Source of the DNA: Lacinutrix venerupis | GTDB taxonomy: Bacteria > Bacteroidota > Bacteroidia > Flavobacteriales > Flavobacteriaceae | Assembly: GCF_003663945.1 (NCBI RefSeq) | Contig: NZ_RCCH01000007.1 | Location: forward strand, 1-64,000 | Length of the DNA stretch: 64,000 bases | Reading direction: 5' to 3' | Part shown: one piece after another, positions 1 through 64,000 of the stretch | Numbering within the stretch: the first letter of the stretch is position 1 | Layout of the letters: each line of letters opens with the position of its first letter | The notes under the pieces: model-generated | What the model was told of the DNA's origin: nothing | Databases searched by the model: none | What the model saw: the letters and a program-made list of their open reading frames with translations, nothing else | Translations under genes and position numbers: made by a program

Positions 1-373
1 AAAGCTTCTAATCAACACATTATACACTCTGTTTTTTTTAAAATTTTATTCTACTATTTGTCCTTATTATATATACACGATTTTTAATGGGAAAACCTCT
101 TAATTTATTGTCTGGTTATAGTAGGTAAGAAATATACATATTATAACAAAAGTTTTTGCTAAGGTAGAACTAGCAGAAATAAAAAAAATATAGGACAAAA
201 CATCTTTATAAATAAGCTATTTTATTCTTGACACAATAGATTAAACTAATTATTAAAATACACCATTACTATTTGAGGATAATGATCACCAATAGTATAT
301 TAATTATAGGTGAGTATTTAAAGGATGAATATTAAATAAAAAAGAATTACACTAAACACCACAATATTGAGCA
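1..373. other. AT-rich region without a recognisable gene
   Basis: This stretch lies downstream of the porin-like gene, which is read leftward, and the neighbour further left is outside the window. I see no open frame with a plausible start, no RNA gene and no convincing terminator. Only a weak 5-bp stem (TCACC near 286, GGTGA near 309) is present. It may hold regulatory DNA for a gene beyond the edge. Confidence 0.4.
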
Positions 374-2371
374 CTATAAAAAGAAATTCCAAACGAGTCC
401 AAAGCGCACTTTAAAATCGCGGAATGGAGTATTTGGTGCTGAAAAATAATCATGCCCAGTGAAAGCTGCATTAAAATGCTCTGCTTTTATATATATTCTT
501 GTTTGGCGTATTTTTGCATTAACAAAAAAGTCTAAACGTGGAAACCCTCCATATTCTTGATCATTTTGCGTATAGAATTCTGCTAGAACAGGATCGTAAG
601 CATTCATATTGTATTTTGTAAAATAATTTAAAGTAATACCTGTTTGAAGGTACATTGCTTTTTTAAATACATGGTTTGAATAATATAATGTGTTTCTTGT
701 TATAATTTCTGGAACATTAAAAACTTGATTTTCGTCTTGTACATTTTGATACATCACGGTATTGTTAAGAGCGAAGTTTTTATATTTAATTTCCTTATTA
801 AGTTTTAATCTTAAATACGTTATTGACTTATCGTTTTGAAATGGGTTTACCAACTTGGTTGTTTCATTTACACCAAAATACACATAATCATTAATTGTAG
901 TTAGGTCTAAATTTATGTTTGCTATTTTTTTTGATTTTAAACCAAAAGACAATTGTTGTGTTTTTACAGTATTAAAATTATTTTCCCAATTATAGTTTAC
1001 ATAATCACTTTGATATAATAATGTATTATAGTTTGGCGCAGCGGTATTATGATTGATTTGAGCAGAAGCAATTAAATCTTCATTTAATTTATAAGAGGTT
1101 GATGCTTTAACAAAATTACCAGAGAGGTCTCCAGAAACGTTTACTCCTAATTCTCCCTGAATATTAAATCCTTTAATTTGTTTTTTATATTTACCTCCAA
1201 CAGCAAAAATATCTCCTTTTAACCTATTAGTAATAGTATTATTAACTGAACTATTATTTAAAACAACTAATTTATCGTATCCATAATTATAATTTGTATG
1301 GCTTGCATTAAATTGTAAATTTCCAATTATATTATTTGAATAGTTTAATTGTAATTGATTACTAAGTTCTTCTAGTGTTACTTCGTCTTTAAGATTAGTA
1401 CTATTAAATGCTGATCCAAAAATATCGTTTTGAGTAGTTTGCTCGAACATATAATTTTTATCTTTTAAAGACATTATATGTGTAACATTTAAATTATTAC
1501 TTGAAAGAGAATCCTGTTTATTGATTATATTATATCTCTGATTAATATAAAATCTTTTTCCCTTTAAAATGTTTTCTGCATCCTGGAAATTAACTTCAAG
1601 TACAGCTCTATCATCAAAATCTTCATCATCTGAAAGAAAAAAAGCAACACTATCGTCTGTTAAACCTCCATTTTCTTGATTTAATAAATCTTGAGAAACG
1701 AAATGCAAATTTGCTATGTATTTCTCGTTTTTAGTTTTATAACTTGTTGTAAATCTAAAATTACCTGTACTTGTTAGTAGATTTTGATAATTACCTAAAG
1801 AGCGTAAACCTTTATAAGCTATAGAAAAATTGAATTGTTTTGAAGTATTCACTGTAAAAAAAGCGTCTAATAACTGACCTTGCTCAAATGCAGATTTATA
1901 CATTAACTCTGTTAACGGAGTTGGAACATGATAATAATTAATATCCTCAATCTCCATATAATTAAAGTGTCTGGCTCTTGCTCCAAACTGCGGCATTAAA
2001 GAAATACTTTCAAAATCCTGACTTAAAGTATTATATGTTTGCCCAATGTTAGAGAAAGGCATTAAATTAAATTCATCTTTTCTAAGATAATTATACTTAT
2101 ACTCCTTTTGTATAGTAAGTGTTGTATCTACATATGTAGTATCGTTTTTATAAGATATAATTAAGTAGTCGGTAATTTTTGCATCTTTATTTTTTATTTT
2201 ATCTATACTAGTACTTCTTGTGCTATTATTAGACAAACTATCGCTGCTACTACTTGAAATAGCATCTAGACTTTGACTATTATTTTGACTAAGTGTTCTT
2301 TTTGGTCGAGTTTGAGCAGTGCAAATGCTTACAAAACATATTAAAAAAAATGTAAAAATTATTTTATTCAT
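374..2371 (-). CDS. porin-like outer-membrane beta-barrel protein
   Basis: A 665-residue exported protein. The N-terminus is a clear signal peptide (MNKIIFTFFLICFVSICTAQ, cleavage after about residue 20), followed by a Ser/Asn-rich low-complexity linker (about 21-60). The rest is made of alternating aromatic/polar strands typical of an outer-membrane barrel, ending in a terminal F-x-L type strand (VWNFFL). Length and layout fit the putative porins (Porin_10-like) of Flavobacteriaceae, which are usually single genes. It diverges from rnhB across a 150-bp gap. The substrate cannot be told from the sequence. The barrel assignment rests on pattern and family resemblance. Confidence 0.7.
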   Translation of the reverse strand: MNKIIFTFFLICFVSICTAQTRPKRTLSQNNSQSLDAISSSSSDSLSNNSTRSTSIDKIKNKDAKITDYLIISYKNDTTYVDTTLTIQKEYKYNYLRKDEFNLMPFSNIGQTYNTLSQDFESISLMPQFGARARHFNYMEIEDINYYHVPTPLTELMYKSAFEQGQLLDAFFTVNTSKQFNFSIAYKGLRSLGNYQNLLTSTGNFRFTTSYKTKNEKYIANLHFVSQDLLNQENGGLTDDSVAFFLSDDEDFDDRAVLEVNFQDAENILKGKRFYINQRYNIINKQDSLSSNNLNVTHIMSLKDKNYMFEQTTQNDIFGSAFNSTNLKDEVTLEELSNQLQLNYSNNIIGNLQFNASHTNYNYGYDKLVVLNNSSVNNTITNRLKGDIFAVGGKYKKQIKGFNIQGELGVNVSGDLSGNFVKASTSYKLNEDLIASAQINHNTAAPNYNTLLYQSDYVNYNWENNFNTVKTQQLSFGLKSKKIANINLDLTTINDYVYFGVNETTKLVNPFQNDKSITYLRLKLNKEIKYKNFALNNTVMYQNVQDENQVFNVPEIITRNTLYYSNHVFKKAMYLQTGITLNYFTKYNMNAYDPVLAEFYTQNDQEYGGFPRLDFFVNAKIRQTRIYIKAEHFNAAFTGHDYFSAPNTPFRDFKVRFGLVWNFFL

Positions 2372-2522
2372 TAAATGATATCTATTTTTAACCTTGCTAA
2401 GTAAACGCAGGTTAAAATTTAAAATTTTGTCAAAAATATGAAATATCTCTATTTGTTTGGCAAATAAAATTAGAAACGCAATCTATATTAAATAAAACTG
2501 TTTTTTGTTAAGAATACTATAA

Positions 2523-3122
2523 ATGCTAAAATTAAAATTTTCAAAATTTAAACTAGAGTGTGGAACTGATGAAGCTGGAAGAGGCTGCCTTGCTGGACCT
2601 GTTACAGCAGCGGCTGTTATTTTACCTAATAGTTTTAAAAACAGTGTTTTAAATGACTCTAAAAAACTTTCTGAAATTAAACGTAATTTTTTAAAGCCTA
2701 TTATAGAAGATAAAGCTATTTCTTTTGCTTTTACTCATGTTTTTGAAAATGAAATTGATGAAATTAATATTCTTAACGCTTCAATATTAGCCATGCAACG
2801 CTCTATTTTAAAATTAAACCCTACTCCTGAATTTATTATTGTAGATGGAAATAGATTTAAACCTTTAAATGATATTTCTTTCGAAACTATTATAAAGGGA
2901 GATAGTAAGTTTTTAAGTATTGCCGCTGCTTCGGTTCTAGCAAAAACCTACCGAGATGAATATATGAATAAAATTCATGAAGAATATCCAATGTATAATT
3001 GGAAAAAAAATAAAGGCTACCCTACTAAAGAACACCGAGAAGCCATAAAAAAATATGGTATTACAAAATATCACAGAAAAAGCTTTAGGCTTTTACCCGA
3101 ACAATTAAAATTAGAATTGTAA
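2523..3122 (+). CDS. rnhB: ribonuclease HII
   Basis: A 199-residue cytoplasmic enzyme that cuts RNA in RNA-DNA hybrids and starts removal of misincorporated ribonucleotides. The hallmark GTDEAGRG motif gives the first two acidic catalytic residues, D16 and E17. IIVDGN supplies D108, and [15 protein letters not shown] carries the usual C-terminal Ser/Asp region. The length matches the family. ATG at 2523 is the only sensible start. The next gene, a lipoprotein, follows closely and may be co-transcribed, although no functional link is apparent. Confidence 0.97.
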
Positions 3123-3154
3123 TTTTGAATGTGCAAAAATCCCTCTATTATATA

Positions 3155-5593
3155 ATGAAGCGTACTTATATTGTTTTAATTTTTTTAATTACACTAGTTG
3201 GTTGCAATACTATTAGCAATAAAAAAGCATCTATTTACGATTTTATTCCTGATGAAGCTTCTATTATTGCGACTATAAATGATACTGAAAGCTTAGAAAC
3301 TAACATTAATAATAACAATTTTATTAGTGGTATTTCTAAATCTTCTGTTTATAAAAATGTTTCAAAAAAATTAAATCATTTAAAATATATAAATACAGAA
3401 AATCCTATTATAATTTCTTTTCTAAAGGATGATAACGATAGTCTTCAATTTAGCATATCTACAAAGCAAATTAATAATTTATTTTTGCCAGATTCTTTTC
3501 CAAATCATAAAATTGAAACTTTAAAAATCGAAAAATATTCTGCAAAAAAAATCACCTTTAATAACGAAGAACTTTACACTACTTTTAAAGATAGTGTCGC
3601 TATTGCTGCATCAAGTAGCAAACTATTATTAAGCCTTTTAAACCAAAAAAAAGAGAATAAAAATTTAAAAAAAATTATTAATACTATAGATAAAAACAAA
3701 CCAATTTCTATAGTTTTAAGCAATACAAATAATAACTTAATATCTTCTTTTTTTTACTCTGAAACTCTTTCTTATAAAAATTTTAGCAATTACACTTCTG
3801 TTGATGCCGTAATCTCTCAAGATGAAATACTTTTTAACGGCATCACTAAAGCATCTGACTCTTCTGGAAAATTTATAAACGCTTTTAAAAACACCATTCC
3901 TCAAGAAAATGAATTAGCTAAGATTGCTCCTAATAATTGTGACGGCTTTTTAAGCTTTACTTTTAATAGTTTTAGAACCTTTAAATCTAACTTAGATAGT
4001 TTAAATAAAAAAAATGATAGTACAATAAATACCTCCTTATTCGATAATATTGTTGAAATCGGCACTATATTCTCTGCAGAAAATCAAGCTATAGTATTAA
4101 ACTCTATAGATGTAATTTCTACTAAAGATAATCTTATTAGCGAACAAAACGAAGTTGATACTTATAGACAAATTCCTATTTTTGAATTTAGTAAACCAGA
4201 TTTATTTGAAACTACTTTCTATCCATTTATACATTATAATAATATAGATTATTACTGTGTTATAAACCACTTTTTTGTATTTGCTAAAGACAAAGAAATT
4301 CTTGAAAATATTATTGCGAATTATCAAAATAAAACCACTTTAAGCAGTCGTGATTACTATAAAAATATAACTAAAAATCTAAGTAATGCCTCTTCAATTT
4401 TACAGGTGTTAAATAATGATAAATTAAAGGATTTAATAGATTTAAATTTAAACGAGCATTTAGAAACTAATTTTAAAGATTACAAATTTTCCGCATTACA
4501 GTTTGTATACGATTCTCACTACGCCCATTTACACGGAGCGATCAAGAAAAACAAAATAAAAGCTGAAGCCAATGCTGTTACCGAACTTTTAAATATTAAA
4601 CTGGATGCCGATTTATTAAACAATCCACAATTTGTAACCAACCATAGAACAAAACAAAAAGAAATTGTTGTACAAGACATCAACAATAAGCTATACTTAA
4701 TTAGTAATGTTGGTAATATTCTTTGGAAAAAACAATTAAACGGTCCTGTTTTAGGTAATATAGAACAGATAGACATTTATAAAAATGGCAGACTACAATT
4801 AGCGTTTGCTACACCAAACAGAGTTTATTTATTAGATAGAACTGGTCGTGATGTAACTGGATATCCATTAAAATTTAATGATAAAATTACACAACCACTT
4901 TCGGTATTCGATTACGACAAAAGAAAGAACTACAGACTATTTGTTACACAAGGTAAAAATGTTCTATTATATGATGCTAAAGGCAAAACAGTTAAAGGTT
5001 TTAAATTCTCTTCGGCTAAAAACGAGATAAACCACCAACCTCAACATATAAGGATTGGAAATAAAGATTATATAATAATTAAAACAGATAAAAAACTTAA
5101 CATATTAACAAGAAGAGGATTAACTAGAGTTAAAGTTAACTCAGATATAGAGTTTTCTAACGAAGCTGTTTTTAATTACAACAATACATTTACAACAACG
5201 ACTAACGATGGAAAAATAGTGAGTATCGACCAAAAAGGAAATATAACAACTAAACCATTTAACTTATCTAAAAATCATCATTTAGCAACAACAACCAAAA
5301 CTTTAGTATCGCAAAGCGAAAACATTTTAAATATAAAAAGTAAAACACTTGAGCTAGATTTAGGAAATTACACAAAGCCAAAAATATTTTATTTAAACGA
5401 TAAAATTTATGTTTCGGTTACAGATTTGCAATCTCAAAAAGTATTACTGTTTGATAGTCAAGCAAAATCTATTGAAAATTTTCCTGTATATGGAAACTCT
5501 ACAATAGAGCTTGACAACATAGATAAAGATGCCAACTTAGAATTTATTACTAAAGGCGATAGTAATAATATTTTACTGTATGAAATAAATTAA
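3155..5593 (+). CDS. large lipoprotein with C-terminal propeller-like repeats
   Basis: An 812-residue lipoprotein of unknown function. The open frame extends back to a TTG at 3125, but ATG at 3155 is preferred because it puts a proper signal peptide first (MKRTYIVLIFLITLVGC, lipobox LVGC). Residues about 20-470 resemble a DUF3352-like region of repeated beta strands. Residues about 480-812 contain repeated segments such as LYLISNVGNILWKKQL, VYLLDRTGRDVTGYPL and VLLYDAKGKTVKGF, typical of PQQ/WD-like beta-propeller blades. It starts 32 nt after rnhB and is probably co-transcribed. A scaffold or binding role in the envelope is inference only. Confidence 0.65.
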   Translation: MKRTYIVLIFLITLVGCNTISNKKASIYDFIPDEASIIATINDTESLETNINNNNFISGISKSSVYKNVSKKLNHLKYINTENPIIISFLKDDNDSLQFSISTKQINNLFLPDSFPNHKIETLKIEKYSAKKITFNNEELYTTFKDSVAIAASSSKLLLSLLNQKKENKNLKKIINTIDKNKPISIVLSNTNNNLISSFFYSETLSYKNFSNYTSVDAVISQDEILFNGITKASDSSGKFINAFKNTIPQENELAKIAPNNCDGFLSFTFNSFRTFKSNLDSLNKKNDSTINTSLFDNIVEIGTIFSAENQAIVLNSIDVISTKDNLISEQNEVDTYRQIPIFEFSKPDLFETTFYPFIHYNNIDYYCVINHFFVFAKDKEILENIIANYQNKTTLSSRDYYKNITKNLSNASSILQVLNNDKLKDLIDLNLNEHLETNFKDYKFSALQFVYDSHYAHLHGAIKKNKIKAEANAVTELLNIKLDADLLNNPQFVTNHRTKQKEIVVQDINNKLYLISNVGNILWKKQLNGPVLGNIEQIDIYKNGRLQLAFATPNRVYLLDRTGRDVTGYPLKFNDKITQPLSVFDYDKRKNYRLFVTQGKNVLLYDAKGKTVKGFKFSSAKNEINHQPQHIRIGNKDYIIIKTDKKLNILTRRGLTRVKVNSDIEFSNEAVFNYNNTFTTTTNDGKIVSIDQKGNITTKPFNLSKNHHLATTTKTLVSQSENILNIKSKTLELDLGNYTKPKIFYLNDKIYVSVTDLQSQKVLLFDSQAKSIENFPVYGNSTIELDNIDKDANLEFITKGDSNNILLYEIN

Positions 5594-5678
5594 ATCTATT
5601 ACTCTTTACACTAAACAACTGTTTATTTTACAGTATTTCAATCTATTACAGCAAATTATAACATTTTTACAAAAAAAA

Positions 5679-5707
5679 TGTTAACTTTAGACTGCTCCAA
5701 ACATTAA
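5679..5707 (+). promoter_or_regulatory. predicted ECF-sigma promoter (TGTTAAC-N16-CATTAA)
   Basis: TGTTAAC (5679-5685) is followed after 16 nt by CATTAA (5702-5707), 26 nt before the ATG of the small lipoprotein that leads the CHAT operon. The same pair occurs at 10313-10340 and 12380-12408 and, on the minus strand, at 10240-10269. The spacing fits -35 and -10 elements of an ECF sigma factor, here inferred to be the one encoded at 9676-10239. Confidence 0.6.
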
Positions 5708-5733
5708 GTTAATATAACACAAAACAAAAACTT

Positions 5734-6204
5734 ATGAAAGCAGCTATTTTAGCTTTATTTTTCTTATTTACTTTAGCAAACTCTTGTAAAAATGATGATA
5801 AAGAAAGTATTAAATTATCCGAGCAAAATCACTTAACAGAAGCTCAATTATTTACCTTACACAAAAAAAACAGTGACGAAAGGTACGAGAACACAACCTC
5901 TTTAGATTCTATTCCTATTGGAGGTGGAGATCCTCTACCACCTTGCCCAGACAGTTCTTATACAGATTGTTGCCCTACATTAAGATATGTTACGTTTAAA
6001 AAAGGCACAAAAAATATTACAATTATATTACTAGATGAGAACAATAAAGAAGTGCAAAAGTTTACAGAATCTGATTTAGAAACCAACAAAGATGGAAGTT
6101 TAATATTTTCTTTAAAAAAATTAAAAGCATCTATATGTAATGGTGAAAATAAATTAAAAGTAAAATCTGGAAACAAAAGACCTTATGTTGTAAAGTTTAA
6201 ATAA
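5734..6204 (+). CDS. small lipoprotein of unknown function preceding the CHAT gene
   Basis: A 156-residue lipoprotein with signal peptide MKAAILALFFLFTLANSC and the lipid-carrying Cys at about 18. The mature part has a Gly/Pro-rich turn (IPIGGGDPLPPC) and four or so further cysteines (CPDS, CC, ASIC) that could form disulfides outside the cytoplasm. The C-terminal 80 residues are short beta-strand-like segments. I do not recognise a named family. It is followed after 14 nt by the TPR-CHAT gene, so the two form an operon headed by the predicted sigma-dependent promoter at 5679. A partner, substrate or sensor for the CHAT protein is possible but speculative. Confidence 0.7.
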   Translation: MKAAILALFFLFTLANSCKNDDKESIKLSEQNHLTEAQLFTLHKKNSDERYENTTSLDSIPIGGGDPLPPCPDSSYTDCCPTLRYVTFKKGTKNITIILLDENNKEVQKFTESDLETNKDGSLIFSLKKLKASICNGENKLKVKSGNKRPYVVKFK

Positions 6205-6218
6205 GATTATTCATAATA

Positions 6219-8948
6219 ATGAAAAACATCTTATCCTCCATTTTCTTAATTATAACCTGCTTTAGTTTTTCGCAAGAAAAAAATAATGAGTTCGAGAAGT
6301 CTATTAAAACGCTATATAACAAAGCAATTTCTGTAGCCTTTAAAGATCAAGATTCCGGATATTTTTATTTACAAAAAAGCATTGCGCTTTCTAAGCAAAA
6401 AAAACATTGGCAATACGCAATGGATGCCTATTTTGAAAGTTATAACATAGCTTTTCATTATAATAACTTACACAAAAAAAAAATTATTTTAAAGAGCATA
6501 GATTCTTTATATAATAAACAAGAGCATTATTTTAACAAACTAGATAACACACTTAAATATAAAAACCATATAAACTATTATTATGGTTTTTATTTTTTTA
6601 GACTAAACAATTACGATACATCAAAAAAATATTTTCAAAATATAATTGATGACACAGAAAACCAGGATAGTGAAACATTAAAAAAAAATAAAACTTTTTT
6701 ATCTGTTGCATATAGCTACATTGCAAAAATGAATGCAGATGAAGGAAAACTATCTGAATCCAGCTCGTTATACCAAAAAAATATTAGACTATTAAAAAAA
6801 ATAGACAGTACGAATAAAAGTTCTATTTTTTATAACTACAACTTACTTGCCGAAGTTTTAAAAAAAGAAAAAAAGCACACTGCATCCAATGCTTATTTTT
6901 TAAAATCTCTTGCATACCATATATCTAAAAACAGTCCAAATTCTATAATGTCTTCTAGTTTTAATATTTCAAAAAATTATATTGAATTATCTAAAATTGA
7001 TTCCGCTAAATACTATTTAAATATTGCTAAAAAACATTTAAATAAAAACCATTTATACAATACAACTTATCATGAGCTAAACGCCCAAATTTATAGCCAG
7101 GAAAGCAACTACAGCAAGGCTATTTTAGAACTAAATAAAGCTTTATATTTTTACAAAAACTACGCTACAACTGCAAAAAACAAAAATCAAAATTTAGGCT
7201 TAGCCTATACCAACATAGGCGAGTTGCAACAAAAATTTAACAAACCCAATCTAGCATTAAACAATTTTAATACTGCCATACAGTTTTTTAAAAATGATTC
7301 TATAAAATCGAGCATAAATAATATACACCTTTTAAAAACATTAAAATTAAAAGCAAACACATTAAATAATATTGGAGATTTTAAAAAAACTATAGCAACT
7401 GTAGATTACGCCTCTTCTATTTTAGATGAACTAAAACCAAGTTTTAAAAATAATAATGATAAGCTTTTTTTAATAGAAAATGCTTTTCCTTTATTTGAGT
7501 ATGGAATAAACGCAGCTTACCAGCTAAACATAAAAAGTAAGAAAAACAATTATATTGAAAAAGCTTTTTTATATACCGAAAAAAGTAAAAGTGTTTTACT
7601 ATTAGAAGCTTTATTAAACAGTAAAGCTACAGAGTATGCAAATATTCCTATAAAAATATTAGAAGAAGAAGAAATATTAAAAAACGAAATTACAAGTTTA
7701 GAAAAAAAAATTAACAGTAATAAAAACGAAACTCTAGAAGATGAGCTCTTTAATTTAAAAATTAAACATCGCAAATTTGTTGAAAAACTTGAAACAGATT
7801 ATAAAAATTATTATAATTTAAAATACAACTTTCAAGCTATTACATTAAACGAAACAAAGAAAATGCTTAACAATAACGAGCAACTTATATCTTATTTCTT
7901 TGGAGAAAACGCTTTATACACTATTTCTGTTTCTAGAAATAATAATCAATTAATAAAAACATCTTTAAATTCTAATATTAAAAGCGATATAGAATTAACA
8001 TACAGAATGCTTAGTAACCCAAAGTCTAATTTAAACCAGCTAAAAAATCGACTTAAAACATTACACAAAAACACTATTGCTCCTATTTCTTTAATGCATA
8101 AAAATTTAATTATTATTCCAGATGGATTATTAAATTATATTCCGTTTGCTACATTAATAGATAATAACTCTAAGTATTTAATAGAAAATCATACTGTTAG
8201 TTATATAAATTCCGCAACCTTATTAAAGCAATTGCAAAGCAAGCAAATAAATAACCATAATTTATTAGCTTTTGCTCCAAGCTTTAGCAACAACAACTCT
8301 TTATTACCTTTACCTAATAACAAAAAGGAAGCAGACAATTGTTTAAATTATTTTAAGGGAAGTGCTTTAAAAAACGAAAATGCTACCTTAACTAAATTCA
8401 ATACAGAAAGTCCTAAATATAGTATTTTACATTTGGCAACTCATGCTGTTTTTAATGATTATAATCCCGAATATTCTTTTTTAGCCTTTTCGGAAAATCC
8501 AGGAAAAGAAAACTTACTTTATACTAAAGATCTTTATAATCTTAAATTAAATGCAGACTTAGTAACATTAAGTGCATGCGAAAGTGGTATTGGAGAATTA
8601 AAACGTGGAGAAGGTTTAATGAGTTTAGCTCGTGGCTTTTATTTTAGTGGCGCAAAAAGTATTGCTAGTACTTTATGGAAAATTAACGATGCTTCTGCTA
8701 CAAATTTAATGGATAATTTTTATTTAAACCTATCTAAAGGAAGCACCAAAAACAGTGCTTTACAAAAAGCGCAAGTTAATTTTATAAATAATAATAGAGA
8801 CAATGCACTTAACCATCCTTATTATTGGGCTGGCTTTATTATTTCTGGAAATATTGTTGCCTTAAATACTACAAATTACTGGCTCTGGTTTGGCATAGCT
8901 ACTGCTTTAGCTTTATTACTTCTACTCTATCTAAAACGTAAAAATTAG
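6219..8948 (+). CDS. exported TPR protein with C-terminal CHAT (caspase-like) protease domain
   Basis: A 909-residue protein. It has a signal peptide (MKNILSSIFLIITCFSFSQ), tetratricopeptide-type helical repeats at about 60-400 and a charged coiled-coil at about 470-530. The CHAT domain spans about 590-870, with the expected His-Cys dyad: H742 in LATHAVF and C787 in LSACESGIGE, followed by the conserved GEGLMSLARGF and STLWKI segments. A final hydrophobic helix (about 886-904) ends in KRKN. CHAT domains belong to the caspase-hemoglobinase fold and are usually cysteine peptidases. The signal peptide plus terminal anchor predicts TPR and CHAT facing the periplasm. The gene converges on the anti-sigma gene and overlaps its stop by 4 nt (TTAG). 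Confidence 0.9.
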   Translation: MKNILSSIFLIITCFSFSQEKNNEFEKSIKTLYNKAISVAFKDQDSGYFYLQKSIALSKQKKHWQYAMDAYFESYNIAFHYNNLHKKKIILKSIDSLYNKQEHYFNKLDNTLKYKNHINYYYGFYFFRLNNYDTSKKYFQNIIDDTENQDSETLKKNKTFLSVAYSYIAKMNADEGKLSESSSLYQKNIRLLKKIDSTNKSSIFYNYNLLAEVLKKEKKHTASNAYFLKSLAYHISKNSPNSIMSSSFNISKNYIELSKIDSAKYYLNIAKKHLNKNHLYNTTYHELNAQIYSQESNYSKAILELNKALYFYKNYATTAKNKNQNLGLAYTNIGELQQKFNKPNLALNNFNTAIQFFKNDSIKSSINNIHLLKTLKLKANTLNNIGDFKKTIATVDYASSILDELKPSFKNNNDKLFLIENAFPLFEYGINAAYQLNIKSKKNNYIEKAFLYTEKSKSVLLLEALLNSKATEYANIPIKILEEEEILKNEITSLEKKINSNKNETLEDELFNLKIKHRKFVEKLETDYKNYYNLKYNFQAITLNETKKMLNNNEQLISYFFGENALYTISVSRNNNQLIKTSLNSNIKSDIELTYRMLSNPKSNLNQLKNRLKTLHKNTIAPISLMHKNLIIIPDGLLNYIPFATLIDNNSKYLIENHTVSYINSATLLKQLQSKQINNHNLLAFAPSFSNNNSLLPLPNNKKEADNCLNYFKGSALKNENATLTKFNTESPKYSILHLATHAVFNDYNPEYSFLAFSENPGKENLLYTKDLYNLKLNADLVTLSACESGIGELKRGEGLMSLARGFYFSGAKSIASTLWKINDASATNLMDNFYLNLSKGSTKNSALQKAQVNFINNNRDNALNHPYYWAGFIISGNIVALNTTNYWLWFGIATALALLLLLYLKRKN

Positions 8949-9673
8949 TGTAATTCTTTTAAAAGTGCTTCAGCCTTAGATTTGTTGTAATTAAAATTCT
9001 CGGTTAACATTCTTAATTGTTTGGTAGCCTCTATTTTATTTTTTTCTTTAATTGCTATTAAAGCCAAATACCAGTGTGACTCTGCAACAAATGTGCTGTT
9101 TTTATTAATAATATTATTAAATATATTTTTTGCCTCCTTTAAATTGCCTATTTCTAAATACGCTTGAGCTTTATAAAAAGCTTGATAAGGTTTTTGTTCT
9201 TCTATAGGAATAATTTTAAAATTAGATATTGCATTATCAAAGTCTCCAGCCTCGTACGCCACAAAAGCTTTACGCTCGAAAGAATCAATTGTATCGCTTC
9301 GTGTTATTGGAAATTCGGTATTAGGATAGTTACTAAAATTAGCATCGTACAAACTGTTATAATTTACACCAAAAAAAGAATTGTATCCAAACCAACTTGC
9401 TCCAAGAAAAAATACTATTGATGCAGCAATACGCCAATTAAATTTTGATTTTTTCTTAAAAGTTTCAGTTGTAGAAATATCTGCTTCAAAAGCTTTTAGT
9501 TTTTCTTTTAGCTTATTTGAATTCTCTTTTTTAATTGCTTGTTTTAAATTGTTTTCAAATTCAAAATCAGCTTTAAATTTTGCATCACTTTCTAAACGCT
9601 TATTAAAGACTATTAATTCGTCTTCGTTTAAACTATTAGAAAAATATCGATATAGTAAATCTTCGTTAGTCAT
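8945..9673 (-). CDS. membrane TPR protein, probable anti-sigma factor
   Basis: A 242-residue protein with an acidic/helical N-terminal domain (about 1-78) that resembles anti-sigma N-termini (LLYRYFSNSLNEDEL). After a KKKSKF positive patch comes one membrane helix (about 82-100), then a TPR-like region at about 125-240 (AFVAYEAGDFDNAISNF, AYLEIGNLKEAKNIF). Positive-inside charge predicts the N-terminus in the cytoplasm and the TPRs outside. It lies 2 nt after the ECF sigma gene in the same operon, which is the main reason for the anti-sigma call. No sequence motif proves sigma binding. It shares TPR architecture and compartment with the convergent CHAT protein. Confidence 0.75.
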   Translation of the reverse strand: MTNEDLLYRYFSNSLNEDELIVFNKRLESDAKFKADFEFENNLKQAIKKENSNKLKEKLKAFEADISTTETFKKKSKFNWRIAASIVFFLGASWFGYNSFFGVNYNSLYDANFSNYPNTEFPITRSDTIDSFERKAFVAYEAGDFDNAISNFKIIPIEEQKPYQAFYKAQAYLEIGNLKEAKNIFNNIINKNSTFVAESHWYLALIAIKEKNKIEATKQLRMLTENFNYNKSKAEALLKELH

Positions 9674-9675
9674 TA

Positions 9676-10239
9676 TTAGTTGCTATTAATACGTTCTTTA
9701 AGAGTTTTCATGCAACGCGACTTTGCGCTCTTAATTACGTTTTCATTATTATAATTCCCTTGTTCTAAAATGTCTTTTATTGTAAAACCTCTATAATAAA
9801 ACAGGTTTAATAACTCTTGACATTGTTTTCCTAAACTTGAAAAATGCTTTCGCAATAATTCTTGTTCGTGAGTTAAAGCTTGTTCTTCAATTTCAAACGT
9901 TTCTAGTAATTTATCATCATCTCTAACAATAGATAAGTCGAAATTTGAGCCTACCTTTTTGTTATTCTTTTTCATCTTATCAAAAATTAAATACTTACCT
10001 ACACTAAATAAATATGTAGATATACTACTAGTTAACGTTTCTATTTTACCAGACATTATATTATTATAAAAAATAACATAGGCATCTTGATAAATATCTA
10101 CCACATCGTCCTGTGGCAAATTGTATCGCCTTGCAAAATTTATAAACTTATCTCTATTCTCTTCATACACTTTTCTAAGTGCTTTATCCGAACCTTGTTT
10201 TAAATCTTCCAGGATAATATGCTCTTGTTGGTTTATCAT
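9676..10239 (-). CDS. ECF-type RNA polymerase sigma factor
   Basis: A 187-residue sigma-70 family protein with region 2 (QDDVVDIYQDAYVIFYNNI, about 44-62, and the following YLFSVGKYLIFDKMKK) and region 4 (LLNLFYYRGFTIKDIL, then NVIKSAKSRCMKTL) and no region 1 or 3, the ECF layout. It is first in an operon with the membrane TPR anti-sigma candidate. The ATG at 10239 abuts a CATTAA box of the same motif found upstream of the neighbouring operons. Autoregulation is therefore likely, though the box would place the transcription start at or inside the first codons. No alternative ATG lies nearby. Confidence 0.93.
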   Translation of the reverse strand: MINQQEHIILEDLKQGSDKALRKVYEENRDKFINFARRYNLPQDDVVDIYQDAYVIFYNNIMSGKIETLTSSISTYLFSVGKYLIFDKMKKNNKKVGSNFDLSIVRDDDKLLETFEIEEQALTHEQELLRKHFSSLGKQCQELLNLFYYRGFTIKDILEQGNYNNENVIKSAKSRCMKTLKERINSN

Positions 10240-10269
10240 TTAATGGTATTGCGCTTTAAAAGGTTAACA
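10240..10269 (-). promoter_or_regulatory. predicted ECF-sigma element facing the sigma gene
   Basis: On the minus strand TGTTAAC (10269-10263) is followed after 17 nt by CATTAA (10245-10240), directly touching the sigma ATG. It is the reverse-oriented partner of the element at 10313-10340. The adjacency to the start codon is odd: as a -10 box it would start transcription inside codon 2 or 3. Confidence 0.4.
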
Positions 10270-10324
10270 GATGCTTAGCTAAATTAACTTTTTTTAAATA
10301 AAAAAGACAATCTGTTAACCTTTT
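10258..10324. repeat. 15-bp perfect inverted repeat between divergent promoters
   Basis: AAAAGGTTAACAGAT (10258-10272) and ATCTGTTAACCTTTT (10310-10324) are perfect reverse complements separated by 37 bp. They carry the -35-like cores of the two divergent predicted sigma promoters, so the symmetry probably reflects two copies of one extended promoter element rather than a hairpin. Confidence 0.8.
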
Positions 10325-10340
10325 CTTTTTTAATGCATTA
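10313..10340 (+). promoter_or_regulatory. predicted ECF-sigma promoter (TGTTAAC-N15-CATTAA)
   Basis: TGTTAAC (10313-10319) and CATTAA (10335-10340) are spaced by 15 nt and lie 27 nt before the ATG at 10368, giving a normal leader. The element includes the extra match CCTTTT after TGTTAA, shared with the copies at 12380 and 10269. Confidence 0.6.
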
Positions 10341-10367
10341 AGAAGTAAACAAATTAAAATTTTTAAT

Positions 10368-10715
10368 ATGAAAACTTTAAAAATAATTTTAGCAATACTT
10401 GCTTTTGCCTTTTCGGTATTTGCCATTGCACAAGAAAAAAAAGCAGATTCTACGCTTGTAAAAAAAGACAATTTATTAGACATGGGAGCCAATGTTATAT
10501 CACAGGTTTTTGGTTCTAATTTAGATGGAAATACAGACGGAAAAACCATTGGCTATTTAGAACTTTTAGAAAAATCTGATTTATCTGAAGCCGAAAAAAC
10601 AGAATACAAAAACCTATACCATATACAAGCAAAAGATCTTACTCAAAAACAAAAAGATTCTTTAGGTAAAGCTATTGAGAAAAGGATTCTTGAAGCAAAA
10701 GAAACAGACGATTAA
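10368..10715 (+). CDS. small exported protein of unknown function
   Basis: A 115-residue protein with signal peptide (MKTLKIILAILAFAFSVFAIAQ). The mature part is charged and helical, rich in Lys/Glu/Asp, with no cysteine and no motif I recognise. It is the first gene of a three-gene unit (10368-12215) with a 21-bp gap to the next gene. It is preceded by a predicted ECF-sigma promoter, so it likely belongs to the stress regulon of the adjacent sigma factor. Periplasmic location is predicted from the signal peptide. Confidence 0.7.
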   Translation: MKTLKIILAILAFAFSVFAIAQEKKADSTLVKKDNLLDMGANVISQVFGSNLDGNTDGKTIGYLELLEKSDLSEAEKTEYKNLYHIQAKDLTQKQKDSLGKAIEKRILEAKETDD

Positions 10716-10736
10716 TTAAAATAAACACGTTTTAAA

Positions 10737-11567
10737 ATGAAAACTTTACAAACATTATTAACCATTATTATAATTGCATTTAGCACAACTACTAATGCTC
10801 AAATTTGGAAAAAATTATCTAAAAAAGCCGAGAAAGCTGTAGAAAACACTTTAGAAAAAAAGGTTGAAGAAAAGGCAGAACGCGAAACAGACAAAGCTTT
10901 CGACTCTACATTTAATAATTCAAAAAAAAGTAAAACAAAAAATAATAAAACTAGTGGCAAGTTATTTGGCATGTCTAACGCTATTCCAGAAAACTCATAT
11001 CAATTTAGCCATAAATATAATATGGAAATAAGCGATGGTAAAAAACCTCTAAATATGACCTATTATCTTAATAAATCTAACAACTACTTAGGCTTCGAAA
11101 TTCCGGATTTAAAAAATAAAACAATTACAGTAATGGATTTAGAAAAAGAAGTCATGTTCATGTTTATGGATAATAAAGGAGACAAAACATTAATGTCCAT
11201 GAATATGAATTTGGATAAAATAACAAATGATGCTATTGAAGACACAGAATATTCTGTAACAGCAACAGGTAATACAAAAACAATATTAGGTTACACCTGC
11301 AAAGAGTATAATGTAAAAGGTAAAGATTTACATGGCAATGTTTGGGTTACAGAAAATGCAGGAGTTTCATTTTCTAAAACTTTTTACAGAACAAAACAAA
11401 AAAAAGGAATGGACCAAACCTGGATGTCTTTAGTTAATGGCTTACCAATGGAAATGAAAATAACAGACACTTCTAGAAGAAAAGCAAAAACTACAACTAT
11501 GAACTGTGTTTTATTAAAGGAAGAAAATTTCTCTATAGACACAACTAACTATAAAAAAATAATGTAA
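10737..11567 (+). CDS. exported DUF4412-type protein
   Basis: A 276-residue protein with signal peptide (MKTLQTLLTIIIIAFSTTTNAQ). A strongly amphipathic Lys/Glu helix (about 25-75, KKAEKAVENTLEKK) is followed by a beta-rich domain (about 90-276). The segment ILGYTCKEYNVKG and the following HGNVWVTENAGV are typical of DUF4412, a family of secreted Bacteroidota proteins with no established activity. It is the middle gene of the 10368-12215 unit, next to a small secreted protein and a barrel. Regulation by the neighbouring ECF sigma factor is inferred. Confidence 0.75.
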   Translation: MKTLQTLLTIIIIAFSTTTNAQIWKKLSKKAEKAVENTLEKKVEEKAERETDKAFDSTFNNSKKSKTKNNKTSGKLFGMSNAIPENSYQFSHKYNMEISDGKKPLNMTYYLNKSNNYLGFEIPDLKNKTITVMDLEKEVMFMFMDNKGDKTLMSMNMNLDKITNDAIEDTEYSVTATGNTKTILGYTCKEYNVKGKDLHGNVWVTENAGVSFSKTFYRTKQKKGMDQTWMSLVNGLPMEMKITDTSRRKAKTTTMNCVLLKEENFSIDTTNYKKIM

Positions 11568-11594
11568 TCACACATCAATTAAATAATAATAATT

Positions 11595-12215
11595 ATGAAT
11601 ATACAAACCACATATAACAACAGAACTCTAAAATTAATAATCACTATAACCTTATTCTTTATTACATTAATAAGTACTGCACAAGAAAGTTTTACCGCTA
11701 AAACTCAAGGCAACTTTTATGCTAATGGAACAATTGGTGTAATTTCTACAAACGAAAAATCTAAAATTGGAGGCACTACAAACGATGTAGGCTCAACATT
11801 TCAAGTTACAGGAACACCAAGATTAGGTTATTTTATTACAGATAAAGTTACTGCTGGATTAGAACTTGAAGTAAGAACTACCACTAGTAAAATAGAAGGT
11901 TTTGACGGAGAAACCACTTCTAATGCTCTTTCTGCTGGACCATTTGCTCGATATTATTTTGACATAGGAGTTTTTGCAGAAGTTACAGCAGCTATTGGTA
12001 CATCTAAAACCACATCTGCTTTTGGAGACATGCAATCTAGCATTTTTGCTTTACGTGGTACTGCAGGATATTCCTTTTTTATAGGCGATCATGTAGCAAT
12101 AGAACCTGCAATAAATTATACAAGTCAAAGTCAAAAACCCAAAGGAAGCTCTGAAGACAATAAAATTATTTTAAACACCATTTATTTTAGTGTAGGTTTT
12201 ACAGCTTATTTTTAA
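11595..12215 (+). CDS. small outer-membrane beta-barrel protein
   Basis: A 206-residue protein with an uncleaved-looking N-terminal extension, then a hydrophobic export segment ending at STAQE (about 30). The mature part has alternating strands (FYANGTIGVIS, TPRLGYFITDKVTAGLEL, FARYYFDIGVFAEVTAA) and ends in an aromatic strand (FSVGFTAYF), as in OmpW/OmpX-like 8-strand barrels. It is the last gene of the three-gene unit, 27 nt after the DUF4412 gene and upstream of a strong terminator. A role in envelope homeostasis is inferred from location and context only. Confidence 0.8.
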   Translation: MNIQTTYNNRTLKLIITITLFFITLISTAQESFTAKTQGNFYANGTIGVISTNEKSKIGGTTNDVGSTFQVTGTPRLGYFITDKVTAGLELEVRTTTSKIEGFDGETTSNALSAGPFARYYFDIGVFAEVTAAIGTSKTTSAFGDMQSSIFALRGTAGYSFFIGDHVAIEPAINYTSQSQKPKGSSEDNKIILNTIYFSVGFTAYF

Positions 12216-12284
12216 AAACATTATATCAATTTTTATTTTCCCTTTATAACTATTAAATAGATTTCATTTTTAGGTTAGTTTGTT

Positions 12285-12318
12285 AAAGAGTCGAAGTTAA
12301 AACTTCGGCTCTTTTTCT
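12285..12318 (+). terminator. intrinsic terminator
   Basis: The 14-bp stem AAAGAGTCGAAGTT / AACTTCGGCTCTTT has one G-T pair and a 2-nt apparent loop, and is followed by T-rich sequence. It ends the 10368-12215 operon. Confidence 0.85.
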
Positions 12319-12379
12319 TTTTGTTTATAACCTTTAGCAAAGCTTAAATGCAATTATTTTTATTTTTTTTTAGTCTTTA

Positions 12380-12408
12380 TGTTAACCTTTTTTTCTTGAT
12401 AACATTAA
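12380..12408 (+). promoter_or_regulatory. predicted ECF-sigma promoter (TGTTAAC-N16-CATTAA)
   Basis: TGTTAAC (12380-12386) and CATTAA (12403-12408) are spaced by 16 nt, 40 nt before the ATG of the collagen-like lipoprotein. This is the fourth copy of the island motif and shares the CCTTTT extension with the copy at 10313. Confidence 0.6.
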
Positions 12409-12448
12409 ATGGTAAATAAACTATTAATCACATTTTAAAATTAAAATC

Positions 12449-13021
12449 ATGAAAACAATTTCAACAACAATTTCAACAACAAAATATTTTCTATTAGCTT
12501 TATTAGTAGCTTTTAGTTTCTCATGCTCTCCAGAAGATGGTGAAGATGGAGCCATTGGTCCTGCAGGACCTGCCGGAGCAAATGGTGTAGATGGTAATGC
12601 CAATGTGCAAACATTAACTTTTGATGCTACAACTTTTGCAGGTTCTTATGACTCTGTAGCAATAACAGAACTTACACAAGATGTAATAGATAACGATGTT
12701 GTATTAAGTTATTTAACAGAGGACAACTCTGTATGGGTTCCAATACCTTGCCCTTACGATACTATTGCCTTTAACTTTTCTGTACATGTCACACTTTATG
12801 ATGGTGGAATGGACTTAGATTACCAAGATGCATCTGGTTCTGCCTATACCGTTACAGCTGGAAACTTACAAACTCTTAAAGTTGTTATTATAGAATCTAC
12901 AAGTACAACAGCAGGAAAAACTAATAACGGTAAACAACAAATTTACAATGAGCTTGCTCAAGCTGGTATAGATATTAAAGATTATCAAGCTGTTTGCGAC
13001 TATTATGGTATTGCATATTAA
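12449..13021 (+). CDS. lipoprotein with short collagen-like segment
   Basis: A 190-residue lipoprotein. The N-terminus contains a threonine repeat (TISTTISTTK), a hydrophobic stretch and the lipobox FSFSC (Cys about 26). Directly after comes a short Gly-X-Y tract (GEDGAIGPAGPAGANG, about 31-46) typical of collagen-like Bacteroidota lipoproteins. The remaining 140 residues form a beta-rich globular domain with two late cysteines. It is monocistronic between a predicted ECF-sigma promoter and a strong terminator, and is probably surface or periplasm exposed. No activity can be assigned. Confidence 0.8.
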   Translation: MKTISTTISTTKYFLLALLVAFSFSCSPEDGEDGAIGPAGPAGANGVDGNANVQTLTFDATTFAGSYDSVAITELTQDVIDNDVVLSYLTEDNSVWVPIPCPYDTIAFNFSVHVTLYDGGMDLDYQDASGSAYTVTAGNLQTLKVVIIESTSTTAGKTNNGKQQIYNELAQAGIDIKDYQAVCDYYGIAY

Positions 13022-13042
13022 TTACTAATTTTCTTTAAATTT

Positions 13043-13077
13043 AAAAACCGAAGGCAAAAGTCTTCGGTTTTTTTTAT
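13043..13077 (+). terminator. intrinsic terminator
   Basis: The stem AAAACCGAAG / CTTCGGTTTT has a short loop and is followed by a T run. It ends the collagen-like lipoprotein gene. Confidence 0.85.
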
Positions 13078-13135
13078 TCCTTTTTTCTACTTAAATGTTT
13101 ACTATTGTACTTCATTTTCAATCTTATTTTTTACA

Positions 13136-14185
13136 ATGATTAATCGTAACCAAGCAAGTATTTCAAAATTTATAATTCATAAAGTAGGTAATAAACATAA
13201 CGACACAAAAAATGCATTTTCAGATAAAGAAGTACATTTTGATGAAGAAAGCTACGAACTTATGTTGCCTTTTTTATTAAGACCATTTGGTAGTGCTGTA
13301 CAAAGCTACCGTTTTAACCATCATGCCAATGTAGAGTTAAACGAAATTAATGCTTACGCTAAAACTATTTTTAACGATGATGATGCTTTTGTAGAAACAT
13401 CAAAAAACATAGTAAAACACTTATACGAGCAAAGCAACTCTGCACAAATAAAAACTGGAGATGTTTTAGTGGCTATTTTTGAGGGTATAGAATATAAAGA
13501 AATGGTTACTAACGCAATTGGTATTTTTAAAATTGAAAATAAAATAAATTTCTTTCAAACCTATTTAGAAGACAATAGTTATGATGTTTTGGTACAAAAA
13601 GGAATCTCGTCTAAAAAAGTAGACAAAGGTTGCTTAATATTAAACCAAACAGATATGGAAGGTAATATTGTTTTAAGTGTAGACAATAACAGCTACGATG
13701 CACAATATTGGCTAGAAAAGTTCCTAAATATTAAGTATGCCGATGATATGAATAATCACACACACAATTACTTGAACATGTGTAGTGAATTTTCTACCGA
13801 AATTTTAAAGCCTAGTTATGGCGAGCAAGAACGAAATATATTTCTTGCAAAAACAATAGACTATTTTAAAGAGAACGAAATAATTAACGTCGAAAATTTT
13901 AAAGAAGAAATTTTTACCGAGGAATCTCACATTCGTCTTTTTGAAGATTTTAAAAAAGAATACGAAGGTGAACAAAACATTTTACTACGTAACCAGTTTG
14001 ATTTAGCCGAAGCTGTAGTAAAAAAGGACAAGAAGAAAATAAAAACTGATATTAAACTCGATACTAATATTCAAATAAAATTAGATATAGACGCACCAGA
14101 CGCCGCTAGCGAATACTTAGAACGTGGTTATGACGAAGAAAAGAAAATGCATTATTATAAAGTATTTTTTAATGCAGAAGGATAA
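13136..14185 (+). CDS. nucleoid-associated protein, NdpA/YejK family
   Basis: A 349-residue cytoplasmic protein. The start FIIHKVGNK, the F-L-L-R-P-F segment near residue 50 and the QTDMEGNIVLSVDN region follow the 37-kDa nucleoid-associated protein family (NdpA, YejK in Escherichia coli), whose members bind DNA and are spread through the nucleoid. The length is as expected. It is monocistronic, with the next gene (VOC family) starting 52 nt downstream. The precise role in Bacteroidota is unknown. The family call is by remembered motif similarity, not alignment. Confidence 0.8.
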   Translation: MINRNQASISKFIIHKVGNKHNDTKNAFSDKEVHFDEESYELMLPFLLRPFGSAVQSYRFNHHANVELNEINAYAKTIFNDDDAFVETSKNIVKHLYEQSNSAQIKTGDVLVAIFEGIEYKEMVTNAIGIFKIENKINFFQTYLEDNSYDVLVQKGISSKKVDKGCLILNQTDMEGNIVLSVDNNSYDAQYWLEKFLNIKYADDMNNHTHNYLNMCSEFSTEILKPSYGEQERNIFLAKTIDYFKENEIINVENFKEEIFTEESHIRLFEDFKKEYEGEQNILLRNQFDLAEAVVKKDKKKIKTDIKLDTNIQIKLDIDAPDAASEYLERGYDEEKKMHYYKVFFNAEG

Positions 14186-14237
14186 AATGTATTTTTATTA
14201 AAACAAACATTAATGTTTAAAATCGTACATTTAAAAA

Positions 14238-14621
14238 ATGAACTCCTTTACATTTAACCACATAGCACTTTCTGTAAAAGATGTAGATCAATCTATAACG
14301 TTTTATCAAAAAGTATTTAATTTAAAAGAAATTAAAAATACAGCTTCTAGCTCTAAAACAAGATGGCTTTCTCTTGGAGAAGGCAAAGAGTTACATTTAA
14401 TTCCACGTCCAAAAGACGAAATAAAAATTAGCAAAGCTGTACATTTTGCATTAAACACCACAAACATAGAACGCTTTGTTTTACATTTAGAGCAGTTAAA
14501 TATTAAATATTTTAATTGGGTAGACGAGCCAAATAAAATTTACGTTAGAAACGATGGTGTTAAGCAAGTTTACTTTAAAGATCCAAACGGCTATTGGGTT
14601 GAAGTTAATGATGCCAAATAA
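14238..14621 (+). CDS. VOC (glyoxalase-fold) family protein
   Basis: A 127-residue single-domain vicinal-oxygen-chelate protein with two beta-alpha-beta-beta-beta halves. FNHIALSV gives the first predicted metal ligand (H8), KAVHFAL gives another His at about 75, and the C-terminal GYWVEVND supplies the terminal Glu. This is the metal set of glyoxalase/dioxygenase-type proteins. Substrate cannot be inferred, since VOC proteins include glyoxalases, thiol transferases and dioxygenases. It is followed by a terminator-like hairpin at 14639-14680. Confidence 0.85.
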   Translation: MNSFTFNHIALSVKDVDQSITFYQKVFNLKEIKNTASSSKTRWLSLGEGKELHLIPRPKDEIKISKAVHFALNTTNIERFVLHLEQLNIKYFNWVDEPNKIYVRNDGVKQVYFKDPNGYWVEVNDAK

Positions 14622-14638
14622 ATACCATATATTTACGT

Positions 14639-14680
14639 AATGACTACATTATAAACGCTAATAATTAGTCATTTTTTTTT
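14639..14680 (+). terminator. probable intrinsic terminator
   Basis: The 8-bp perfect arms AATGACTA (14639-14646) and TAGTCATT (14666-14673) have a 19-nt loop and are followed by a T9 run. The long loop lowers confidence. Confidence 0.6.
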
Positions 14681-14724
14681 TGCTATAAATCACTTAATTT
14701 TAAATTCCTAATCTAAAAACCAAA

Positions 14725-16221
14725 ATGAAAAAACTACTTATTCTAAGCTTATTACTAATAGTACAATTAAGCTTTTCACAATCTACTACCAATTTAAAAG
14801 TTAGCGAAAGTGCAGAATATAAAGACAAAGTAAAATCTTTAGATGTCTTAACAATACATACTAATAATTCTGGCGAAACAGGAATTGTAAGAAACGCAAA
14901 AAGAGATTTCCTTTTCGATATTTTCGATAGTAATCTCAATAAAACATTTTCTAAAGTTGTAGAAAGCGATAAAAAAGAAACTTATGTTGGTGATCTATTT
15001 TATAACAATACCATAAAACTATTTACCGTATTTGCTCCCAAAAAAGACGAACGTATTGTTTACTGTCATACTTTAAATTTAAACACAAAATCTTATAATA
15101 AATCTACAATATTTAGCACTACTGTCGAGAAAAAACAAAGTTTATTTGGCTCCAGAAAAAACCACAATACCAGTTTTGCATTATCTAACAATGGTAAATA
15201 TTTTGCCATAGCTACAGATAATATTAGAAAACATAAAAACTCATACACTATTCGTGTATTTGATGCAGAAACCGAAAAACTAATTTATACAAAAGCATAC
15301 CAAGAAAGCGAAAAGAAAAACTTCGAACATAACGATTTACATATAGACAATAACGGCACAGTATATTCTTTAGGAAAACTATATTTAAAAGGACGCTCTA
15401 ATAAAAAGTTTAATGGAGATGCTAATTACAAGTTTGTTTTAAACAAAATAACAAAAGACAGTAATACAGAGCTAGTATTAGAATTAAAAGACGAACATAT
15501 ACAATCCCTTAGTATTTCAGAAAACAATAATCAATTACATTTAATGGGATTCTATTCAGAATTAAATGTAGGACGAATAAAAGGTGGGTGCGATTTTGTT
15601 ATAGACACTAATAATTTTAATGTAAAATCTAAAAAAGCACAAGCCTTACCTAAACAAGTTTACGAAGATTTATATGGCTACAGAACCGCTAAAAGAAAAA
15701 ACAAGAAAAAGAAAGAACTAAGAAATTTTTACATAGATTATGTTTTAACAGACAGTAAAGGAGGCACTTTTTTAATTGCCGAAGAGTTTTATATTACTCA
15801 AGTTTATGTACAAACTGGAATGTCTGGTGGTTATTGGCAAACAACTTACCATTACGACGATATTTTAATATTAAAATTTAGCCCAAGTGGAGAGCTAGCT
15901 TGGGGAAGAAGCATTTTTAAAAGAGCAAATGTACCGTCTTATAACACTTTTTTAAAAAACGACAAGTTACATGTTGTATTAAACTCTGGTAAGAATCTTA
16001 CAGAAAAAAACGATGGCAGAACAAAAGTATCTAAAGGATGGTTTGAATCTTCTGCACTATACGATTTTGAATACACTACAAACGGAGAAGTTTCATACAA
16101 TAAAATACAAGACAATAGAGGTAACACCTATTATTTACCAAACTATGGTACTTTTGAGTTAGATAAATTTATTATGATGAGCGACGGTAGAAAGAAAAAA
16201 ATTTTTATGACTTTAGAGTAA
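14725..16221 (+). CDS. exported protein of unknown function, parent of the remnant at 20380
   Basis: A 498-residue protein with signal peptide (MKKLLILSLLLIVQLSFSQ). The mature part is beta-rich with alternating short strands and no cysteine-rich or catalytic motif I can name. Segments such as FALSNNGKYFAIATDN and YTIRVFDAETEKLIY look like propeller blades, so a secreted beta-propeller is plausible. The last 33 residues are nearly repeated in a decayed copy at 20380-20490, showing that this locus was once duplicated. It precedes the TPR-LytTR regulator by 124 nt. Confidence 0.7.
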   Translation: MKKLLILSLLLIVQLSFSQSTTNLKVSESAEYKDKVKSLDVLTIHTNNSGETGIVRNAKRDFLFDIFDSNLNKTFSKVVESDKKETYVGDLFYNNTIKLFTVFAPKKDERIVYCHTLNLNTKSYNKSTIFSTTVEKKQSLFGSRKNHNTSFALSNNGKYFAIATDNIRKHKNSYTIRVFDAETEKLIYTKAYQESEKKNFEHNDLHIDNNGTVYSLGKLYLKGRSNKKFNGDANYKFVLNKITKDSNTELVLELKDEHIQSLSISENNNQLHLMGFYSELNVGRIKGGCDFVIDTNNFNVKSKKAQALPKQVYEDLYGYRTAKRKNKKKKELRNFYIDYVLTDSKGGTFLIAEEFYITQVYVQTGMSGGYWQTTYHYDDILILKFSPSGELAWGRSIFKRANVPSYNTFLKNDKLHVVLNSGKNLTEKNDGRTKVSKGWFESSALYDFEYTTNGEVSYNKIQDNRGNTYYLPNYGTFELDKFIMMSDGRKKKIFMTLE

Positions 16222-16345
16222 TTAAATAGCTAAACAACTTAACATAAAAACTAATTTCGTTTACTACCTCTTATCAATTTTTAAGTAGCGTTTAATACAA
16301 AACAGACCTATTAATAATTGATAGAACGAAACTAACAAATAATAA

Positions 16346-17863
16346 ATGAACTTAACCATACCCAAAATTTATATTAATATAAGTTTAATTATCGTATTCC
16401 TATTATTTACAAATACTTTATTATCTCAAATATCAAATCAAAAAAATTATGAAATTGAGAATTTATACTTTGATGCAATTCTCTTAAAAAACTGGATAAA
16501 AACAGATAGTTTAAGAAAAATTTTAAAAAAACATATTGTAACCGAAGAAGATAAAGCAAATTTTAACTACTATAAAGGATACGAGTTTTTTCATAAAGAA
16601 GAATATAAAAAAGCTTTAGAACACTACCTAAAAGCTAGAAAACAGTTTATCGAATTAAGGGATATAGAAAATCAAGCAGAATTAGAAGGTGCTATAGTAG
16701 AAATCATAGCATATATGGACCCAAAATTAATCGATTATGAAATATATCTTAACTCCCTTTGCGAAATAGCAAGTAAAACAAAAAGTAAAACTTCTGTATC
16801 CGACTGTGAATATTTTAGAGGTTATTTTAAAGAAATAGAAGGCAAATATAATGACGCTTTAAAACACTATATAAACACTGGTCTTCTAGCCTTAAAATAC
16901 AAAGACACTTTAGCTTATTACACTAATGAAATTAACGTTGGTTCAATGCAATTAAAATTAAAAAAATACAAAAAAGCATTAAACACCTTCAATAAATCTA
17001 AAAGCTACTATAACAAAATAGGCAATTTGGATAAGAATTTTTTAATAAACCTATACATCTCTAAAATTTTATTGGCGCAAAAAAAACACTCTCTTTCTTT
17101 AGACGCCTTAAATAAAAGTAAAAACATAAACGCAGTTAGTCCTAGTTATGAAAACAGTTTCGACTTATATACTCAATTTTCAGAATTTTACTTCCAAACA
17201 AAAAACTATAAAAAAGCATACACAAATAGTATAATAGCACAACTATATAAAGATACTATTGTATCTAAAAAAACCGAAAAAGAAATTTACCAATTTAAAT
17301 TAAAATACGAAGTTTCTGAAAAAGAAAATAAGCTAATTAAAATTGAAAATGAAAATCTAAATTTAAAAAATAAGCGAACGCAAAACTTAACAGCCTTACT
17401 AATTAGTATCCTAACAATAATTGTTTTATCATTTGTTATTTTATTTTTCAAAAAAAAGTATAATGTATCAAAAAATGAATTTCAAACAATACAACAAGAA
17501 CTAAACACTTTAAAAGAACAAAGATTAAATAGTAATAAAATAAAGGAAGGCGAATTAATAAATCTAAAAAGTAAAGCTATATTAAACAGCAGTGAAATTC
17601 TATATATAAAATCTGATGGACATTATGTAGAATACCATTTAGACAATAAAAATAAACCAGAAATAGATAGAAACTCATTAAATGAAGTTTTAAAAATATT
17701 ACCAAATAGTTCTTTCGTTAGAATTCATAGATCTTTTGTTGTAAATATTTATCGAATTAAAATAATAAACTCTTCAAAAGTAATGCTTGACAATGGAGTT
17801 TGGATAAATTTATCAAGGACCTACAAACAACAACTTAAAGACATTCTACACAAAGAAGATTAA
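16346..17863 (+). CDS. membrane TPR regulator with C-terminal LytTR DNA-binding domain
   Basis: A 505-residue one-component regulator. It has an N-terminal export/anchor segment (about 8-28), TPR-like repeats at about 60-320 (YYKGYEFFHKEEYKKALEHY, LKLKKYKKALNTF), a membrane helix at about 346-368 and a coiled coil to about 400. The LytTR domain at about 409-503 carries ILYIKSDGHYVEYH, SSFVRIHRSFVVNI and the terminal WINLSRTYKQQL. LytTR domains bind DNA through a beta fold. The topology places the TPRs outside and LytTR inside, so TPR ligand sensing could control transcription directly. A near-perfect inverted repeat lies just downstream, in front of two exported proteins. Confidence 0.88.
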   Translation: MNLTIPKIYINISLIIVFLLFTNTLLSQISNQKNYEIENLYFDAILLKNWIKTDSLRKILKKHIVTEEDKANFNYYKGYEFFHKEEYKKALEHYLKARKQFIELRDIENQAELEGAIVEIIAYMDPKLIDYEIYLNSLCEIASKTKSKTSVSDCEYFRGYFKEIEGKYNDALKHYINTGLLALKYKDTLAYYTNEINVGSMQLKLKKYKKALNTFNKSKSYYNKIGNLDKNFLINLYISKILLAQKKHSLSLDALNKSKNINAVSPSYENSFDLYTQFSEFYFQTKNYKKAYTNSIIAQLYKDTIVSKKTEKEIYQFKLKYEVSEKENKLIKIENENLNLKNKRTQNLTALLISILTIIVLSFVILFFKKKYNVSKNEFQTIQQELNTLKEQRLNSNKIKEGELINLKSKAILNSSEILYIKSDGHYVEYHLDNKNKPEIDRNSLNEVLKILPNSSFVRIHRSFVVNIYRIKIINSSKVMLDNGVWINLSRTYKQQLKDILHKED

Positions 17864-17902
17864 ACATTCAATAATTCTAATTTTTACCATGTCACTTGCG
17901 TA

Positions 17903-17932
17903 CAATTTTATGTCATCCACGACATAAAGTTG
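17903..17932. promoter_or_regulatory. inverted-repeat operator candidate
   Basis: CAA-t-TTTATGTC (17903-17914) and GACATAAA-g-TTG (17921-17932) form 12-bp arms with one mismatch around the spacer ATCCAC. The right arm ends in a TTG that is 20 nt from the TTGGTTTG (17953-17960) resembling a -7 element. It is not followed by a T run, so it reads as a protein-binding site rather than a terminator. Binding by the adjacent LytTR regulator is inferred. Confidence 0.55.
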
Positions 17933-17996
17933 CAGGAAGCCTAATGTTTTTATTGGTTTGCTAACTATTGCATTAACCTTAAAAACCAGCTCAAAA

Positions 17997-18362
17997 ATGA
18001 AAACCAAAACCTTATTATTATTAGTGTTTCTTATTGGAACAGCTACAAAATCTTTATCTCAAAATTTAGATGGTTACACACTTCATGGAAGTAGTGATGG
18101 CGTATCGCTTTATTATAAACAGCAAGAATACGGAGTAACCTTTAGAGCTGTAAATAAAAGAAATAAATATGTATATGTAAAAGTATTTAATGTTGTAAGT
18201 ACTTGGACAGATGGAAAAACCAGACAAAAAGACGTAAACATTGGTTTTGTTGGAAAAGGAAAAGCCTCTAATGGAGGCAACCTAAATGTTGATAATTATA
18301 GTAAAATAAAAACTTGGTCTTTTAACAAATGGCAATGGTCAGAAAAATCTTTTAGCTACTAA
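17997..18362 (+). CDS. small exported protein of unknown function
   Basis: A 121-residue protein starting at the ATG at 17997 (the frame runs back to a TTG at 17958, but the ATG gives a direct signal peptide MKTKTLLLLVFLIGTATKSLSQ). The mature part is a beta-rich domain with many aromatic residues (SLYYKQQEYGVTFRAVNKR, TWSFNKWQWSEKSF) and no cysteine. It lies between an inverted-repeat operator and the large coiled-coil/barrel gene that starts 26 nt later, so the two probably form one operon under the TPR-LytTR regulator. No family recognised. Confidence 0.7.
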   Translation: MKTKTLLLLVFLIGTATKSLSQNLDGYTLHGSSDGVSLYYKQQEYGVTFRAVNKRNKYVYVKVFNVVSTWTDGKTRQKDVNIGFVGKGKASNGGNLNVDNYSKIKTWSFNKWQWSEKSFSY

Positions 18363-18388
18363 TCTAACACCTATAAAAATCAAAAAAA

Positions 18389-20374
18389 ATGAAATTTAAA
18401 ATTACAACAACAATTTTATGCCTATTTCTCTGCTCATTTTTAAGTTTTGCTCAAAAATCTGCTACAATAAAAGTAACACACTTCCCAGGCAACACAACAG
18501 TTAAAGGAGAATCTAAATTTATTGCTCCAGATTACATTAAACTTTCAACTACTAATCTTAACTGCTTTAAATTTTTGGAAGTAAATGTATATGTTAAAGC
18601 ATCAGAATATGAACCTGCTCCATACAAATTTAAACTTGAAGTTAAAAACAACTCTAGTCTTCCTGTTAGTGTAAGCACCTCTTTATGGGGATTGGGCACT
18701 GGTGGCAGAAACACATTAGATCCAGGAGAATCATACAGTTCAACAAAGAATTATTCAGAAGAATATAAAACTTTTAAAATATATGATGTAAGATTTATGT
18801 TTGATGAAGCTGCCAAACAAAGATATGGTGTTTCATATGAATCCGAACATTTAGATTGTTCAGAATCCTTAAATTCTTATTTACAAAAAGTGAAAGCCAA
18901 AAAAGAGAAAGAAGAGAAAATAAAAAATCTCAAAAAACAAATAAATAACTTAGGAAGTGATGAAAGTGATTTAACTCAAAAATTAACTCTTTACAAACAA
19001 TTAAAAGAAATAGATAAAACCGGTAGTTATAATAACCAAATAAATAGTATTGAAGAAAAATTACAAAAAATTTCCGACGAAAGAAACAAAAAAACAAAGG
19101 ATATAAATGATTTAAAAAGTCAGATAAATAATCTTGGAAACTCAAAAAAAGACCTACAAGAAAAAAAGAACTTATATAAAAAATTAAATAATATTGATGA
19201 GGAAAACAATTATACCAATGAAATTCAAGAAATAGAAAAAAACATTGATACAATTGAAGAAAAGGAAGAAGAAGAAGAGCAAACTTCAAAAGAAGAAAAT
19301 GAAGATGACGAGGCTTTAACAGAAAAAGAAAAAGCTGAGGAAGAAGCCAAACAAAAAAAACTTGAAGAGGAGCAAAAATTAAAAGAAAAAAAAGAAGCCG
19401 AAGAAAGAGAAAGAAAGCGTAAAGAAGAAGAAAGAAAAAAAATACAAGCAAAGAAAAAAGCGTATAATGATAGAATTGAAAACCAACGCAGAGAGAATAA
19501 TGCCATTGCCTCTTCTGCCGCCGCTTCATCTGCCGGAATATTATATATGCTAGGAGGTATTATTTACGATAGAATGGGACTACCTGCAAAAGACTTATAT
19601 ACAGGTAGTAATTTTCACGTTAATTTTGATTTGGGATATGGCATTTCTCTTTTTCCAATAGCCCATAACAGTCTTAAAACAACGACTGATTCTAACGGAG
19701 ACATTGTTACTAGAGCTCCTAACAATGACCCAACTACAGCCCTTACGATAGATTTAAGGCTAGCTCTTAAAATTGGTTATGAAATGGAATATGCTGGTGG
19801 TAATATATTTGGAAGATTTGAACCAGGTTTTTCACCTATTTTTACAGATTTCAACACCAGTTATGGTTATGGAGCAGAAATTTTTGGAGGTCATAAAAAC
19901 ATAAAACTTTATGGAAGATACGAGTCTGGGAGTCGTAATTTTTCATCTAACAACTGGATAGATCCAGAAGAAATTGGAGAAGGAGCAAAATCTAACACAA
20001 CATATCAACAAATTAGAGCAGGTTTAAAATTTAGTTATTATAGAAATACAAGAACAGCTAAAAGAGACCATTTAATTTTTGGAGTAATGGAAGATTATTT
20101 TGATGAAAATTCTGCTTCTGTTTTTAGTTTTAGAGAAGCTCCAAGCAAACCTCTATTAAATTTATTAAGTACACCATCTGAAAGAGAGTTGAACCCATAC
20201 ATTGCAACAGGATATTTTTTTGAATGGAAACGTGATCATACACATAGACTATATGTAGAAATACATCCTAATTATCCTATAACTGGAGAAGTTGGAGGTC
20301 GTTCAAATGAAGGAAAACTTTTTTTACAAATAGGATTTTCAAGGTCAATAGAAGGCTTTTTTGGAAAGAAATAA
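18389..20374 (+). CDS. exported coiled-coil protein with C-terminal beta-barrel-like domain
   Basis: A 661-residue protein with signal peptide (MKFKITTTILCLFLCSFLSFAQ) and an N-terminal beta domain (about 25-160). A long charged helical region (about 165-370) contains two tandem copies of a 61-residue unit (starting at residues 178 and 239, each with KxQINNLG) and then a Glu/Lys-rich stretch. A short Ala/Ser helix (about 372-385) is followed by a strand-rich domain (about 395-661) that looks like an outer-membrane barrel. The helical part could span the periplasm. It is downstream of a small exported protein in the LytTR-linked unit. No known family identified. Confidence 0.7.
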   Translation: MKFKITTTILCLFLCSFLSFAQKSATIKVTHFPGNTTVKGESKFIAPDYIKLSTTNLNCFKFLEVNVYVKASEYEPAPYKFKLEVKNNSSLPVSVSTSLWGLGTGGRNTLDPGESYSSTKNYSEEYKTFKIYDVRFMFDEAAKQRYGVSYESEHLDCSESLNSYLQKVKAKKEKEEKIKNLKKQINNLGSDESDLTQKLTLYKQLKEIDKTGSYNNQINSIEEKLQKISDERNKKTKDINDLKSQINNLGNSKKDLQEKKNLYKKLNNIDEENNYTNEIQEIEKNIDTIEEKEEEEEQTSKEENEDDEALTEKEKAEEEAKQKKLEEEQKLKEKKEAEERERKRKEEERKKIQAKKKAYNDRIENQRRENNAIASSAAASSAGILYMLGGIIYDRMGLPAKDLYTGSNFHVNFDLGYGISLFPIAHNSLKTTTDSNGDIVTRAPNNDPTTALTIDLRLALKIGYEMEYAGGNIFGRFEPGFSPIFTDFNTSYGYGAEIFGGHKNIKLYGRYESGSRNFSSNNWIDPEEIGEGAKSNTTYQQIRAGLKFSYYRNTRTAKRDHLIFGVMEDYFDENSASVFSFREAPSKPLLNLLSTPSERELNPYIATGYFFEWKRDHTHRLYVEIHPNYPITGEVGGRSNEGKLFLQIGFSRSIEGFFGKK

Positions 20375-20379
20375 ATTAA

Positions 20380-20490
20380 ACAACTACAGGCCAAACATAT
20401 TACTTACCAAACTATGGCACGCATGAGTTAAATAAATTTATTATGATGAGCGACCATAGAAAGAAAAAACAATTTATACTTTTAGAGTAA
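20380..20490 (+). pseudogene. decayed 3' remnant of a second copy of the 14725 gene
   Basis: Reading in the frame of the stop at 20488, this segment encodes YYLPNYGTHELNKFIMMSD, then HRKKKQFILLE. The real gene ends YYLPNYGTFELDKFIMMSD, then GRKKKIFMTLE. An in-frame stop (TAA, 20377-20379) lies just before it, so no protein is expected. DNA identity is also high across about 100 bp. It directly follows the barrel gene, indicating a past duplication or rearrangement that placed the LytTR unit between two copies. Confidence 0.88.
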
Positions 20491-20564
20491 TAACTAATTT
20501 CAATAAAGTCTTAAACTAATGCTATGTTTTTACCAGCAAACAATTCTATTGATATGAGTTAAAT

Positions 20565-20601
20565 AAAAAAGTGACCGCTAGTAGCTGGTCACTTTTTTTA
20601 T
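20565..20601. terminator. bidirectional intrinsic terminator
   Basis: AAAAAAGTGACC / GGTCACTTTTTT forms a 12-bp stem with a 10-nt loop. A and T tracts on both sides can serve the plus-strand unit and the minus-strand surface-protein gene ending at 20618. Confidence 0.85.
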
Positions 20602-20617
20602 TTGTATTTACTCGTAT

Positions 20618-22087
20618 TTACTTAATAACAGTGTACAATGATGCTATATAAACAGAGTTTCCAGATCCAGAGTTTCTTTCTGTCCACAACTCTATAAAAT
20701 CTCCTGGAGACAACTGTACTGTGCCAACAACAGCTACCGCACCAATATCAAAATTACCACCAATTTCTCTCGCTGTAGCGGTATTATATATAGGCGTTGC
20801 AGTAGTATCTCCACTATTACCTTTTGCTATATAAAATAATAAAACATCATTATTAGCAACACCTCTAAACGAAATACTTGTTGTTACTGTAAAATACCGT
20901 GTTCTTTTTCCTTCATAAACTAACCTATTGTTACCAACTGCTCGAAATCTAAATAAGTTATTTGAAGAAGTTAATCCTACTATTTTTTTTGATTGCCCAT
21001 TTGATGTAAAAGTTGTGGTATTTGCTGTTCCTGTTGTAAAACTCAAATTATAATCTCCAATAGCATTATTATCTGTTTCTTGCGGAATACCTTGGCAATC
21101 TACATCCCAAAAATTAGTAAAATTATATCCAATATATGTTCCCGAAGTATAAGGCACTACTCTATCTCCGTTACCTGTAAAATTAATTCCTGTTAGTGAA
21201 GCAGATGTTCCAATTGTTGGGTTTAAACTTACATTAATTCCATATTCGCCAGAGTCTATAGCTGCTCGTCCATTTGCGATTTGTAAATCGTGAAATGTGC
21301 CACTAAGATTTAAAAAAGTACCAGTATTACTTTCTGTCCAAAATACCTTATTAATAAATAAGGAATATATATTTGATAAATTAAAACCATTATTAGTATT
21401 AACAACTTGAAAAACTTCAAAAAACACAACTGCAAAATTACTTAATGTACCTAAACTAGAGGCATTAGTTACAATAACGCTATAACCAACTATAGATTGA
21501 GAAGCATCACTAGTTATATTAAAAATGTCATTTCCACCACCGTCAATTAAGAGGTCTTTTAATCTTCCGCCATTCATACCAGAAAACAATGGACCACCAG
21601 AATTATTAACTAAAATATCTTCTCCAGTATCTCTACCTACTAAATTAGCTCCATTTAAATCTATAGTATAATCAAAGGTAACAGTTCCATTAATTTCATA
21701 TAAATAATCAGTATTTAATAAGTATGTAGAGCCACCACCAGCAGTTAACTCATCTGCTAAATCGGTTATATTTTTTATTATTTTATAACTATCTCTAACC
21801 GGTTGTGATGTTGCAGTATCACCCAACAAACGAACCCATGTTGTGTTATCCCAATAGTAAAAAGAGGTTTCTGTGATATCATAAACTAATAGTCCTTCTG
21901 CTGGTGTTGCAATATTTAGTCTTTCGGTAGATGTCATTCTAGGTGTCAATAAACCTTGCGTTGTAGATGTAATATCTAAAATTGAAGATGTGTCTGGAGT
22001 TACTGTGCCAATGCCTACTTGAGATATTGATTTTATTGTATAAAAAGAGAATACAATAAAAGTTAAGAAGGTTACTTTTTTGTTCAT
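20618..22087 (-). CDS. secreted surface protein with -SQVGIGT- N-terminal module
   Basis: A 489-residue exported protein. The open frame goes back to 22123, but the ATG at 22087 starts a clean signal peptide (MNKKVTFLTFIVFSFYTIKS, then ISQ). After cleavage comes the VGIGT-x-TPDTSSILDI module, with GLLTPRMTSTERLNI and a YYWDNTTWVRL hairpin (about 22-95), seen in many Bacteroidota surface and fibre proteins and again in the gene at 46037. Residues about 110-330 have repeated short strands (NGGRLKDLLIDGGGNDIFNI), suggesting a right-handed beta-helix. The C-terminal 130 residues form a jelly-roll-like domain. No activity is assigned, and adhesion is only a guess. Confidence 0.65.
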   Translation of the reverse strand: MNKKVTFLTFIVFSFYTIKSISQVGIGTVTPDTSSILDITSTTQGLLTPRMTSTERLNIATPAEGLLVYDITETSFYYWDNTTWVRLLGDTATSQPVRDSYKIIKNITDLADELTAGGGSTYLLNTDYLYEINGTVTFDYTIDLNGANLVGRDTGEDILVNNSGGPLFSGMNGGRLKDLLIDGGGNDIFNITSDASQSIVGYSVIVTNASSLGTLSNFAVVFFEVFQVVNTNNGFNLSNIYSLFINKVFWTESNTGTFLNLSGTFHDLQIANGRAAIDSGEYGINVSLNPTIGTSASLTGINFTGNGDRVVPYTSGTYIGYNFTNFWDVDCQGIPQETDNNAIGDYNLSFTTGTANTTTFTSNGQSKKIVGLTSSNNLFRFRAVGNNRLVYEGKRTRYFTVTTSISFRGVANNDVLLFYIAKGNSGDTTATPIYNTATAREIGGNFDIGAVAVVGTVQLSPGDFIELWTERNSGSGNSVYIASLYTVIK

Positions 22088-22257
22088 TTTTGTTAATTTA
22101 GGGGATACAAAAATACAAATCAAAAACTAAACTACTACAAAAAAAACCGATTAAAAGATAGATTTTTATGCCAAAACACAATGCATTTCTCTTTTTAGAC
22201 TAAACCTTGACTTAAAAGAGCACATTATTCATTATTAGAATAAATAATTAATAAAGA

Positions 22258-22971
22258 TTACACATTTACAATACTAGTAAACTCTGCTTCAAAAAGAGTT
22301 TTAAAATGCTTTAATAATTTAGTTTTAACCTCAGCTTCATCGACTTCTTTTTTACCTAATTCCACATTAAGCGAAGTCACTGCTTTACCACGAATACCAC
22401 AAGGAATAATATTATCAAAATACCCAAGATTTGCATTTACATTTAATGCAAAACCATGCATAGTTACCCAACGGCTTGCACGAACGCCCATAGCACATAT
22501 TTTTCTAGCAAATGGTGTACCGACATCTAACCAAACTCCTGTTTCACCAGGAGAACGCACGGCTTTTAGCCCATATTCTGCCAATGTAAGTATTATCATT
22601 TCTTCTAAAAAACGAAGATATTTATGTATGTCTGTAAAAAAGTTATCTAAATCCAGAATAGGATAACCCACTATTTGTCCTGGACCGTGATAGGTAATAT
22701 CTCCTCCTCTGTTAATTTTGTAAAACGTAGCTCCTTTTTCGGTTAGTTGTTTTTCATCTAACAATAAATTAGATATATCTCCACTTTTACCTAAAGTATA
22801 AACATGTGGATGCTCTACAAACAAAAAGTAATTGTTGGTTTCTAAACCAGCATCCTCTCTCCTATTCTTAATTTTAGTATCTAAAATACCTTTAAAAAGT
22901 TCCTCTTGGTAATCCCAAGTATCTTTAAAATCTTTAGAGCCTAAATCTTGAAGTGCAATTGTTTTATTCAT
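22258..22971 (-). CDS. lipB: octanoyl-[acyl-carrier-protein]:protein N-octanoyltransferase
   Basis: A 237-residue cytoplasmic enzyme that moves octanoate from acyl carrier protein to lipoyl domains of dehydrogenase complexes and glycine cleavage H protein. RGGDITYHGPGQIVGYPILD and KICAMGVRASRWVTMHGFAL are diagnostic. IIPCGIRGKAVTSL contains the catalytic Cys (C191) and the conserved Lys of MGVRA/GIRGK is in place. Monocistronic. A TAATTTTG -7 element ends 6 nt before the ATG, predicting a leaderless mRNA. Confidence 0.97.
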   Translation of the reverse strand: MNKTIALQDLGSKDFKDTWDYQEELFKGILDTKIKNRREDAGLETNNYFLFVEHPHVYTLGKSGDISNLLLDEKQLTEKGATFYKINRGGDITYHGPGQIVGYPILDLDNFFTDIHKYLRFLEEMIILTLAEYGLKAVRSPGETGVWLDVGTPFARKICAMGVRASRWVTMHGFALNVNANLGYFDNIIPCGIRGKAVTSLNVELGKKEVDEAEVKTKLLKHFKTLFEAEFTSIVNV

Positions 22972-22977
22972 AGACTA

Positions 22978-22985
22978 CAAAATTA
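22978..22985 (-). promoter_or_regulatory. TAnnTTTG -7 element of lipB
   Basis: TAATTTTG on the minus strand ends 6 nt before the lipB ATG. No good -33 TTTG is visible. The spacing predicts a transcript starting within a few bases of the ATG. Confidence 0.45.
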
Positions 22986-23059
22986 CGATAAATTAAGAAT
23001 AAAATCATGCTTTTGCATAAGAGTAAGTAGCTACCTATTAAAAACCAAACACTACCTAT

Positions 23060-23218
23060 TTAATTCTTAGGATTATTTAAAATTACCAAAGCTGCAATTA
23101 CTCCAGGAACCCAACCACAAAGCCATAACAAAAATGTGATTACTATAGAGCCACAACCTTTATCTAATACCGCTAAAGGTGGGCAAATAATTGAAAGTAT
23201 AACTCTCCAAATACTCAT
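23060..23218 (-). CDS. YqaE/Pmp3 family small membrane protein
   Basis: A 52-residue protein read leftward from the ATG at 23218 to the TAA at 23060. It has two membrane helices: about 4-18 (WRVILSIICPPLAVL) and about 24-47 (SIVITFLLWLCGWVPGVI). The ICPPLAV segment and the G-x-x-P-G turn of the second helix define the Pmp3/YqaE (UPF0057) family, which is linked to salt and membrane-potential stress in yeast, plants and bacteria. It sits between lipB and lysS, transcribed toward lipB. Confidence 0.9.
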   Translation of the reverse strand: MSIWRVILSIICPPLAVLDKGCGSIVITFLLWLCGWVPGVIAALVILNNPKN

Positions 23219-23265
23219 AATTTATTTTTTAATTGATTGATGATGTATAAATAGGACGCAATCTA

Positions 23266-23294
23266 TTGCGATTTGTTACAAAGCATTATCTTTG
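23266..23294 (+). promoter_or_regulatory. Bacteroidota-type promoter of lysS
   Basis: TTG (23266-23268) is followed after 18 nt by TATCTTTG (23287-23294), a full TAnnTTTG match. The ATG of lysS lies 31 nt downstream of the -7 element. This is the best primary-sigma promoter seen in the window. Confidence 0.65.
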
Positions 23295-23325
23295 TGGCTT
23301 CAAATTTTTATATTAAAAAAGTATT

Positions 23326-25020
23326 ATGTCACAATTATCTGAGCAAGAGCTCGTACGAAGAGAAAAGCTAGCAAAGCTTCGCGATTTGGGAATAAACCCA
23401 TATCCAGCCGATTTATTTCCTGTTTCCGAAACATCAAAACAAATAAAACAGGACTTTAAAGAAGGTAAACAGGTAATTATTGCTGGACGTTTAATGTCGC
23501 GTCGTATTCAAGGTAATGCAAGTTTTGCAGAGCTTCAAGATAGCGATGGTAGAATACAAGTGTATTTTAATAGAGATGAAATTTGTACTGGTGATGACAA
23601 GAGCAAATATAACGATGTCTATAAAAAACTATTAGATATTGGAGATTTTATAGGTATTGAAGGCGAATTATTTACAACTAAAGTTGGAGAAAAAACTGTT
23701 TTAGTAAAAAGTTTTACCTTATTAAGTAAAGCACTAAAACCTTTACCATTACCAAAAACTGATGCAGAAGGAAAAGAACACGATGCATTTGTAGACCCAG
23801 AAATGCGTTACAGACAACGCTATGCCGATTTAGCTGTAAATCCACATGTAAAAGAAGTGTTTGTAAAACGTACTAAACTTTTTAATGCCATGCGTAATTT
23901 CTTTAACGATGCTGGTTATTTTGAAGTAGAGACGCCAATATTACAACCAATCCCTGGTGGAGCAGCTGCACGTCCTTTTATTACACATCATAATTCTTTA
24001 GACATTCCTTTATACATGCGTATTGCTAACGAGTTATACTTAAAACGTTTAATAGTTGGTGGTTTTGATGGTGTTTATGAGTTTTCTAAAAACTTTAGAA
24101 ACGAAGGAATGGATAGAACGCACAATCCAGAATTTACCGCTATGGAAATATATGTAGCATATAAAGACTACAACTGGATGATGGATTTCTGTGAGAAACT
24201 TTTAGAACATTGTGCAATTGCCGTAAATGGAACAAGCGAAGCTACTTTTGGAGAACATAAAGTAAACTTTAAAGCGCCATACAAACGTATTACAATGGCA
24301 GATTCTATTAAAGAGTTTACAGGATTTGATATTACAGGAAAAACAGAAGCCGAAATTTTTGATGCTGCAAAAGGCATGGGAATTGAAGTGGATGCGACTA
24401 TGGGTAAAGGAAAATTAATTGACGAAATTTTTGGTGAAAAATGCGAAGGAAATTACATACAACCAACCTTTATTACAGATTATCCAAAGGAAATGAGTCC
24501 ACTATGTAAAGAGCATAGAGATAATCCAGAATTAACAGAACGTTTTGAGCTTATGGTTTGTGGTAAAGAAATAGCAAATGCTTATTCTGAGCTTAACGAC
24601 CCAATAGACCAACGTGAGCGTTTTGAACACCAATTAAAACTGGCTCAAAAAGGAGATGATGAGGCTACAGAGTTTATAGATCATGATTTTTTACGTGCTC
24701 TAGAATATGGTATGCCACCTACATCTGGAATGGGAATTGGTATGGACAGGTTAATTATGTTTTTAACTAACAACCAATCTATACAAGAAGTATTATTCTT
24801 CCCGCAAATGAGACCAGAGAAAAAAGCAGTACCAATGAGTGAAGAGGAAAAAGCTGTTTTTGAAATCTTAAAAAAGAGTTCTTCAATAGATTTAAATGAA
24901 TTAAAAGGACAATCTGGTTTAAGTAATAAAAAATGGGATAAAACCATAAAAGGCTTAACCAAACTTGGTGTAGCAAAAGTTAGCAAAACCGATGATGGTT
25001 TATTTGTGGAAATGGTTTAA
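23326..25020 (+). CDS. lysS: lysyl-tRNA synthetase (class II) with C-terminal extension
   Basis: A 564-residue enzyme that charges tRNA-Lys. The OB-fold anticodon domain (about 55-150) includes VIIAGRLMSRRIQG. The class II motifs are MRYRQRYADL, motif 2 RNEGMDRTHNPEFT and motif 3 GMGIGMDRL. Most bacterial LysRS end near residue 500, just after FFPQMRPE. This one continues about 65 residues (MSEEEKAVFEILKKSSSI, then SNKKWDKTIKGLTKLG), predicted as a small winged-helix-like domain. I recall such tails in Bacteroidota LysRS. Monocistronic, with a good promoter and a terminator at 25051-25084. Confidence 0.97.
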   Translation: MSQLSEQELVRREKLAKLRDLGINPYPADLFPVSETSKQIKQDFKEGKQVIIAGRLMSRRIQGNASFAELQDSDGRIQVYFNRDEICTGDDKSKYNDVYKKLLDIGDFIGIEGELFTTKVGEKTVLVKSFTLLSKALKPLPLPKTDAEGKEHDAFVDPEMRYRQRYADLAVNPHVKEVFVKRTKLFNAMRNFFNDAGYFEVETPILQPIPGGAAARPFITHHNSLDIPLYMRIANELYLKRLIVGGFDGVYEFSKNFRNEGMDRTHNPEFTAMEIYVAYKDYNWMMDFCEKLLEHCAIAVNGTSEATFGEHKVNFKAPYKRITMADSIKEFTGFDITGKTEAEIFDAAKGMGIEVDATMGKGKLIDEIFGEKCEGNYIQPTFITDYPKEMSPLCKEHRDNPELTERFELMVCGKEIANAYSELNDPIDQRERFEHQLKLAQKGDDEATEFIDHDFLRALEYGMPPTSGMGIGMDRLIMFLTNNQSIQEVLFFPQMRPEKKAVPMSEEEKAVFEILKKSSSIDLNELKGQSGLSNKKWDKTIKGLTKLGVAKVSKTDDGLFVEMV

Positions 25021-25050
25021 AAAGTAAAACACTAAATAAAATTTTATATC

Positions 25051-25084
25051 AAAAAGGAGCTATTAAAATGTAGCTCCTTTTTTT
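25051..25084. terminator. bidirectional intrinsic terminator
   Basis: AAAAAGGAGCTA / TAGCTCCTTTTT has an 8-nt loop and T-rich flanks. It serves lysS on the plus strand and probably the regulator gene ending at 25099 on the minus strand. Confidence 0.88.
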
Positions 25085-25098
25085 ATACTCTAATTTTA

Positions 25099-25962
25099 CT
25101 AAACTACTTCTAACTTATACCCTACTCCATGAATATTAGTAAGCTTAATAGACTCATCTTCTTTAAGCTTTTTTCTAAGTTTGGATATGTAAGTATCTAA
25201 ACTTCTTCCAACTACAACTCCATTATCTTCCCAAACTTTTTTTATAAGCTCTTCTCTTTTTATAATTTGATTTGGCTTTGCTACAAACAGAGCTAATATT
25301 TCACACTCTTTTTTAGATAAGTTAATTTCTGTTGCTTCCTTTATTAATTTATTTTGCTCTGGATAAAATTTAAACAACCCTAAAGTACTGTAATTAAGTT
25401 CTTGCGTTTCTATAACATCTTTTGGTTTTTGCTTATATAAAAAAATTGCAAACATGGTTAAAACCACAAAAACTAGTACACATATGTACATTATCTTGTT
25501 GCTATTTGATTTTGCAATATTTGTAAAATGAACAGTTACCAGATAACATTCATTTTTTAATTCTCTTCCTATGCAAGGTATAATACCTTGCTCCACTTCT
25601 TCTTTCATTGCATAACTATACGCAACTTCATTATCATAACATCGGTTTACCTCGGTTATGTACTGCTGCGGTAAATTTGTTTTTTCAAAACTGCTTTTAA
25701 TAATGGTAACCAAACTATCTGGCTGGATAGATATTGTGTTTTCAAAACTTACTTGAAATTTATTATCGCTTATATTAATAACTGGTTTTACTAAAGTTGT
25801 AGAATCTTGATTAGCTAGCAATAGTTGATGCCCAACTTCGCGTAAAGATATTTTTACTGTTTCGGTAAAGTTATTATCTGTAGTAGTATTACAAGATATA
25901 ATGCAAAATAGAAGCACACATAAAATGAGGCTTTTATATTTAAGTGGAGTTTTAATATTCAT
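25099..25962 (-). CDS. membrane-anchored winged-helix transcriptional regulator
   Basis: A 287-residue one-component regulator. The frame reaches back to 26013, but the ATG at 25962 starts an export segment with lipobox-like LLFCIISC. A sensor-like domain (about 25-150) has three cysteines (NRCYDN, IIPCIG, KNECYL). One membrane helix (about 156-176) leads to a C-terminal OmpR/PhoB-type winged helix (about 195-287: INLSKKECEILALF, IIKREELIKKVW, RSLDTYISKLRKKL, IHGVGYKL). The DNA-binding domain is at the C-terminus, the reverse of ToxR. It is divergent from the TonB-like gene, with three TTTTACAT-like repeats between them. Confidence 0.85.
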   Translation of the reverse strand: MNIKTPLKYKSLILCVLLFCIISCNTTTDNNFTETVKISLREVGHQLLLANQDSTTLVKPVINISDNKFQVSFENTISIQPDSLVTIIKSSFEKTNLPQQYITEVNRCYDNEVAYSYAMKEEVEQGIIPCIGRELKNECYLVTVHFTNIAKSNSNKIMYICVLVFVVLTMFAIFLYKQKPKDVIETQELNYSTLGLFKFYPEQNKLIKEATEINLSKKECEILALFVAKPNQIIKREELIKKVWEDNGVVVGRSLDTYISKLRKKLKEDESIKLTNIHGVGYKLEVV

Positions 25963-25995
25963 AATTAGCCATAAATAACATACAATTTCGTGACT

Positions 25996-26035
25996 TTTTA
26001 CAATAGTTGACACTTCTTTTACATTCTTTTTACAT
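25996..26035. promoter_or_regulatory. three phased direct repeats (TTTTACAT-like)
   Basis: TTTTACAA (25996-26003), TTTTACAT (26017-26024) and TTTTACAT (26028-26035) begin at offsets 0, 21 and 32. The last two are 11 bp apart and all three lie close to multiples of the helical turn. OmpR/PhoB-type winged helices bind tandem repeats of this period. The repeats lie between the regulator and the divergent TonB-like gene, upstream of TAGATTTG (26056-26063). Confidence 0.6.
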
Positions 26036-26055
26036 ATTTAACTATCAAGCCATCA

Positions 26056-26063
26056 TAGATTTG
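26056..26063 (+). promoter_or_regulatory. TAnnTTTG -7 element of the TonB-like gene
   Basis: TAGATTTG lies 53 nt before the ATG at 26117 and 20 nt after the last TTTTACAT repeat. No -33 TTTG is visible, which would fit dependence on the repeats, but that is inference. Confidence 0.45.
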
Positions 26064-26116
26064 TAACAGCAAAACAAGTATATAATCCATTTATCAATCT
26101 TTAAAACGTAACAGAT

Positions 26117-26980
26117 ATGAAAAAGAAAATATTAATTTTTATAGCAATAATTATAGCATTAAGCTTAAGTGCTTTTGTAGTAACCAATAAAGAGTTTAAA
26201 AATAAAAAACAGAATGTAAAAGCTATTGCCATAAAATCAAACAATAAATTAGACTCCAATTTTACATATAAAGAACCAATAGGTCCAGTTTTAAAAAATG
26301 ATACTATTGATACCATTAAAACAAAACCTGAAGTTTTTGAAGATTTTATTTATGATGTAGGCTCTAGGTTTAAACCAATGAAAAAAAGTGCTATAAAAAA
26401 AGCAACTTCGCTTAACCATTTTTTTACAGAAGAAGAACTAAGCTCTATTTCTAGTATTAAATTTGTTGAAATTATTGTTATTGAAAATGAAAGACAAACG
26501 CAAAAAAGAGAAATTGGTTACACAAAATCATTTACAGATGCACAATTAAAGCTAATTAAATCTTTCGATTACTCTTCTCACTTTAATATTCGTATAGAAT
26601 ATTTACAAAAAAATTACATTGGCCAATTAGAACATAAATTTAACTCACCTCACATAACAATTGTTCCAGAAAAACAAGCAGAATATATTAAAGGAAAAGA
26701 GGCCCTTAAAACTTATTTAAGAGAAAACAGTAAAGCCGTTAGAGAAGAAGCTAATGTTGACCCAATGAAATTACAACCTGCTAAACTATACTTTACAGTA
26801 AGTAAAGACGGTAAAATTTCAGATGTTAAATTAGACAGAAGCTCAAATTATCCTTTAGTAGATAAAACCATGATAGCATTAATTAAAAATTTACCTGGAA
26901 AATGGAATCCTGCAGAAAACGAAAAAGGAGAAAAAATAAGCCAAGAACAAGTAGTATCTTTTGGTTTAATAGGCTGCTAA
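26117..26980 (+). CDS. TonB C-terminal-domain-like membrane protein
   Basis: A 287-residue protein with an N-terminal membrane anchor (about 4-22, ILIFIAIIIALSLSAFVV) and an extended linker. The C-terminal segment at about 215-287 matches the TonB C-terminal domain (AKLYFTVSKDGKISDVKL, then TMIALIKNLPGKWNPA). TonB domains transmit inner-membrane energy to outer-membrane receptors, but proteins like this without ExbB/ExbD neighbours may have regulatory or other roles. It is divergent from a membrane winged-helix regulator, with repeats between them that suggest it is the regulated target. A bidirectional terminator follows. Confidence 0.72.
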   Translation: MKKKILIFIAIIIALSLSAFVVTNKEFKNKKQNVKAIAIKSNNKLDSNFTYKEPIGPVLKNDTIDTIKTKPEVFEDFIYDVGSRFKPMKKSAIKKATSLNHFFTEEELSSISSIKFVEIIVIENERQTQKREIGYTKSFTDAQLKLIKSFDYSSHFNIRIEYLQKNYIGQLEHKFNSPHITIVPEKQAEYIKGKEALKTYLRENSKAVREEANVDPMKLQPAKLYFTVSKDGKISDVKLDRSSNYPLVDKTMIALIKNLPGKWNPAENEKGEKISQEQVVSFGLIGC

Positions 26981-26996
26981 AAAAACTAAATAAAAT

Positions 26997-27030
26997 AGTA
27001 AAGGAATTACATTTCTGTAATTCCTTTACT
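26997..27030. terminator. bidirectional intrinsic terminator
   Basis: AGTAAAGGAATTAC / GTAATTCCTTTACT is a perfect 14-bp stem with a 6-nt loop between two convergent genes (TonB-like and M49-type peptidase). T tracts are short, but the stem is strong. Confidence 0.75.
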
Positions 27031-27056
27031 TATTCTAACTTTTCTACCAATTTTAA

Positions 27057-28700
27057 CTATTCCAAACCTAAAGTTTCTACTCCTTGCTCGAATACAACAT
27101 CTACTGGAATATTAGCATCGCTTAAACGGTTTAAATCGCTTTGAAGCTCTTTAGCAATACTACCATAATTTTTAACAAACTTGGCAACGCCTTTATAATC
27201 ACCATCTCCTTGGTAAGTTAAAATAACTTGAGATAGCATTTCCATAGCTGTTTTTAGTTTTTCAAAATTTACAGTATATGTACCATTACTGTTTCTTGTA
27301 AAAGCTCCCATTTGGTTAAAGAAATTAAATCTTATCATGTTTGCTTTACCGTGAGCACTTGATGCTCCAAAACGCACCGATCTAAAGATACCTGCCATAA
27401 AAGTTACCATGTTATCTTTTAAATCGTTTGTTAACTCACCTTTTTTATGTAATTGCTCTACCATGTATAAGCCTAAAATATCTGCTTTACCTTCTTCTAA
27501 AGCGCTAGCGTGTTCTTTAAGCGAAGTTCTTACTGTTCCATTTCCGTTAATTGTATTTTTTATTCCTAATCCGTGAGCAACTTCATGAAACATTGTGTTT
27601 TCAAAAAAGGCATCAAAAGTAACGTGTTTACGCTGGCTTTCGTCTATTAACACATTCGAAATTGGTATTAATATTTTATCGAATTTAGCACGCATAGCAT
27701 TTTTAAGCTGTAAACGTCTTGTTCCTTTTTTAAGTTGTACTTCTTCATCGTTAGGTAAGTTAATAGCTATAGTTTTACTACCTGAGTTACAATCTCCTGC
27801 ATAAAACACAACATCATAAGCATTTAAATCGCTATCTGTACCTGGTTTTTCTTTTTTGTATTTTTCTTCTACAGGTAATCCTTTTTGAAGCTCTGGTAAA
27901 AAACTACTAAACTTAGCTAATTTTGCGCTCCACTCTTGATCTTTAATTAATACATAGCCTTCGTGCGCTGCTTTATTTCCAAATAATTGGTCTTCGTAAG
28001 TTTCTATAGGACCAATTACAATATCAAGTGTATTTGTTTTCATATCCATCCAAGCAAAATCACTTTCTTGGTATTCGTCGTTTAATACTGCTTGTGCCCT
28101 TAATTCTAAATACTTTTTTAAACCAGCATCTTCTGCTAATTTTGAAGCTTCTATTAATAAATTTGACACTTCTTTTACTTCTGCCTCAAACTTTTTATGA
28201 TAAGGTATTGTATATAACTTACCGTCGTTATCACGTCTCACAAAATTATAAAGACTTGATTTATTTTCCATTTCGGCAGTCTCAAACTCTTCTTTAGTTA
28301 TATCTGCTGGATAAAAATTAGCTCCTTTTGGTTTTTCGCCAATTCCTTCTACAAACGGTTTGTTATTTGCCAACCTATCCCAAGGCCCATAATTTATTTT
28401 TACATACTTCTTGGTATCTTCGTCTTTAATATCTGCTAATAAAGCATCACAATCTCCATAAGCTTCGTACCAAAATAAATCGTTCATTTTATTAGCTGCA
28501 CTAATTAATATAGGTAGCATTTGTCTTTCTTTATCGGATAAAACACTTAAATCTGTAGTTAATTTAACATTAACGTATTTATCAAGATTAGTTTGCATTT
28601 CGGTTGTTGTGTTTTCTGTCTCTATAGTTTCTACTTGTTTAACTTCTTCTTTACAAGAAAAAGCAGTAGCAAATACTAAAATATATATTATTTTTTTCAT
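27057..28700 (-). CDS. M49 (dipeptidyl-peptidase III-like) zinc metallopeptidase lipoprotein
   Basis: A 547-residue lipoprotein (lipobox FSC after MKKIIYILVFATA). Residues about 372-377 read HEVAHG, giving zinc ligands H372 and H376 and catalytic E373. EEGKAD about 30 residues later supplies the third ligand. This is the M49 arrangement, although classical DPP III uses HELLxH and EECRAE. The length is shorter than eukaryotic DPP III, as in Bacteroidota members, often annotated Zn-dependent hydrolase. Predicted to work outside the cytoplasm, cleaving short peptides. It is not in an operon. Confidence 0.82.
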   Translation of the reverse strand: MKKIIYILVFATAFSCKEEVKQVETIETENTTTEMQTNLDKYVNVKLTTDLSVLSDKERQMLPILISAANKMNDLFWYEAYGDCDALLADIKDEDTKKYVKINYGPWDRLANNKPFVEGIGEKPKGANFYPADITKEEFETAEMENKSSLYNFVRRDNDGKLYTIPYHKKFEAEVKEVSNLLIEASKLAEDAGLKKYLELRAQAVLNDEYQESDFAWMDMKTNTLDIVIGPIETYEDQLFGNKAAHEGYVLIKDQEWSAKLAKFSSFLPELQKGLPVEEKYKKEKPGTDSDLNAYDVVFYAGDCNSGSKTIAINLPNDEEVQLKKGTRRLQLKNAMRAKFDKILIPISNVLIDESQRKHVTFDAFFENTMFHEVAHGLGIKNTINGNGTVRTSLKEHASALEEGKADILGLYMVEQLHKKGELTNDLKDNMVTFMAGIFRSVRFGASSAHGKANMIRFNFFNQMGAFTRNSNGTYTVNFEKLKTAMEMLSQVILTYQGDGDYKGVAKFVKNYGSIAKELQSDLNRLSDANIPVDVVFEQGVETLGLE

Positions 28701-28808
28701 TGGTTTATTGGAATTAATTATCGCTTTGTAAAGTTAGTTAATTTAATAAGTATTAAATTAGACATGAGGTAAAATTCTGTTATTTAAATTTAAAATATTG
28801 CCATTATA

Positions 28809-29270
28809 ATGAATGCAAACCAACATCTTGAGCACATAAAGCTTATTTTAAAAAAAGAAAACAATATTTTACTAGCTAGAGCCTATTTAAATGAGCAAGA
28901 CATTGATGAAAGTACAAAAAACCTTTTATTTAGTCATGCTAAAGTTATTGTAAAAAATAATAAAGAAAACAGAATGGCTTGGACTCTAGTTATTTGTTTG
29001 GCGCTAAGTGGTGTTTTTATTGTTGCTACCTATTTTGCAATTACGCAGCAGAGCACCAACGAATACGATTTACTAAAATTATTAGACAATTTAGATATTA
29101 TTCTATTTAGAGTAATACCTGTAGGCTCTATACTTTTATCCTTAATTATTGCGGCCACCTTGTCTGAAGAAGACTCTTATGGCATGCGTTTTATTAAAGC
29201 AAATGTAGTTACAGGCCTAGTGTGCTATATTTTAACCTTTTTTGTGGTTTTATCTGGAGCTTTAGGATAA
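28809..29270 (+). CDS. small integral membrane protein of unknown function
   Basis: A 153-residue protein with a soluble, charged N-terminal part (about 1-55, with repeated Lys/Glu and an HxxH-like region) and three predicted membrane helices at about 58-78 (MAWTLVICLALSGVFIVATY), 98-116 (LFRVIPVGSILLSLIIAATL) and 130-150. No catalytic motif or family recognised. It ends 4 nt before the stop of the convergent gene at 29275, with no terminator between them. Confidence 0.65.
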   Translation: MNANQHLEHIKLILKKENNILLARAYLNEQDIDESTKNLLFSHAKVIVKNNKENRMAWTLVICLALSGVFIVATYFAITQQSTNEYDLLKLLDNLDIILFRVIPVGSILLSLIIAATLSEEDSYGMRFIKANVVTGLVCYILTFFVVLSGALG

Positions 29271-29274
29271 ATTT

Positions 29275-30273
29275 TTATCTATACTCAATAGTTCTAAAAA
29301 ACAGTTTAATTGTTTTTTTAGTTTCGTTTTTTACTTCTCTATAAACCCAATTGTTATATTCATCGTATTTGTATTTTATGGTTTGCTTTTTTGTATGAAT
29401 AGGCTTCTCTACATATTCTCCTTTAACTCGATACAAATCTTCAGAAACACTTATAATATTATTATTATCATCAAACTTATATATAGTTACAAAATTTATC
29501 TTTTTTGAGGATTCTTGATTAGAAAAACGCACTTCATTTTTGTTTTTATTATAAGTCATTATTACATTATTTGTAGAGAAATAACCTTCATCTTTTATTT
29601 CGTAACCATTGTTGTTGTATGTTATATAAGAATTAGAGTTGGAAAGTCCTGAAAAGCTTTCATTTTTTACTAACTTATTATCTTTAAAGTATAGTTTCTG
29701 AAATTTTTCAAACTCACCTTTGGAATCATCATTAAAATCTGGATCGTCAACTACATTTTTGTAAAAGTCTTCTTTTTGACTTATAACTATAGAGTCTTTA
29801 TAGTGCTCAAAATTATAATAAACACTTTCTAATTCTTGAATATTTTTAGAATCGTATTTAAGTACTAATTTTAAATCTTTTAATTTATTTGCTTCATTAT
29901 ATGTATAAAAATACTCTTTAACAGAGTTTTCTCTATCATCTGGTTTATCTAAATCTTTGGCATATTTTTTCTGGTTTTGATTGTTGAATATTTCAAATCG
30001 AGAACCTAGAAAATTTTCATCTGCTTCATTTTCTTTATAAACCTTGGTTATTATTTGTTTTATATCTCCAGAATACTTTTCGTCAAAAACATAAAATTCA
30101 TCTTGATTATTTTCTAAATAATCGATAAAAAAGTAATAAGAATATAAATCTATTTCATCTGTAAATTCGTTAAGTTTAAAATTGGTTATTGAGTTATCTA
30201 TAAATCCGTTATTAATTTGCCCAAAGGACATAACGCTATAGAAACTTAAAAATAGTAGTACAAGGTTTTTCAT
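29275..30273 (-). CDS. exported protein of unknown function
   Basis: A 332-residue protein with signal peptide (MKNLVLLFLSFYSVMSFGQ). The mature part is highly charged, rich in Asp, Glu, Asn and Tyr. It has repeated short strands such as KDLKLVLKYDSK, NGYEIKDEGYF and KYKYDEYNNWVYREV that recall YD-like or MORN-like strand repeats, but no family is assigned. Probably periplasmic or surface located. It converges closely with the small membrane protein gene. Confidence 0.6.
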   Translation of the reverse strand: MKNLVLLFLSFYSVMSFGQINNGFIDNSITNFKLNEFTDEIDLYSYYFFIDYLENNQDEFYVFDEKYSGDIKQIITKVYKENEADENFLGSRFEIFNNQNQKKYAKDLDKPDDRENSVKEYFYTYNEANKLKDLKLVLKYDSKNIQELESVYYNFEHYKDSIVISQKEDFYKNVVDDPDFNDDSKGEFEKFQKLYFKDNKLVKNESFSGLSNSNSYITYNNNGYEIKDEGYFSTNNVIMTYNKNKNEVRFSNQESSKKINFVTIYKFDDNNNIISVSEDLYRVKGEYVEKPIHTKKQTIKYKYDEYNNWVYREVKNETKKTIKLFFRTIEYR

Positions 30274-30483
30274 TTATTTTAAAATTTAAAAAAAACAATA
30301 TACTATATATTATCTATTATAATAAAACATATTTTATGCATTTTAGATTTATACATTACAAAATACTAAGAGCTTATTTATAACGCATAAAATGTTAATT
30401 AAAAGCTAAATATTTAATAACATTTAAACTATTCTCGTTTTTATTTGTCTTAAGAGTGTAGAACAATTTAAAACAATAAAAAC

Positions 30484-30966
30484 ATGAAAAAATTATTAAT
30501 AGTAGCAGTAGCATTATTTGCATTACAAATAAATGCTCAAGACAAAAAAGAAAACAAAAAAGAGCTGAGAAAAGAAAAAATGGAACAGTATAGAAATATG
30601 GATTCCAAAGAAATTGCAGCTTTACAAACTAAAAAAATGACGCTTGCGCTAGATCTTACTCCAGAACAACAAAGTAAAGTTGAGAAAATAAATATTAAAA
30701 ATGCAGATTTACGCAAAGCTGCAATGGAAAAACGAATGGCAGCAAAAGACACTGACAAAAAACTTTCTCCTGAAGATAAATTAAAAAGAGAAAACGAAAG
30801 GTTAGACCAAGAAATTGCTACAAAAAGAGAAATGAAAGCTATTTTAACACCAGAGCAATATGAAAAGTATTCAAAAATGTCTAAAAGACGTGGAAATAAA
30901 GGAATGCGTGGTAAAATGAAGAGCAAAAAAGGTGAAAAGAAAGAGCATAAAATGGAGAAAGAATAA
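30484..30966 (+). CDS. exported Spy/CpxP-like (LTxxQ) helical protein
   Basis: A 160-residue protein with signal peptide (MKKLLIVAVALFALQINAQ) and a highly basic/acidic helical mature part. It contains two LTPEQ motifs, LDLTPEQQSKVEKI (about 57-70) and AILTPEQYEKYSKM (about 119-132), the signature spacing of Spy/CpxP-type periplasmic chaperone and stress proteins. The C-terminus is Lys-rich. Spy-like proteins bind unfolded envelope proteins, and this one is a candidate with the same fold, but activity is unproven. A strong terminator follows at 30986. Confidence 0.75.
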   Translation: MKKLLIVAVALFALQINAQDKKENKKELRKEKMEQYRNMDSKEIAALQTKKMTLALDLTPEQQSKVEKINIKNADLRKAAMEKRMAAKDTDKKLSPEDKLKRENERLDQEIATKREMKAILTPEQYEKYSKMSKRRGNKGMRGKMKSKKGEKKEHKMEKE

Positions 30967-30985
30967 CTCCTAAATCATTTAATAG

Positions 30986-31021
30986 TAAAAAAGTGCCGAT
31001 TATCTATTCGGCACTTTTTTA
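30986..31021 (+). terminator. intrinsic terminator
   Basis: AAAAAGTGCCGA / TCGGCACTTTTT has an 8-nt loop and is followed by T6. It ends the LTxxQ gene. Confidence 0.88.
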
Positions 31022-31053
31022 TTTGCAATAGTTAAGTAAATAGCTTTACTTTG
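31022..31053 (+). promoter_or_regulatory. probable -33/-7 promoter of the 31081 gene
   Basis: TTTG (31022-31025) is followed after 20 nt by TTACTTTG (31046-31053), one mismatch from TAnnTTTG. The ATG is 27 nt downstream. Confidence 0.5.
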
Positions 31054-31080
31054 GTATATTAACGAATAACTACTAAGACA

Positions 31081-31434
31081 ATGAAAAAAATATTTACTTT
31101 TTGCTTTTTTGCTTTTGCTTTATTAATTGGAACTCAATCTGCATTAGCTCAAGACAATGCTAAAGTTAATGAAAAGGCTTACCTTAAAGCTAAAGAATTA
31201 CGTTCTACATTAAAATTTGACGATAATACTTTAGAAAAGGTATATAAAGCTTACCAAGCATACGAATACAAATTTTTATCTATTTCTGAGCACCAAGAAT
31301 CTGGATCTTCAGATTATAACAATTCTATGGCAACCTTAAATAATACTTTACAAGAAGGTATAAAAAACGCTTTAGGAAATGACTTATATAAAAGATATTT
31401 AATTATAAATGAATTAGAACACACTGTGGACTAA
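31081..31434 (+). CDS. small exported protein of unknown function
   Basis: A 117-residue protein with signal peptide (MKKIFTFCFFAFALLIGTQSALAQ). The mature part is predicted as a few helices (YLKAKELRSTLKFDDNTLEKV, then KVYKAYQAYEYKF) with no cysteine or motif. Its layout resembles the preceding LTxxQ protein in size and helical nature, but it lacks the LTxxQ motif. Flanked by strong terminators on both sides, so it is a single-gene unit. Confidence 0.65.
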   Translation: MKKIFTFCFFAFALLIGTQSALAQDNAKVNEKAYLKAKELRSTLKFDDNTLEKVYKAYQAYEYKFLSISEHQESGSSDYNNSMATLNNTLQEGIKNALGNDLYKRYLIINELEHTVD

Positions 31435-31451
31435 TGTTTATTTGAAACATA

Positions 31452-31489
31452 AAAAAAGGCGATAACTATTTTAGTTATCGCCTTTTTTT
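31452..31489. terminator. bidirectional intrinsic terminator
   Basis: AAGGCGATAACTA / TAGTTATCGCCTT is a 13-bp perfect stem with a 3-nt loop and A7/T7 flanks, between the small exported protein gene and the convergent hemL. Confidence 0.92.
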
Positions 31490-31507
31490 ATTGAACTTAT
31501 TTTAATA

Positions 31508-32788
31508 TTATTTAAATACAGCATCACAAGCTGCTATTGTTTTGTCTAAATCTTCGTAAGTTAAAGCATCTGTTATAAACCAAGTTTCAAATGCACTTGG
31601 AGCTATATAAATACCGTTATTAAGCATACCATGAAAAAAGGTTTTAAACCTTTCATTATTTCCTTTAGCTGCTGTTTTAAAATCTATTACTTTTTCTTCA
31701 TCAAAATGAACAGAAATCATAGAACCCATTCTATTAATTGTATGTGTAATATTATTTTTTTCTAAAACTTTAGCTAAGCCTTTATGCAAATATTCGGTTT
31801 TTTCTGCCAATCTATTAAATATTTCAGAATCTTCGTTTAATGCTTTTAACATTGCTAATCCTGCAGCCATAGCTAATGGATTTCCACTTAATGTGCCTGC
31901 TTGATAAACAGGTCCTAAAGGTGCTAAATAATTCATTATTTCATTTCTAGCAGCAAAAGCTCCAACAGGTAATCCACCACCAATTACTTTTCCAAAACAA
32001 ACAATATCTGCATTAACGTTTAATAATTGTTGAGCTCCACCTTTTGCAAGACGGAAACCAGTCATTACCTCATCAAATATTAATAAAATATTATTAGCGT
32101 CGCAAAGCGACCTTAAGCCTTCTAAAAAACCTGAAACTGGAGGTATACAACCCATATTTCCTGCAACTGGCTCTAAAATAATACAAGCTATTTCATTTTT
32201 ATTAGCTTGTATTAATGCTTCTACATTCTCTAAATCGTTATAATTGGCAAGTAATGTATCTTTTGCTGTACCTTCTGTTACTCCAGGACTATTAGGACTT
32301 CCAAAAGTTACTGCTCCACTTCCTGCTTGTATTAAAAATGAATCGCTATGACCATGGTAACAGCCTGCAAATTTTATAATTTTGTCTTTTCCTGTATAAC
32401 CTCTTGCTAACCTTACAGCACTCATACAAGCTTCGGTTCCAGAGTTTACAAATCTAATTTTATCTATATTTGGTACCATTGATACTGCTAATTCTGCAAT
32501 TTCAGTTTCAATTTCGGTAGGCATCCCAAAGGACGTTCCTTTTTTTGCCTTTTCTACAACGGCGTTAACTACAGGAGCGTATGCGTGACCAAGAATCATT
32601 GGTCCCCAAGAATTTATATAATCTATTAGAACATTTCCATCTTCATCATATAAATATGCACCTTTAGCTTCTTTAACAAAAATTGGTGTTCCACCTACGG
32701 CTTTAAAGGCTCGAACTGGAGAATTTACACCTCCAGGAATTACTTTTTCTGCATTTGCAAAAAGAGTACTACTACGTTTATAAATCAT
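31508..32788 (-). CDS. hemL: glutamate-1-semialdehyde 2,1-aminomutase
   Basis: A 426-residue PLP enzyme of the C5 heme pathway, forming 5-aminolevulinate from glutamate-1-semialdehyde. The N-terminus [15 protein letters not shown] is diagnostic. [16 protein letters not shown] binds the cofactor, [12 protein letters not shown] gives the conserved Asp, and [13 protein letters not shown] holds the Schiff-base Lys (K267). The length is normal. It is the last gene of a leftward unit with a LysM/glucosaminidase lipoprotein (5-bp gap), a D-cysteine desulfhydrase-like protein and a small membrane protein. None of these is a heme gene, so the grouping is likely positional. Confidence 0.97.
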
Positions 32789-32793
32789 TATAA

Positions 32794-33612
32794 TTAATCT
32801 TTTGGTAAGGGCTTGATAAATAATACTTGTCCAACAAATAAATCGCTAGACTCTAAACTATTTAAAACTTTAAGTTCTGATACTGAAATATTATATTTTC
32901 TAGATAATGAATATAAAGTATCACCAGATACAACTGTATGCTTATCGTTTAATTCTGTTTCAACTCCTAAAACTTCGTTATCGAAACGATATAGTTGATA
33001 ACGTTCTATTAAACTTATTAGTTTTTCTGGATATTTTCTATCTGTTGCATATCCTGCTTTTCTTAAACCTTTTGCCCAAGCTTCGTAGTCTCCTTTTCCA
33101 AGTTGAAACAATCCTGCATATCGAGAACGTTCTTTTAAAAATAGAGAGTGATCTCTAAAAGAATATTTAGAATTTTTATATTTTCTGAAACATTCTTGGC
33201 TAGCATCATCATCATGATAAATTTTACCACCGGTCCAACCTGTATGACACTTTATACCAAAATGATTATTAGCCTCAACAGATAACCTTCCTTTTCCAGA
33301 TCCAGACTCTAAAATACCTTGAGCTAAAGTAATACTAGCAGGAACACCATAGTTACGCATTTCGTCTTGAGCAATATCGCTGTAAATAGCTATATACTCA
33401 TCTGTTGGTGTTGCATATTGTTCTGGAGTTTCTTTTATAACAACAGTAACCTCCTTGTTTTCTGGAGCATTTACAACAACTCTAGGTTTCTTTTTAGTTT
33501 TAACTACACGCTCTGTTTTGGTTTTAGATTTTTTAGTGGTTACTTTTTTGCTTGAGCCACAACTTGCAACTAAAGCCATTAAGCATAATATTGTAAATAA
33601 TCTTTTCATCAA
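32794..33612 (-). CDS. lipoprotein N-acetylglucosaminidase (GH73-like) with LysM domain
   Basis: A 272-residue lipoprotein (lipobox ALVASC, Cys 18) with a Lys-rich linker (about 20-60). A glucosaminidase domain (about 70-215) follows, with [12 protein letters not shown] giving the predicted catalytic Glu E102 and the [12 protein letters not shown] signature. A LysM peptidoglycan-binding domain (about 223-267, [17 protein letters not shown]) ends the protein. It would cleave glycan strands of the cell wall from the outer or inner membrane. It starts 1 nt from the preceding desulfhydrase-like gene's stop, so is translationally tight with it. Confidence 0.9.
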
Positions 33613-34524
33613 CTATTGTATTAATGGTAAATTTTTCTGTTTTAATCTATTATTCATTCCTGCAATACCTTGTAATCCTCCTGTATGTATTGCTAAAATT
33701 TTTGAGCCTTCTGGAAAATAATTATTTTTAATCATATCTACAATTCCATACATCATTTTTCCTGTATAAATTGGATCTAACTGAATTTTATTTTCTGTCT
33801 TAAATCTGTTTATAAACGTAATTAAATCTGTATTTATTTTCGCGTACCCACCAAAATGGTAATTACTAACTAACTCCCAATTATTTTGTTTAGCAAATTT
33901 ACTAATATCTTCTTGTAAAAAGTCTCCTTTTAAGGCTGAAAAACCTAAAATTTGCTGATTAGATTTTGAACCATTAATTAAACCCGCTAAAGTTCCTCCT
34001 GTTCCAACTGGAGCACAGACATAATCGAAATTATAATCTTCTTCTAGCAATATTTCCTCACATCCTTTTACAGCTAAACTATTTGTACCGCCTTCAGGAA
34101 TTACATAAAAGTTTCCAAACTCCATTTTTAAGGCTTCAATAAAATTAGAATCATTTTTTTTTCTAAAATCACTACGGCTAACAAACTTAAATACCATACC
34201 ACAATTTCTAGCATAGTTTAAAGTTGTATTTTCATCAATTTTAGATGCTAACTCTTCACCTCTTATAACTCCTATTGTTTTAAAACCATATACGTTTCCT
34301 GCTGCTGCAACTGCAGCTATATGATTTGAAAAAGCACCTCCAAATGTTAATAAAACAGTCTTTTTTTTTGATTTTGCTACTTCGATATTGTATTTTAATT
34401 TCCTGTATTTATTTCCGGAAATAATATTATGTATAGCGTCTTCTCGTTTAATACATAACGAGACATTTGAGCTGTTTTTTAATTTAACAGCCTCATTTAT
34501 GCTTTGCTCTACTTTAAAAATCAT
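33613..34524 (-). CDS. PLP-dependent D-cysteine desulfhydrase / ACC deaminase family protein
   Basis: A 303-residue enzyme of the tryptophan-synthase-beta fold. The frame reaches 34554 through a TTG, but the ATG at 34524 overlaps the upstream stop (ATGA) and is preferred. IKREDAIHNIISGNKYRKL holds the PLP Lys region (K of NKYRKL), FGGAFSNHIAAVAAAG binds substrate, and VGTGGTLAGLI the phosphate. Family members act on D-cysteine, 1-aminocyclopropane-1-carboxylate or related substrates. The exact substrate cannot be told here. Coupled to a small membrane protein upstream and a glucosaminidase downstream. Confidence 0.85.
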   Translation of the reverse strand: MIFKVEQSINEAVKLKNSSNVSLCIKREDAIHNIISGNKYRKLKYNIEVAKSKKKTVLLTFGGAFSNHIAAVAAAGNVYGFKTIGVIRGEELASKIDENTTLNYARNCGMVFKFVSRSDFRKKNDSNFIEALKMEFGNFYVIPEGGTNSLAVKGCEEILLEEDYNFDYVCAPVGTGGTLAGLINGSKSNQQILGFSALKGDFLQEDISKFAKQNNWELVSNYHFGGYAKINTDLITFINRFKTENKIQLDPIYTGKMMYGIVDMIKNNYFPEGSKILAIHTGGLQGIAGMNNRLKQKNLPLIQ

Positions 34525-34853
34525 GGGTTGCGAAGATACTTTAAAAAACTCCAAAAATTGCGCTCATTTAAATACTTTAAATTAGATTCATTAGTGTAAG
34601 ACTCTCTTTCAAAAGAGATATTTCTATATGCTTTATACCAATTTTTATACTGAATCAATCTTATTAAAAATTCTAGCGTATAAAAAAAATAAAAAGGAAT
34701 TATTAATAACTCTAGCTGCTGTTTTAAATGAATTTTTTCATGATTAATCAATACCTTATCTTTCTTTAAAGCTTTACTCTTTAAAAAAACAAATGGAAAT
34801 ATTGTTATACCAGTATAACCTTTAGGCACTAAATATTTAGAAATTAATATCAC
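34521..34853 (-). CDS. small membrane protein with HEKIH motif
   Basis: A 110-residue protein of unknown function. It has a hydrophobic N-terminus (about 1-30), then INHEKIHLKQQLELLIIPFY (about 45-64). The HEKIH is an HExxH zinc-binding motif placed at the edge of a predicted membrane helix (LIIPFYFFYTLEFLI, about 58-72), as in M48/M56-type membrane proteases. The size is far too small for a complete known peptidase and no third ligand is obvious. It is first in the leftward unit and overlaps the desulfhydrase-like gene by 4 nt. Metal binding is only a possibility. Confidence 0.65.
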   Translation of the reverse strand: MILISKYLVPKGYTGITIFPFVFLKSKALKKDKVLINHEKIHLKQQLELLIIPFYFFYTLEFLIRLIQYKNWYKAYRNISFERESYTNESNLKYLNERNFWSFLKYLRNP

Positions 34854-34888
34854 AAATTGATGTTTTCAAAAATCACTCCAATTTAAGT

Positions 34889-34896
34889 TATATTTG
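34889..34896 (+). promoter_or_regulatory. TAnnTTTG -7 element before the DUF5522/hutU unit
   Basis: TATATTTG ends 7 nt before the ATG at 34904, which predicts a nearly leaderless transcript. No -33 TTTG is visible. Confidence 0.45.
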
Positions 34897-34903
34897 TAAT
34901 ATA

Positions 34904-35083
34904 ATGAAGAAATATATTCCAATAGAAGAAGGCGATTACTATTTAACACCCGAAGGTTATAAATGCTTTACAGAACAATACCATTTAAAAAGAGGCTATT
35001 GTTGCGAAAGCGGTTGTAGGCATTGCCCATACGGATTTGATAAAAAAACAAACTCAGTAAAAAAAAGTAAAGGCACAAAATAA
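34904..35083 (+). CDS. small DUF5522-like cysteine-rich protein
   Basis: A 59-residue protein read from the ATG at 34904 to the TAA at 35081-35083. Core YYLTPEGYKCFTEQYHLKRG is followed by YCCESGCRHCPYGF, a CC-x3-C-x2-C cluster followed by PYGF that is typical of DUF5522 (seen in Bacteroidota small proteins). The cysteines could bind a metal. It overlaps nothing but ends 1 nt before the hutU ATG, so the two are co-transcribed. No function is known for the family. Confidence 0.85.
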   Translation: MKKYIPIEEGDYYLTPEGYKCFTEQYHLKRGYCCESGCRHCPYGFDKKTNSVKKSKGTK

Positions 35084-35084
35084 T

Positions 35085-37070
35085 ATGACATTTAAAGAGC
35101 AAATATTAGAAGGTATACCAGAACAATTACCAAGTGTAAAACCTTTTGAAAAAGAAATAAATCACGCACCTAAAAGAAAAGCTATTTTAACTAAAGAAGA
35201 AGAAAAGCTTGCACTACGCAATGCTCTTAGGTACTTTGATAAAAAACACCATAAAATATTAATAAAAGAATTTAAAAACGAATTAGATACTTACGGAAGA
35301 ATATACATGTACCGTTTGCGTCCAGATTACAAAATGTACGCTAGACCAATAGAAGAATATCCTGCAAAATCTAAACAAGCAGCAGCAATCATGTTAATGA
35401 TTCAAAACAACTTAGATTATGCTGTTGCACAACATCCACACGAACTTATTACATATGGTGGTAACGGTGGTGTATTTTCTAATTGGGTACAATATAGGTT
35501 AACCATGAAGTATTTAGCCGAAATGAATGATGAGCAAACCTTAGTTATGTACTCTGGTCATCCAATGGGCTTATTTCCATCTCATAAAAATGCTCCAAGA
35601 GTAGTCGTTACAAATGGAATGATGATACCTAATTACTCGCAACCAGACGATTGGGAAAAATTTAATGCATTGGGTGTTACACAATATGGACAAATGACTG
35701 CTGGAAGCTACATGTATATAGGTCCACAAGGTATTGTTCATGGTACAACTATTACCGTTTTAAATGGTTTTAGAAAAATTAAAAAAGAGCCAAAAGGTAA
35801 TTTATTTGTTACTTCTGGATTAGGTGGTATGTCTGGCGCACAACCAAAAGCCGGAAATATTGCTGGTTGCATTACGGTTTGTGCAGAAGTAAACCCGAAA
35901 ATAACTCAAGTTCGTTTAGATCAAGGTTGGATAAACGAAAAAATCACCAATTTAGATGAATTGGTAACGCGCGTAAATAAAGCGAAAGCCAACAAAGAAA
36001 CTATTTCAATAGCTTATCTAGGCAACATTGTAGATGTTTGGGAAAAATTTGACCAAGAAAACATACATATAGATTTAGGAAGCGACCAAACATCACTTCA
36101 TAATCCTTGGGCTGGTGGTTATTATCCTGTAGGTTTATCTTTTGAAGAAGCAAATGATATGATGGCAAATAATCCTGAAGCCTTTAAAGCCGAAGTTCAA
36201 AAAACATTACGTCGTCATGCTAATGCCATAAATAAACACACAGCAAAAGGAACCTATTTTTTCGATTATGGTAATGCTTTTTTATTAGAAGCTTCTCGTG
36301 CTGGTGCAGATGTTATGGCTAAAAACGGAGTAGATTTTAAATACCCAAGCTATGTTCAAGACATTATGGGACCAATGTGTTTCGATTATGGTTTTGGACC
36401 ATTTAGGTGGGTTTGTGCTTCTGGGAAACCAGAAGACTTAGCAAAAACCGATGCTATTGCTTGTGCTGTTTTAGAAGAAATAAAACAAAATTCTCCTGTA
36501 GAAATACAACAGCAAATGGCAGATAACATTCAATGGATAAAAGGTGCCCAAGAAAATAAACTAGTCGTTGGCTCGCAAGCAAGAATACTTTATGCAGATG
36601 CTGAAGGTAGAGCAAAAATAGCCGAAGCTTTTAACCGAGCTATTGTAAGAGAAGAAATAGGAACTGTAATTTTAGGTCGCGACCATCATGATGTTTCTGG
36701 TACAGATTCTCCATACCGTGAAACTAGTAATATTTACGATGGTTCACGCTTTACAGCAGATATGGCAATACACAACGTTATTGGCGATAGTTTTCGTGGC
36801 GCAACCTGGGTAAGTATTCACAACGGTGGTGGCGTTGGTTGGGGAGAAGTTATTAACGGAGGTTTTGGTATGGTTCTTGATGGTAGTAAAGAAGCTTCAA
36901 AACGTTTAAAATCAATGTTATTCTGGGATGTTAATAATGGCATTTCAAGAAGAAGTTGGGCTAGAAACGAAGGCGCGATTTTTGCTATAAAGCGAGCCAT
37001 GGAAATAGAGCCTAATTTAAAAGTAACATTACCTAACACTGTAGATGATGCTATAATTGATTCGTTATAA
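35085..37070 (+). CDS. hutU: urocanate hydratase (urocanase)
   Basis: A 661-residue NAD-dependent enzyme of histidine degradation, converting urocanate to imidazolone propionate. ITYGGNGGVFSNWVQY and LFVTSGLGGMSGAQPKAG match the family, and IMGPMCFDYGFGPFRWVCASG holds the conserved substrate/NAD-adduct region with cysteines. It is about 100 residues longer than the well-studied 555-residue enzymes, with extra N-terminal and internal sequence. Bacteroidota forms are longer. The other histidine-degradation genes (hutH, hutI, hutG) are not in the window. A DUF5522 gene precedes it by 1 nt. Confidence 0.95.
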   Translation: MTFKEQILEGIPEQLPSVKPFEKEINHAPKRKAILTKEEEKLALRNALRYFDKKHHKILIKEFKNELDTYGRIYMYRLRPDYKMYARPIEEYPAKSKQAAAIMLMIQNNLDYAVAQHPHELITYGGNGGVFSNWVQYRLTMKYLAEMNDEQTLVMYSGHPMGLFPSHKNAPRVVVTNGMMIPNYSQPDDWEKFNALGVTQYGQMTAGSYMYIGPQGIVHGTTITVLNGFRKIKKEPKGNLFVTSGLGGMSGAQPKAGNIAGCITVCAEVNPKITQVRLDQGWINEKITNLDELVTRVNKAKANKETISIAYLGNIVDVWEKFDQENIHIDLGSDQTSLHNPWAGGYYPVGLSFEEANDMMANNPEAFKAEVQKTLRRHANAINKHTAKGTYFFDYGNAFLLEASRAGADVMAKNGVDFKYPSYVQDIMGPMCFDYGFGPFRWVCASGKPEDLAKTDAIACAVLEEIKQNSPVEIQQQMADNIQWIKGAQENKLVVGSQARILYADAEGRAKIAEAFNRAIVREEIGTVILGRDHHDVSGTDSPYRETSNIYDGSRFTADMAIHNVIGDSFRGATWVSIHNGGGVGWGEVINGGFGMVLDGSKEASKRLKSMLFWDVNNGISRRSWARNEGAIFAIKRAMEIEPNLKVTLPNTVDDAIIDSL

Positions 37071-37089
37071 CTATTTAAATCTTTTTATT

Positions 37090-37638
37090 ATGAAAAAATT
37101 AATACAAAAAACATTACCATTTTTAGCATTATTAATTATTGTTAGCTCTTGCTCGTCTGTTCAGGTAGCTTCAGATTACGATAAAAATGCAGATTTCAAC
37201 AATTATAAAACTTTTGCGTTTTTTAAAACAGGAATTGATAAAGCTGAAATTAGCGATTTAGACAAACGTAGAATTTTAAGAGCTATAGAAGCTGAACTTA
37301 TTGCAAAAGGATTTACAAAATCTGAAAAACCAGATTTACTTGTTAGTATTTTTACAAAAGAAAGGCAAGAAGTAAATGTTTGGAATAATGGATATGGTGG
37401 TTTTGGTTATGGTTGGGGATGGAGCCCATTTTACGGTAATTTAAACCACAATGTTACTTCTTCAACACAAGGTTCATTATACATAGATCTTATTGATGCT
37501 AAAAAGAAAGAGCTAGTTTGGCAAGGTAAAGGTTCTGGTTATTTAAGCAGAACTTCTAATGTAGATAAAAAAGAAGCAAGAATAAAAGAATTTGTTTCAG
37601 AAATCATGATGGAATATCCACCAGAAATGAAAAAATAA
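37090..37638 (+). CDS. DUF4136 lipoprotein
   Basis: A 182-residue lipoprotein. The frame goes back to 37057, overlapping hutU, but the ATG at 37090 starts the signal peptide MKKLIQKTLPFLALLIIVSSC with lipobox Cys at about 21. The mature part begins VASDYDKNADFNNYKTFAFF, as in DUF4136. After a Gly/Trp/Tyr-rich segment (GYGGFGYGWGWSPFYG, about 110-125) comes the conserved LYIDLIDAKKKELVWQGKGSG. The family is exported and of unknown role. It follows hutU by 19 nt and may be read through. A terminator follows at 37649. Confidence 0.9.
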   Translation: MKKLIQKTLPFLALLIIVSSCSSVQVASDYDKNADFNNYKTFAFFKTGIDKAEISDLDKRRILRAIEAELIAKGFTKSEKPDLLVSIFTKERQEVNVWNNGYGGFGYGWGWSPFYGNLNHNVTSSTQGSLYIDLIDAKKKELVWQGKGSGYLSRTSNVDKKEARIKEFVSEIMMEYPPEMKK

Positions 37639-37648
37639 AAAACACTTT

Positions 37649-37686
37649 AAAAAGCGGTTCAAAATAAAAATGAATCGCTTTTTTTA
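37649..37686. terminator. bidirectional intrinsic terminator
   Basis: AAAAAGCGGTTC / GAATCGCTTTTT (one G-T pair) has an 11-nt loop between the DUF4136 gene and the convergent nuclease gene, whose stop codon overlaps the T tract. Confidence 0.85.
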
Positions 37687-38010
37687 TGGCAAATAAACCT
37701 TTGCATGACCATTTGCAACTAACCATTGGTTAACATCGATGCCATCTATAATAATAGTCGCTAAATAACGTCCGTATTTTCCTTGTTTATCTTTATATGT
37801 TATAAGCTCGACTTCTTTATCAAGAATCATTTCTCTTAAAATATCTCTAACTTTTTTTCCCTCTTCTTTTTCTTCTCCACGTAATTCTGGAGTATCAATA
37901 CCATAAAGACGAAGTTTCATTTCTTGAGAATGTAAAAACCCTAAATCTACAACTGCGGTTACAGTGTCACCATCGTAAACACCTATTATTTTAGCGTAAT
38001 AATTATACAT
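37684..38010 (-). CDS. thermonuclease (SNase-like) domain protein
   Basis: A 108-residue staphylococcal-nuclease-fold protein. The start is set at the ATG at 38010 because the upstream frame adds an unlikely AT-rich tail. It contains YDGDTVTAVVDLG, then MKLRLYGIDTPELRG (the first Arg and Glu of the active site) and KYGRYLATI (the second Arg), so the catalytic triad of micrococcal nuclease looks complete. No export signal, so it may act in the cytoplasm, or the export route may differ. Single gene, ended by a shared terminator. Confidence 0.88.
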   Translation of the reverse strand: MYNYYAKIIGVYDGDTVTAVVDLGFLHSQEMKLRLYGIDTPELRGEEKEEGKKVRDILREMILDKEVELITYKDKQGKYGRYLATIIIDGIDVNQWLVANGHAKVYLP

Positions 38011-38081
38011 AAAATTTAATTTTAATTTACTGAAAATCAATTTACAATATAATTTTTAAAAAATAATAATCATCAAAAACA

Positions 38082-38116
38082 AAAAAACCTCACAAGGTAA
38101 TTGTGAGGTTTTTTTA
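38082..38116 (-). terminator. intrinsic terminator of mdh
   Basis: AAAAAACCTCACAA / TTGTGAGGTTTTTT is a 14-bp stem with a 5-nt loop, placed downstream of the leftward mdh gene. Confidence 0.92.
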
Positions 38117-38164
38117 TAGTTTTTAAATCTGAAAATTAAAAAACTTATAAGCTGTGTTATTTTA

Positions 38165-39091
38165 TTATAACTCTAATAAGCCGTTTGTTTTTTTAACTCC
38201 TTCTGCAGATTCTGATAATTTTGATTTTTCAGCATCTGTTAAACTAATTTCTACAATTTTTTCAATTCCGTTAGCTCCTAATACACAAGGTACACCAATT
38301 GATAAATCGCTTAATCCAAATTCACCATTTAATAAAGCTGAACATGGGAATATTTTTTTAGTATCGCAAGCAATTGCCTGAACCATTGCAGATACTGCTG
38401 CTCCAGGTGCGTACCAAGCAGAAGTACCTAATAATCCTGTAAGTGTTGCTCCACCAACTTTAGTATCCTGTACTACTTGCTCCATTCTTTCTTCTGATAA
38501 GAACTCTGAAACTTTTACACTGTTTCTTGCTGCTTTACCAATTAATGGCACCATACCTTTATCGCTATGTCCACCAATTACCATTCCATCTACATCGCTA
38601 ATAGGTGCTCCTAAAGCTTCTGCTAAACGGTACTTGAAACGTGCAGAATCTAATGCTCCACCCATACCAATAATTCTATTTTTAGGTAAATCTGTTGTTT
38701 TATGAACTAAATAAGTCATTGTATCCATTGGGTTAGATACTACAATAATAATTGTATTTGGAGAATGCTCGATTAAACTAGCAGATACACTTTTTACTAT
38801 TCCTGCATTAATACCAATTAACTCTTCACGAGTCATACCAGGCTTTCTAGGAATACCTGAAGTAATTACACAAACGTCTGATCCTGCTGTTTTAGAGTAA
38901 TCGTTTGTACTTCCTGTAATTTTTGTATCGAAACCATTTAAAGAAGCAGTTTGCATTAAATCCATTGCTTTACCTTCGGCAAAACCTTCTTTAATGTCTA
39001 ATATTACAACTTCACTTGCGAAATCTTTAATAGCAATATATTCAGCACAACTTGCACCTACTGCTCCTGCTCCAACTACTGTTACCTTCAT
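38165..39091 (-). CDS. mdh: malate dehydrogenase
   Basis: A 308-residue NAD-dependent enzyme of the TCA cycle, LDH-like MDH type. It has a Rossmann start VVGAGAVGASCAEYIA and a substrate loop ITSGIPRKPGMTREEL with the two Arg residues expected for malate rather than lactate. VSNPMDTMTYL, the catalytic-His region VIGGHSDKGMVPL and a normal C-terminus are present. The length is typical. gltA, also of the TCA cycle, lies 23 kb away. Monocistronic, with TAAATTTG (39129-39136, minus strand) as a probable -7 element. Confidence 0.97.
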   Translation of the reverse strand: MKVTVVGAGAVGASCAEYIAIKDFASEVVILDIKEGFAEGKAMDLMQTASLNGFDTKITGSTNDYSKTAGSDVCVITSGIPRKPGMTREELIGINAGIVKSVSASLIEHSPNTIIIVVSNPMDTMTYLVHKTTDLPKNRIIGMGGALDSARFKYRLAEALGAPISDVDGMVIGGHSDKGMVPLIGKAARNSVKVSEFLSEERMEQVVQDTKVGGATLTGLLGTSAWYAPGAAVSAMVQAIACDTKKIFPCSALLNGEFGLSDLSIGVPCVLGANGIEKIVEISLTDAEKSKLSESAEGVKKTNGLLEL

Positions 39092-39128
39092 TTTAATTAT
39101 GTTTTTTGTTTATTTTAATTTTAAGTAT

Positions 39129-39136
39129 CAAATTTA
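39129..39136 (-). promoter_or_regulatory. TAnnTTTG -7 element of mdh
   Basis: TAAATTTG on the minus strand lies 37 nt before the mdh ATG. No clear -33 TTTG is present. Confidence 0.4.
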
Positions 39137-39173
39137 CAAATTTTGCTTCAGAAAATAGTGATTAATAAAACTT

Positions 39174-40184
39174 TTAAAAGGTGAAATTCATTCCTAAAGA
39201 AGCGCTATTAAATTCTGCAAAAGAATACGAAGCATTTAATCCAAAGATTCCTAATTTTAAATTTGCTCCTAAAGTTGAAATTAAACCGTCTGTATCCTCA
39301 TTTATGTTAACTGGATCTGTAACTCCTTCTGAAAAAACAGCAAGATTAGATACACGATATTCTCCGGCTAGTTTTGTTTCGCTTTGGCCATCTACATAAC
39401 CAATTGAGCCATAGAAATTAATTTTATTTAGTTTTGTAGCAACAATAGCTTGATATAACATTGTACTAGTTTCTGTTTCTATTCTTTGATTGCTTCCCGC
39501 TACACGAATGTTTCCTTGTAAATCGTACTCACCGTTTAATTGAGTATAAGCAATTAGTCCGGTAACCGTAAGTGGGAACAAACTATCTTCTTTTAAAAAT
39601 GCTGTAAAGTCTTGCTGTAAGCCAATACCATAAAAGCCTGTTTCGACATCGTTTTGGTCTATTTTAGGAAAGTATCTCACCTTAACTTGTGTACCATAAA
39701 ATGGAGCAAAACTAGCTTGCAAGAAAGCTGTTGGCAAGGTGTTTATATTCATTTCGGCTAGGCCTGTTGGCAAATCTATTGTTATTTCTTGACCTCCAAA
39801 TATTGGCGCATCGTAGGTAAGAATTACTTGTTGTTTTGGGTCTCTATGCCCTAAAGCGGTAACTACTGTTTTTGAAGCACTATTATCTGGAAAACGTAAG
39901 TTATTATACTCATTTGCTCTTAAAACAAATTCTCGATCTTCACCTTTAATAAATACTCCATTTCCAATAATTGAAATTTCAAATCCAAAACGTTTAAGTG
40001 TTTTTGTATTGTTGTACCAACTATTATTAATACCATAAACCAACGCGCTATTGGCTGGTCTAAGATAATCTGCTGCAAAACGTTGTGCATCTTCTGCTCC
40101 AGCAATTAAAAAATCGTCTAGATTTTGTGATGATATTGATACCGAAAAAAGTAACGTTACTATTAATGTTATTTTAATTTTCAT
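39174..40184 (-). CDS. DUF6588 family exported protein
   Basis: A 336-residue protein with signal peptide (MKIKITLIVTLLFSVSISSQ). The mature start NLDDFLIAGAEDAQRFAADYLRP and the FGFEISIIGN region are typical of DUF6588 in Flavobacteriia. The C-terminal half has alternating strands (VKVRYFPKIDQND, INFYGSIGYVDGQSE) and ends in an aromatic strand (SLGMNFTF), consistent with an outer-membrane barrel. No function known. Single gene between mdh and a TPR lipoprotein gene. Confidence 0.85.
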   Translation of the reverse strand: MKIKITLIVTLLFSVSISSQNLDDFLIAGAEDAQRFAADYLRPANSALVYGINNSWYNNTKTLKRFGFEISIIGNGVFIKGEDREFVLRANEYNNLRFPDNSASKTVVTALGHRDPKQQVILTYDAPIFGGQEITIDLPTGLAEMNINTLPTAFLQASFAPFYGTQVKVRYFPKIDQNDVETGFYGIGLQQDFTAFLKEDSLFPLTVTGLIAYTQLNGEYDLQGNIRVAGSNQRIETETSTMLYQAIVATKLNKINFYGSIGYVDGQSETKLAGEYRVSNLAVFSEGVTDPVNINEDTDGLISTLGANLKLGIFGLNASYSFAEFNSASLGMNFTF

Positions 40185-40247
40185 GTTCTATATTTTTTTG
40201 TTAGTTATTATATTAACGTAAATAGAGGGTTTTTAGTTTTAAAATTT

Positions 40248-41087
40248 TTATAAACCAAACCAATGTTTTTGTACTTGATACGGATAGCGCTCATAAATTG
40301 AATTATCTTCACGCATAGTATTATTATTTAAAAAATCTTCTTTAGCTTCTATAAGCACAACTTGGCCTTCATCTATTTTTTTTAAATTAAACAAACTTAA
40401 GGCTTTATAATATTTTACATCGCTAAATTTTGGCTGTTGCAATAAGGCTTTATCGAAAATTCTTATAGCATTTTCGTAATCTTTTAATTCATATTTTGCA
40501 ATTCCTAAATACATTAAATCTGTATAATGCACCCAATCTTCGCTTTCTTCTCTTATAGATTGATCTATACTTTTTTGAAAATAATCTTCTGCTTTTTTAA
40601 ATTCATTTAATTGCAAATTACATAAACCTAAATAAAAATAGTAAGAATGATCCATAACATAAGATGCTCCATTTAGCTTTAATGCCTTATTAAAATCTAA
40701 TATTGCATCTTTATAGTTTTTAGAGAAAATACATTTTATAAAAGCCATATATTCTACATATGTTTTTGGATCTAAAGCTGCTGCTTTCTCTAAATACGGT
40801 AATCCTAACTCATCTTTATCTTGTTTATACAAAGGCATAGCTCTTTGTTGGTAGAAGTAAGCAATATTAGGATATTTTTTTATAGCAGAATCTAAAGCTA
40901 GTCTTCTTTCTTGAGAGTTTAAATAATACTTATTAACCTTTTCCATAACATTATTTACAATAGAATCTCTCTTTTCTACAGAAAAATTAACATTATCGCC
41001 TTGTGCCTTATTTGTTTTAGAGCTTGTATTACATGAGAGCACAAAAAGACTAATTATTATAAAAAGACAACTTCTAACACCTAACAT
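40248..41087 (-). CDS. TPR lipoprotein
   Basis: A 279-residue lipoprotein with signal sequence and lipobox LFVLSC (Cys about 19). It has at least five tetratricopeptide-like repeats, e.g. PNIAYFYQQRAMPLYKQ, NYKDAILDFNKALKL, EFKKAEDYFQKSI and DYENAIRIFDKALLQ. TPR lipoproteins act as scaffolds in envelope complexes, but the partner is not known. It starts 79 bp after the gyrB stop, beyond the gyrB terminator, and so is probably a separate unit. Confidence 0.85.
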   Translation of the reverse strand: MLGVRSCLFIIISLFVLSCNTSSKTNKAQGDNVNFSVEKRDSIVNNVMEKVNKYYLNSQERRLALDSAIKKYPNIAYFYQQRAMPLYKQDKDELGLPYLEKAAALDPKTYVEYMAFIKCIFSKNYKDAILDFNKALKLNGASYVMDHSYYFYLGLCNLQLNEFKKAEDYFQKSIDQSIREESEDWVHYTDLMYLGIAKYELKDYENAIRIFDKALLQQPKFSDVKYYKALSLFNLKKIDEGQVVLIEAKEDFLNNNTMREDNSIYERYPYQVQKHWFGL

Positions 41088-41101
41088 AAAAATAGAATTA
41101 A

Positions 41102-41136
41102 AAAAAGCCTGTATGAATAAAACATTACAGGCTTTT
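41102..41136 (-). terminator. intrinsic terminator of gyrB
   Basis: AAAAGCCTGTA / TACAGGCTTTT is an 11-bp perfect stem with a 13-nt loop, downstream of the leftward gyrB gene. Confidence 0.85.
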
Positions 41137-41166
41137 GATTTAAGTTTTTAAAACTTGTAAAAGTAT

Positions 41167-43137
<1,971 letters not shown>

Positions 43138-43178
43138 TTAATTTGTACTGTCACAAAATTTGAATTTTTGACGACAAA

Positions 43179-43186
43179 CAAATATA
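43179..43186 (-). promoter_or_regulatory. TAnnTTTG -7 element of gyrB
   Basis: TATATTTG (minus strand) lies 62 nt before the gyrB ATG. The rest of 43117-43337 shows no gene, only AT-rich DNA. Confidence 0.4.
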
Positions 43187-43337
43187 CGAAAACATTAAGC
43201 TTATTTAACACCGTTTAACGGATTTACGCGTTTTTTATTAACAATTGTTGATTTTTAAAAAGTTGCTTAAATCGCTTAAAAACCACCTTAAAATAGATTT
43301 TAGCTTATTTTTAATTCTTGTAAAAAGCTAAAAAAGC

Positions 43338-43362
43338 AAAAATCTCGCAAATGCGAGATTTT
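43338..43362 (-). terminator. intrinsic terminator of asnB
   Basis: AAAATCTCGCA / TGCGAGATTTT is an 11-bp stem with a 2-nt apparent loop (4 nt in practice), downstream of the leftward asnB gene. Confidence 0.85.
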
Positions 43363-43403
43363 AATGCTAATAATCTAATCTATTTTTAATAAAAAACGCG
43401 TTT

Positions 43404-45077
43404 TTAAGACGTTGCATAAGATTTATCATGAACGTTTGCAATTGCACGACCAGAAGGTTCGTTCATGTTTTTAAAAGCCTCATCCCATTCTAAAGCTGTT
43501 GCTGTACTACATGCTACACTTGCTTCTTGTGGTACACTTTTAGCTGCCGCATCGCTTGGAAAATGACTTTCGAAAATAGAACGGTAATAAAACTCTTCTT
43601 TGTTTTGTGGTGTTTGGATTGGGAAACGGAATTTTGCATTTTCCATTTGCTCATCGCTTACTTCTTTTTCTACAATTTCTTTTAAAGTATCAATCCAGCT
43701 ATAACCAACTCCATCACTAAATTGCTCTTTTTGTCTCCATGCTACACTTTCTGGCAACATGTCTTCAAATGCCTTACGGATTACCCATTTTTCCATGCGT
43801 TCTCCATTAATCATTTTATCTTGTGGATTAATACGCATTGCAACATCCATAAATTCTTTATCTAAAAATGGTACACGACCTTCAATTCCCCAAGCAGCTA
43901 AACTTTTGTTAGCTCTTAAACAATCGTACATATGTAACTTATCTAATTTACGCACTGTTTCTTCATGAAACTCTTTTGCGTTTGGCGCTTTATGAAAGTA
44001 TAGGTAACCTCCAAAAATCTCATCGGCTCCTTCACCAGATAATACCATTTTAATTCCCATAGATTTAATAACTCTTGCCATTAAATACATTGGTGTGCTT
44101 GAACGTATTGTTGTTATATCGTAAGTTTCAATGTTATAAATTACATCTTTAATAGCATCTAATCCTTCTTGAATTGTAAATTTAATTTCATGATGCACTG
44201 TACCAATATGATCTGCTACTTTTTGTGCAGCTGCTAAATCTGGAGAACCTTCTAAGCCAACCGAAAAACTATGTAATTGTGGATACCAAGCGTCTGACTG
44301 GTCGTCTGACTCCACACGCTTTTGCGCATATTTTTTTGCAATTGCAGAAGTTACTGAAGAATCTAATCCGCCAGAAAGTAAAACACCATAAGGTACATCA
44401 CTCATTAATTGTCTACGTACTGCAGCTTCTAAAGCCTCTTTTACCTCAGCAATGCTAGTTTCGTTTTCTTTTACAGCTTCATACTCGCTCCAATCTCTAT
44501 TATACCATTTTACAAACTTACCATCTGTACTAGACATATAATGTCCTGGAGGAAACAATTCTATTTTTGTACAAATACCTTCTAAAGCTTTAAGCTCTGA
44601 AGCTACATAAAAAGTTCCGTTTTGATCCCAACCTATATATAAAGGAATAATTCCCATATGGTCACGAGCAATAAAGTATTCGTCTTTTTCTGTATCATAG
44701 ATTGCAAATCCAAAAATTCCATTTAAATCGTCTACAAAATCAACACCTTTTTCTTGGTATAAAGCTAAAATAACTTCGCAATCACTTTGTGTTTGAAAAT
44801 CGTATTTTCCTTGAAATTGCTTACGAATTTCTCTATGGTTGTAAATTTCGCCATTTGCAGCTAACACTAACTTGCTGTCTGGGCTAAATAACGGTTGTTT
44901 TCCTGATGCTGGATCTACAATTGCCAAACGCTCATGTGCCAAAATAGCTTTGTCGTCACTATAAATACCTGACCAATCTGGACCACGATGACGAATGGTT
45001 TTAGACATTTCTAAAACCTGAGGTCTTAAATCTTCACTTTTCTGTTTTAAATCGAAAGCACATACAATTCCACACAT
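43404..45077 (-). CDS. asnB: asparagine synthase (glutamine-hydrolysing) B
   Basis: A 557-residue enzyme making asparagine from aspartate, ATP and glutamine. The N-terminal class II glutaminase has MCGIVCAFD, with Cys 2 becoming the catalytic N-terminal residue, and IRHRGPDWSG and LAHERLAIV segments. The synthetase domain has the ATP PPi-loop VLLSGGLDSSVTSAI and MVLSGEGADEIFGGY. The length matches AsnB. Single gene with a terminator. The upstream gap 45078-45270 is AT-rich without a clear promoter match. Confidence 0.96.
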   Translation of the reverse strand: MCGIVCAFDLKQKSEDLRPQVLEMSKTIRHRGPDWSGIYSDDKAILAHERLAIVDPASGKQPLFSPDSKLVLAANGEIYNHREIRKQFQGKYDFQTQSDCEVILALYQEKGVDFVDDLNGIFGFAIYDTEKDEYFIARDHMGIIPLYIGWDQNGTFYVASELKALEGICTKIELFPPGHYMSSTDGKFVKWYNRDWSEYEAVKENETSIAEVKEALEAAVRRQLMSDVPYGVLLSGGLDSSVTSAIAKKYAQKRVESDDQSDAWYPQLHSFSVGLEGSPDLAAAQKVADHIGTVHHEIKFTIQEGLDAIKDVIYNIETYDITTIRSSTPMYLMARVIKSMGIKMVLSGEGADEIFGGYLYFHKAPNAKEFHEETVRKLDKLHMYDCLRANKSLAAWGIEGRVPFLDKEFMDVAMRINPQDKMINGERMEKWVIRKAFEDMLPESVAWRQKEQFSDGVGYSWIDTLKEIVEKEVSDEQMENAKFRFPIQTPQNKEEFYYRSIFESHFPSDAAAKSVPQEASVACSTATALEWDEAFKNMNEPSGRAIANVHDKSYATS

Positions 45078-45270
45078 AACTTATATATTTTAAATTCTTT
45101 TATTCTAATTGATATAGCAAATATTGGTTTTATGTTTCAATATTGAAACATTAAACACTATAACACTTACACTTTAAAACTTAAATTAAAAAAATGTATT
45201 AAAAACGAAACAATAAAACATAAAAAAGGAAGTCCAAACTTTAAATTGTTAAGTTTAGTGCTTTAAAATA

Positions 45271-45298
45271 AAAAAGCCTTCAAATTTGAAGGCTTTTA
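45271..45298 (-). terminator. intrinsic terminator of queE
   Basis: AAAAGCCTTCAAA / TTTGAAGGCTTTT folds into a near-perfect hairpin immediately downstream of the queE stop. Confidence 0.85.
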
Positions 45299-45299
45299 T

Positions 45300-45929
45300 T
45301 TAAGGTATATTTAAATATTTATGAGTTTGTAGTGACACTTTCCATTTAGGGTTTGCCATAACGTAATCTACAATCATTGGGACTACTTTATCTCTTTTAC
45401 TCCATTCTGGCTGTAAATATAAAATACAATCGCCATTTACTTTTTCTGCTTGTTCTTCGGCAAAACGAAAATCGTCTTTATTGTATATAATACATTTAAG
45501 TTCGTTTGCTTTATCGTACACACCTTGAGTAGGTAGTTTCATTTTTTTTGGTGATAAACATATCCAATCCCACTCACCTGTTAACTCATAAGCTCCAGAT
45601 GTTTCTATATGAATACTCATACCTTCAGCTTTTAACTGTTTTGTTAGCTCGGTCATATCCCATGTTAGTGGTTCGCCACCAGTAACAACAATAGTTTTAC
45701 TGTATTGCTTTGCATTAGCAACAATTTTTTCTGTTTCTGTTGGCGGATGCAATTGCGCTATCCAACTTTCTTTAACATCACACCAATGGCAACCAACATC
45801 GCAACCACCAATTCTTACAAAATAAGCAGCTGTACCTTTATGGAAGCCTTCACCTTGTATGGTATAAAACTCTTCCATTAACGGTAACATTTTACCTTGG
45901 TTTACTAAATTTTGAACTTCTTGCGTCAT
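45300..45929 (-). CDS. queE: 7-carboxy-7-deazaguanine synthase
   Basis: A 209-residue radical SAM enzyme of queuosine biosynthesis that converts 6-carboxytetrahydropterin to 7-carboxy-7-deazaguanine. The cluster-binding C-x3-C-x2-C (C43, C47, C50 in GGCDVGCHWCD) sits after FYTIQGEGFHKG, and VTGGEPLTWDM and IHIETSGAYEL follow. The frame extends to a TTG at 45938, but a TATCTTTG -7 box covers that codon, so the ATG at 45929 is chosen and a leaderless mRNA is predicted. No other queuosine genes are nearby. Confidence 0.93.
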   Translation of the reverse strand: MTQEVQNLVNQGKMLPLMEEFYTIQGEGFHKGTAAYFVRIGGCDVGCHWCDVKESWIAQLHPPTETEKIVANAKQYSKTIVVTGGEPLTWDMTELTKQLKAEGMSIHIETSGAYELTGEWDWICLSPKKMKLPTQGVYDKANELKCIIYNKDDFRFAEEQAEKVNGDCILYLQPEWSKRDKVVPMIVDYVMANPKWKVSLQTHKYLNIP

Positions 45930-45935
45930 AGCTTG

Positions 45936-45943
45936 CAAAGATA
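45936..45943 (-). promoter_or_regulatory. TAnnTTTG -7 element of queE
   Basis: TATCTTTG on the minus strand ends 6 nt before the ATG at 45929 and covers the alternative TTG start at 45938, arguing against that start. Confidence 0.5.
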
Positions 45944-45990
45944 CATTACGTTAAACTTTTTATAGTTCAATTTTTCTATTTATTTTTTTT

Positions 45991-45998
45991 TAGTTTTG
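45991..45998 (+). promoter_or_regulatory. TAnnTTTG -7 element of the 46037 gene
   Basis: TAGTTTTG lies 38 nt before the ATG at 46037. No -33 TTTG is obvious. Confidence 0.4.
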
Positions 45999-46036
45999 TA
46001 ACGATAGCAAAATAAAACCCTCAAACATATCCCTTA

Positions 46037-46735
46037 ATGTTTAAAAAAATAAGTATTACCCTAATTGTTGTTCTTTTTAATTTCTTAAACACCTATTCTC
46101 AAGTAGGTATTGGCACTACAAATCCAGACGATGGATCTTCATTACAAATTGATAGTACTACTGGTGCTTTTGTACCACCAAGAATGACTACAGAACAGAT
46201 GAATTCGATTTCCACTCCTTTAGATGGAGCATTAGTTTTTAATACCACCTTAAATTCCTATTGTGTTTTTAAAAATAATAATTGGTCTAGCTTGAATAAT
46301 AGTTCCATTATACTAAACAAAAGTTATTCTAACGGAAATAATGCCTTACAAACACCCGATAACACCTATGTAGATTTCCCTATTGGTAGTGATGATGTTA
46401 TCGCTACAAATCCAAATGCATATGAAGTTATTGGTGATGGAAGAGTAAAAATAAAAGAAGAAGGAAATTATTTATTTAGTGCATCTCTCTCTACCTCAAA
46501 TATGCCTAGCGGTAATAAAAAATACATTTTAGCAATTGAAATTAATGGCAACTTAGTTGGGTATTTATCGAGAGGCTACTCCTCTTTACCAAGTACTAAT
46601 TATTGGGGAACCAGTGGAAATATTATGTATCCTATTTCTGAGAATGACATTGTTACATTCCGTTACGTCTTAAATAATGGCGACAGTCCATTACATGCTA
46701 GATTTATTAATCTTGGTATTAGCAAACTAAATTAA
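46037..46735 (+). CDS. secreted protein with -SQVGIGT- module and jelly-roll-like C-terminus
   Basis: A 232-residue exported protein. A signal peptide (MFKKISITLIVVLFNFLNTY) is followed by SQVGIGTTNPDDGSSLQI, then GAFVPPRMTTEQMNSI and a CVFKNNNWSSL hairpin, the same module as in the gene at 20618. The C-terminal 135 residues are strand-rich (VKIKEEGNYLFSASLS, KKYILAIEINGNLVG) and resemble C1q/TNF-like jelly rolls. No catalytic residues seen. Probably surface located and single gene. A role in attachment or a fibre complex is speculative. Confidence 0.65.
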   Translation: MFKKISITLIVVLFNFLNTYSQVGIGTTNPDDGSSLQIDSTTGAFVPPRMTTEQMNSISTPLDGALVFNTTLNSYCVFKNNNWSSLNNSSIILNKSYSNGNNALQTPDNTYVDFPIGSDDVIATNPNAYEVIGDGRVKIKEEGNYLFSASLSTSNMPSGNKKYILAIEINGNLVGYLSRGYSSLPSTNYWGTSGNIMYPISENDIVTFRYVLNNGDSPLHARFINLGISKLN

Positions 46736-46836
46736 GACATAGCTACTAATACTGTAAAAAACGCCGATAATTTAGTCGAAAACCTCATTTTTTTCTTCTT
46801 ATTTTTTCATGTATTTTTATCCAAAATTATATAAGC

Positions 46837-48375
46837 ATGGGTAGACAAGACGAATTCTTTAAACACATAACGAACGGTAATATTACTAAAGGAGAATCTA
46901 TTACTTTAGGCTCTGCCATGTTAGATGGCAAAACTATTAAGGATGCCTTTGTAAAAGTGCCTTTAAAAACTATGAATCGTCATGGTTTAATTGCAGGTGC
47001 AACTGGAACAGGAAAAACAAAAACCTTACAGGTATTAGCCGAAAACCTAAGCGATCAAGGTGTTCCCGTTTTATTAATGGATATTAAAGGAGACTTAAGT
47101 GGTTTAGCCCAACCAAGTCCAGGCCACGCCAAAATAGATGAACGTCACGCGGCTATAGGTTTAGATTTTGAAGCTAAAGGTTTTCCTGTAGAAATCATGT
47201 CGCTTTCTGAGCAAGATGGCGTACGCTTACGTGCTACAATTATAGAATTTGGTCCAGTACTATTATCTAGAATATTAGACCTTACAGATACACAAGCAGG
47301 TATTGTTGCTGTAATTTTTAAATATTGTGATGATAACAAATTACCTTTATTAGATTTAAAAGATTTTAAAAAAATATTACAATACTGTACTAACGAAGGA
47401 AAAGAAGAATTTAAAGAAGAATATGGAAGAATTTCTTCTGCTTCCACCGGCGCTATTTTAAGAAAGGTAATTGAAATTGAACAGCAAGGTGGCGACTTGT
47501 TTTTTGGAGAAAAAAGCTTTGAAGTTGAAGATTTAATGAGAACCACAAGAGATTCTCGTGGTTATATAAATATTATTCGTTTAACAGATATACAAGATAA
47601 ACCAAAATTATTCTCAACTTTTATGTTGAGTTTATTAGCCGAAATCTATGAAACTTTACCAGAACAAGGCGATTCTGGCAAACCAGAATTGGTAATGTTT
47701 ATTGATGAAGCTCACTTGATTTTTAACCAAGCCTCTAAAGCATTATTAAACCAAATAGAAAGTATTGTAAAACTAATACGTAGTAAAGGCGTTGGTTTAT
47801 ATTTTGTAACCCAAAACCCAACAGATATTCCTGAAGGCGTATTAAGTCAATTAGGTTTAAAAATACAGCATGCTTTACGTGCCTTTACTGCAAAAGATAG
47901 AAAAGCAATTAAATTAGCTGCACAAAATTATCCTGATACAGAATACTATGACACTGCCGAAATTTTAACCGCTTTAGGAACCGGTGAAGCTTTAGTTTCT
48001 GCTTTAGATGAAAAAGGACGTCCAACACCATTAGCAGCAACAATGATGCGTGCTCCAATGAGTCGTATGGATATTTTAACTCCTAACGAACTTCAAAATT
48101 TACTTGACGACTCTAAGCTTGTATTAAAATACAACGAAGAGATTGATAGAGAAAGTGCTTACGAAATGCTTAATAAAAAAATAGACAAAGCCGAAGAAGC
48201 TAAAGCCAAATTAGAAGCACAAGAAGAAAAGGAAAAAGCCGAAGCTAAAGCTAGAAAGGCAGCAAGTAGAACTACAACCAGAAGACGAAGCACTGCACAA
48301 AACCCAATAGTAAAAGTACTAACAAGCGCAACCTTTATTCGTAGCGTATTTGGCATACTAAAAAAAGTAATGTAA
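46837..48375 (+). CDS. HerA-like (DUF853) DNA-translocase-type ATPase
   Basis: A 512-residue P-loop ATPase. Walker A is GATGTGKT (54-61) in LIAGATGTGKTKTLQVL. Walker B VMFIDEAH has D290 and E291. DSRGYINIIRLTD, FVTQNPTDIPEGVL and LGTGEALVSAL are typical of the DUF853 HerA-like family (E. coli YjgR type). The C-terminal 90 residues are a charged Lys/Glu/Ala helix and an Arg-rich tail. HerA proteins pump DNA, often with NurA, but no nuclease gene is adjacent, so a housekeeping role is likelier than defence. A hairpin follows at 48410. Confidence 0.88.
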   Translation: MGRQDEFFKHITNGNITKGESITLGSAMLDGKTIKDAFVKVPLKTMNRHGLIAGATGTGKTKTLQVLAENLSDQGVPVLLMDIKGDLSGLAQPSPGHAKIDERHAAIGLDFEAKGFPVEIMSLSEQDGVRLRATIIEFGPVLLSRILDLTDTQAGIVAVIFKYCDDNKLPLLDLKDFKKILQYCTNEGKEEFKEEYGRISSASTGAILRKVIEIEQQGGDLFFGEKSFEVEDLMRTTRDSRGYINIIRLTDIQDKPKLFSTFMLSLLAEIYETLPEQGDSGKPELVMFIDEAHLIFNQASKALLNQIESIVKLIRSKGVGLYFVTQNPTDIPEGVLSQLGLKIQHALRAFTAKDRKAIKLAAQNYPDTEYYDTAEILTALGTGEALVSALDEKGRPTPLAATMMRAPMSRMDILTPNELQNLLDDSKLVLKYNEEIDRESAYEMLNKKIDKAEEAKAKLEAQEEKEKAEAKARKAASRTTTRRRSTAQNPIVKVLTSATFIRSVFGILKKVM

Positions 48376-48409
48376 TTAAGTTAGCACTTAAAATTATTAT
48401 ACCTAAAAA

Positions 48410-48436
48410 ACCTTTCTAAAATTAAAAGAAAGGTTA
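48410..48436 (+). terminator. weak terminator-like hairpin
   Basis: AACCTTTCT / AGAAAGGTT has a 9-nt loop and follows the HerA-like gene. There is no clear T run, so termination is uncertain. Confidence 0.4.
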
Positions 48437-48461
48437 AATAAATTATTACAAAATAAACTAA

Positions 48462-49013
48462 ATGAAAAAAACAATTTTTGCCCTACTTACAATTTTAATA
48501 GTAATGACTTCTTGCAGCAAAGAGGTAGATTTATTTTTAATATCAAAAAACAACATTGGCCTATTAACAGACTCTACGCAAGTTAAAGACCTAAAAACAG
48601 TTTTTGTAAACGATTCTATAGTAAGAAAAATTGCCGGAGATGAGTTTTTGGGCAATGTAAATGAAATTAAGATTTTTGAAAAAGGAGGAAAACCATTATT
48701 AGAATTATTACCTAAAGAAGCTCTTGACTCTACAACAACTATTGGCACAGTTAAAATTATAGACCCACGTTTTAAAACTAAAACTGGTATTTCTACACTA
48801 AGTACGTTTAGTGATATTAAACAAAATCATAAAATATCTAGCATAGAAAATACAATGCGAAACGTTATTATTTTTGTAGATGAAAACAATACCTTTTTTA
48901 CAATAAGTAAAGAAGAATTACCTGAAGAATTACGTTATGACGAAGCTAAAAAAATTGACGAAATTAACATTCCAGACAATGCTAAAATAAAATACTTTAT
49001 GGTACGATGGTAG
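48462..49013 (+). CDS. lipoprotein of unknown function
   Basis: A 183-residue lipoprotein with signal peptide MKKTIFALLTILIVMTSC (lipobox MTSC). The mature part is charged, mixed strand and helix (TDSTQVKDLKTVFVNDSI, TTIGTVKIIDPRFKTKT) with no recognised motif. The segment FFTISKEELPEELRYDE near the C-terminus is acidic. It is followed by a small membrane protein and YitT genes on the same strand, with a gap of 55 nt, so co-transcription is possible. Confidence 0.65.
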   Translation: MKKTIFALLTILIVMTSCSKEVDLFLISKNNIGLLTDSTQVKDLKTVFVNDSIVRKIAGDEFLGNVNEIKIFEKGGKPLLELLPKEALDSTTTIGTVKIIDPRFKTKTGISTLSTFSDIKQNHKISSIENTMRNVIIFVDENNTFFTISKEELPEELRYDEAKKIDEINIPDNAKIKYFMVRW

Positions 49014-49068
49014 TTTAAATTTCACTTAATTAATAGTTATAAAAACTATACATTTAAATTTAAAAAAA

Positions 49069-49473
49069 TTGAACAAAGTAGAAATTCATAAAAAAACATT
49101 TCCAAAACTAAATTTAGCTATAGGTATTATATGGTTTTTATCGGGTTTCAGTTCTTTATTAGACGAAGACAAGAGCATGTCATTTTTTAATGGCTTAAGC
49201 CTTGTTTTAGGTATTCTTTATATTTTTCTTTCTTTTTACGAAAGAAAACCTTTTTACATTATTGAAAATAAAAAAATAAAAAAAAATCACTTTCCATTAA
49301 AAGAATTTGACCTATCTTCTTTAAGTAAAATAATCAGATTTGCTTCGAGCTATGAATTGGTTTCAGAACATCAAAAATCATTTAAAATAAACACCGAAAT
49401 TTTTGACAAAGCATCTTTACAAAAGTTAACTAGTATTCTTGAAGAATATGAAAGTAAAATAAACAAACAATGA
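49069..49473 (+). CDS. small membrane protein with PH-like tail
   Basis: A 134-residue protein. The start is a TTG at 49069, as the next ATG is too far inside. The real start is therefore uncertain. Two hydrophobic segments (about 14-31 and 43-60) are followed by a strand-rich C-terminal part (PFYIIENKKIKKNHFPLKEF), reminiscent of the bacterial PH-like domain found behind two helices in YcxB/DUF304-type proteins. The stop overlaps the YitT ATG by 4 nt (ATGA), so the two are coupled. Confidence 0.55.
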   Translation: MNKVEIHKKTFPKLNLAIGIIWFLSGFSSLLDEDKSMSFFNGLSLVLGILYIFLSFYERKPFYIIENKKIKKNHFPLKEFDLSSLSKIIRFASSYELVSEHQKSFKINTEIFDKASLQKLTSILEEYESKINKQ

Positions 49474-50444
49474 ATCCACTTTTTGGTAAATTTTTAGTAG
49501 ATATTGCTCGTAAAAGAATAGAAGGAAAACAACTAAAAAAACAACCTATAACAGACACACAAATTGCGCCAGTTGTAAACAATATAAAAGTTGAAATTAG
49601 CCATGCAATTAAAGAATATATTTTTATAATTTTTGGTGTCTTCTCAGCAGGATTTGGTTTAAACGGTTTTTTACTTCCAAATCAATTTATAGATGGTGGC
49701 GCAACTGGTATTTCATTATTACTTCAAAATATAACATCCTTACCTCTTGGTGTTTTATTACTATTTGTTAACCTTCCTTTTTTGTTATTAGCAACACGAA
49801 CCATTGGTGTTAAATTTGCAATAAAAAGTTTTATAGCCATTACATTTTTAGCAATTGTAGTACATTTTGTTAATTATCCAACTATAACAGAAGACAAATT
49901 ATTAATTGCCGTATTTGGAGGCTTTTTTTTAGGATTAGGAATAGGAATGGCAATGCGTGGCGGAAGCGTTATTGATGGTACAGAAGTTTTAGCTATTTAT
50001 TTAAGCAGAAAATTATCTCTAACCATTGGTGATGTTTTACTGCTAATTAATATCCTTATTTTCTCAGTAGGTGCATACACGCTTTCTATAGAAACTGCAC
50101 TTTACGCAATACTTACCTATTTGGCTGCTGCAAAAACAGTAGATTTTGTTGTTGATGGCGTAGAGGAATATGTTGGCGTAACTATTATCTCTAAACACCA
50201 TGAAGCTATGAGGTTAATGATAACCAACAAATTAGAGCGTGCCTGTACTATTTATGCAGGAAAAGGAGGCTACGAAAGCAACGCAAGCGGAACAGATAAA
50301 GATATTATTTACACCATCGTAACTAGGTTAGAATTAGCTAAACTTAATACAGAAATAGATAAAATAGATAAAAATGCTTTTATTATAATGGGTATAGTAA
50401 AAGATTTAAGAGGCGGAATGATTAAAAAAAAGCCTTTAAAATAA
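49470..50444 (+). CDS. YitT family membrane protein
   Basis: A 324-residue protein with a basic N-terminal tail (about 1-40), about five membrane helices (60-240, including YIFIIFGVFSAGFGLNGFLL and the conserved FIDGGATGISLLL) and a cytoplasmic C-terminal DUF2179 domain (about 240-318, EEYVGVTIISKHHEAMRLMI and TIVTRLELAKLNTEI). The family is common in Firmicutes and Bacteroidota, and transport has been suggested but not shown. It overlaps the preceding small membrane protein gene by 4 nt. Confidence 0.9.
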   Translation: MNPLFGKFLVDIARKRIEGKQLKKQPITDTQIAPVVNNIKVEISHAIKEYIFIIFGVFSAGFGLNGFLLPNQFIDGGATGISLLLQNITSLPLGVLLLFVNLPFLLLATRTIGVKFAIKSFIAITFLAIVVHFVNYPTITEDKLLIAVFGGFFLGLGIGMAMRGGSVIDGTEVLAIYLSRKLSLTIGDVLLLINILIFSVGAYTLSIETALYAILTYLAAAKTVDFVVDGVEEYVGVTIISKHHEAMRLMITNKLERACTIYAGKGGYESNASGTDKDIIYTIVTRLELAKLNTEIDKIDKNAFIIMGIVKDLRGGMIKKKPLK

Positions 50445-50459
50445 AAAGAGAATAAGATT

Positions 50460-50825
50460 ATGAAAAAGAAATTTACAATACAAAACAGCCCATTTGTTGT
50501 ACCAACAACTGATGGTAAATTAATAGAAGAACACTTTGGGCAAGCTACAGATGGCAATAAAGACATTAGTATTGCACATATGGTTGCTCCTGCTGGCTGG
50601 AGCGAACCGTTTCAAACACCAGAGTTTGACGAGTACACTTATATTATTAAAGGCAAAAAGCAGTTTATTATTGATGGTGAAGAAATAATTTTAGAAGCTG
50701 GACAGTCTATTAAAATTGAAAAAAATACTAGAGTACAATATTCAAATCCGTTTACAATAGCTTGCGAATATATTGCAATTTGTACACCTGCATTTTCTAT
50801 GGATTTAGTAAATAGAGAAGAATAA
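50460..50825 (+). CDS. cupin-domain protein
   Basis: A 121-residue small beta-barrel protein. The cupin core is FQTPEFDEYTYIIKGKKQF (about 43-61) and the second motif is EEIILEAGQSIKIEKNTRVQY (split around residues 73-95). The usual two-His motif 1 is degenerate, with Glu and Asp in place, so metal binding is uncertain. It lies 15 nt after YitT and directly touches the hydrolase gene downstream, so a joint transcript is likely. Substrate unknown. Confidence 0.85.
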   Translation: MKKKFTIQNSPFVVPTTDGKLIEEHFGQATDGNKDISIAHMVAPAGWSEPFQTPEFDEYTYIIKGKKQFIIDGEEIILEAGQSIKIEKNTRVQYSNPFTIACEYIAICTPAFSMDLVNREE

Positions 50826-51653
50826 ATGGCAAATACAATAGTAAAAATAATTGGTGGATCTTTAAACGCACTTAGTTTGTTTGCTCCAGAATATGCTTCA
50901 GAAAAAGCATTAGATTTATTTGCAACACCAAGACAAGGACGCATTTCAGAAAAACAAAAGGCTTTTTTAAATACAGCTAAAACATTTCAGCTTAAACATG
51001 ATGGTTTAAGCATTACTACTTACCAATGGAAAGGTGATGGTAAAACCATTTTACTTGCTCATGGATGGGAAAGTAATTCTCACCGCTGGCAAGTTTTAAT
51101 TGAAGAACTTCAACAATTAAATTACAATATAATTTCTATAGATGCTCCTGCACATGGTGCTTCTACTGGAAAAAAATTTAATGCCATTTTATATTCGGAG
51201 TGTATACATGTAGCAGCGCAACATTACAAACCTCAAATTATTGTTGGACACTCGGTCGGTGGCATGTCTACAGGCTTTTACCAGCATACTTACCAAAATA
51301 AAGATTTAGAAAAATTAGTTTTACTAGGTGCGCCATCAGAATTTACAGGTGTTTTTAAACGTTATGTAGATATGATGGGATATAACAAGAAAATTGAAAA
51401 TGGCTTAAATAACCTTGTTATAAAGCGCTATAACAAGCAACCTTCTCATTTTTCTTTAGCTAATTTTGCTAAAAAAATTGACACTAAAACCCTTTTAATA
51501 CATGATGTTGAAGATAAAATTATACCGCATAGTGATGCAGAGTTAATTGCAAAACATCATAAAAACGTAGAATTCATCTCTACAAAAGGTTATGGCCATG
51601 GTTTACGAAATGAAGTTGTTAATAAGCATGTTATCGATTTCATCCAATCTTAA
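50826..51653 (+). CDS. alpha/beta hydrolase
   Basis: A 275-residue serine hydrolase. LLAHGWESNSHRW is the oxyanion-hole HGW segment, IIVGHSVGGMSTGF the nucleophile elbow with S143, LLIHDVEDKIIPH the Asp and GYGHGLRNE the catalytic His. The start is the ATG right after the cupin stop. Family members include esterases and lipases. The substrate is not indicated. It is probably translated with the cupin gene. Confidence 0.88.
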   Translation: MANTIVKIIGGSLNALSLFAPEYASEKALDLFATPRQGRISEKQKAFLNTAKTFQLKHDGLSITTYQWKGDGKTILLAHGWESNSHRWQVLIEELQQLNYNIISIDAPAHGASTGKKFNAILYSECIHVAAQHYKPQIIVGHSVGGMSTGFYQHTYQNKDLEKLVLLGAPSEFTGVFKRYVDMMGYNKKIENGLNNLVIKRYNKQPSHFSLANFAKKIDTKTLLIHDVEDKIIPHSDAELIAKHHKNVEFISTKGYGHGLRNEVVNKHVIDFIQS

Positions 51654-51657
51654 ATTG

Positions 51658-51665
51658 TATTTTTG
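51658..51665 (+). promoter_or_regulatory. TAnnTTTG -7 element of rluF
   Basis: TATTTTTG ends 6 nt before the ATG at 51672 and covers the alternative TTG start at 51663. Confidence 0.45.
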
Positions 51666-51671
51666 CTTTCT

Positions 51672-52457
51672 ATGGAAGAAAAACAAACAAGACTAAACAA
51701 ATATCTTAGCGAAGCTGGTTATTGTTCACGACGTGAAGCCGATAGGTTAATTGATGCTGGACGTGTAACTATAAATGGCACTGTACCAGAATTAGGTACT
51801 AAAGTTGGAGACAATGATGTTGTTGAAGTTGACGGAAAATCTATTACAGAACGAAAAGCAGACTTTGTTTACCTTGCTTTTAACAAGCCTGTAGGTATTG
51901 TATGCACGACAGATACACGTGTTGAAAAAGACAATATTATAGATTTTATAAAATACCCAAAACGTATTTTCCCAATTGGTAGGTTAGATAAACCTAGTGA
52001 AGGTTTAATTTTTTTAACAGACGATGGTGATATTGTAAACAAAATACTTAGAGCGAGCAATAATCATGAAAAAGAATACATTGTTACTGTAGATAAACCA
52101 ATTTCGCAAACTTTTATAAAGCGAATGGCTGGTGGTATTTATCTTGAAAATTTAGATAAAACAACGAAAAAATGTACCGTAAGGAAAATAGATTCTCAAA
52201 CCTTTAGTATTATACTAACTCAAGGTTTAAATAGGCAAATTAGACGTATGTGTGAGTATTTAACTTACGAAGTTACATCACTTAAACGTGTTCGTATTAT
52301 GAATATTAAACTTGATGTGCCTATTGGTGAATATCGAGAATTTACTGCTGAAGAATTAAAAACTTTAAACATGCTTTTAGAAGATTCTGATAAAGATTAT
52401 TCTGAAACTACACCTGCTAAAAAGGTTCATAAAATAAACAGAAGAAAACCTAATTAA
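51672..52457 (+). CDS. rluF: 23S rRNA pseudouridine synthase, RluF-like
   Basis: A 261-residue RsuA/RluF-type enzyme with an S4 RNA-binding domain (about 4-60, [18 protein letters not shown]) and a catalytic domain. [17 protein letters not shown] contains the catalytic Asp (D106), while [11 protein letters not shown] and [17 protein letters not shown] support RluF, which modifies U2604 in E. coli 23S rRNA. A TTG start at 51663 is possible but covered by a -7 element, so the ATG at 51672 is used. The C-terminal 30 residues form an acidic and basic tail. Confidence 0.9.
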
Positions 52458-52468
52458 ACCGAAAATTT

Positions 52469-52900
52469 ATGTCTAAAATATCTCCTTTTCATATTGCCAT
52501 TCCTGTACATAATTTAGAGGCTTGCCGTGATTTTTATAAAAACGTGCTTAATTGTGAAGAAGGTAGAAGTAGTGACCATTGGGTAGATTTTAATTTTTTT
52601 GGGCATCAATTAGTTATACATTACAAAGCAAAATCAACAATAGAAAATAAAGAAGATGCTTCTAATCCTGTAGATGGTAAACAGGTACCAATACCGCATT
52701 ACGGTGTTGTTTTACCTTGGGAAACTTTTCAAGAATTAGCTAAAGATTTAAAACAGAAAAATGTTGTATTTGTTATAGAACCATACATAAGGTTTGAAGG
52801 CTTAGTTGGAGAACAAGCTACAATGTTTTTTAAAGATCCTTCTGGTAATGCCTTAGAGTTTAAAGCCTTTAGAGACATGAATCAATTATTTGCAAAATAA
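52469..52900 (+). CDS. VOC (glyoxalase-fold) family protein
   Basis: A 143-residue vicinal-oxygen-chelate protein. [17 protein letters not shown] holds the first ligand (H8), [10 protein letters not shown] and [11 protein letters not shown] further His residues, and [16 protein letters not shown] the terminal Glu. Related sequences are annotated as dioxygenase or glyoxalase, but the substrate is unknown. It differs clearly from the other VOC protein (14238). It starts 11 nt after rluF and converges on the TIGR02206-type gene with adjoining stops. Confidence 0.85.
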
Positions 52901-53614
52901 TTATTTTTTAAACCTTTTTACCAAGTAAAATGGTAAATATATTATTAAAAAATAAGGCAAAATTATTAATTCTACTACCAACAAATACATTGGCCAATCA
53001 CCTAAATAATCTAACAAAGACGCCGATTTTGGCTTTTCATTTAAATAAGAATAATTTCCGCCTAAAACGTAATTAATTCCAAAAATGATAAGCATATATA
53101 GTTGTAATGCGATAAATGATTTAAATACACTTTTAAATTTAGGTCGCATATTTAAAACAAAAGTTGCATAAAATATAATAACTAGTAAACCTAGATGTGC
53201 AATCCAGTACCTTAAGTATTCAAAACTTGGAAAGCCTTTAGAAATATCTGGTGTTATAACTGCTTGGCTTGTTCCTGCAATAATCCAAAATAATAAAATT
53301 TCGTAAAGCCAATATTTTCTTGAGTGTGTAAAAGTAAATACAAACAGTGCCATAAAACTGCACAAGTACAATGGCAAATCTGTTACAATACTATAACCAC
53401 CTTTAAAATAGGCGTACAAATGATATATTAATACAGTAAGCGATACAAAAACACCTAAGCTTTTAAATACGGTAATTTGTTGTTGCTTGTTTAGTTTTTT
53501 ATTAGCAAAAATAATTAAGCATATTGTAAATATAGCTGCAAATAATACAGGTACAATATGCTCTATACTACCAATAACAACCTGCAAAGTTGTAAGTGCG
53601 TTAGCAAAAACCAC
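52901..53614 (-). CDS. TIGR02206-type integral membrane protein
   Basis: A 237-residue protein with about seven membrane helices and a GTG start at 53614. The pattern IVTDLPLYLCSFMALF and WIAHLGLLVIIFYATFV matches the YwaF/TIGR02206 family of unknown function, with conserved polar residues inside helices. It lies 10 nt downstream of folD, with ffh further upstream on the same strand. A link to folate metabolism is not implied. Confidence 0.85.
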   Translation of the reverse strand: MVFANALTTLQVVIGSIEHIVPVLFAAIFTICLIIFANKKLNKQQQITVFKSLGVFVSLTVLIYHLYAYFKGGYSIVTDLPLYLCSFMALFVFTFTHSRKYWLYEILLFWIIAGTSQAVITPDISKGFPSFEYLRYWIAHLGLLVIIFYATFVLNMRPKFKSVFKSFIALQLYMLIIFGINYVLGGNYSYLNEKPKSASLLDYLGDWPMYLLVVELIILPYFLIIYLPFYLVKRFKK

Positions 53615-53624
53615 TATTAAAAAC

Positions 53625-54506
53625 TTATTTTAACCTATGTTGCTCTCTTGCTAATAATGTATTTTTAAGTAGCATAGCAATTGTCATTGGTCCTACTCCA
53701 CCAGGAACGGGTGTAATAAAACTTGCTTTTTTACTTACATTCTCAAAATCTACATCTCCTGTAATTACATAGCCTTTTGGGTGAGACTCATCTGTAACTC
53801 TTGTAATTCCTACATCTATTATTACAGCATCATCTTTTACCATTTCTGCCTTTAAAAAGTTTGGCACACCTAATGCCGAAATAATAATATCTGCTTGAGA
53901 TGTTATTTGTGTAATATTTTTTGTGTGACTGTGAGTAAGTGTTACTGTAGAGTTTCCTGGAAATCCTTTACGACCCATTAAAATACTCATTGGACGACCA
54001 ACAATGTGCGAACGCCCAATTACTACAGTGTGTTTTCCTTTTGTATCTACTTGGTATCTATCAAGTAATTCTAAAATACCAAATGGTGTTGCTGGAATAA
54101 AGGTTGACATATCTAGTGCCATTTTTCCAAAATTCATTGGGTGGAAACCATCAACATCTTTTTCTGGATTTACCGCCATTAATACTTTTTGAGTATCTAT
54201 TTGTGGTGGTAATGGTAATTGTATTATAAAACCATCGATATCATCATCATTATTTAAGTCTTCAATTTTATCTAATAATTCTATTTCGCTTGTGGTGTTA
54301 GATAAACGTACCATTGTAGACTCGAAACCTACACGCTCGCAAGCACGTACTTTACTTCCAACGTATGTTAAACTGGCGCCATCATTACCAACGATTACAG
54401 CTGCTAAATGCGGCACTTTTTCGTTGTTAGCTTTCATTTTATCAACTTCAGCTTTGATTTCTTCTTTTATATCGTTGCTAATTTTTTTACCGTCTAAAAT
54501 TGTCAT
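53625..54506 (-). CDS. folD: methylenetetrahydrofolate dehydrogenase/cyclohydrolase
   Basis: A 293-residue bifunctional enzyme of one-carbon metabolism. PHLAAVIVGNDGASLTYVGS contains the substrate-binding Tyr, DGFIIQLPLPPQID is diagnostic, and KVLMAVNPEKDVDGFHP and VIGRSHIVGRPMSILM form the NADP and active-site regions. The length is normal. It starts 123 bp after the ffh stop and terminator and is followed by the TIGR02206-type gene after 10 nt. Confidence 0.96.
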   Translation of the reverse strand: MTILDGKKISNDIKEEIKAEVDKMKANNEKVPHLAAVIVGNDGASLTYVGSKVRACERVGFESTMVRLSNTTSEIELLDKIEDLNNDDDIDGFIIQLPLPPQIDTQKVLMAVNPEKDVDGFHPMNFGKMALDMSTFIPATPFGILELLDRYQVDTKGKHTVVIGRSHIVGRPMSILMGRKGFPGNSTVTLTHSHTKNITQITSQADIIISALGVPNFLKAEMVKDDAVIIDVGITRVTDESHPKGYVITGDVDFENVSKKASFITPVPGGVGPMTIAMLLKNTLLAREQHRLK

Positions 54507-54617
54507 AGTATCGTAATGGTTTCTATACTAGGTTTTAAATTTAAAACCGTTTCTAATTTGTTTATTTATAATTTGAACTCTAATTATTCGAGTTCTGGTT
54601 TGGTTTTAGTGTAAACA

Positions 54618-54643
54618 AAAAAACATGAGTTACCTCATGTTTT
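54618..54643 (-). terminator. terminator overlapping the ffh stop codon
   Basis: On the minus strand AAAACATGAG / CTCATGTTTT is a perfect 10-bp stem whose 4-nt loop GTAA contains the ffh stop (TAA), followed by a T run. The last codons of ffh therefore form the 5' half of the hairpin. Confidence 0.8.
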
Positions 54644-55958
54644 TCATTGCATTCATCATTGCTTTTCCTTTTCCGCCTTGCATCATTTTCATCATTTTGC
54701 TCATTTGGTCAAACTGCTTTAGTAATTGGTTTACTTGTTGCACAGATGTTCCTGAACCTTTTCCTATTCGTTTTTTTCTGCTGGCGTTTATAATTGCTGG
54801 ATTGGTTCTTTCTTTTACAGTCATAGAATGTATTATTGCTTCTATGTGTTTAAAGGCGTCATCGTCTATGTCTACATCTTTCATCATTTTTCCTGCTCCA
54901 GGAATCATGCCTACAAGATCTTTCATATTACCCATTTTCTTAATTTGCTGAATTTGCTTTAAGAAATCGTCAAATCCAAATTGGTTTTTGGCAATTTTCT
55001 TTTGAAGTTTTCTTGCTTCTTGCTCGTCAAATTGCTCTTGAGCTCTTTCTACTAAAGATACAACATCTCCCATTCCAAGAATACGATCTGCCATACGTGA
55101 AGGATAAAATATATCTATCGCTTCCATTTTCTCACCTGTACCAATAAACTTAATTGGTTTATTTACTACAGATTTAATAGAAATTGCTGCTCCACCACGC
55201 GTATCACCATCAAGTTTTGTAAGTATTACACCGTCAAAATTTAAAACATCGTTAAATGCTTTTGCTGTATTTACAGCATCTTGACCTGTCATAGAATCTA
55301 CTACAAACAGTGTTTCTTGTGGTTGAATTGCTGTGTGAATGTTAGATATCTCGGTCATCATGGCTTCGTCTACAGCAAGACGACCAGCGGTATCAATAAT
55401 TACAACATTATGTCCATTTTCCTTTGCATGTGCAATACCTGCTTGTGCAATGGCAACAGGATCTGTATTACCTTTATCGCTATAAACATCTACCTTAATT
55501 TGGTCTCCAACTACATGTAATTGGTCTACGGCTGCTGGTCTATAAACATCACAGGCTACTAATAAAGGTTTTTTAGTTTTTTTGCTTTTTAAGAAGTTTG
55601 CTAGTTTACCAGAAAATGTTGTTTTACCAGAACCTTGTAATCCAGACATTAATATTACGGTTGGTGCTCCAGATAGGTTTATACCTGTAGCATCGCCACC
55701 CATAAGCTCGGTTAATTCGTCTTTAACGATTTTAACCATTAATTGTCCTGGCTGTAATGTTGTTAATACGTTAGCTCCTAAAGCTTTTTCCTTTACACGG
55801 TTTGTAAATTCTTTTGCTATTTTAAAGTTAACATCGGCATCTAAAAGTGCACGACGTACTTCTTTTAAAGTTTCGGCAACATTTACTTCTGTAATGCTTC
55901 CGTGACCTTTTAGTACGTGTAGCGCTTTATCTAACTTTTCACTTAAATTATTAAACAT
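54630..55958 (-). CDS. ffh: signal recognition particle protein Ffh
   Basis: A 442-residue GTPase that targets ribosomes with membrane-protein nascent chains. N domain (about 1-90), G domain with SGLQGSGKTTFSGKLA (G1), DVYRPAAVDQL, DTAGRLAVDE (G3) and TKLDGDTRGGAAI (G4), and a Met-rich M domain (about 300-442, MKMMQGGKGKAMMNAMKNM) that binds SRP RNA. The M domain ends inside a terminator hairpin. TAAATTTG (56019-56026, minus strand) is a candidate -7 element. No SRP RNA gene is seen nearby. Confidence 0.97.
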   Translation of the reverse strand: MFNNLSEKLDKALHVLKGHGSITEVNVAETLKEVRRALLDADVNFKIAKEFTNRVKEKALGANVLTTLQPGQLMVKIVKDELTELMGGDATGINLSGAPTVILMSGLQGSGKTTFSGKLANFLKSKKTKKPLLVACDVYRPAAVDQLHVVGDQIKVDVYSDKGNTDPVAIAQAGIAHAKENGHNVVIIDTAGRLAVDEAMMTEISNIHTAIQPQETLFVVDSMTGQDAVNTAKAFNDVLNFDGVILTKLDGDTRGGAAISIKSVVNKPIKFIGTGEKMEAIDIFYPSRMADRILGMGDVVSLVERAQEQFDEQEARKLQKKIAKNQFGFDDFLKQIQQIKKMGNMKDLVGMIPGAGKMMKDVDIDDDAFKHIEAIIHSMTVKERTNPAIINASRKKRIGKGSGTSVQQVNQLLKQFDQMSKMMKMMQGGKGKAMMNAMKNMR

Positions 55959-56366
55959 AGTCTTTTAGTATTCTATAATCAGGTTACAATAGGCAGCCTG
56001 ACGCGTTCTTAAGATTCGCAAATTTAATAATTTGAAGTGTATAAATGAAGTTTCAACTCAATAAATTAAATCAAAAAAAAGAGCTGCCAAAAAAAACGAC
56101 AGCGCTTTCAAATTAACTCTCTTAAAAAGCAATATGGCATTACTTAAAAAGATAAATTAACTACAATATTTATCTAATATCAGTTCTCTTCTAGCATTAC
56201 TAACAACTAATATTTTTTTTTATAAATGAATTTTAATGATTTAAAAAACATAACCCAAAAAGTATATTTAGTTTTTTTTAACTGGTTTAATTAATATTAA
56301 AACAATTTACTTTTAAAAATCCCTAGCTCTGTATTTGTTTTTTTTTACTTTTAGAAAGTTATAAAA
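55959..56366. other. 408-bp gene-free divergent region
   Basis: AT-rich DNA between ffh (minus) and an ECF sigma gene (plus). It holds TAAATTTG (minus strand, 56019-56026) as a -7 candidate for ffh. An imperfect hairpin AAAGAGCTG (56078-56086) / CAGCGCTTT (56100-56108) has one mismatch and a 13-nt loop. No open frame or RNA gene is recognised. The hairpin could be an orphan terminator or a small RNA end. Confidence 0.4.
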
Positions 56367-56888
56367 ATGTTTATGCCTAAAAATTTACATGATAATATTT
56401 GCGATGAAATTCGTTTTAATGCATTGTTTAAAAAACATGCAAAAGACTTAAGTAACTTCCTATATTATAAATTTGGAGACCACTTAAATCCAAAAGACAA
56501 AACTCAAGATGCTTTTATTAAATTATGGCAAAATTGCAAAAAGGTAACTCCCGATAAAGCGAAAAGCTATTTATTTACTATTGCTAATAACTTAATGCTG
56601 AATGAAGTAAAACATCATAAAGTTGTATTAAAACACCATCAAACTAAACCAAAACATTATACAAACGAATCTCCAGAATTTATTTTAGAAGAACAGGAAT
56701 ATAATTTAAAACTACAAACTGCTCTCTCAAACTTAACCGATGCGCAACGTGTAGCTTTTATGATGAATCGTGTAGAAGGTAAAAGACATAAAGAAATTGC
56801 TGAACTTTTAGGAATTAGTACTAAAGCTGTTGAAAAACGAATTTATGGTGCTTTAAAAAAATTAAGAGAAGACATTAAAGAACTCTAA
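56367..56888 (+). CDS. ECF sigma factor (FecI-type)
   Basis: A 173-residue sigma-70 family protein. Region 2 is FKKHAKDLSNFLYYKFGD to DKTQDAFIKLWQNC (about 17-65) and region 4 is LSNLTDAQRVAFMMNRVEGK and KEIAELLGISTKAVEKRIYG (about 113-155). It is followed by a FecR-type anti-sigma and a TonB-dependent receptor, so it is the FecI element of a transenvelope signalling operon. An ATG at 56373 (MPKNL) is an alternative start. Its promoter motif differs from the TGTTAAC-type of the first ECF locus. Confidence 0.95.
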   Translation: MFMPKNLHDNICDEIRFNALFKKHAKDLSNFLYYKFGDHLNPKDKTQDAFIKLWQNCKKVTPDKAKSYLFTIANNLMLNEVKHHKVVLKHHQTKPKHYTNESPEFILEEQEYNLKLQTALSNLTDAQRVAFMMNRVEGKRHKEIAELLGISTKAVEKRIYGALKKLREDIKEL

Positions 56889-56955
56889 CTAGTATAAAAA
56901 AATTATTATGGTAGGAGATTTTATTATTTAGTTGTTATATAGTTGGATAAGTAAT

Positions 56956-57855
56956 ATGAAACGAGAAGATTTAATATTAAAATGGTTAGATAACAGCCTT
57001 AACTCGCAGGAACTTGAAGCCTTTAAAGCGCTTGAAGATTATGACGAATTAATAAGGTTGAACAAATCTTTACAGCAATTTAAACCTGAAAATTTTGATT
57101 CGGACTACGAATTAGAAAGGTTAAATGCTACCTTAAAAAATAAAATCAAAAAGAAAAATAATTGGTTGAAACCTTTTTTACGTGTCGCCGCAATTTTAGC
57201 TATTTGTTTAACTGGCTATTACTACTATACAACAACCTTAGACACGAATTTTAATACACAATTAGCCGAAAAAGAAAGTATTTTACTTCCAGATAATTCT
57301 CAAGTTCAACTAAATGCTAAATCTACTCTAGCTTTTAATAAAAGTAGCTGGAAAGACAGTAGAGATTTAGACCTAAATGGTGAAGCTTATTTTAAAGTAG
57401 CTAAAGGCTCTAAATTTACAGTACACACCAATGCTGGAAATATTTCTGTATTAGGTACAGAGTTTAATGTAAAAAACAGAACAAATCTTTTTGAAGTTAC
57501 TTGTTATGAAGGTTCTGTAAAAGTAGAACATAATACTACTACACGAATTTTAAAACCTGGAGAAAGTTTTTTAATTTTAAACGGTAATATAGTTGAAAAA
57601 CCAATTGTAAATAACACGAGTCCATTTTGGATTAATAATGAATCTGCTTTTAAAAGCATGCCTTACTCACAGGTGATTGCTGAATTTGAAAGACAATACA
57701 ATGTTACATTTAGCGTTAAAGATATAGACACTAATAAAGTGTTTACTGGTAGTTTTGCGCATAATAATTTGGACATTGCATTGCAAGCCATTACATTACC
57801 GCTTAACTTAACCTATTCTAAAAATAACAATAAGATATCGCTTAAGCGTGAGTAA
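56956..57855 (+). CDS. FecR-type anti-sigma factor with DUF4974 domain
   Basis: A 299-residue inner-membrane protein. The frame goes back to 56932, but MKREDLILKWLDNSLN at 56956 is the canonical start. Cytoplasmic sigma-binding part (about 1-72), one membrane helix (about 78-94, FLRVAAILAICLTGYYYY), periplasmic FecR domain (about 100-205, LLPDNSQVQLNAKSTL, LGTEFNVKNR, VTCYEGSVKVEH, LKPGESFLI) and C-terminal DUF4974 (about 220-297). It is 67 nt after the sigma gene and overlaps the receptor gene by 8 nt. It should transmit a receptor signal to the sigma factor. Confidence 0.95.
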   Translation: MKREDLILKWLDNSLNSQELEAFKALEDYDELIRLNKSLQQFKPENFDSDYELERLNATLKNKIKKKNNWLKPFLRVAAILAICLTGYYYYTTTLDTNFNTQLAEKESILLPDNSQVQLNAKSTLAFNKSSWKDSRDLDLNGEAYFKVAKGSKFTVHTNAGNISVLGTEFNVKNRTNLFEVTCYEGSVKVEHNTTTRILKPGESFLILNGNIVEKPIVNNTSPFWINNESAFKSMPYSQVIAEFERQYNVTFSVKDIDTNKVFTGSFAHNNLDIALQAITLPLNLTYSKNNNKISLKRE

Positions 57856-60157
57856 AAAAATTACGTTCGCACTATTAATTATCCTATTCTTTTTTAGTTC
57901 TATTAGTGTGAAATCTCAAACTTTTAAAACTGAAAGACTTCCGCTTACAACAATTTTAAAAGCTTTAGAAAAACGTTTTGATATTAGGTTTACCTATGCA
58001 GATAAAACCATAGAAGGTGTAGAAATTAATGAGCCATCTAAAATATTATCTTATAATGATGCTATAACTTACTTAAGAACAAATACTAATTTAAATTTTA
58101 AAATAATAAATAGTCGTTTTGTTGCTATTGCACCAAGTAGAAAAGTAACTAGACCAATTGAAGCTTTACAAGAAGTACAATTAAAAACCTATTTAACCAC
58201 AGGTATTTTAAAAACTAAAACTGGAGAAGTTGTATTAAATACAGAAGAATTTGGCATACTTCCTGGTCTTATAGAGCCAGATGTTTTACAAACTGTACAA
58301 GCATTACCTAGTGTTTTAAGTATAGACGAATCGGTTTCTAATCTTAATATTCGTGGTGGCACTCATGACCAAAATTTAATTTTGTGGGATGGCATTAAAA
58401 TGTATCAATCCGGACATTTTTTCGGACTTATTTCTGCATTTAATCCAAATTTAGTATCTAACGTTGTGATTTCTAAAAATGGAACAAGTGCATTATATGG
58501 AGATGGAGTTTCTAGTACAATTGACATGCGATTAGATACAGATTTAAATCAAAAAAACACTTCTGGGCTAGGTTTAAATTTAATTCAATTAGATGGATTT
58601 ACTAAACTTAAACTACAAGATAATATGGAGCTACAAGTGTCTGCTAGACGCTCTAATACAGATATTGTTAACACACCAACATATACACAGTACTTTAATA
58701 AAATATTTCAAGATTTAGACGCAGACAATTCTTCAATAAGCAGTAAAAAATCTACTTCTAACGAAACTTTTTATTTCTACGATATAAGCGCAAAACTATT
58801 ACACGACCTCTCCTATAAAGATAAATTAAGAATTAGTTTTACTACCATTTATAATTCTCTTGATTATATAGAGAGTAGCTTCAACAATAATACTACAACT
58901 GCTTTAAATAATGGTATTACGCAAAATAATCTTGCAGCAGGATTAAACTATAATAGACAATGGAGTAAATTTGTAAGTAGTGAATTGCAAATAAATGTTT
59001 CAGACTATAAATTAAAAGCGACAAACTTTAATAGCCAAAACAACCAAAGTTTACAGCAAAACAACGAAGTTTTAGACAAAGGCATTACTTTTCAGTTAAA
59101 ATTAGATTTTAACGATCGGTTACGATGGATTAATGGTTATCAGTTTTCTCAAGTTGGTATTACCAATTTAGAAATACAAAATAATCCTGAATTTAGAAAC
59201 AATACTGAACATGTAGTAAATACTCATTCTACTTTTAGTGAATTTACTTTTTCTTCTTATAACAATAAAACACATTTAAAAATTGGTACAAGAAGTAACT
59301 ATTTTAAACCATTTAATGTATTATTATTAGAACCTAGAATTAGTGTAAATCATAAATTTTTTAAACATTTTAAAGTTGAATTATTAGGTGAAATAAAAAG
59401 TCAAGTTACATCTCAAGTTATAGAAAGACAAAACGATTTTTTAGGAATTGAAAAACGCCGCTGGATCTTAGCTAATAACACTACATTACCTATAATAGAA
59501 AGTAATCAAGCCTCACTTGGGTTACACTATAATAAAAACAAACTGTTAGTTAGCGCAGAAGCTTTTATAAAACATGTAGATGGTATTACTTCCCGAAGTC
59601 AAGGTTTTCAAAACCAATATCAAAACATCAATGCTATTGGAAATTACGAAACAAAAGGCATTGATTTTCTAGTAAATAAGCAATTTAAAACATTTAGCTC
59701 GTGGCTAAGCTACTCTATAAGTGATAATAACTATTCGTTTCCTACATTAAACAACGCCCAATCTTTTGCTAATAATACAGATATATCTCATGCATTAACC
59801 TTTGCAGGAACCTATACTTTAAATAGTTTAAAATTTGCTCTTGGTTTTAATTGGAGCTCTGGAAAACCTACTACTACTCCAAACAATGAGTTACCTGTAT
59901 TTGATAATGCTATTAATTACGACACTGCAAACAACACCAATTTAGACGATTATTTTAGAACCGATTTCTCTGGTACTTATAATTTTAATTTGGCAAAAAA
60001 AACAAAAGCAGAGTTAGGTTTTTCTATTTGGAACATACTAAACCGAAAAAACACAATTAATAGATACTATATTTTAAATAACGATAATTCTATTTCTAAA
60101 ATAGATAATAAATCGCTTGGTTTTACTCCTAATTTAAGTTTTAGAGTATTTTTTTAG
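57848..60157 (+). CDS. TonB-dependent receptor with STN signalling domain
   Basis: A 769-residue outer-membrane receptor with a GTG start overlapping the anti-sigma stop by 8 nt. It has a signal peptide (about 1-24) and an STN (secretin/TonB N-terminal) domain at about 25-95 (LKALEKRFDIRFTYADKTIE). The plug at about 130-230 has VQALPSVLSIDESVSNLNIR, then GGTHDQNLILWDGIKMYQSG. A barrel completes the protein (final FTPNLSFRVFF). STN is the part that contacts FecR-type anti-sigma factors. There is no SusD-like lipoprotein gene after it, so glycan uptake by the Sus mechanism is unlikely. The ligand is unknown. Confidence 0.93.
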   Translation: MSKKITFALLIILFFFSSISVKSQTFKTERLPLTTILKALEKRFDIRFTYADKTIEGVEINEPSKILSYNDAITYLRTNTNLNFKIINSRFVAIAPSRKVTRPIEALQEVQLKTYLTTGILKTKTGEVVLNTEEFGILPGLIEPDVLQTVQALPSVLSIDESVSNLNIRGGTHDQNLILWDGIKMYQSGHFFGLISAFNPNLVSNVVISKNGTSALYGDGVSSTIDMRLDTDLNQKNTSGLGLNLIQLDGFTKLKLQDNMELQVSARRSNTDIVNTPTYTQYFNKIFQDLDADNSSISSKKSTSNETFYFYDISAKLLHDLSYKDKLRISFTTIYNSLDYIESSFNNNTTTALNNGITQNNLAAGLNYNRQWSKFVSSELQINVSDYKLKATNFNSQNNQSLQQNNEVLDKGITFQLKLDFNDRLRWINGYQFSQVGITNLEIQNNPEFRNNTEHVVNTHSTFSEFTFSSYNNKTHLKIGTRSNYFKPFNVLLLEPRISVNHKFFKHFKVELLGEIKSQVTSQVIERQNDFLGIEKRRWILANNTTLPIIESNQASLGLHYNKNKLLVSAEAFIKHVDGITSRSQGFQNQYQNINAIGNYETKGIDFLVNKQFKTFSSWLSYSISDNNYSFPTLNNAQSFANNTDISHALTFAGTYTLNSLKFALGFNWSSGKPTTTPNNELPVFDNAINYDTANNTNLDDYFRTDFSGTYNFNLAKKTKAELGFSIWNILNRKNTINRYYILNNDNSISKIDNKSLGFTPNLSFRVFF

Positions 60158-60258
60158 CAATTGATTTTTTCATGTTTTTAAATTAGTTTTGTGTAAAAAC
60201 TAATATTAAATAATATTATTAAACTTAAAAAACTCAATAAAATCAATAGATTGACAAG

Positions 60259-60280
60259 AATGTCGTAAAAATGTCGCAAA
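60259..60280. repeat. tandem 11-bp direct repeat
   Basis: AATGTCGTAAA (60259-60269) is followed directly by AATGTCGCAAA (60270-60280), differing at one base. It lies upstream of the XRE gene and may be a binding site. Confidence 0.7.
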
Positions 60281-60292
60281 CAAACCGTTATC

Positions 60293-60305
60293 AAACAAGT
60301 TGTTT
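60293..60305. promoter_or_regulatory. palindromic operator candidate upstream of the XRE gene
   Basis: AAACAAGTTGTTT is a 13-bp palindrome (6-bp arms around one base), ending 6 nt before TAGTTTTG (60312-60319), a full TAnnTTTG -7 element. It would overlap a polymerase-bound promoter, as an operator for autorepression would. Binding by the XRE protein is inferred. Confidence 0.5.
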
Positions 60306-60344
60306 CATAAGTAGTTTTGTTAAAACAATAAACCAAAATTAATT

Positions 60345-60908
60345 ATGACTGAAATCGGAAAAAAAATAAAAGAGATAAGAAAGAAAAAAGGATTATCTCA
60401 AGAAGAATTAGCAGAATCTGCTAAAGTTAATTTAAGAACTATTCAACGAATTGAAAATAATGAGAGTGAACCGCGTGGCAAAACACTAAATTTAATTTGT
60501 AATGTTTTAAATATAAATGCAGAAGACGTTTTGGATTACGGAAAGAAAGAGGATAAAACTTATCTTATAATTTTTCATCTTTCTGTAATAACATTTTTAG
60601 CAATACCAGTAGGAAATATAATTCTTCCTTTAATTCTTTGGATGAATAAAAAAGATAAAATAACTGGTCTTAAAAAAATTGGTGAAAATTTATTGAATTT
60701 TCAAATTATATGGTCGATAATAGCATTCTTATCTATTTCAGGATACGCATTTTCTAAAATAATGCATTATGGATACTATCCTATATTACTTTACATATTT
60801 ATTGGTCTTTATGCTCTAAATATAATATTACCAATATTTTTTGCCATTAAAACAAATAAAGGTAAAACAGACAGTTTATACCCAAATATTATAAAACTTA
60901 TAAGATAA
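60345..60908 (+). CDS. membrane-anchored XRE-family regulator (HTH + DUF4870-like)
   Basis: A 187-residue protein. An N-terminal helix-turn-helix (about 5-60, IKEIRKKKGLSQEELAESAK, TIQRIENNESEPRG) is followed by a membrane part with about four helices (74-95, 118-140, 146-168, terminal IILPIFFAI) resembling DUF4870. The combination suggests a DNA-binding protein held at the membrane. It follows the receptor operon by 187 bp with its own promoter and palindrome, so it is probably independent. Confidence 0.85.
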   Translation: MTEIGKKIKEIRKKKGLSQEELAESAKVNLRTIQRIENNESEPRGKTLNLICNVLNINAEDVLDYGKKEDKTYLIIFHLSVITFLAIPVGNIILPLILWMNKKDKITGLKKIGENLLNFQIIWSIIAFLSISGYAFSKIMHYGYYPILLYIFIGLYALNIILPIFFAIKTNKGKTDSLYPNIIKLIR

Positions 60909-60917
60909 TTTATAACT

Positions 60918-60990
60918 AATACATGTGCATGTATTTAATTTTTATGTACTAATTTAGTTTAAAACACACAATTAAATTAGCACATGTATT
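60918..60990. repeat. nested inverted repeats between convergent genes
   Basis: AATACATGTGC (60918-60928) pairs with GCACATGTATT (60980-60990), and inside it CTAATTTA (60949-60956) pairs with TAAATTAG (60973-60980). The outer and inner right arms share the G at 60980. The palindrome ATACATGTGCATGTAT adds a third possible fold. It could act as a bidirectional terminator, though T runs are short. Confidence 0.6.
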
Positions 60991-61013
60991 TGCTTAAATA
61001 TTTATTATTTTAA

Positions 61014-61928
61014 TTAGTCTCTAATTAAAGGCATTGTACTACAGCGTAATAATCCTTCTTGTTTAGAAATTTCGGCATAAGGCACTTCTTCAACTGTAAA
61101 ACCTTGCTCTCTCAACCAAGTATTTAATCGTGTAAAGTTTTTTTCAGAAATAATTACGTTTTCAGAAATTGAAAAAATGTTACTATTCATGTTATACATT
61201 TCTTCTTTTGTTATAATAAAACAATTGTCTTTTCCGTAAAAATTTAAAAGCCACTCATACTCTTCTTCTTCAAGAAAACCTTCTTTATGTAAGATTGCTT
61301 TGTTCGTACCAATAGGTTGAAAACAACAGTCTAAATGCAATGCATTATCTCTTGGGTTGGTTTGCGACTTTCTTAAATTAAAAGATTTCACTTTTTTATG
61401 AGGAAATGTTTTTTCTAAAAATTCAACTCCTTGAATATTTGTTCTTGCTACAATATAATCTGAATAATCGCTTTCTCTATATGTACCAACAAAAATATAA
61501 TCGTTCCAAGGCATAACGTCTCCTCCTTCAATATGCACTTCTTCCGGTGGACGTATAACCTTTTCTGGATTAATTTTATCTATAATATATTGTATAGCCT
61601 CTAGCTCATTTTCTCGGTCTGGTAATATATTTGCTTTTACAAAAACATCGTCAATTACAAAAGCTATATCTCTTGCAAAAATCTGATTGCAATTTTCTAT
61701 TAATTCTGGTCTATAAACTGTTACATCGTATTTTTTAAACACACTAGCTACAGCTTCCATTTCTTTAACCATATCCTCTTCTACAGGATAAGTTCCTGCT
61801 TTAATATGCTCTGCAGATTTAGGGTCGTAAGCTTCTTCTAAACTTGGCGTAGGCCCATTACTTTTTGCTGTACCTAAAACAACAGCTCTAAGCCGTGATG
61901 TTTCGTTTTTTATATTAAGTTTTAACAT
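61014..61928 (-). CDS. amidinotransferase / arginine-deiminase-superfamily protein
   Basis: A 304-residue member of the guanidine-modifying fold. NQIFARDIAFVIDDVFV and PEEVHIEGGDVMPW give the acidic residues, ALHLDCCFQPIG the His, and QEGLLRCSTMPLIRD the near-C-terminal nucleophilic Cys (C296), so the catalytic set looks complete. Related Bacteroidota proteins are labelled dimethylarginine dimethylaminohydrolase-like or amidinotransferase. The exact substrate (arginine, methylarginine or another guanidine) cannot be fixed. Separated from gltA by a terminator. Confidence 0.82.
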   Translation of the reverse strand: MLKLNIKNETSRLRAVVLGTAKSNGPTPSLEEAYDPKSAEHIKAGTYPVEEDMVKEMEAVASVFKKYDVTVYRPELIENCNQIFARDIAFVIDDVFVKANILPDRENELEAIQYIIDKINPEKVIRPPEEVHIEGGDVMPWNDYIFVGTYRESDYSDYIVARTNIQGVEFLEKTFPHKKVKSFNLRKSQTNPRDNALHLDCCFQPIGTNKAILHKEGFLEEEEYEWLLNFYGKDNCFIITKEEMYNMNSNIFSISENVIISEKNFTRLNTWLREQGFTVEEVPYAEISKQEGLLRCSTMPLIRD

Positions 61929-61944
61929 GGTAGTAATATAAAAA

Positions 61945-61972
61945 AAAGCCTCATAATTTCTTATGAAGCTTT
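61945..61972 (-). terminator. intrinsic terminator of gltA
   Basis: AAAGCCTCATAA / TTATGAAGCTTT has one mismatch and a 4-nt loop, 20 nt beyond the gltA stop on the minus strand. Confidence 0.75.
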
Positions 61973-61991
61973 ATATAAAATTTTAATTATT

Positions 61992-63278
61992 TTATCTATT
62001 TTCTATAGATTTAAAATCTCTTAAATTTTCTCCAATATAAATTTGTCTTGGGCGTCCTATTGGCTCTTTACGGTTTCTCATTTCTTTCCATTGCGCTATC
62101 CATCCTGGTAAACGACCTAAAGCAAACATAACTGTAAACATTTCTACAGGAATACCCATAGCTCTGTAAATAATTCCTGAGTAAAAATCTACATTTGGAT
62201 ATAATTTTCTTTTTACAAAGTACTCGTCACTTAATGCTTCTGCTGCTAAGCCTTTAGCAATATCTAATACTGGATCTTCAACACCTAAATCTCCTAGAAC
62301 TTCGTCTGCAGCAACTTTTATAATTTTTGCACGAGGATCGAAGTTTTTGTATACTCTATGCCCGAATCCCATTAAACGGAAAGGATCGTTTTTGTCTTTA
62401 GCCTTAGCCATAAACTTTTTAGTATCTCCTCCGTCTTCTTTAATTGCTTCAAGCATTTCTAAAACTGCCTGGTTTGCACCACCGTGTAATGGTCCCCAAA
62501 GTGCAGAAATACCTGATGATAAAGATGCAAATAATCCTGTGTGTGCAGAACCAACTATTCTTACTGTTGAAGTAGAACAGTTTTGTTCATGGTCTGCATG
62601 TAGAATTAATAATTTATCTAATGCATTTACTAATATATCGCTTTGTTTATAAGTTTCGTTTGGTTTAGAGAACATCATATTTAAAATGTTTTCTACGTAA
62701 CCTAAAGAGCTATCTCCATAACTTAATGGCATACCTTTTTTCTTACGCATTGTCCAAGCGACTAATACTGGAAATTTTCCCATTATCTTACATACGGTAT
62801 TGTACATATCTTCTTCAGAATCTACATTTACCGATGAAGGATTAAAAGCTGTTAACGCACTTGTTAAAGATGATAACACTCCCATTGGGTGTGCTGACTT
62901 AGGAAAAGCATCTAATATTTTCTTTACATCGTCATCTACAACAGATTGCTCTTTAATATCTTCATTAAATTTATCTAATTGCTGCTGAGTTGGTAGCTCG
63001 CCAAAAATTAACAAATATGCAACTTCTAAAAAGTCTGCTTTTTCTGCTAGTTCTTCTATAGAGTAACCTCTATATCTTAATATACCTTCTTCTCCATTTA
63101 AAAAGGTAATGGCACTTTCGCAAGAACCTGTATTTTTATAACCAGGATCTATAGTAGTAACTCCACCAGTAACACTTCTAAGTGTTTTTATATCTATTGC
63201 GACTTCATTTTCTGTTCCTACAATTAAAGGAAACTCGTGCTTTTTTCCGTCTATTTCTAACGTAGCAGTTTTTGACAT
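61992..63278 (-). CDS. gltA: citrate synthase
   Basis: A 428-residue hexameric-type enzyme that condenses oxaloacetate and acetyl-CoA. LRYRGYSIEELAEKADFLEV, HADHEQNCSTSTVRIVGSAH, the catalytic-His segment LWGPLHGGANQAVLEML, and LMGFGHRVYKNFDPRA with the later catalytic Asp region (NVDFYSGIIYRAMGIPVEMF) are all present. The N-terminal extension (about 1-50, with FPLIVGTENEVAIDI) is that of the Gram-negative type I enzyme, which is NADH-sensitive in many Gram-negatives. Between the terminator of eno and its own terminator it is a single unit. Confidence 0.97.
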   Translation of the reverse strand: MSKTATLEIDGKKHEFPLIVGTENEVAIDIKTLRSVTGGVTTIDPGYKNTGSCESAITFLNGEEGILRYRGYSIEELAEKADFLEVAYLLIFGELPTQQQLDKFNEDIKEQSVVDDDVKKILDAFPKSAHPMGVLSSLTSALTAFNPSSVNVDSEEDMYNTVCKIMGKFPVLVAWTMRKKKGMPLSYGDSSLGYVENILNMMFSKPNETYKQSDILVNALDKLLILHADHEQNCSTSTVRIVGSAHTGLFASLSSGISALWGPLHGGANQAVLEMLEAIKEDGGDTKKFMAKAKDKNDPFRLMGFGHRVYKNFDPRAKIIKVAADEVLGDLGVEDPVLDIAKGLAAEALSDEYFVKRKLYPNVDFYSGIIYRAMGIPVEMFTVMFALGRLPGWIAQWKEMRNRKEPIGRPRQIYIGENLRDFKSIENR

Positions 63279-63399
63279 ATTTTTATTTGTTTTTTTCTAG
63301 TTTATTGAGGACTGCTAATTTACAAAATAAGCTCCTATTTATAAAGTATATTTACAAGGATTTAACAATTTAAGTATTGATAAAAATTATGGTACAAAA

Positions 63400-63428
63400 A
63401 AGCCTTTCAAAAAATTAATGAAAGGCTT
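63400..63428 (-). terminator. intrinsic terminator of eno
   Basis: AAGCCTTTCA / TGAAAGGCTT is a 10-bp stem with a 9-nt loop, downstream of the leftward eno gene. Confidence 0.8.
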
Positions 63429-63454
63429 AAATTTTAATATCTTAATAAATGCTA

Positions 63455-64000
<546 letters not shown>

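Follow-up and report, generated by a model that had tools for sequence, protein, structure and literature searches.

An ECF sigma promoter motif fused to the start codon of its own sigma gene in Lacinutrix venerupis: a probable negative-feedback site

The promoter-like site that adjoins the gene of a Lacinutrix venerupis ECF sigma factor probably shuts that gene down rather than switching it on. With somewhat better than even confidence, the arrangement is read as a two-promoter module, consisting of a promoter P1 and a site P2 fused to the sigma start codon, that gives negative feedback on sigma. Four sites at the locus would be −35/−10 elements recognised by polymerase that carries the sigma factor of 9676–10239, three of which would switch on genes whose products are lipoproteins, exported proteins and an outer-membrane barrel, a TPR-CHAT protein among them. 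At the sigma gene, a rigid 50-bp module would comprise P1, P2 downstream of it and, joined to the −10 box of P2, the start codon. The productive sigma/anti-sigma message would be made from P1, while free sigma would occupy P2, hiding P1; the P2 message would begin past the start codon and yield no sigma and at most anti-sigma. Since a P2 message would lack the sigma start codon, the loop would be negative. The start positions, the role of P1 as a housekeeping promoter and the sign of the feedback are what we infer from these arrangements. If this is true, the layout of the sequence would by itself set the sign of feedback in a small circuit that limits its own output, and the common view that a sigma factor with a site at its own gene is positively autoregulated would need correction. 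The analysis further supplies a well-defined promoter motif for a flavobacterial ECF sigma factor, and with it a regulon that can be tested, whose targets are surface lipoproteins, collagen-like lipoproteins and a TPR-CHAT protein.

Promoter sites and their distribution

The window, that is, the whole stretch analysed, comprises 64,000 nt of Lacinutrix venerupis (GCF_003663945.1, contig NZ_RCCH01000007.1, positions 1–64,000, forward strand). TGTTAAC-N16/17-CATTAA occurs four times in it: on the plus strand at 5679–5707 (lipoprotein/CHAT operon, T-type variant TGTTAACTTTA), 10313–10341 (three-gene secreted/barrel operon) and 12380–12408 (collagen-like lipoprotein), each with a 16-nt spacer, and on the minus strand at 10240–10269 (P2, TGTTAAC-N17-CATTAA, spacer 17 nt), adjoining the sigma ATG. 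All four had been placed by the initial annotation, which ended the second one base early, at 10340. Dinucleotide shuffles gave an expectation of 0.09 copies, and 0/100 shuffles held four or more. TGTTAAC alone was not enriched (15 found, 16.35 expected). When open frames of at least 90 aa were taken as genes, exactly the four sites lay outside them; the other 11 of the 15 copies lay inside, as the initial annotation had said of further strings noticed by eye. A matrix derived from relatives scored the four sites at 21–30 and the next best at 14; it was trained on sites from the fixed TGTTAAC pattern and is therefore blind to sites much different in TGTTAAC. Among 124 sites, the spacing was 16 nt in 95 and 17 nt in 29, the search pattern allowing these two only.

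A loose pattern (N14–18) was run against the entire genome, 3.12 Mb in 19 contigs, giving nine matches, four of them at the locus, against two for the backwards control. Of the five off the locus, four are within genes (including C10:23965) and one, C6:146898, is approximately 240 nt upstream of a gene for a secreted-looking protein; it is a possible extra regulon member. A relaxed pattern gave eight matches, four off the locus, C6:146898 again among these. The matches at C2:359897 and C4:186094 were rejected as extra members, both being inside genes. A match at C9:22381 stands approximately 100 nt before a same-strand gene of at least 466 aa and is without CT after TGTTAAC.

As a genome-wide definition of the regulon the loose motif was discarded: in 149 family genomes it occurs, judged by eye, at about the level of the backwards control, and the refined form (TGTTAAC, then C/T, then T, spacer N16/17) is therefore the discriminating one. 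Refined sites numbered 110 in 29/29 genomes with a close sigma relative (E ≤ 1e-57, a cut-off chosen afterwards at a gap in the E-values), with seven in the backwards control; in the other genomes there were 56, in 50/368, which is background (control approximately 63, hand count). Stretches of relatives (40) were picked among the matches listed in the co-occurrence survey. In related Flavobacteriaceae the motif recurs before the orthologous genes, so the conservation at syntenic loci that the initial annotation had proposed to check is found. Its statement that the motif marks exactly four starts is true of this genome by the patterns used; relatives have further sites elsewhere in their genomes. 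The motif is real and not due to chance, and we infer that it belongs to this ECF sigma factor, an assignment that is well supported.

Two readings of the motif bear on these counts. Chance clustering of an AT-rich string has a negligible probability: TGTTAAC alone stands at chance level and the loose pattern near control level in random family genomes, but conservation of the motif refutes it, as do the shuffle counts, the co-occurrence with sigma and the matrix scores. That the motif is the operator of another DNA-binding regulator is very improbable. GTTAAC is palindromic, and promoter function of the motif is putative; against an operator stand two boxes at a spacing of 16/17 nt, AAC in the −35 box, a position 7–52 nt before genes, co-occurrence with the sigma gene, and a TGTTTAC variant found in the same position at related sigmas.

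Distances were taken from 50 sites with a downstream gene in the window and 17 relatives. The −10 box of these ordinary targets precedes the ATG by a median of 32 nt, 46/50 falling within 7–52 nt. At 130 other sites (duplicates included) A is enriched 6–8 nt after the hexamer; ECF polymerases start approximately 6–8 nt past the −10 box. A start approximately 7 nt after the box would give leaders near the 24-nt median of Flavobacterium psychrophilum leaders reported in PMC9723704.

Sigma gene and site P2

The sigma factor (187 aa, 9676–10239, minus strand) matches the TIGR02937 superfamily over residues 20–183 at 54.3 bits (cut-off 42.9), and Pfam Sigma70_r2 at 23.4 bits, just below the cut-off of 24. 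The protein has the make-up of an ECF (group 4) factor, with sigma2 and sigma4, without sigma1.1 or sigma3, and approximately 190 aa long; a further ECF trait is the −35/−10 promoter pair linked to its gene, the −35 box of which contains AAC.

The P2 −10 box stands at an offset of −1, 0 or +1 from the sigma start codon in 46/46 loci of at least 47% identity; eight of these start with GTG, every one at offset +1. Of all 71 sigma loci, 58 have a site that outscores the shuffles; in 56 of these it stands at −1, 0 or +1 from the nearest in-frame start. Four duplicate loci (L143, L144, L148, L149) were skipped in the start-fusion count, which retains some records twice (e.g. L011/L044, L013/L052), the loci not being independent. 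From the A enrichment at other sites, the P2 transcription start is expected at approximately 10232–10234, inside codons 2–3, so losing the start codon. No downstream alternative start codon common to the homologues was found; a further in-frame start lies 23–68 nt downstream in 8/46 loci, and one lies upstream in L106, L046 and L047, both of which count against the two-promoter module.

The leading rival, itself unlikely, is normal positive autoregulation, in which P2 would raise sigma through a leaderless message beginning at the start codon. ECF operons are commonly autoregulated, P2 is identical in kind to the sites of the activating targets, and with offsets of −1 to +1 the start codon, ATG or GTG, falls right where the box ends. 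A leaderless start conflicts with the start geometry of approximately 6–8 nt and with the A enrichment at the 130 other sites. GTGACC-type sites at three other Bacteroidota ECF genes, moreover, precede the ATG by 14, 17 and 19 nt, as expected of normal promoters; in this control a site was found by script in 3/14 loci, and L165 and L172 are similar by eye. Because P2 adjoins the start codon in all 46 loci, the expected transcript is one without the codon, and negative feedback fits better. From the autoregulated local regulon originally proposed, the conserved sigma-linked motif with its own copy at the sigma gene is supported, and simple autoregulation that raises sigma is not supported.

Codons 2–9 were compared with codons 10–60. 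Third positions took 255/378 base changes in the former and, similarly, 1359/1956 in the latter, and codons 2–9 carry a coding pattern. Amino-acid-changing and silent codons numbered 165 and 128 in codons 2–9, against 571 and 1061 in codons 10–60, the excess of changes indicating a loosely constrained sigma N-terminus, a point against the two-promoter module; the pairs compared are not independent. In a class-wide search (28/295 genomes, loci judged by eye), L151, L154, L155 and L178 seem start-fused, and L159, L163 and L175 do not. Slightly less than an even chance is given to a wider reading, in which a whole clade of Bacteroidota ECF sigma factors would control itself by a switch that clips the start codon: the −10 box of each sigma factor, joined to its own start codon, would be nested with a housekeeping promoter, and every action of sigma would make a message unable to encode it.

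Upstream element and putative anti-sigma gene

Upstream of P2 stands a conserved TAnnTTAG element (TAATTTAG, 10279–10286, minus strand), the putative housekeeping −7 box of P1. Homologues of at least 59% identity were used with duplicates removed (38 kept for the upstream element, 40 for the codons). TAnnTTAG sits 16–18 bp upstream of P2 in 34/38 sigma sites, and a 35th has TAnnTTGG; the rule TA[AT][AT]TT[AG]G holds at 35/38 sigma sites and 0/108 other sites, a looser rule at 3/108 of the latter. The element resembles the Bacteroidota housekeeping box, whose position is −12 to −5 in PMC9723704, and P1 is a putative housekeeping promoter on this basis, with an expected start at approximately 10274 and a leader of approximately 35 nt. 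TAnnTTAG was rejected as a general housekeeping box, its enrichment before genes being weak (across 295 regions, 56 sense vs 39 antisense). This genome has a single copy of the A-tract form, against eight of the backwards control, and in three distant homologues a canonical TAnnTTTG lies, by eye, 8–12 bp before the site, not 16–18. No −33 box was identified for P1. Given the weak enrichment, the rarity of the A-tract form and the 8–12 bp placement, the element may instead serve as a binding site for a regulator, or as an UP element, and not as P1.

The putative anti-sigma gene (8945–9673, minus strand) encodes a 242-aa protein, a putative membrane anti-sigma factor so named from gene order and topology. 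The order sigma/anti-sigma is kept in 17/17 named relatives, with a gap of −8 to +12. N-terminal helices, a low-confidence stretch at 66–101 and a C-terminal TPR domain are predicted, and the stretch may hold one membrane helix in the model; a hydrophobic stretch from residue 71–82 passes a crude threshold in 4/5 proteins, the window copy being the exception. Foldseek gave no match at E ≤ 0.001, and the 50 matches listed of 1096 were TPR-like by title, with no known anti-sigma fold among them.

Also unlikely is an account in which P2 is a real sigma-dependent promoter solely for the anti-sigma message and the upstream element an UP element, with no occlusion of a housekeeping promoter. The element stands approximately 45–62 nt before the expected P2 start, a position typical of UP elements, and in many loci, even though the gaps vary, a AATAGCAATG-like stretch precedes the anti-sigma ATG (by eye). 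An anti-sigma-only promoter has a functional precedent in Corynebacterium glutamicum rshA (PMC3489674). An anti-sigma promoter would, however, have no need of fusion to the sigma start codon, and TAnnTTAG is found at none of the 108 other sites under the strict rule. The close packing of the two genes further suggests that translation of anti-sigma may be coupled to that of sigma, and such coupling would also weaken the anti-sigma-only branch of the favoured two-promoter module.

Target genes

The regulon products are, as the evidence supports, mostly exported. Downstream of the first site are a small lipoprotein-like exported protein (156 aa, 5734–6204, no Pfam match) and the TPR-CHAT protein (909 aa, 6219–8948, Pfam CHAT 214.7 bits); the second precedes an exported protein (115 aa, 10368–10715), an exported DUF4412 protein (276 aa, 10737–11567, Pfam) and an outer-membrane beta-barrel protein (206 aa, 11595–12215, Pfam), and the third a collagen-like lipoprotein (190 aa, 12449–13021, Pfam Collagen E 0.023, below cut-off), all on the plus strand. 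The start of the TPR-CHAT protein resembles a signal peptide, the C-terminal part carries a hydrophobic segment, and the CHAT catalytic residues H742 and C787 are kept in at least 16/17 sequences; a sequence search for PDB relatives gave a best E of 0.41. A crude signal-peptide/lipobox rule marked 43/50 targets and, in L110–L142, 26/36 sites (4/36 without an ORF). As it also marked 184/312 genes of these loci in general, export of the targets is weak evidence. In a comparison with the CASP system, whose components include Cas7-11 (gRAMP), a crRNA and Csx30, PADLOC gave no match for six locus proteins, and CRISPR families were absent for ten proteins in Pfam and for eight in NCBIfam (for sigma, among the best 25 of 34 families).

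Relation to known systems

No description of a start-fused sigma promoter module was found in the open-licence literature searched. The nearest parallel, and a precedent for the favoured module, is sigH-rshA of C. glutamicum (PMC3489674), where sigma and anti-sigma are likewise co-transcribed from housekeeping promoters and a SigH-controlled promoter yields anti-sigma without sigma. That promoter transcribes only rshA, on a monocistronic message, whereas the present site is joined to the start codon of the sigma gene and overlaps what may be a housekeeping promoter; its anti-sigma-only output is putative. In Streptomyces SigR/SigR′, the choice of promoter and start codon decides the form of the sigma factor. 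More than one form of an ECF sigma is made there, as could be the case here, and the response is amplified by an extra, unstable isoform (PMC4921905); a sigma-dependent start at the present locus would instead remove the sole start codon in most homologues.

The CASP system of Csx29 (TPR-CHAT), Csx30 and CASP-sigma also places a TPR-CHAT protein beside an ECF sigma factor and putative inhibitor, with several sigma sites in the locus (PMC10028731). Unlike in CASP, no CRISPR protein was recognised among the locus proteins scanned, and the CHAT protein combines a signal-peptide-like start with a hydrophobic C-terminal anchor; that anti-sigma is proteolysed here would be a guess. F. psychrophilum SM6 (PMC9723704) has a flavobacterial ECF regulon that likewise includes a sigma/anti-sigma operon, with a CGT box and T9SS targets, whereas the present locus combines CATTAA with lipoprotein and barrel targets.

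Motif occurrence and gene content of the locus

Four copies of TGTTAAC-N16/17-CATTAA, which the initial annotation had assigned to a local ECF sigma factor, were recovered at 5679-5707, 10313-10341 and 12380-12408 on the forward strand and at 10240-10269 on the reverse strand, with spacers of 16, 16, 16 and 17 nt (0.09 copies expected in the window). TGTTAAC by itself was not enriched (15 found, 16.35 expected), and its other occurrences lay in open frames of at least 90 aa, taken as genes, in line with the initial annotation; only the four motif copies fall outside such frames. With a matrix trained on 124 sites from relatives, the window left out, the four sites scored 29.5, 29.5, 27.8 and 21.3, the runner-up window position scoring 14.2 within the gene at 374-2371. 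The loose pattern matched nine times in the 3.12 Mb genome (Flavobacteriaceae; the window lies on contig C7): four times at the locus, four within genes and once at C6:146898. This extra good copy (C6:146898-146926, locus L003) lies about 240 nt upstream of a gene whose 213-aa product looks secreted, and is a possible distant regulon member.

The ECF sigma gene (9676..10239, reverse strand) encodes 187 aa (TIGR02937, 54.3 bits), and its closest named relatives, all Lacinutrix, share 88, 81, 80 and 78% identity. The protein encoded directly after it, the putative membrane anti-sigma (8945..9673, reverse strand), comprises 242 aa; it has N-terminal helices, a TPR domain at the C-terminus and, between them, a low-confidence stretch that may be membrane-spanning. 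Convergent to the sigma side are genes for a small lipoprotein-like product and for a TPR-CHAT protein of 909 aa; divergent from it are those for an exported protein of 115 aa, a DUF4412 protein, a beta-barrel protein and then a collagen-like lipoprotein. At least 16 of the 17 TPR-CHAT homologues retain H742 and C787. An exported, anchored CHAT protein adjoining a putative membrane anti-sigma recalls Csx29/Csx30/CASP-sigma (PMC10028731, excerpt); that the anti-sigma is cleaved is a guess.

Conservation in relatives

The association held in syntenic loci of 17 named relatives, where gene order and motif recur before the sigma, collagen-like, DUF4412/115-aa and lipoprotein/CHAT genes, with an exact copy absent at some genes in some species. 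Collagen-like lipoprotein genes occur in at least two neighbouring copies, several with their own motif, in L055 (6087-7908), L053 (4668-6088) and L054 (3843-5174). In L. neustonica (L042; 11386-14042, 14821-17221 and 8404-8752) the CHAT, DUF3352 and 115-aa genes are broken across frames, through either decay or sequencing error.

The refined pattern TGTTAACYT-N14/15-CATTAA was present in 79 of 397 family genomes. All 29 genomes with a best sigma match at E<=1e-57, a cut-off picked afterwards from the E-value gap between 4.6e-58 and 2.0e-52, carried it (110 sites, versus 7 for the reversed pattern used as control). The other 368 held 56 sites in 50 genomes against about 63 in the control, counted by hand, and are therefore at background. 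Motif sites also occur outside the sigma locus in relatives; at loci L110-L142, 26 of 36 such sites were upstream of a gene passing a crude export rule, but the rule also admits 184 of the 312 genes overall.

Geometry at ordinary targets

Of the 67 distinct sites in the window and 17 relatives, 16 lie at sigma starts and one has no gene; the other 50 have a downstream gene, at a median distance of 32 nt (46/50 at 7-52 nt). A is enriched at positions 6-8 past the CATTAA hexamer (0.72, 0.72 and 0.65; 130 sites, duplicates included), where transcription is expected to start. Leaders would thus be near the median of 24 nt given for F. psychrophilum (PMC9723704, excerpt). Position 8 is T at the lipoprotein/CHAT promoter in 13/13 loci with a site listed; C reaches 0.85 across all training sites. 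The T directly following TGTTAAC was seen at 5679-5707 in the window and in L041, L042, L044, L045, L048 and L050-L056, perhaps marking a deliberately weaker promoter.

The putative ECF site at the sigma start codon

The motif copy before the sigma gene has its -10 box directly against the start codon. Among sigma loci of at least 47% identity, a set including some near-duplicates, the offset to the nearest in-frame start was -1 (4), 0 (34) or +1 (8, all GTG) in 46/46. Of all 71 sigma loci examined, 58 had a site beating shuffles (p<=0.02), 56 of them at these same offsets. In the offset-0 cases of the set, the TAA of the box is an in-frame stop directly before the ATG, so that an earlier start is impossible there. 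Base changes fall at third positions in 255/378 cases in codons 2-9, resembling codons 10-60 (1359/1956; 82 close pairs, not independent), and this excess makes the abutting codon very likely the true start. Counting against it, codons 2-9 have more amino-acid-changing than silent codons (165 vs 128), the reverse of codons 10-60 (571 vs 1061), a pattern typical of an N-terminus under loose constraint. No alternative in-frame start was found in the downstream range scanned in 38/46 loci. With initiation 6-8 nt past the box, transcripts from this ECF promoter-like site (P2) would have their 5' end at codons 2-3 and lack the start codon.

A candidate sigma promoter and proposed switch

The sigma gene needs transcription from somewhere, and the 128-bp gap before it must therefore hold a promoter, unless there is read-in from the divergent gene's side. 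The best candidate is an element, TAnnTTAG (10279..10286, reverse strand; P1), which resembles the Bacteroidota housekeeping box TAnnTTTG, located at -12 to -5 relative to the start (PMC9723704, excerpt). An A-tract with TAnnTTAG lies 16-18 bp upstream of TGTTAAC in 34/38 non-redundant sigma homologues, the remaining four having TAnnTTGG (one) or other near forms (three). At that position TA[AT][AT]TT[AG]G matched 35/38 sigma sites versus 0/108 other sites (3/108 under a looser rule). Exact TAnnTTTG was found by eye in three distant homologues (L030, L037 and L145), yet 8-12 bp before the site. Before genes in general, TAnnTTTG is enriched (86 sense vs 46 antisense) and TAnnTTAG weakly so (56 vs 39); the A-tract form showed no excess genome-wide (one occurrence vs eight control matches). 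Transcription from P1 in the window would start near 10274, giving a 35-nt leader holding the entire ECF site.

In the proposed switch, P1 would be the productive promoter and P2 would start past the sigma start codon, so that active sigma would occlude P1 and yield a message without sigma, while the three remaining ECF sites would activate envelope genes. Anti-sigma is a candidate product of the P2 message. In 17 relatives the sigma and anti-sigma genes are packed with -8 to +12 nt between them, which would allow coupling, but a AATAGCAATG-like stretch precedes the ATG of many anti-sigma genes. A precedent is C. glutamicum sigH-rshA, where a sigma-dependent promoter was shown to give anti-sigma only (PMC3489674, excerpt); here that output is putative.

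Sigma loci across the class

The class-wide extension was judged by eye. Paralogous or distant sigma genes (L037, L038, L039, L022, L154 and L178) have a variant -35 box, GTTTAC, likewise at the start codon, hinting at box changes specific to each sigma. In contrast to the start-fused clade, other Bacteroidota ECF genes (L164, L167 and L170) have a GTGACCTTTT...ATTAA site 14-19 nt before the ATG, a normal distance.
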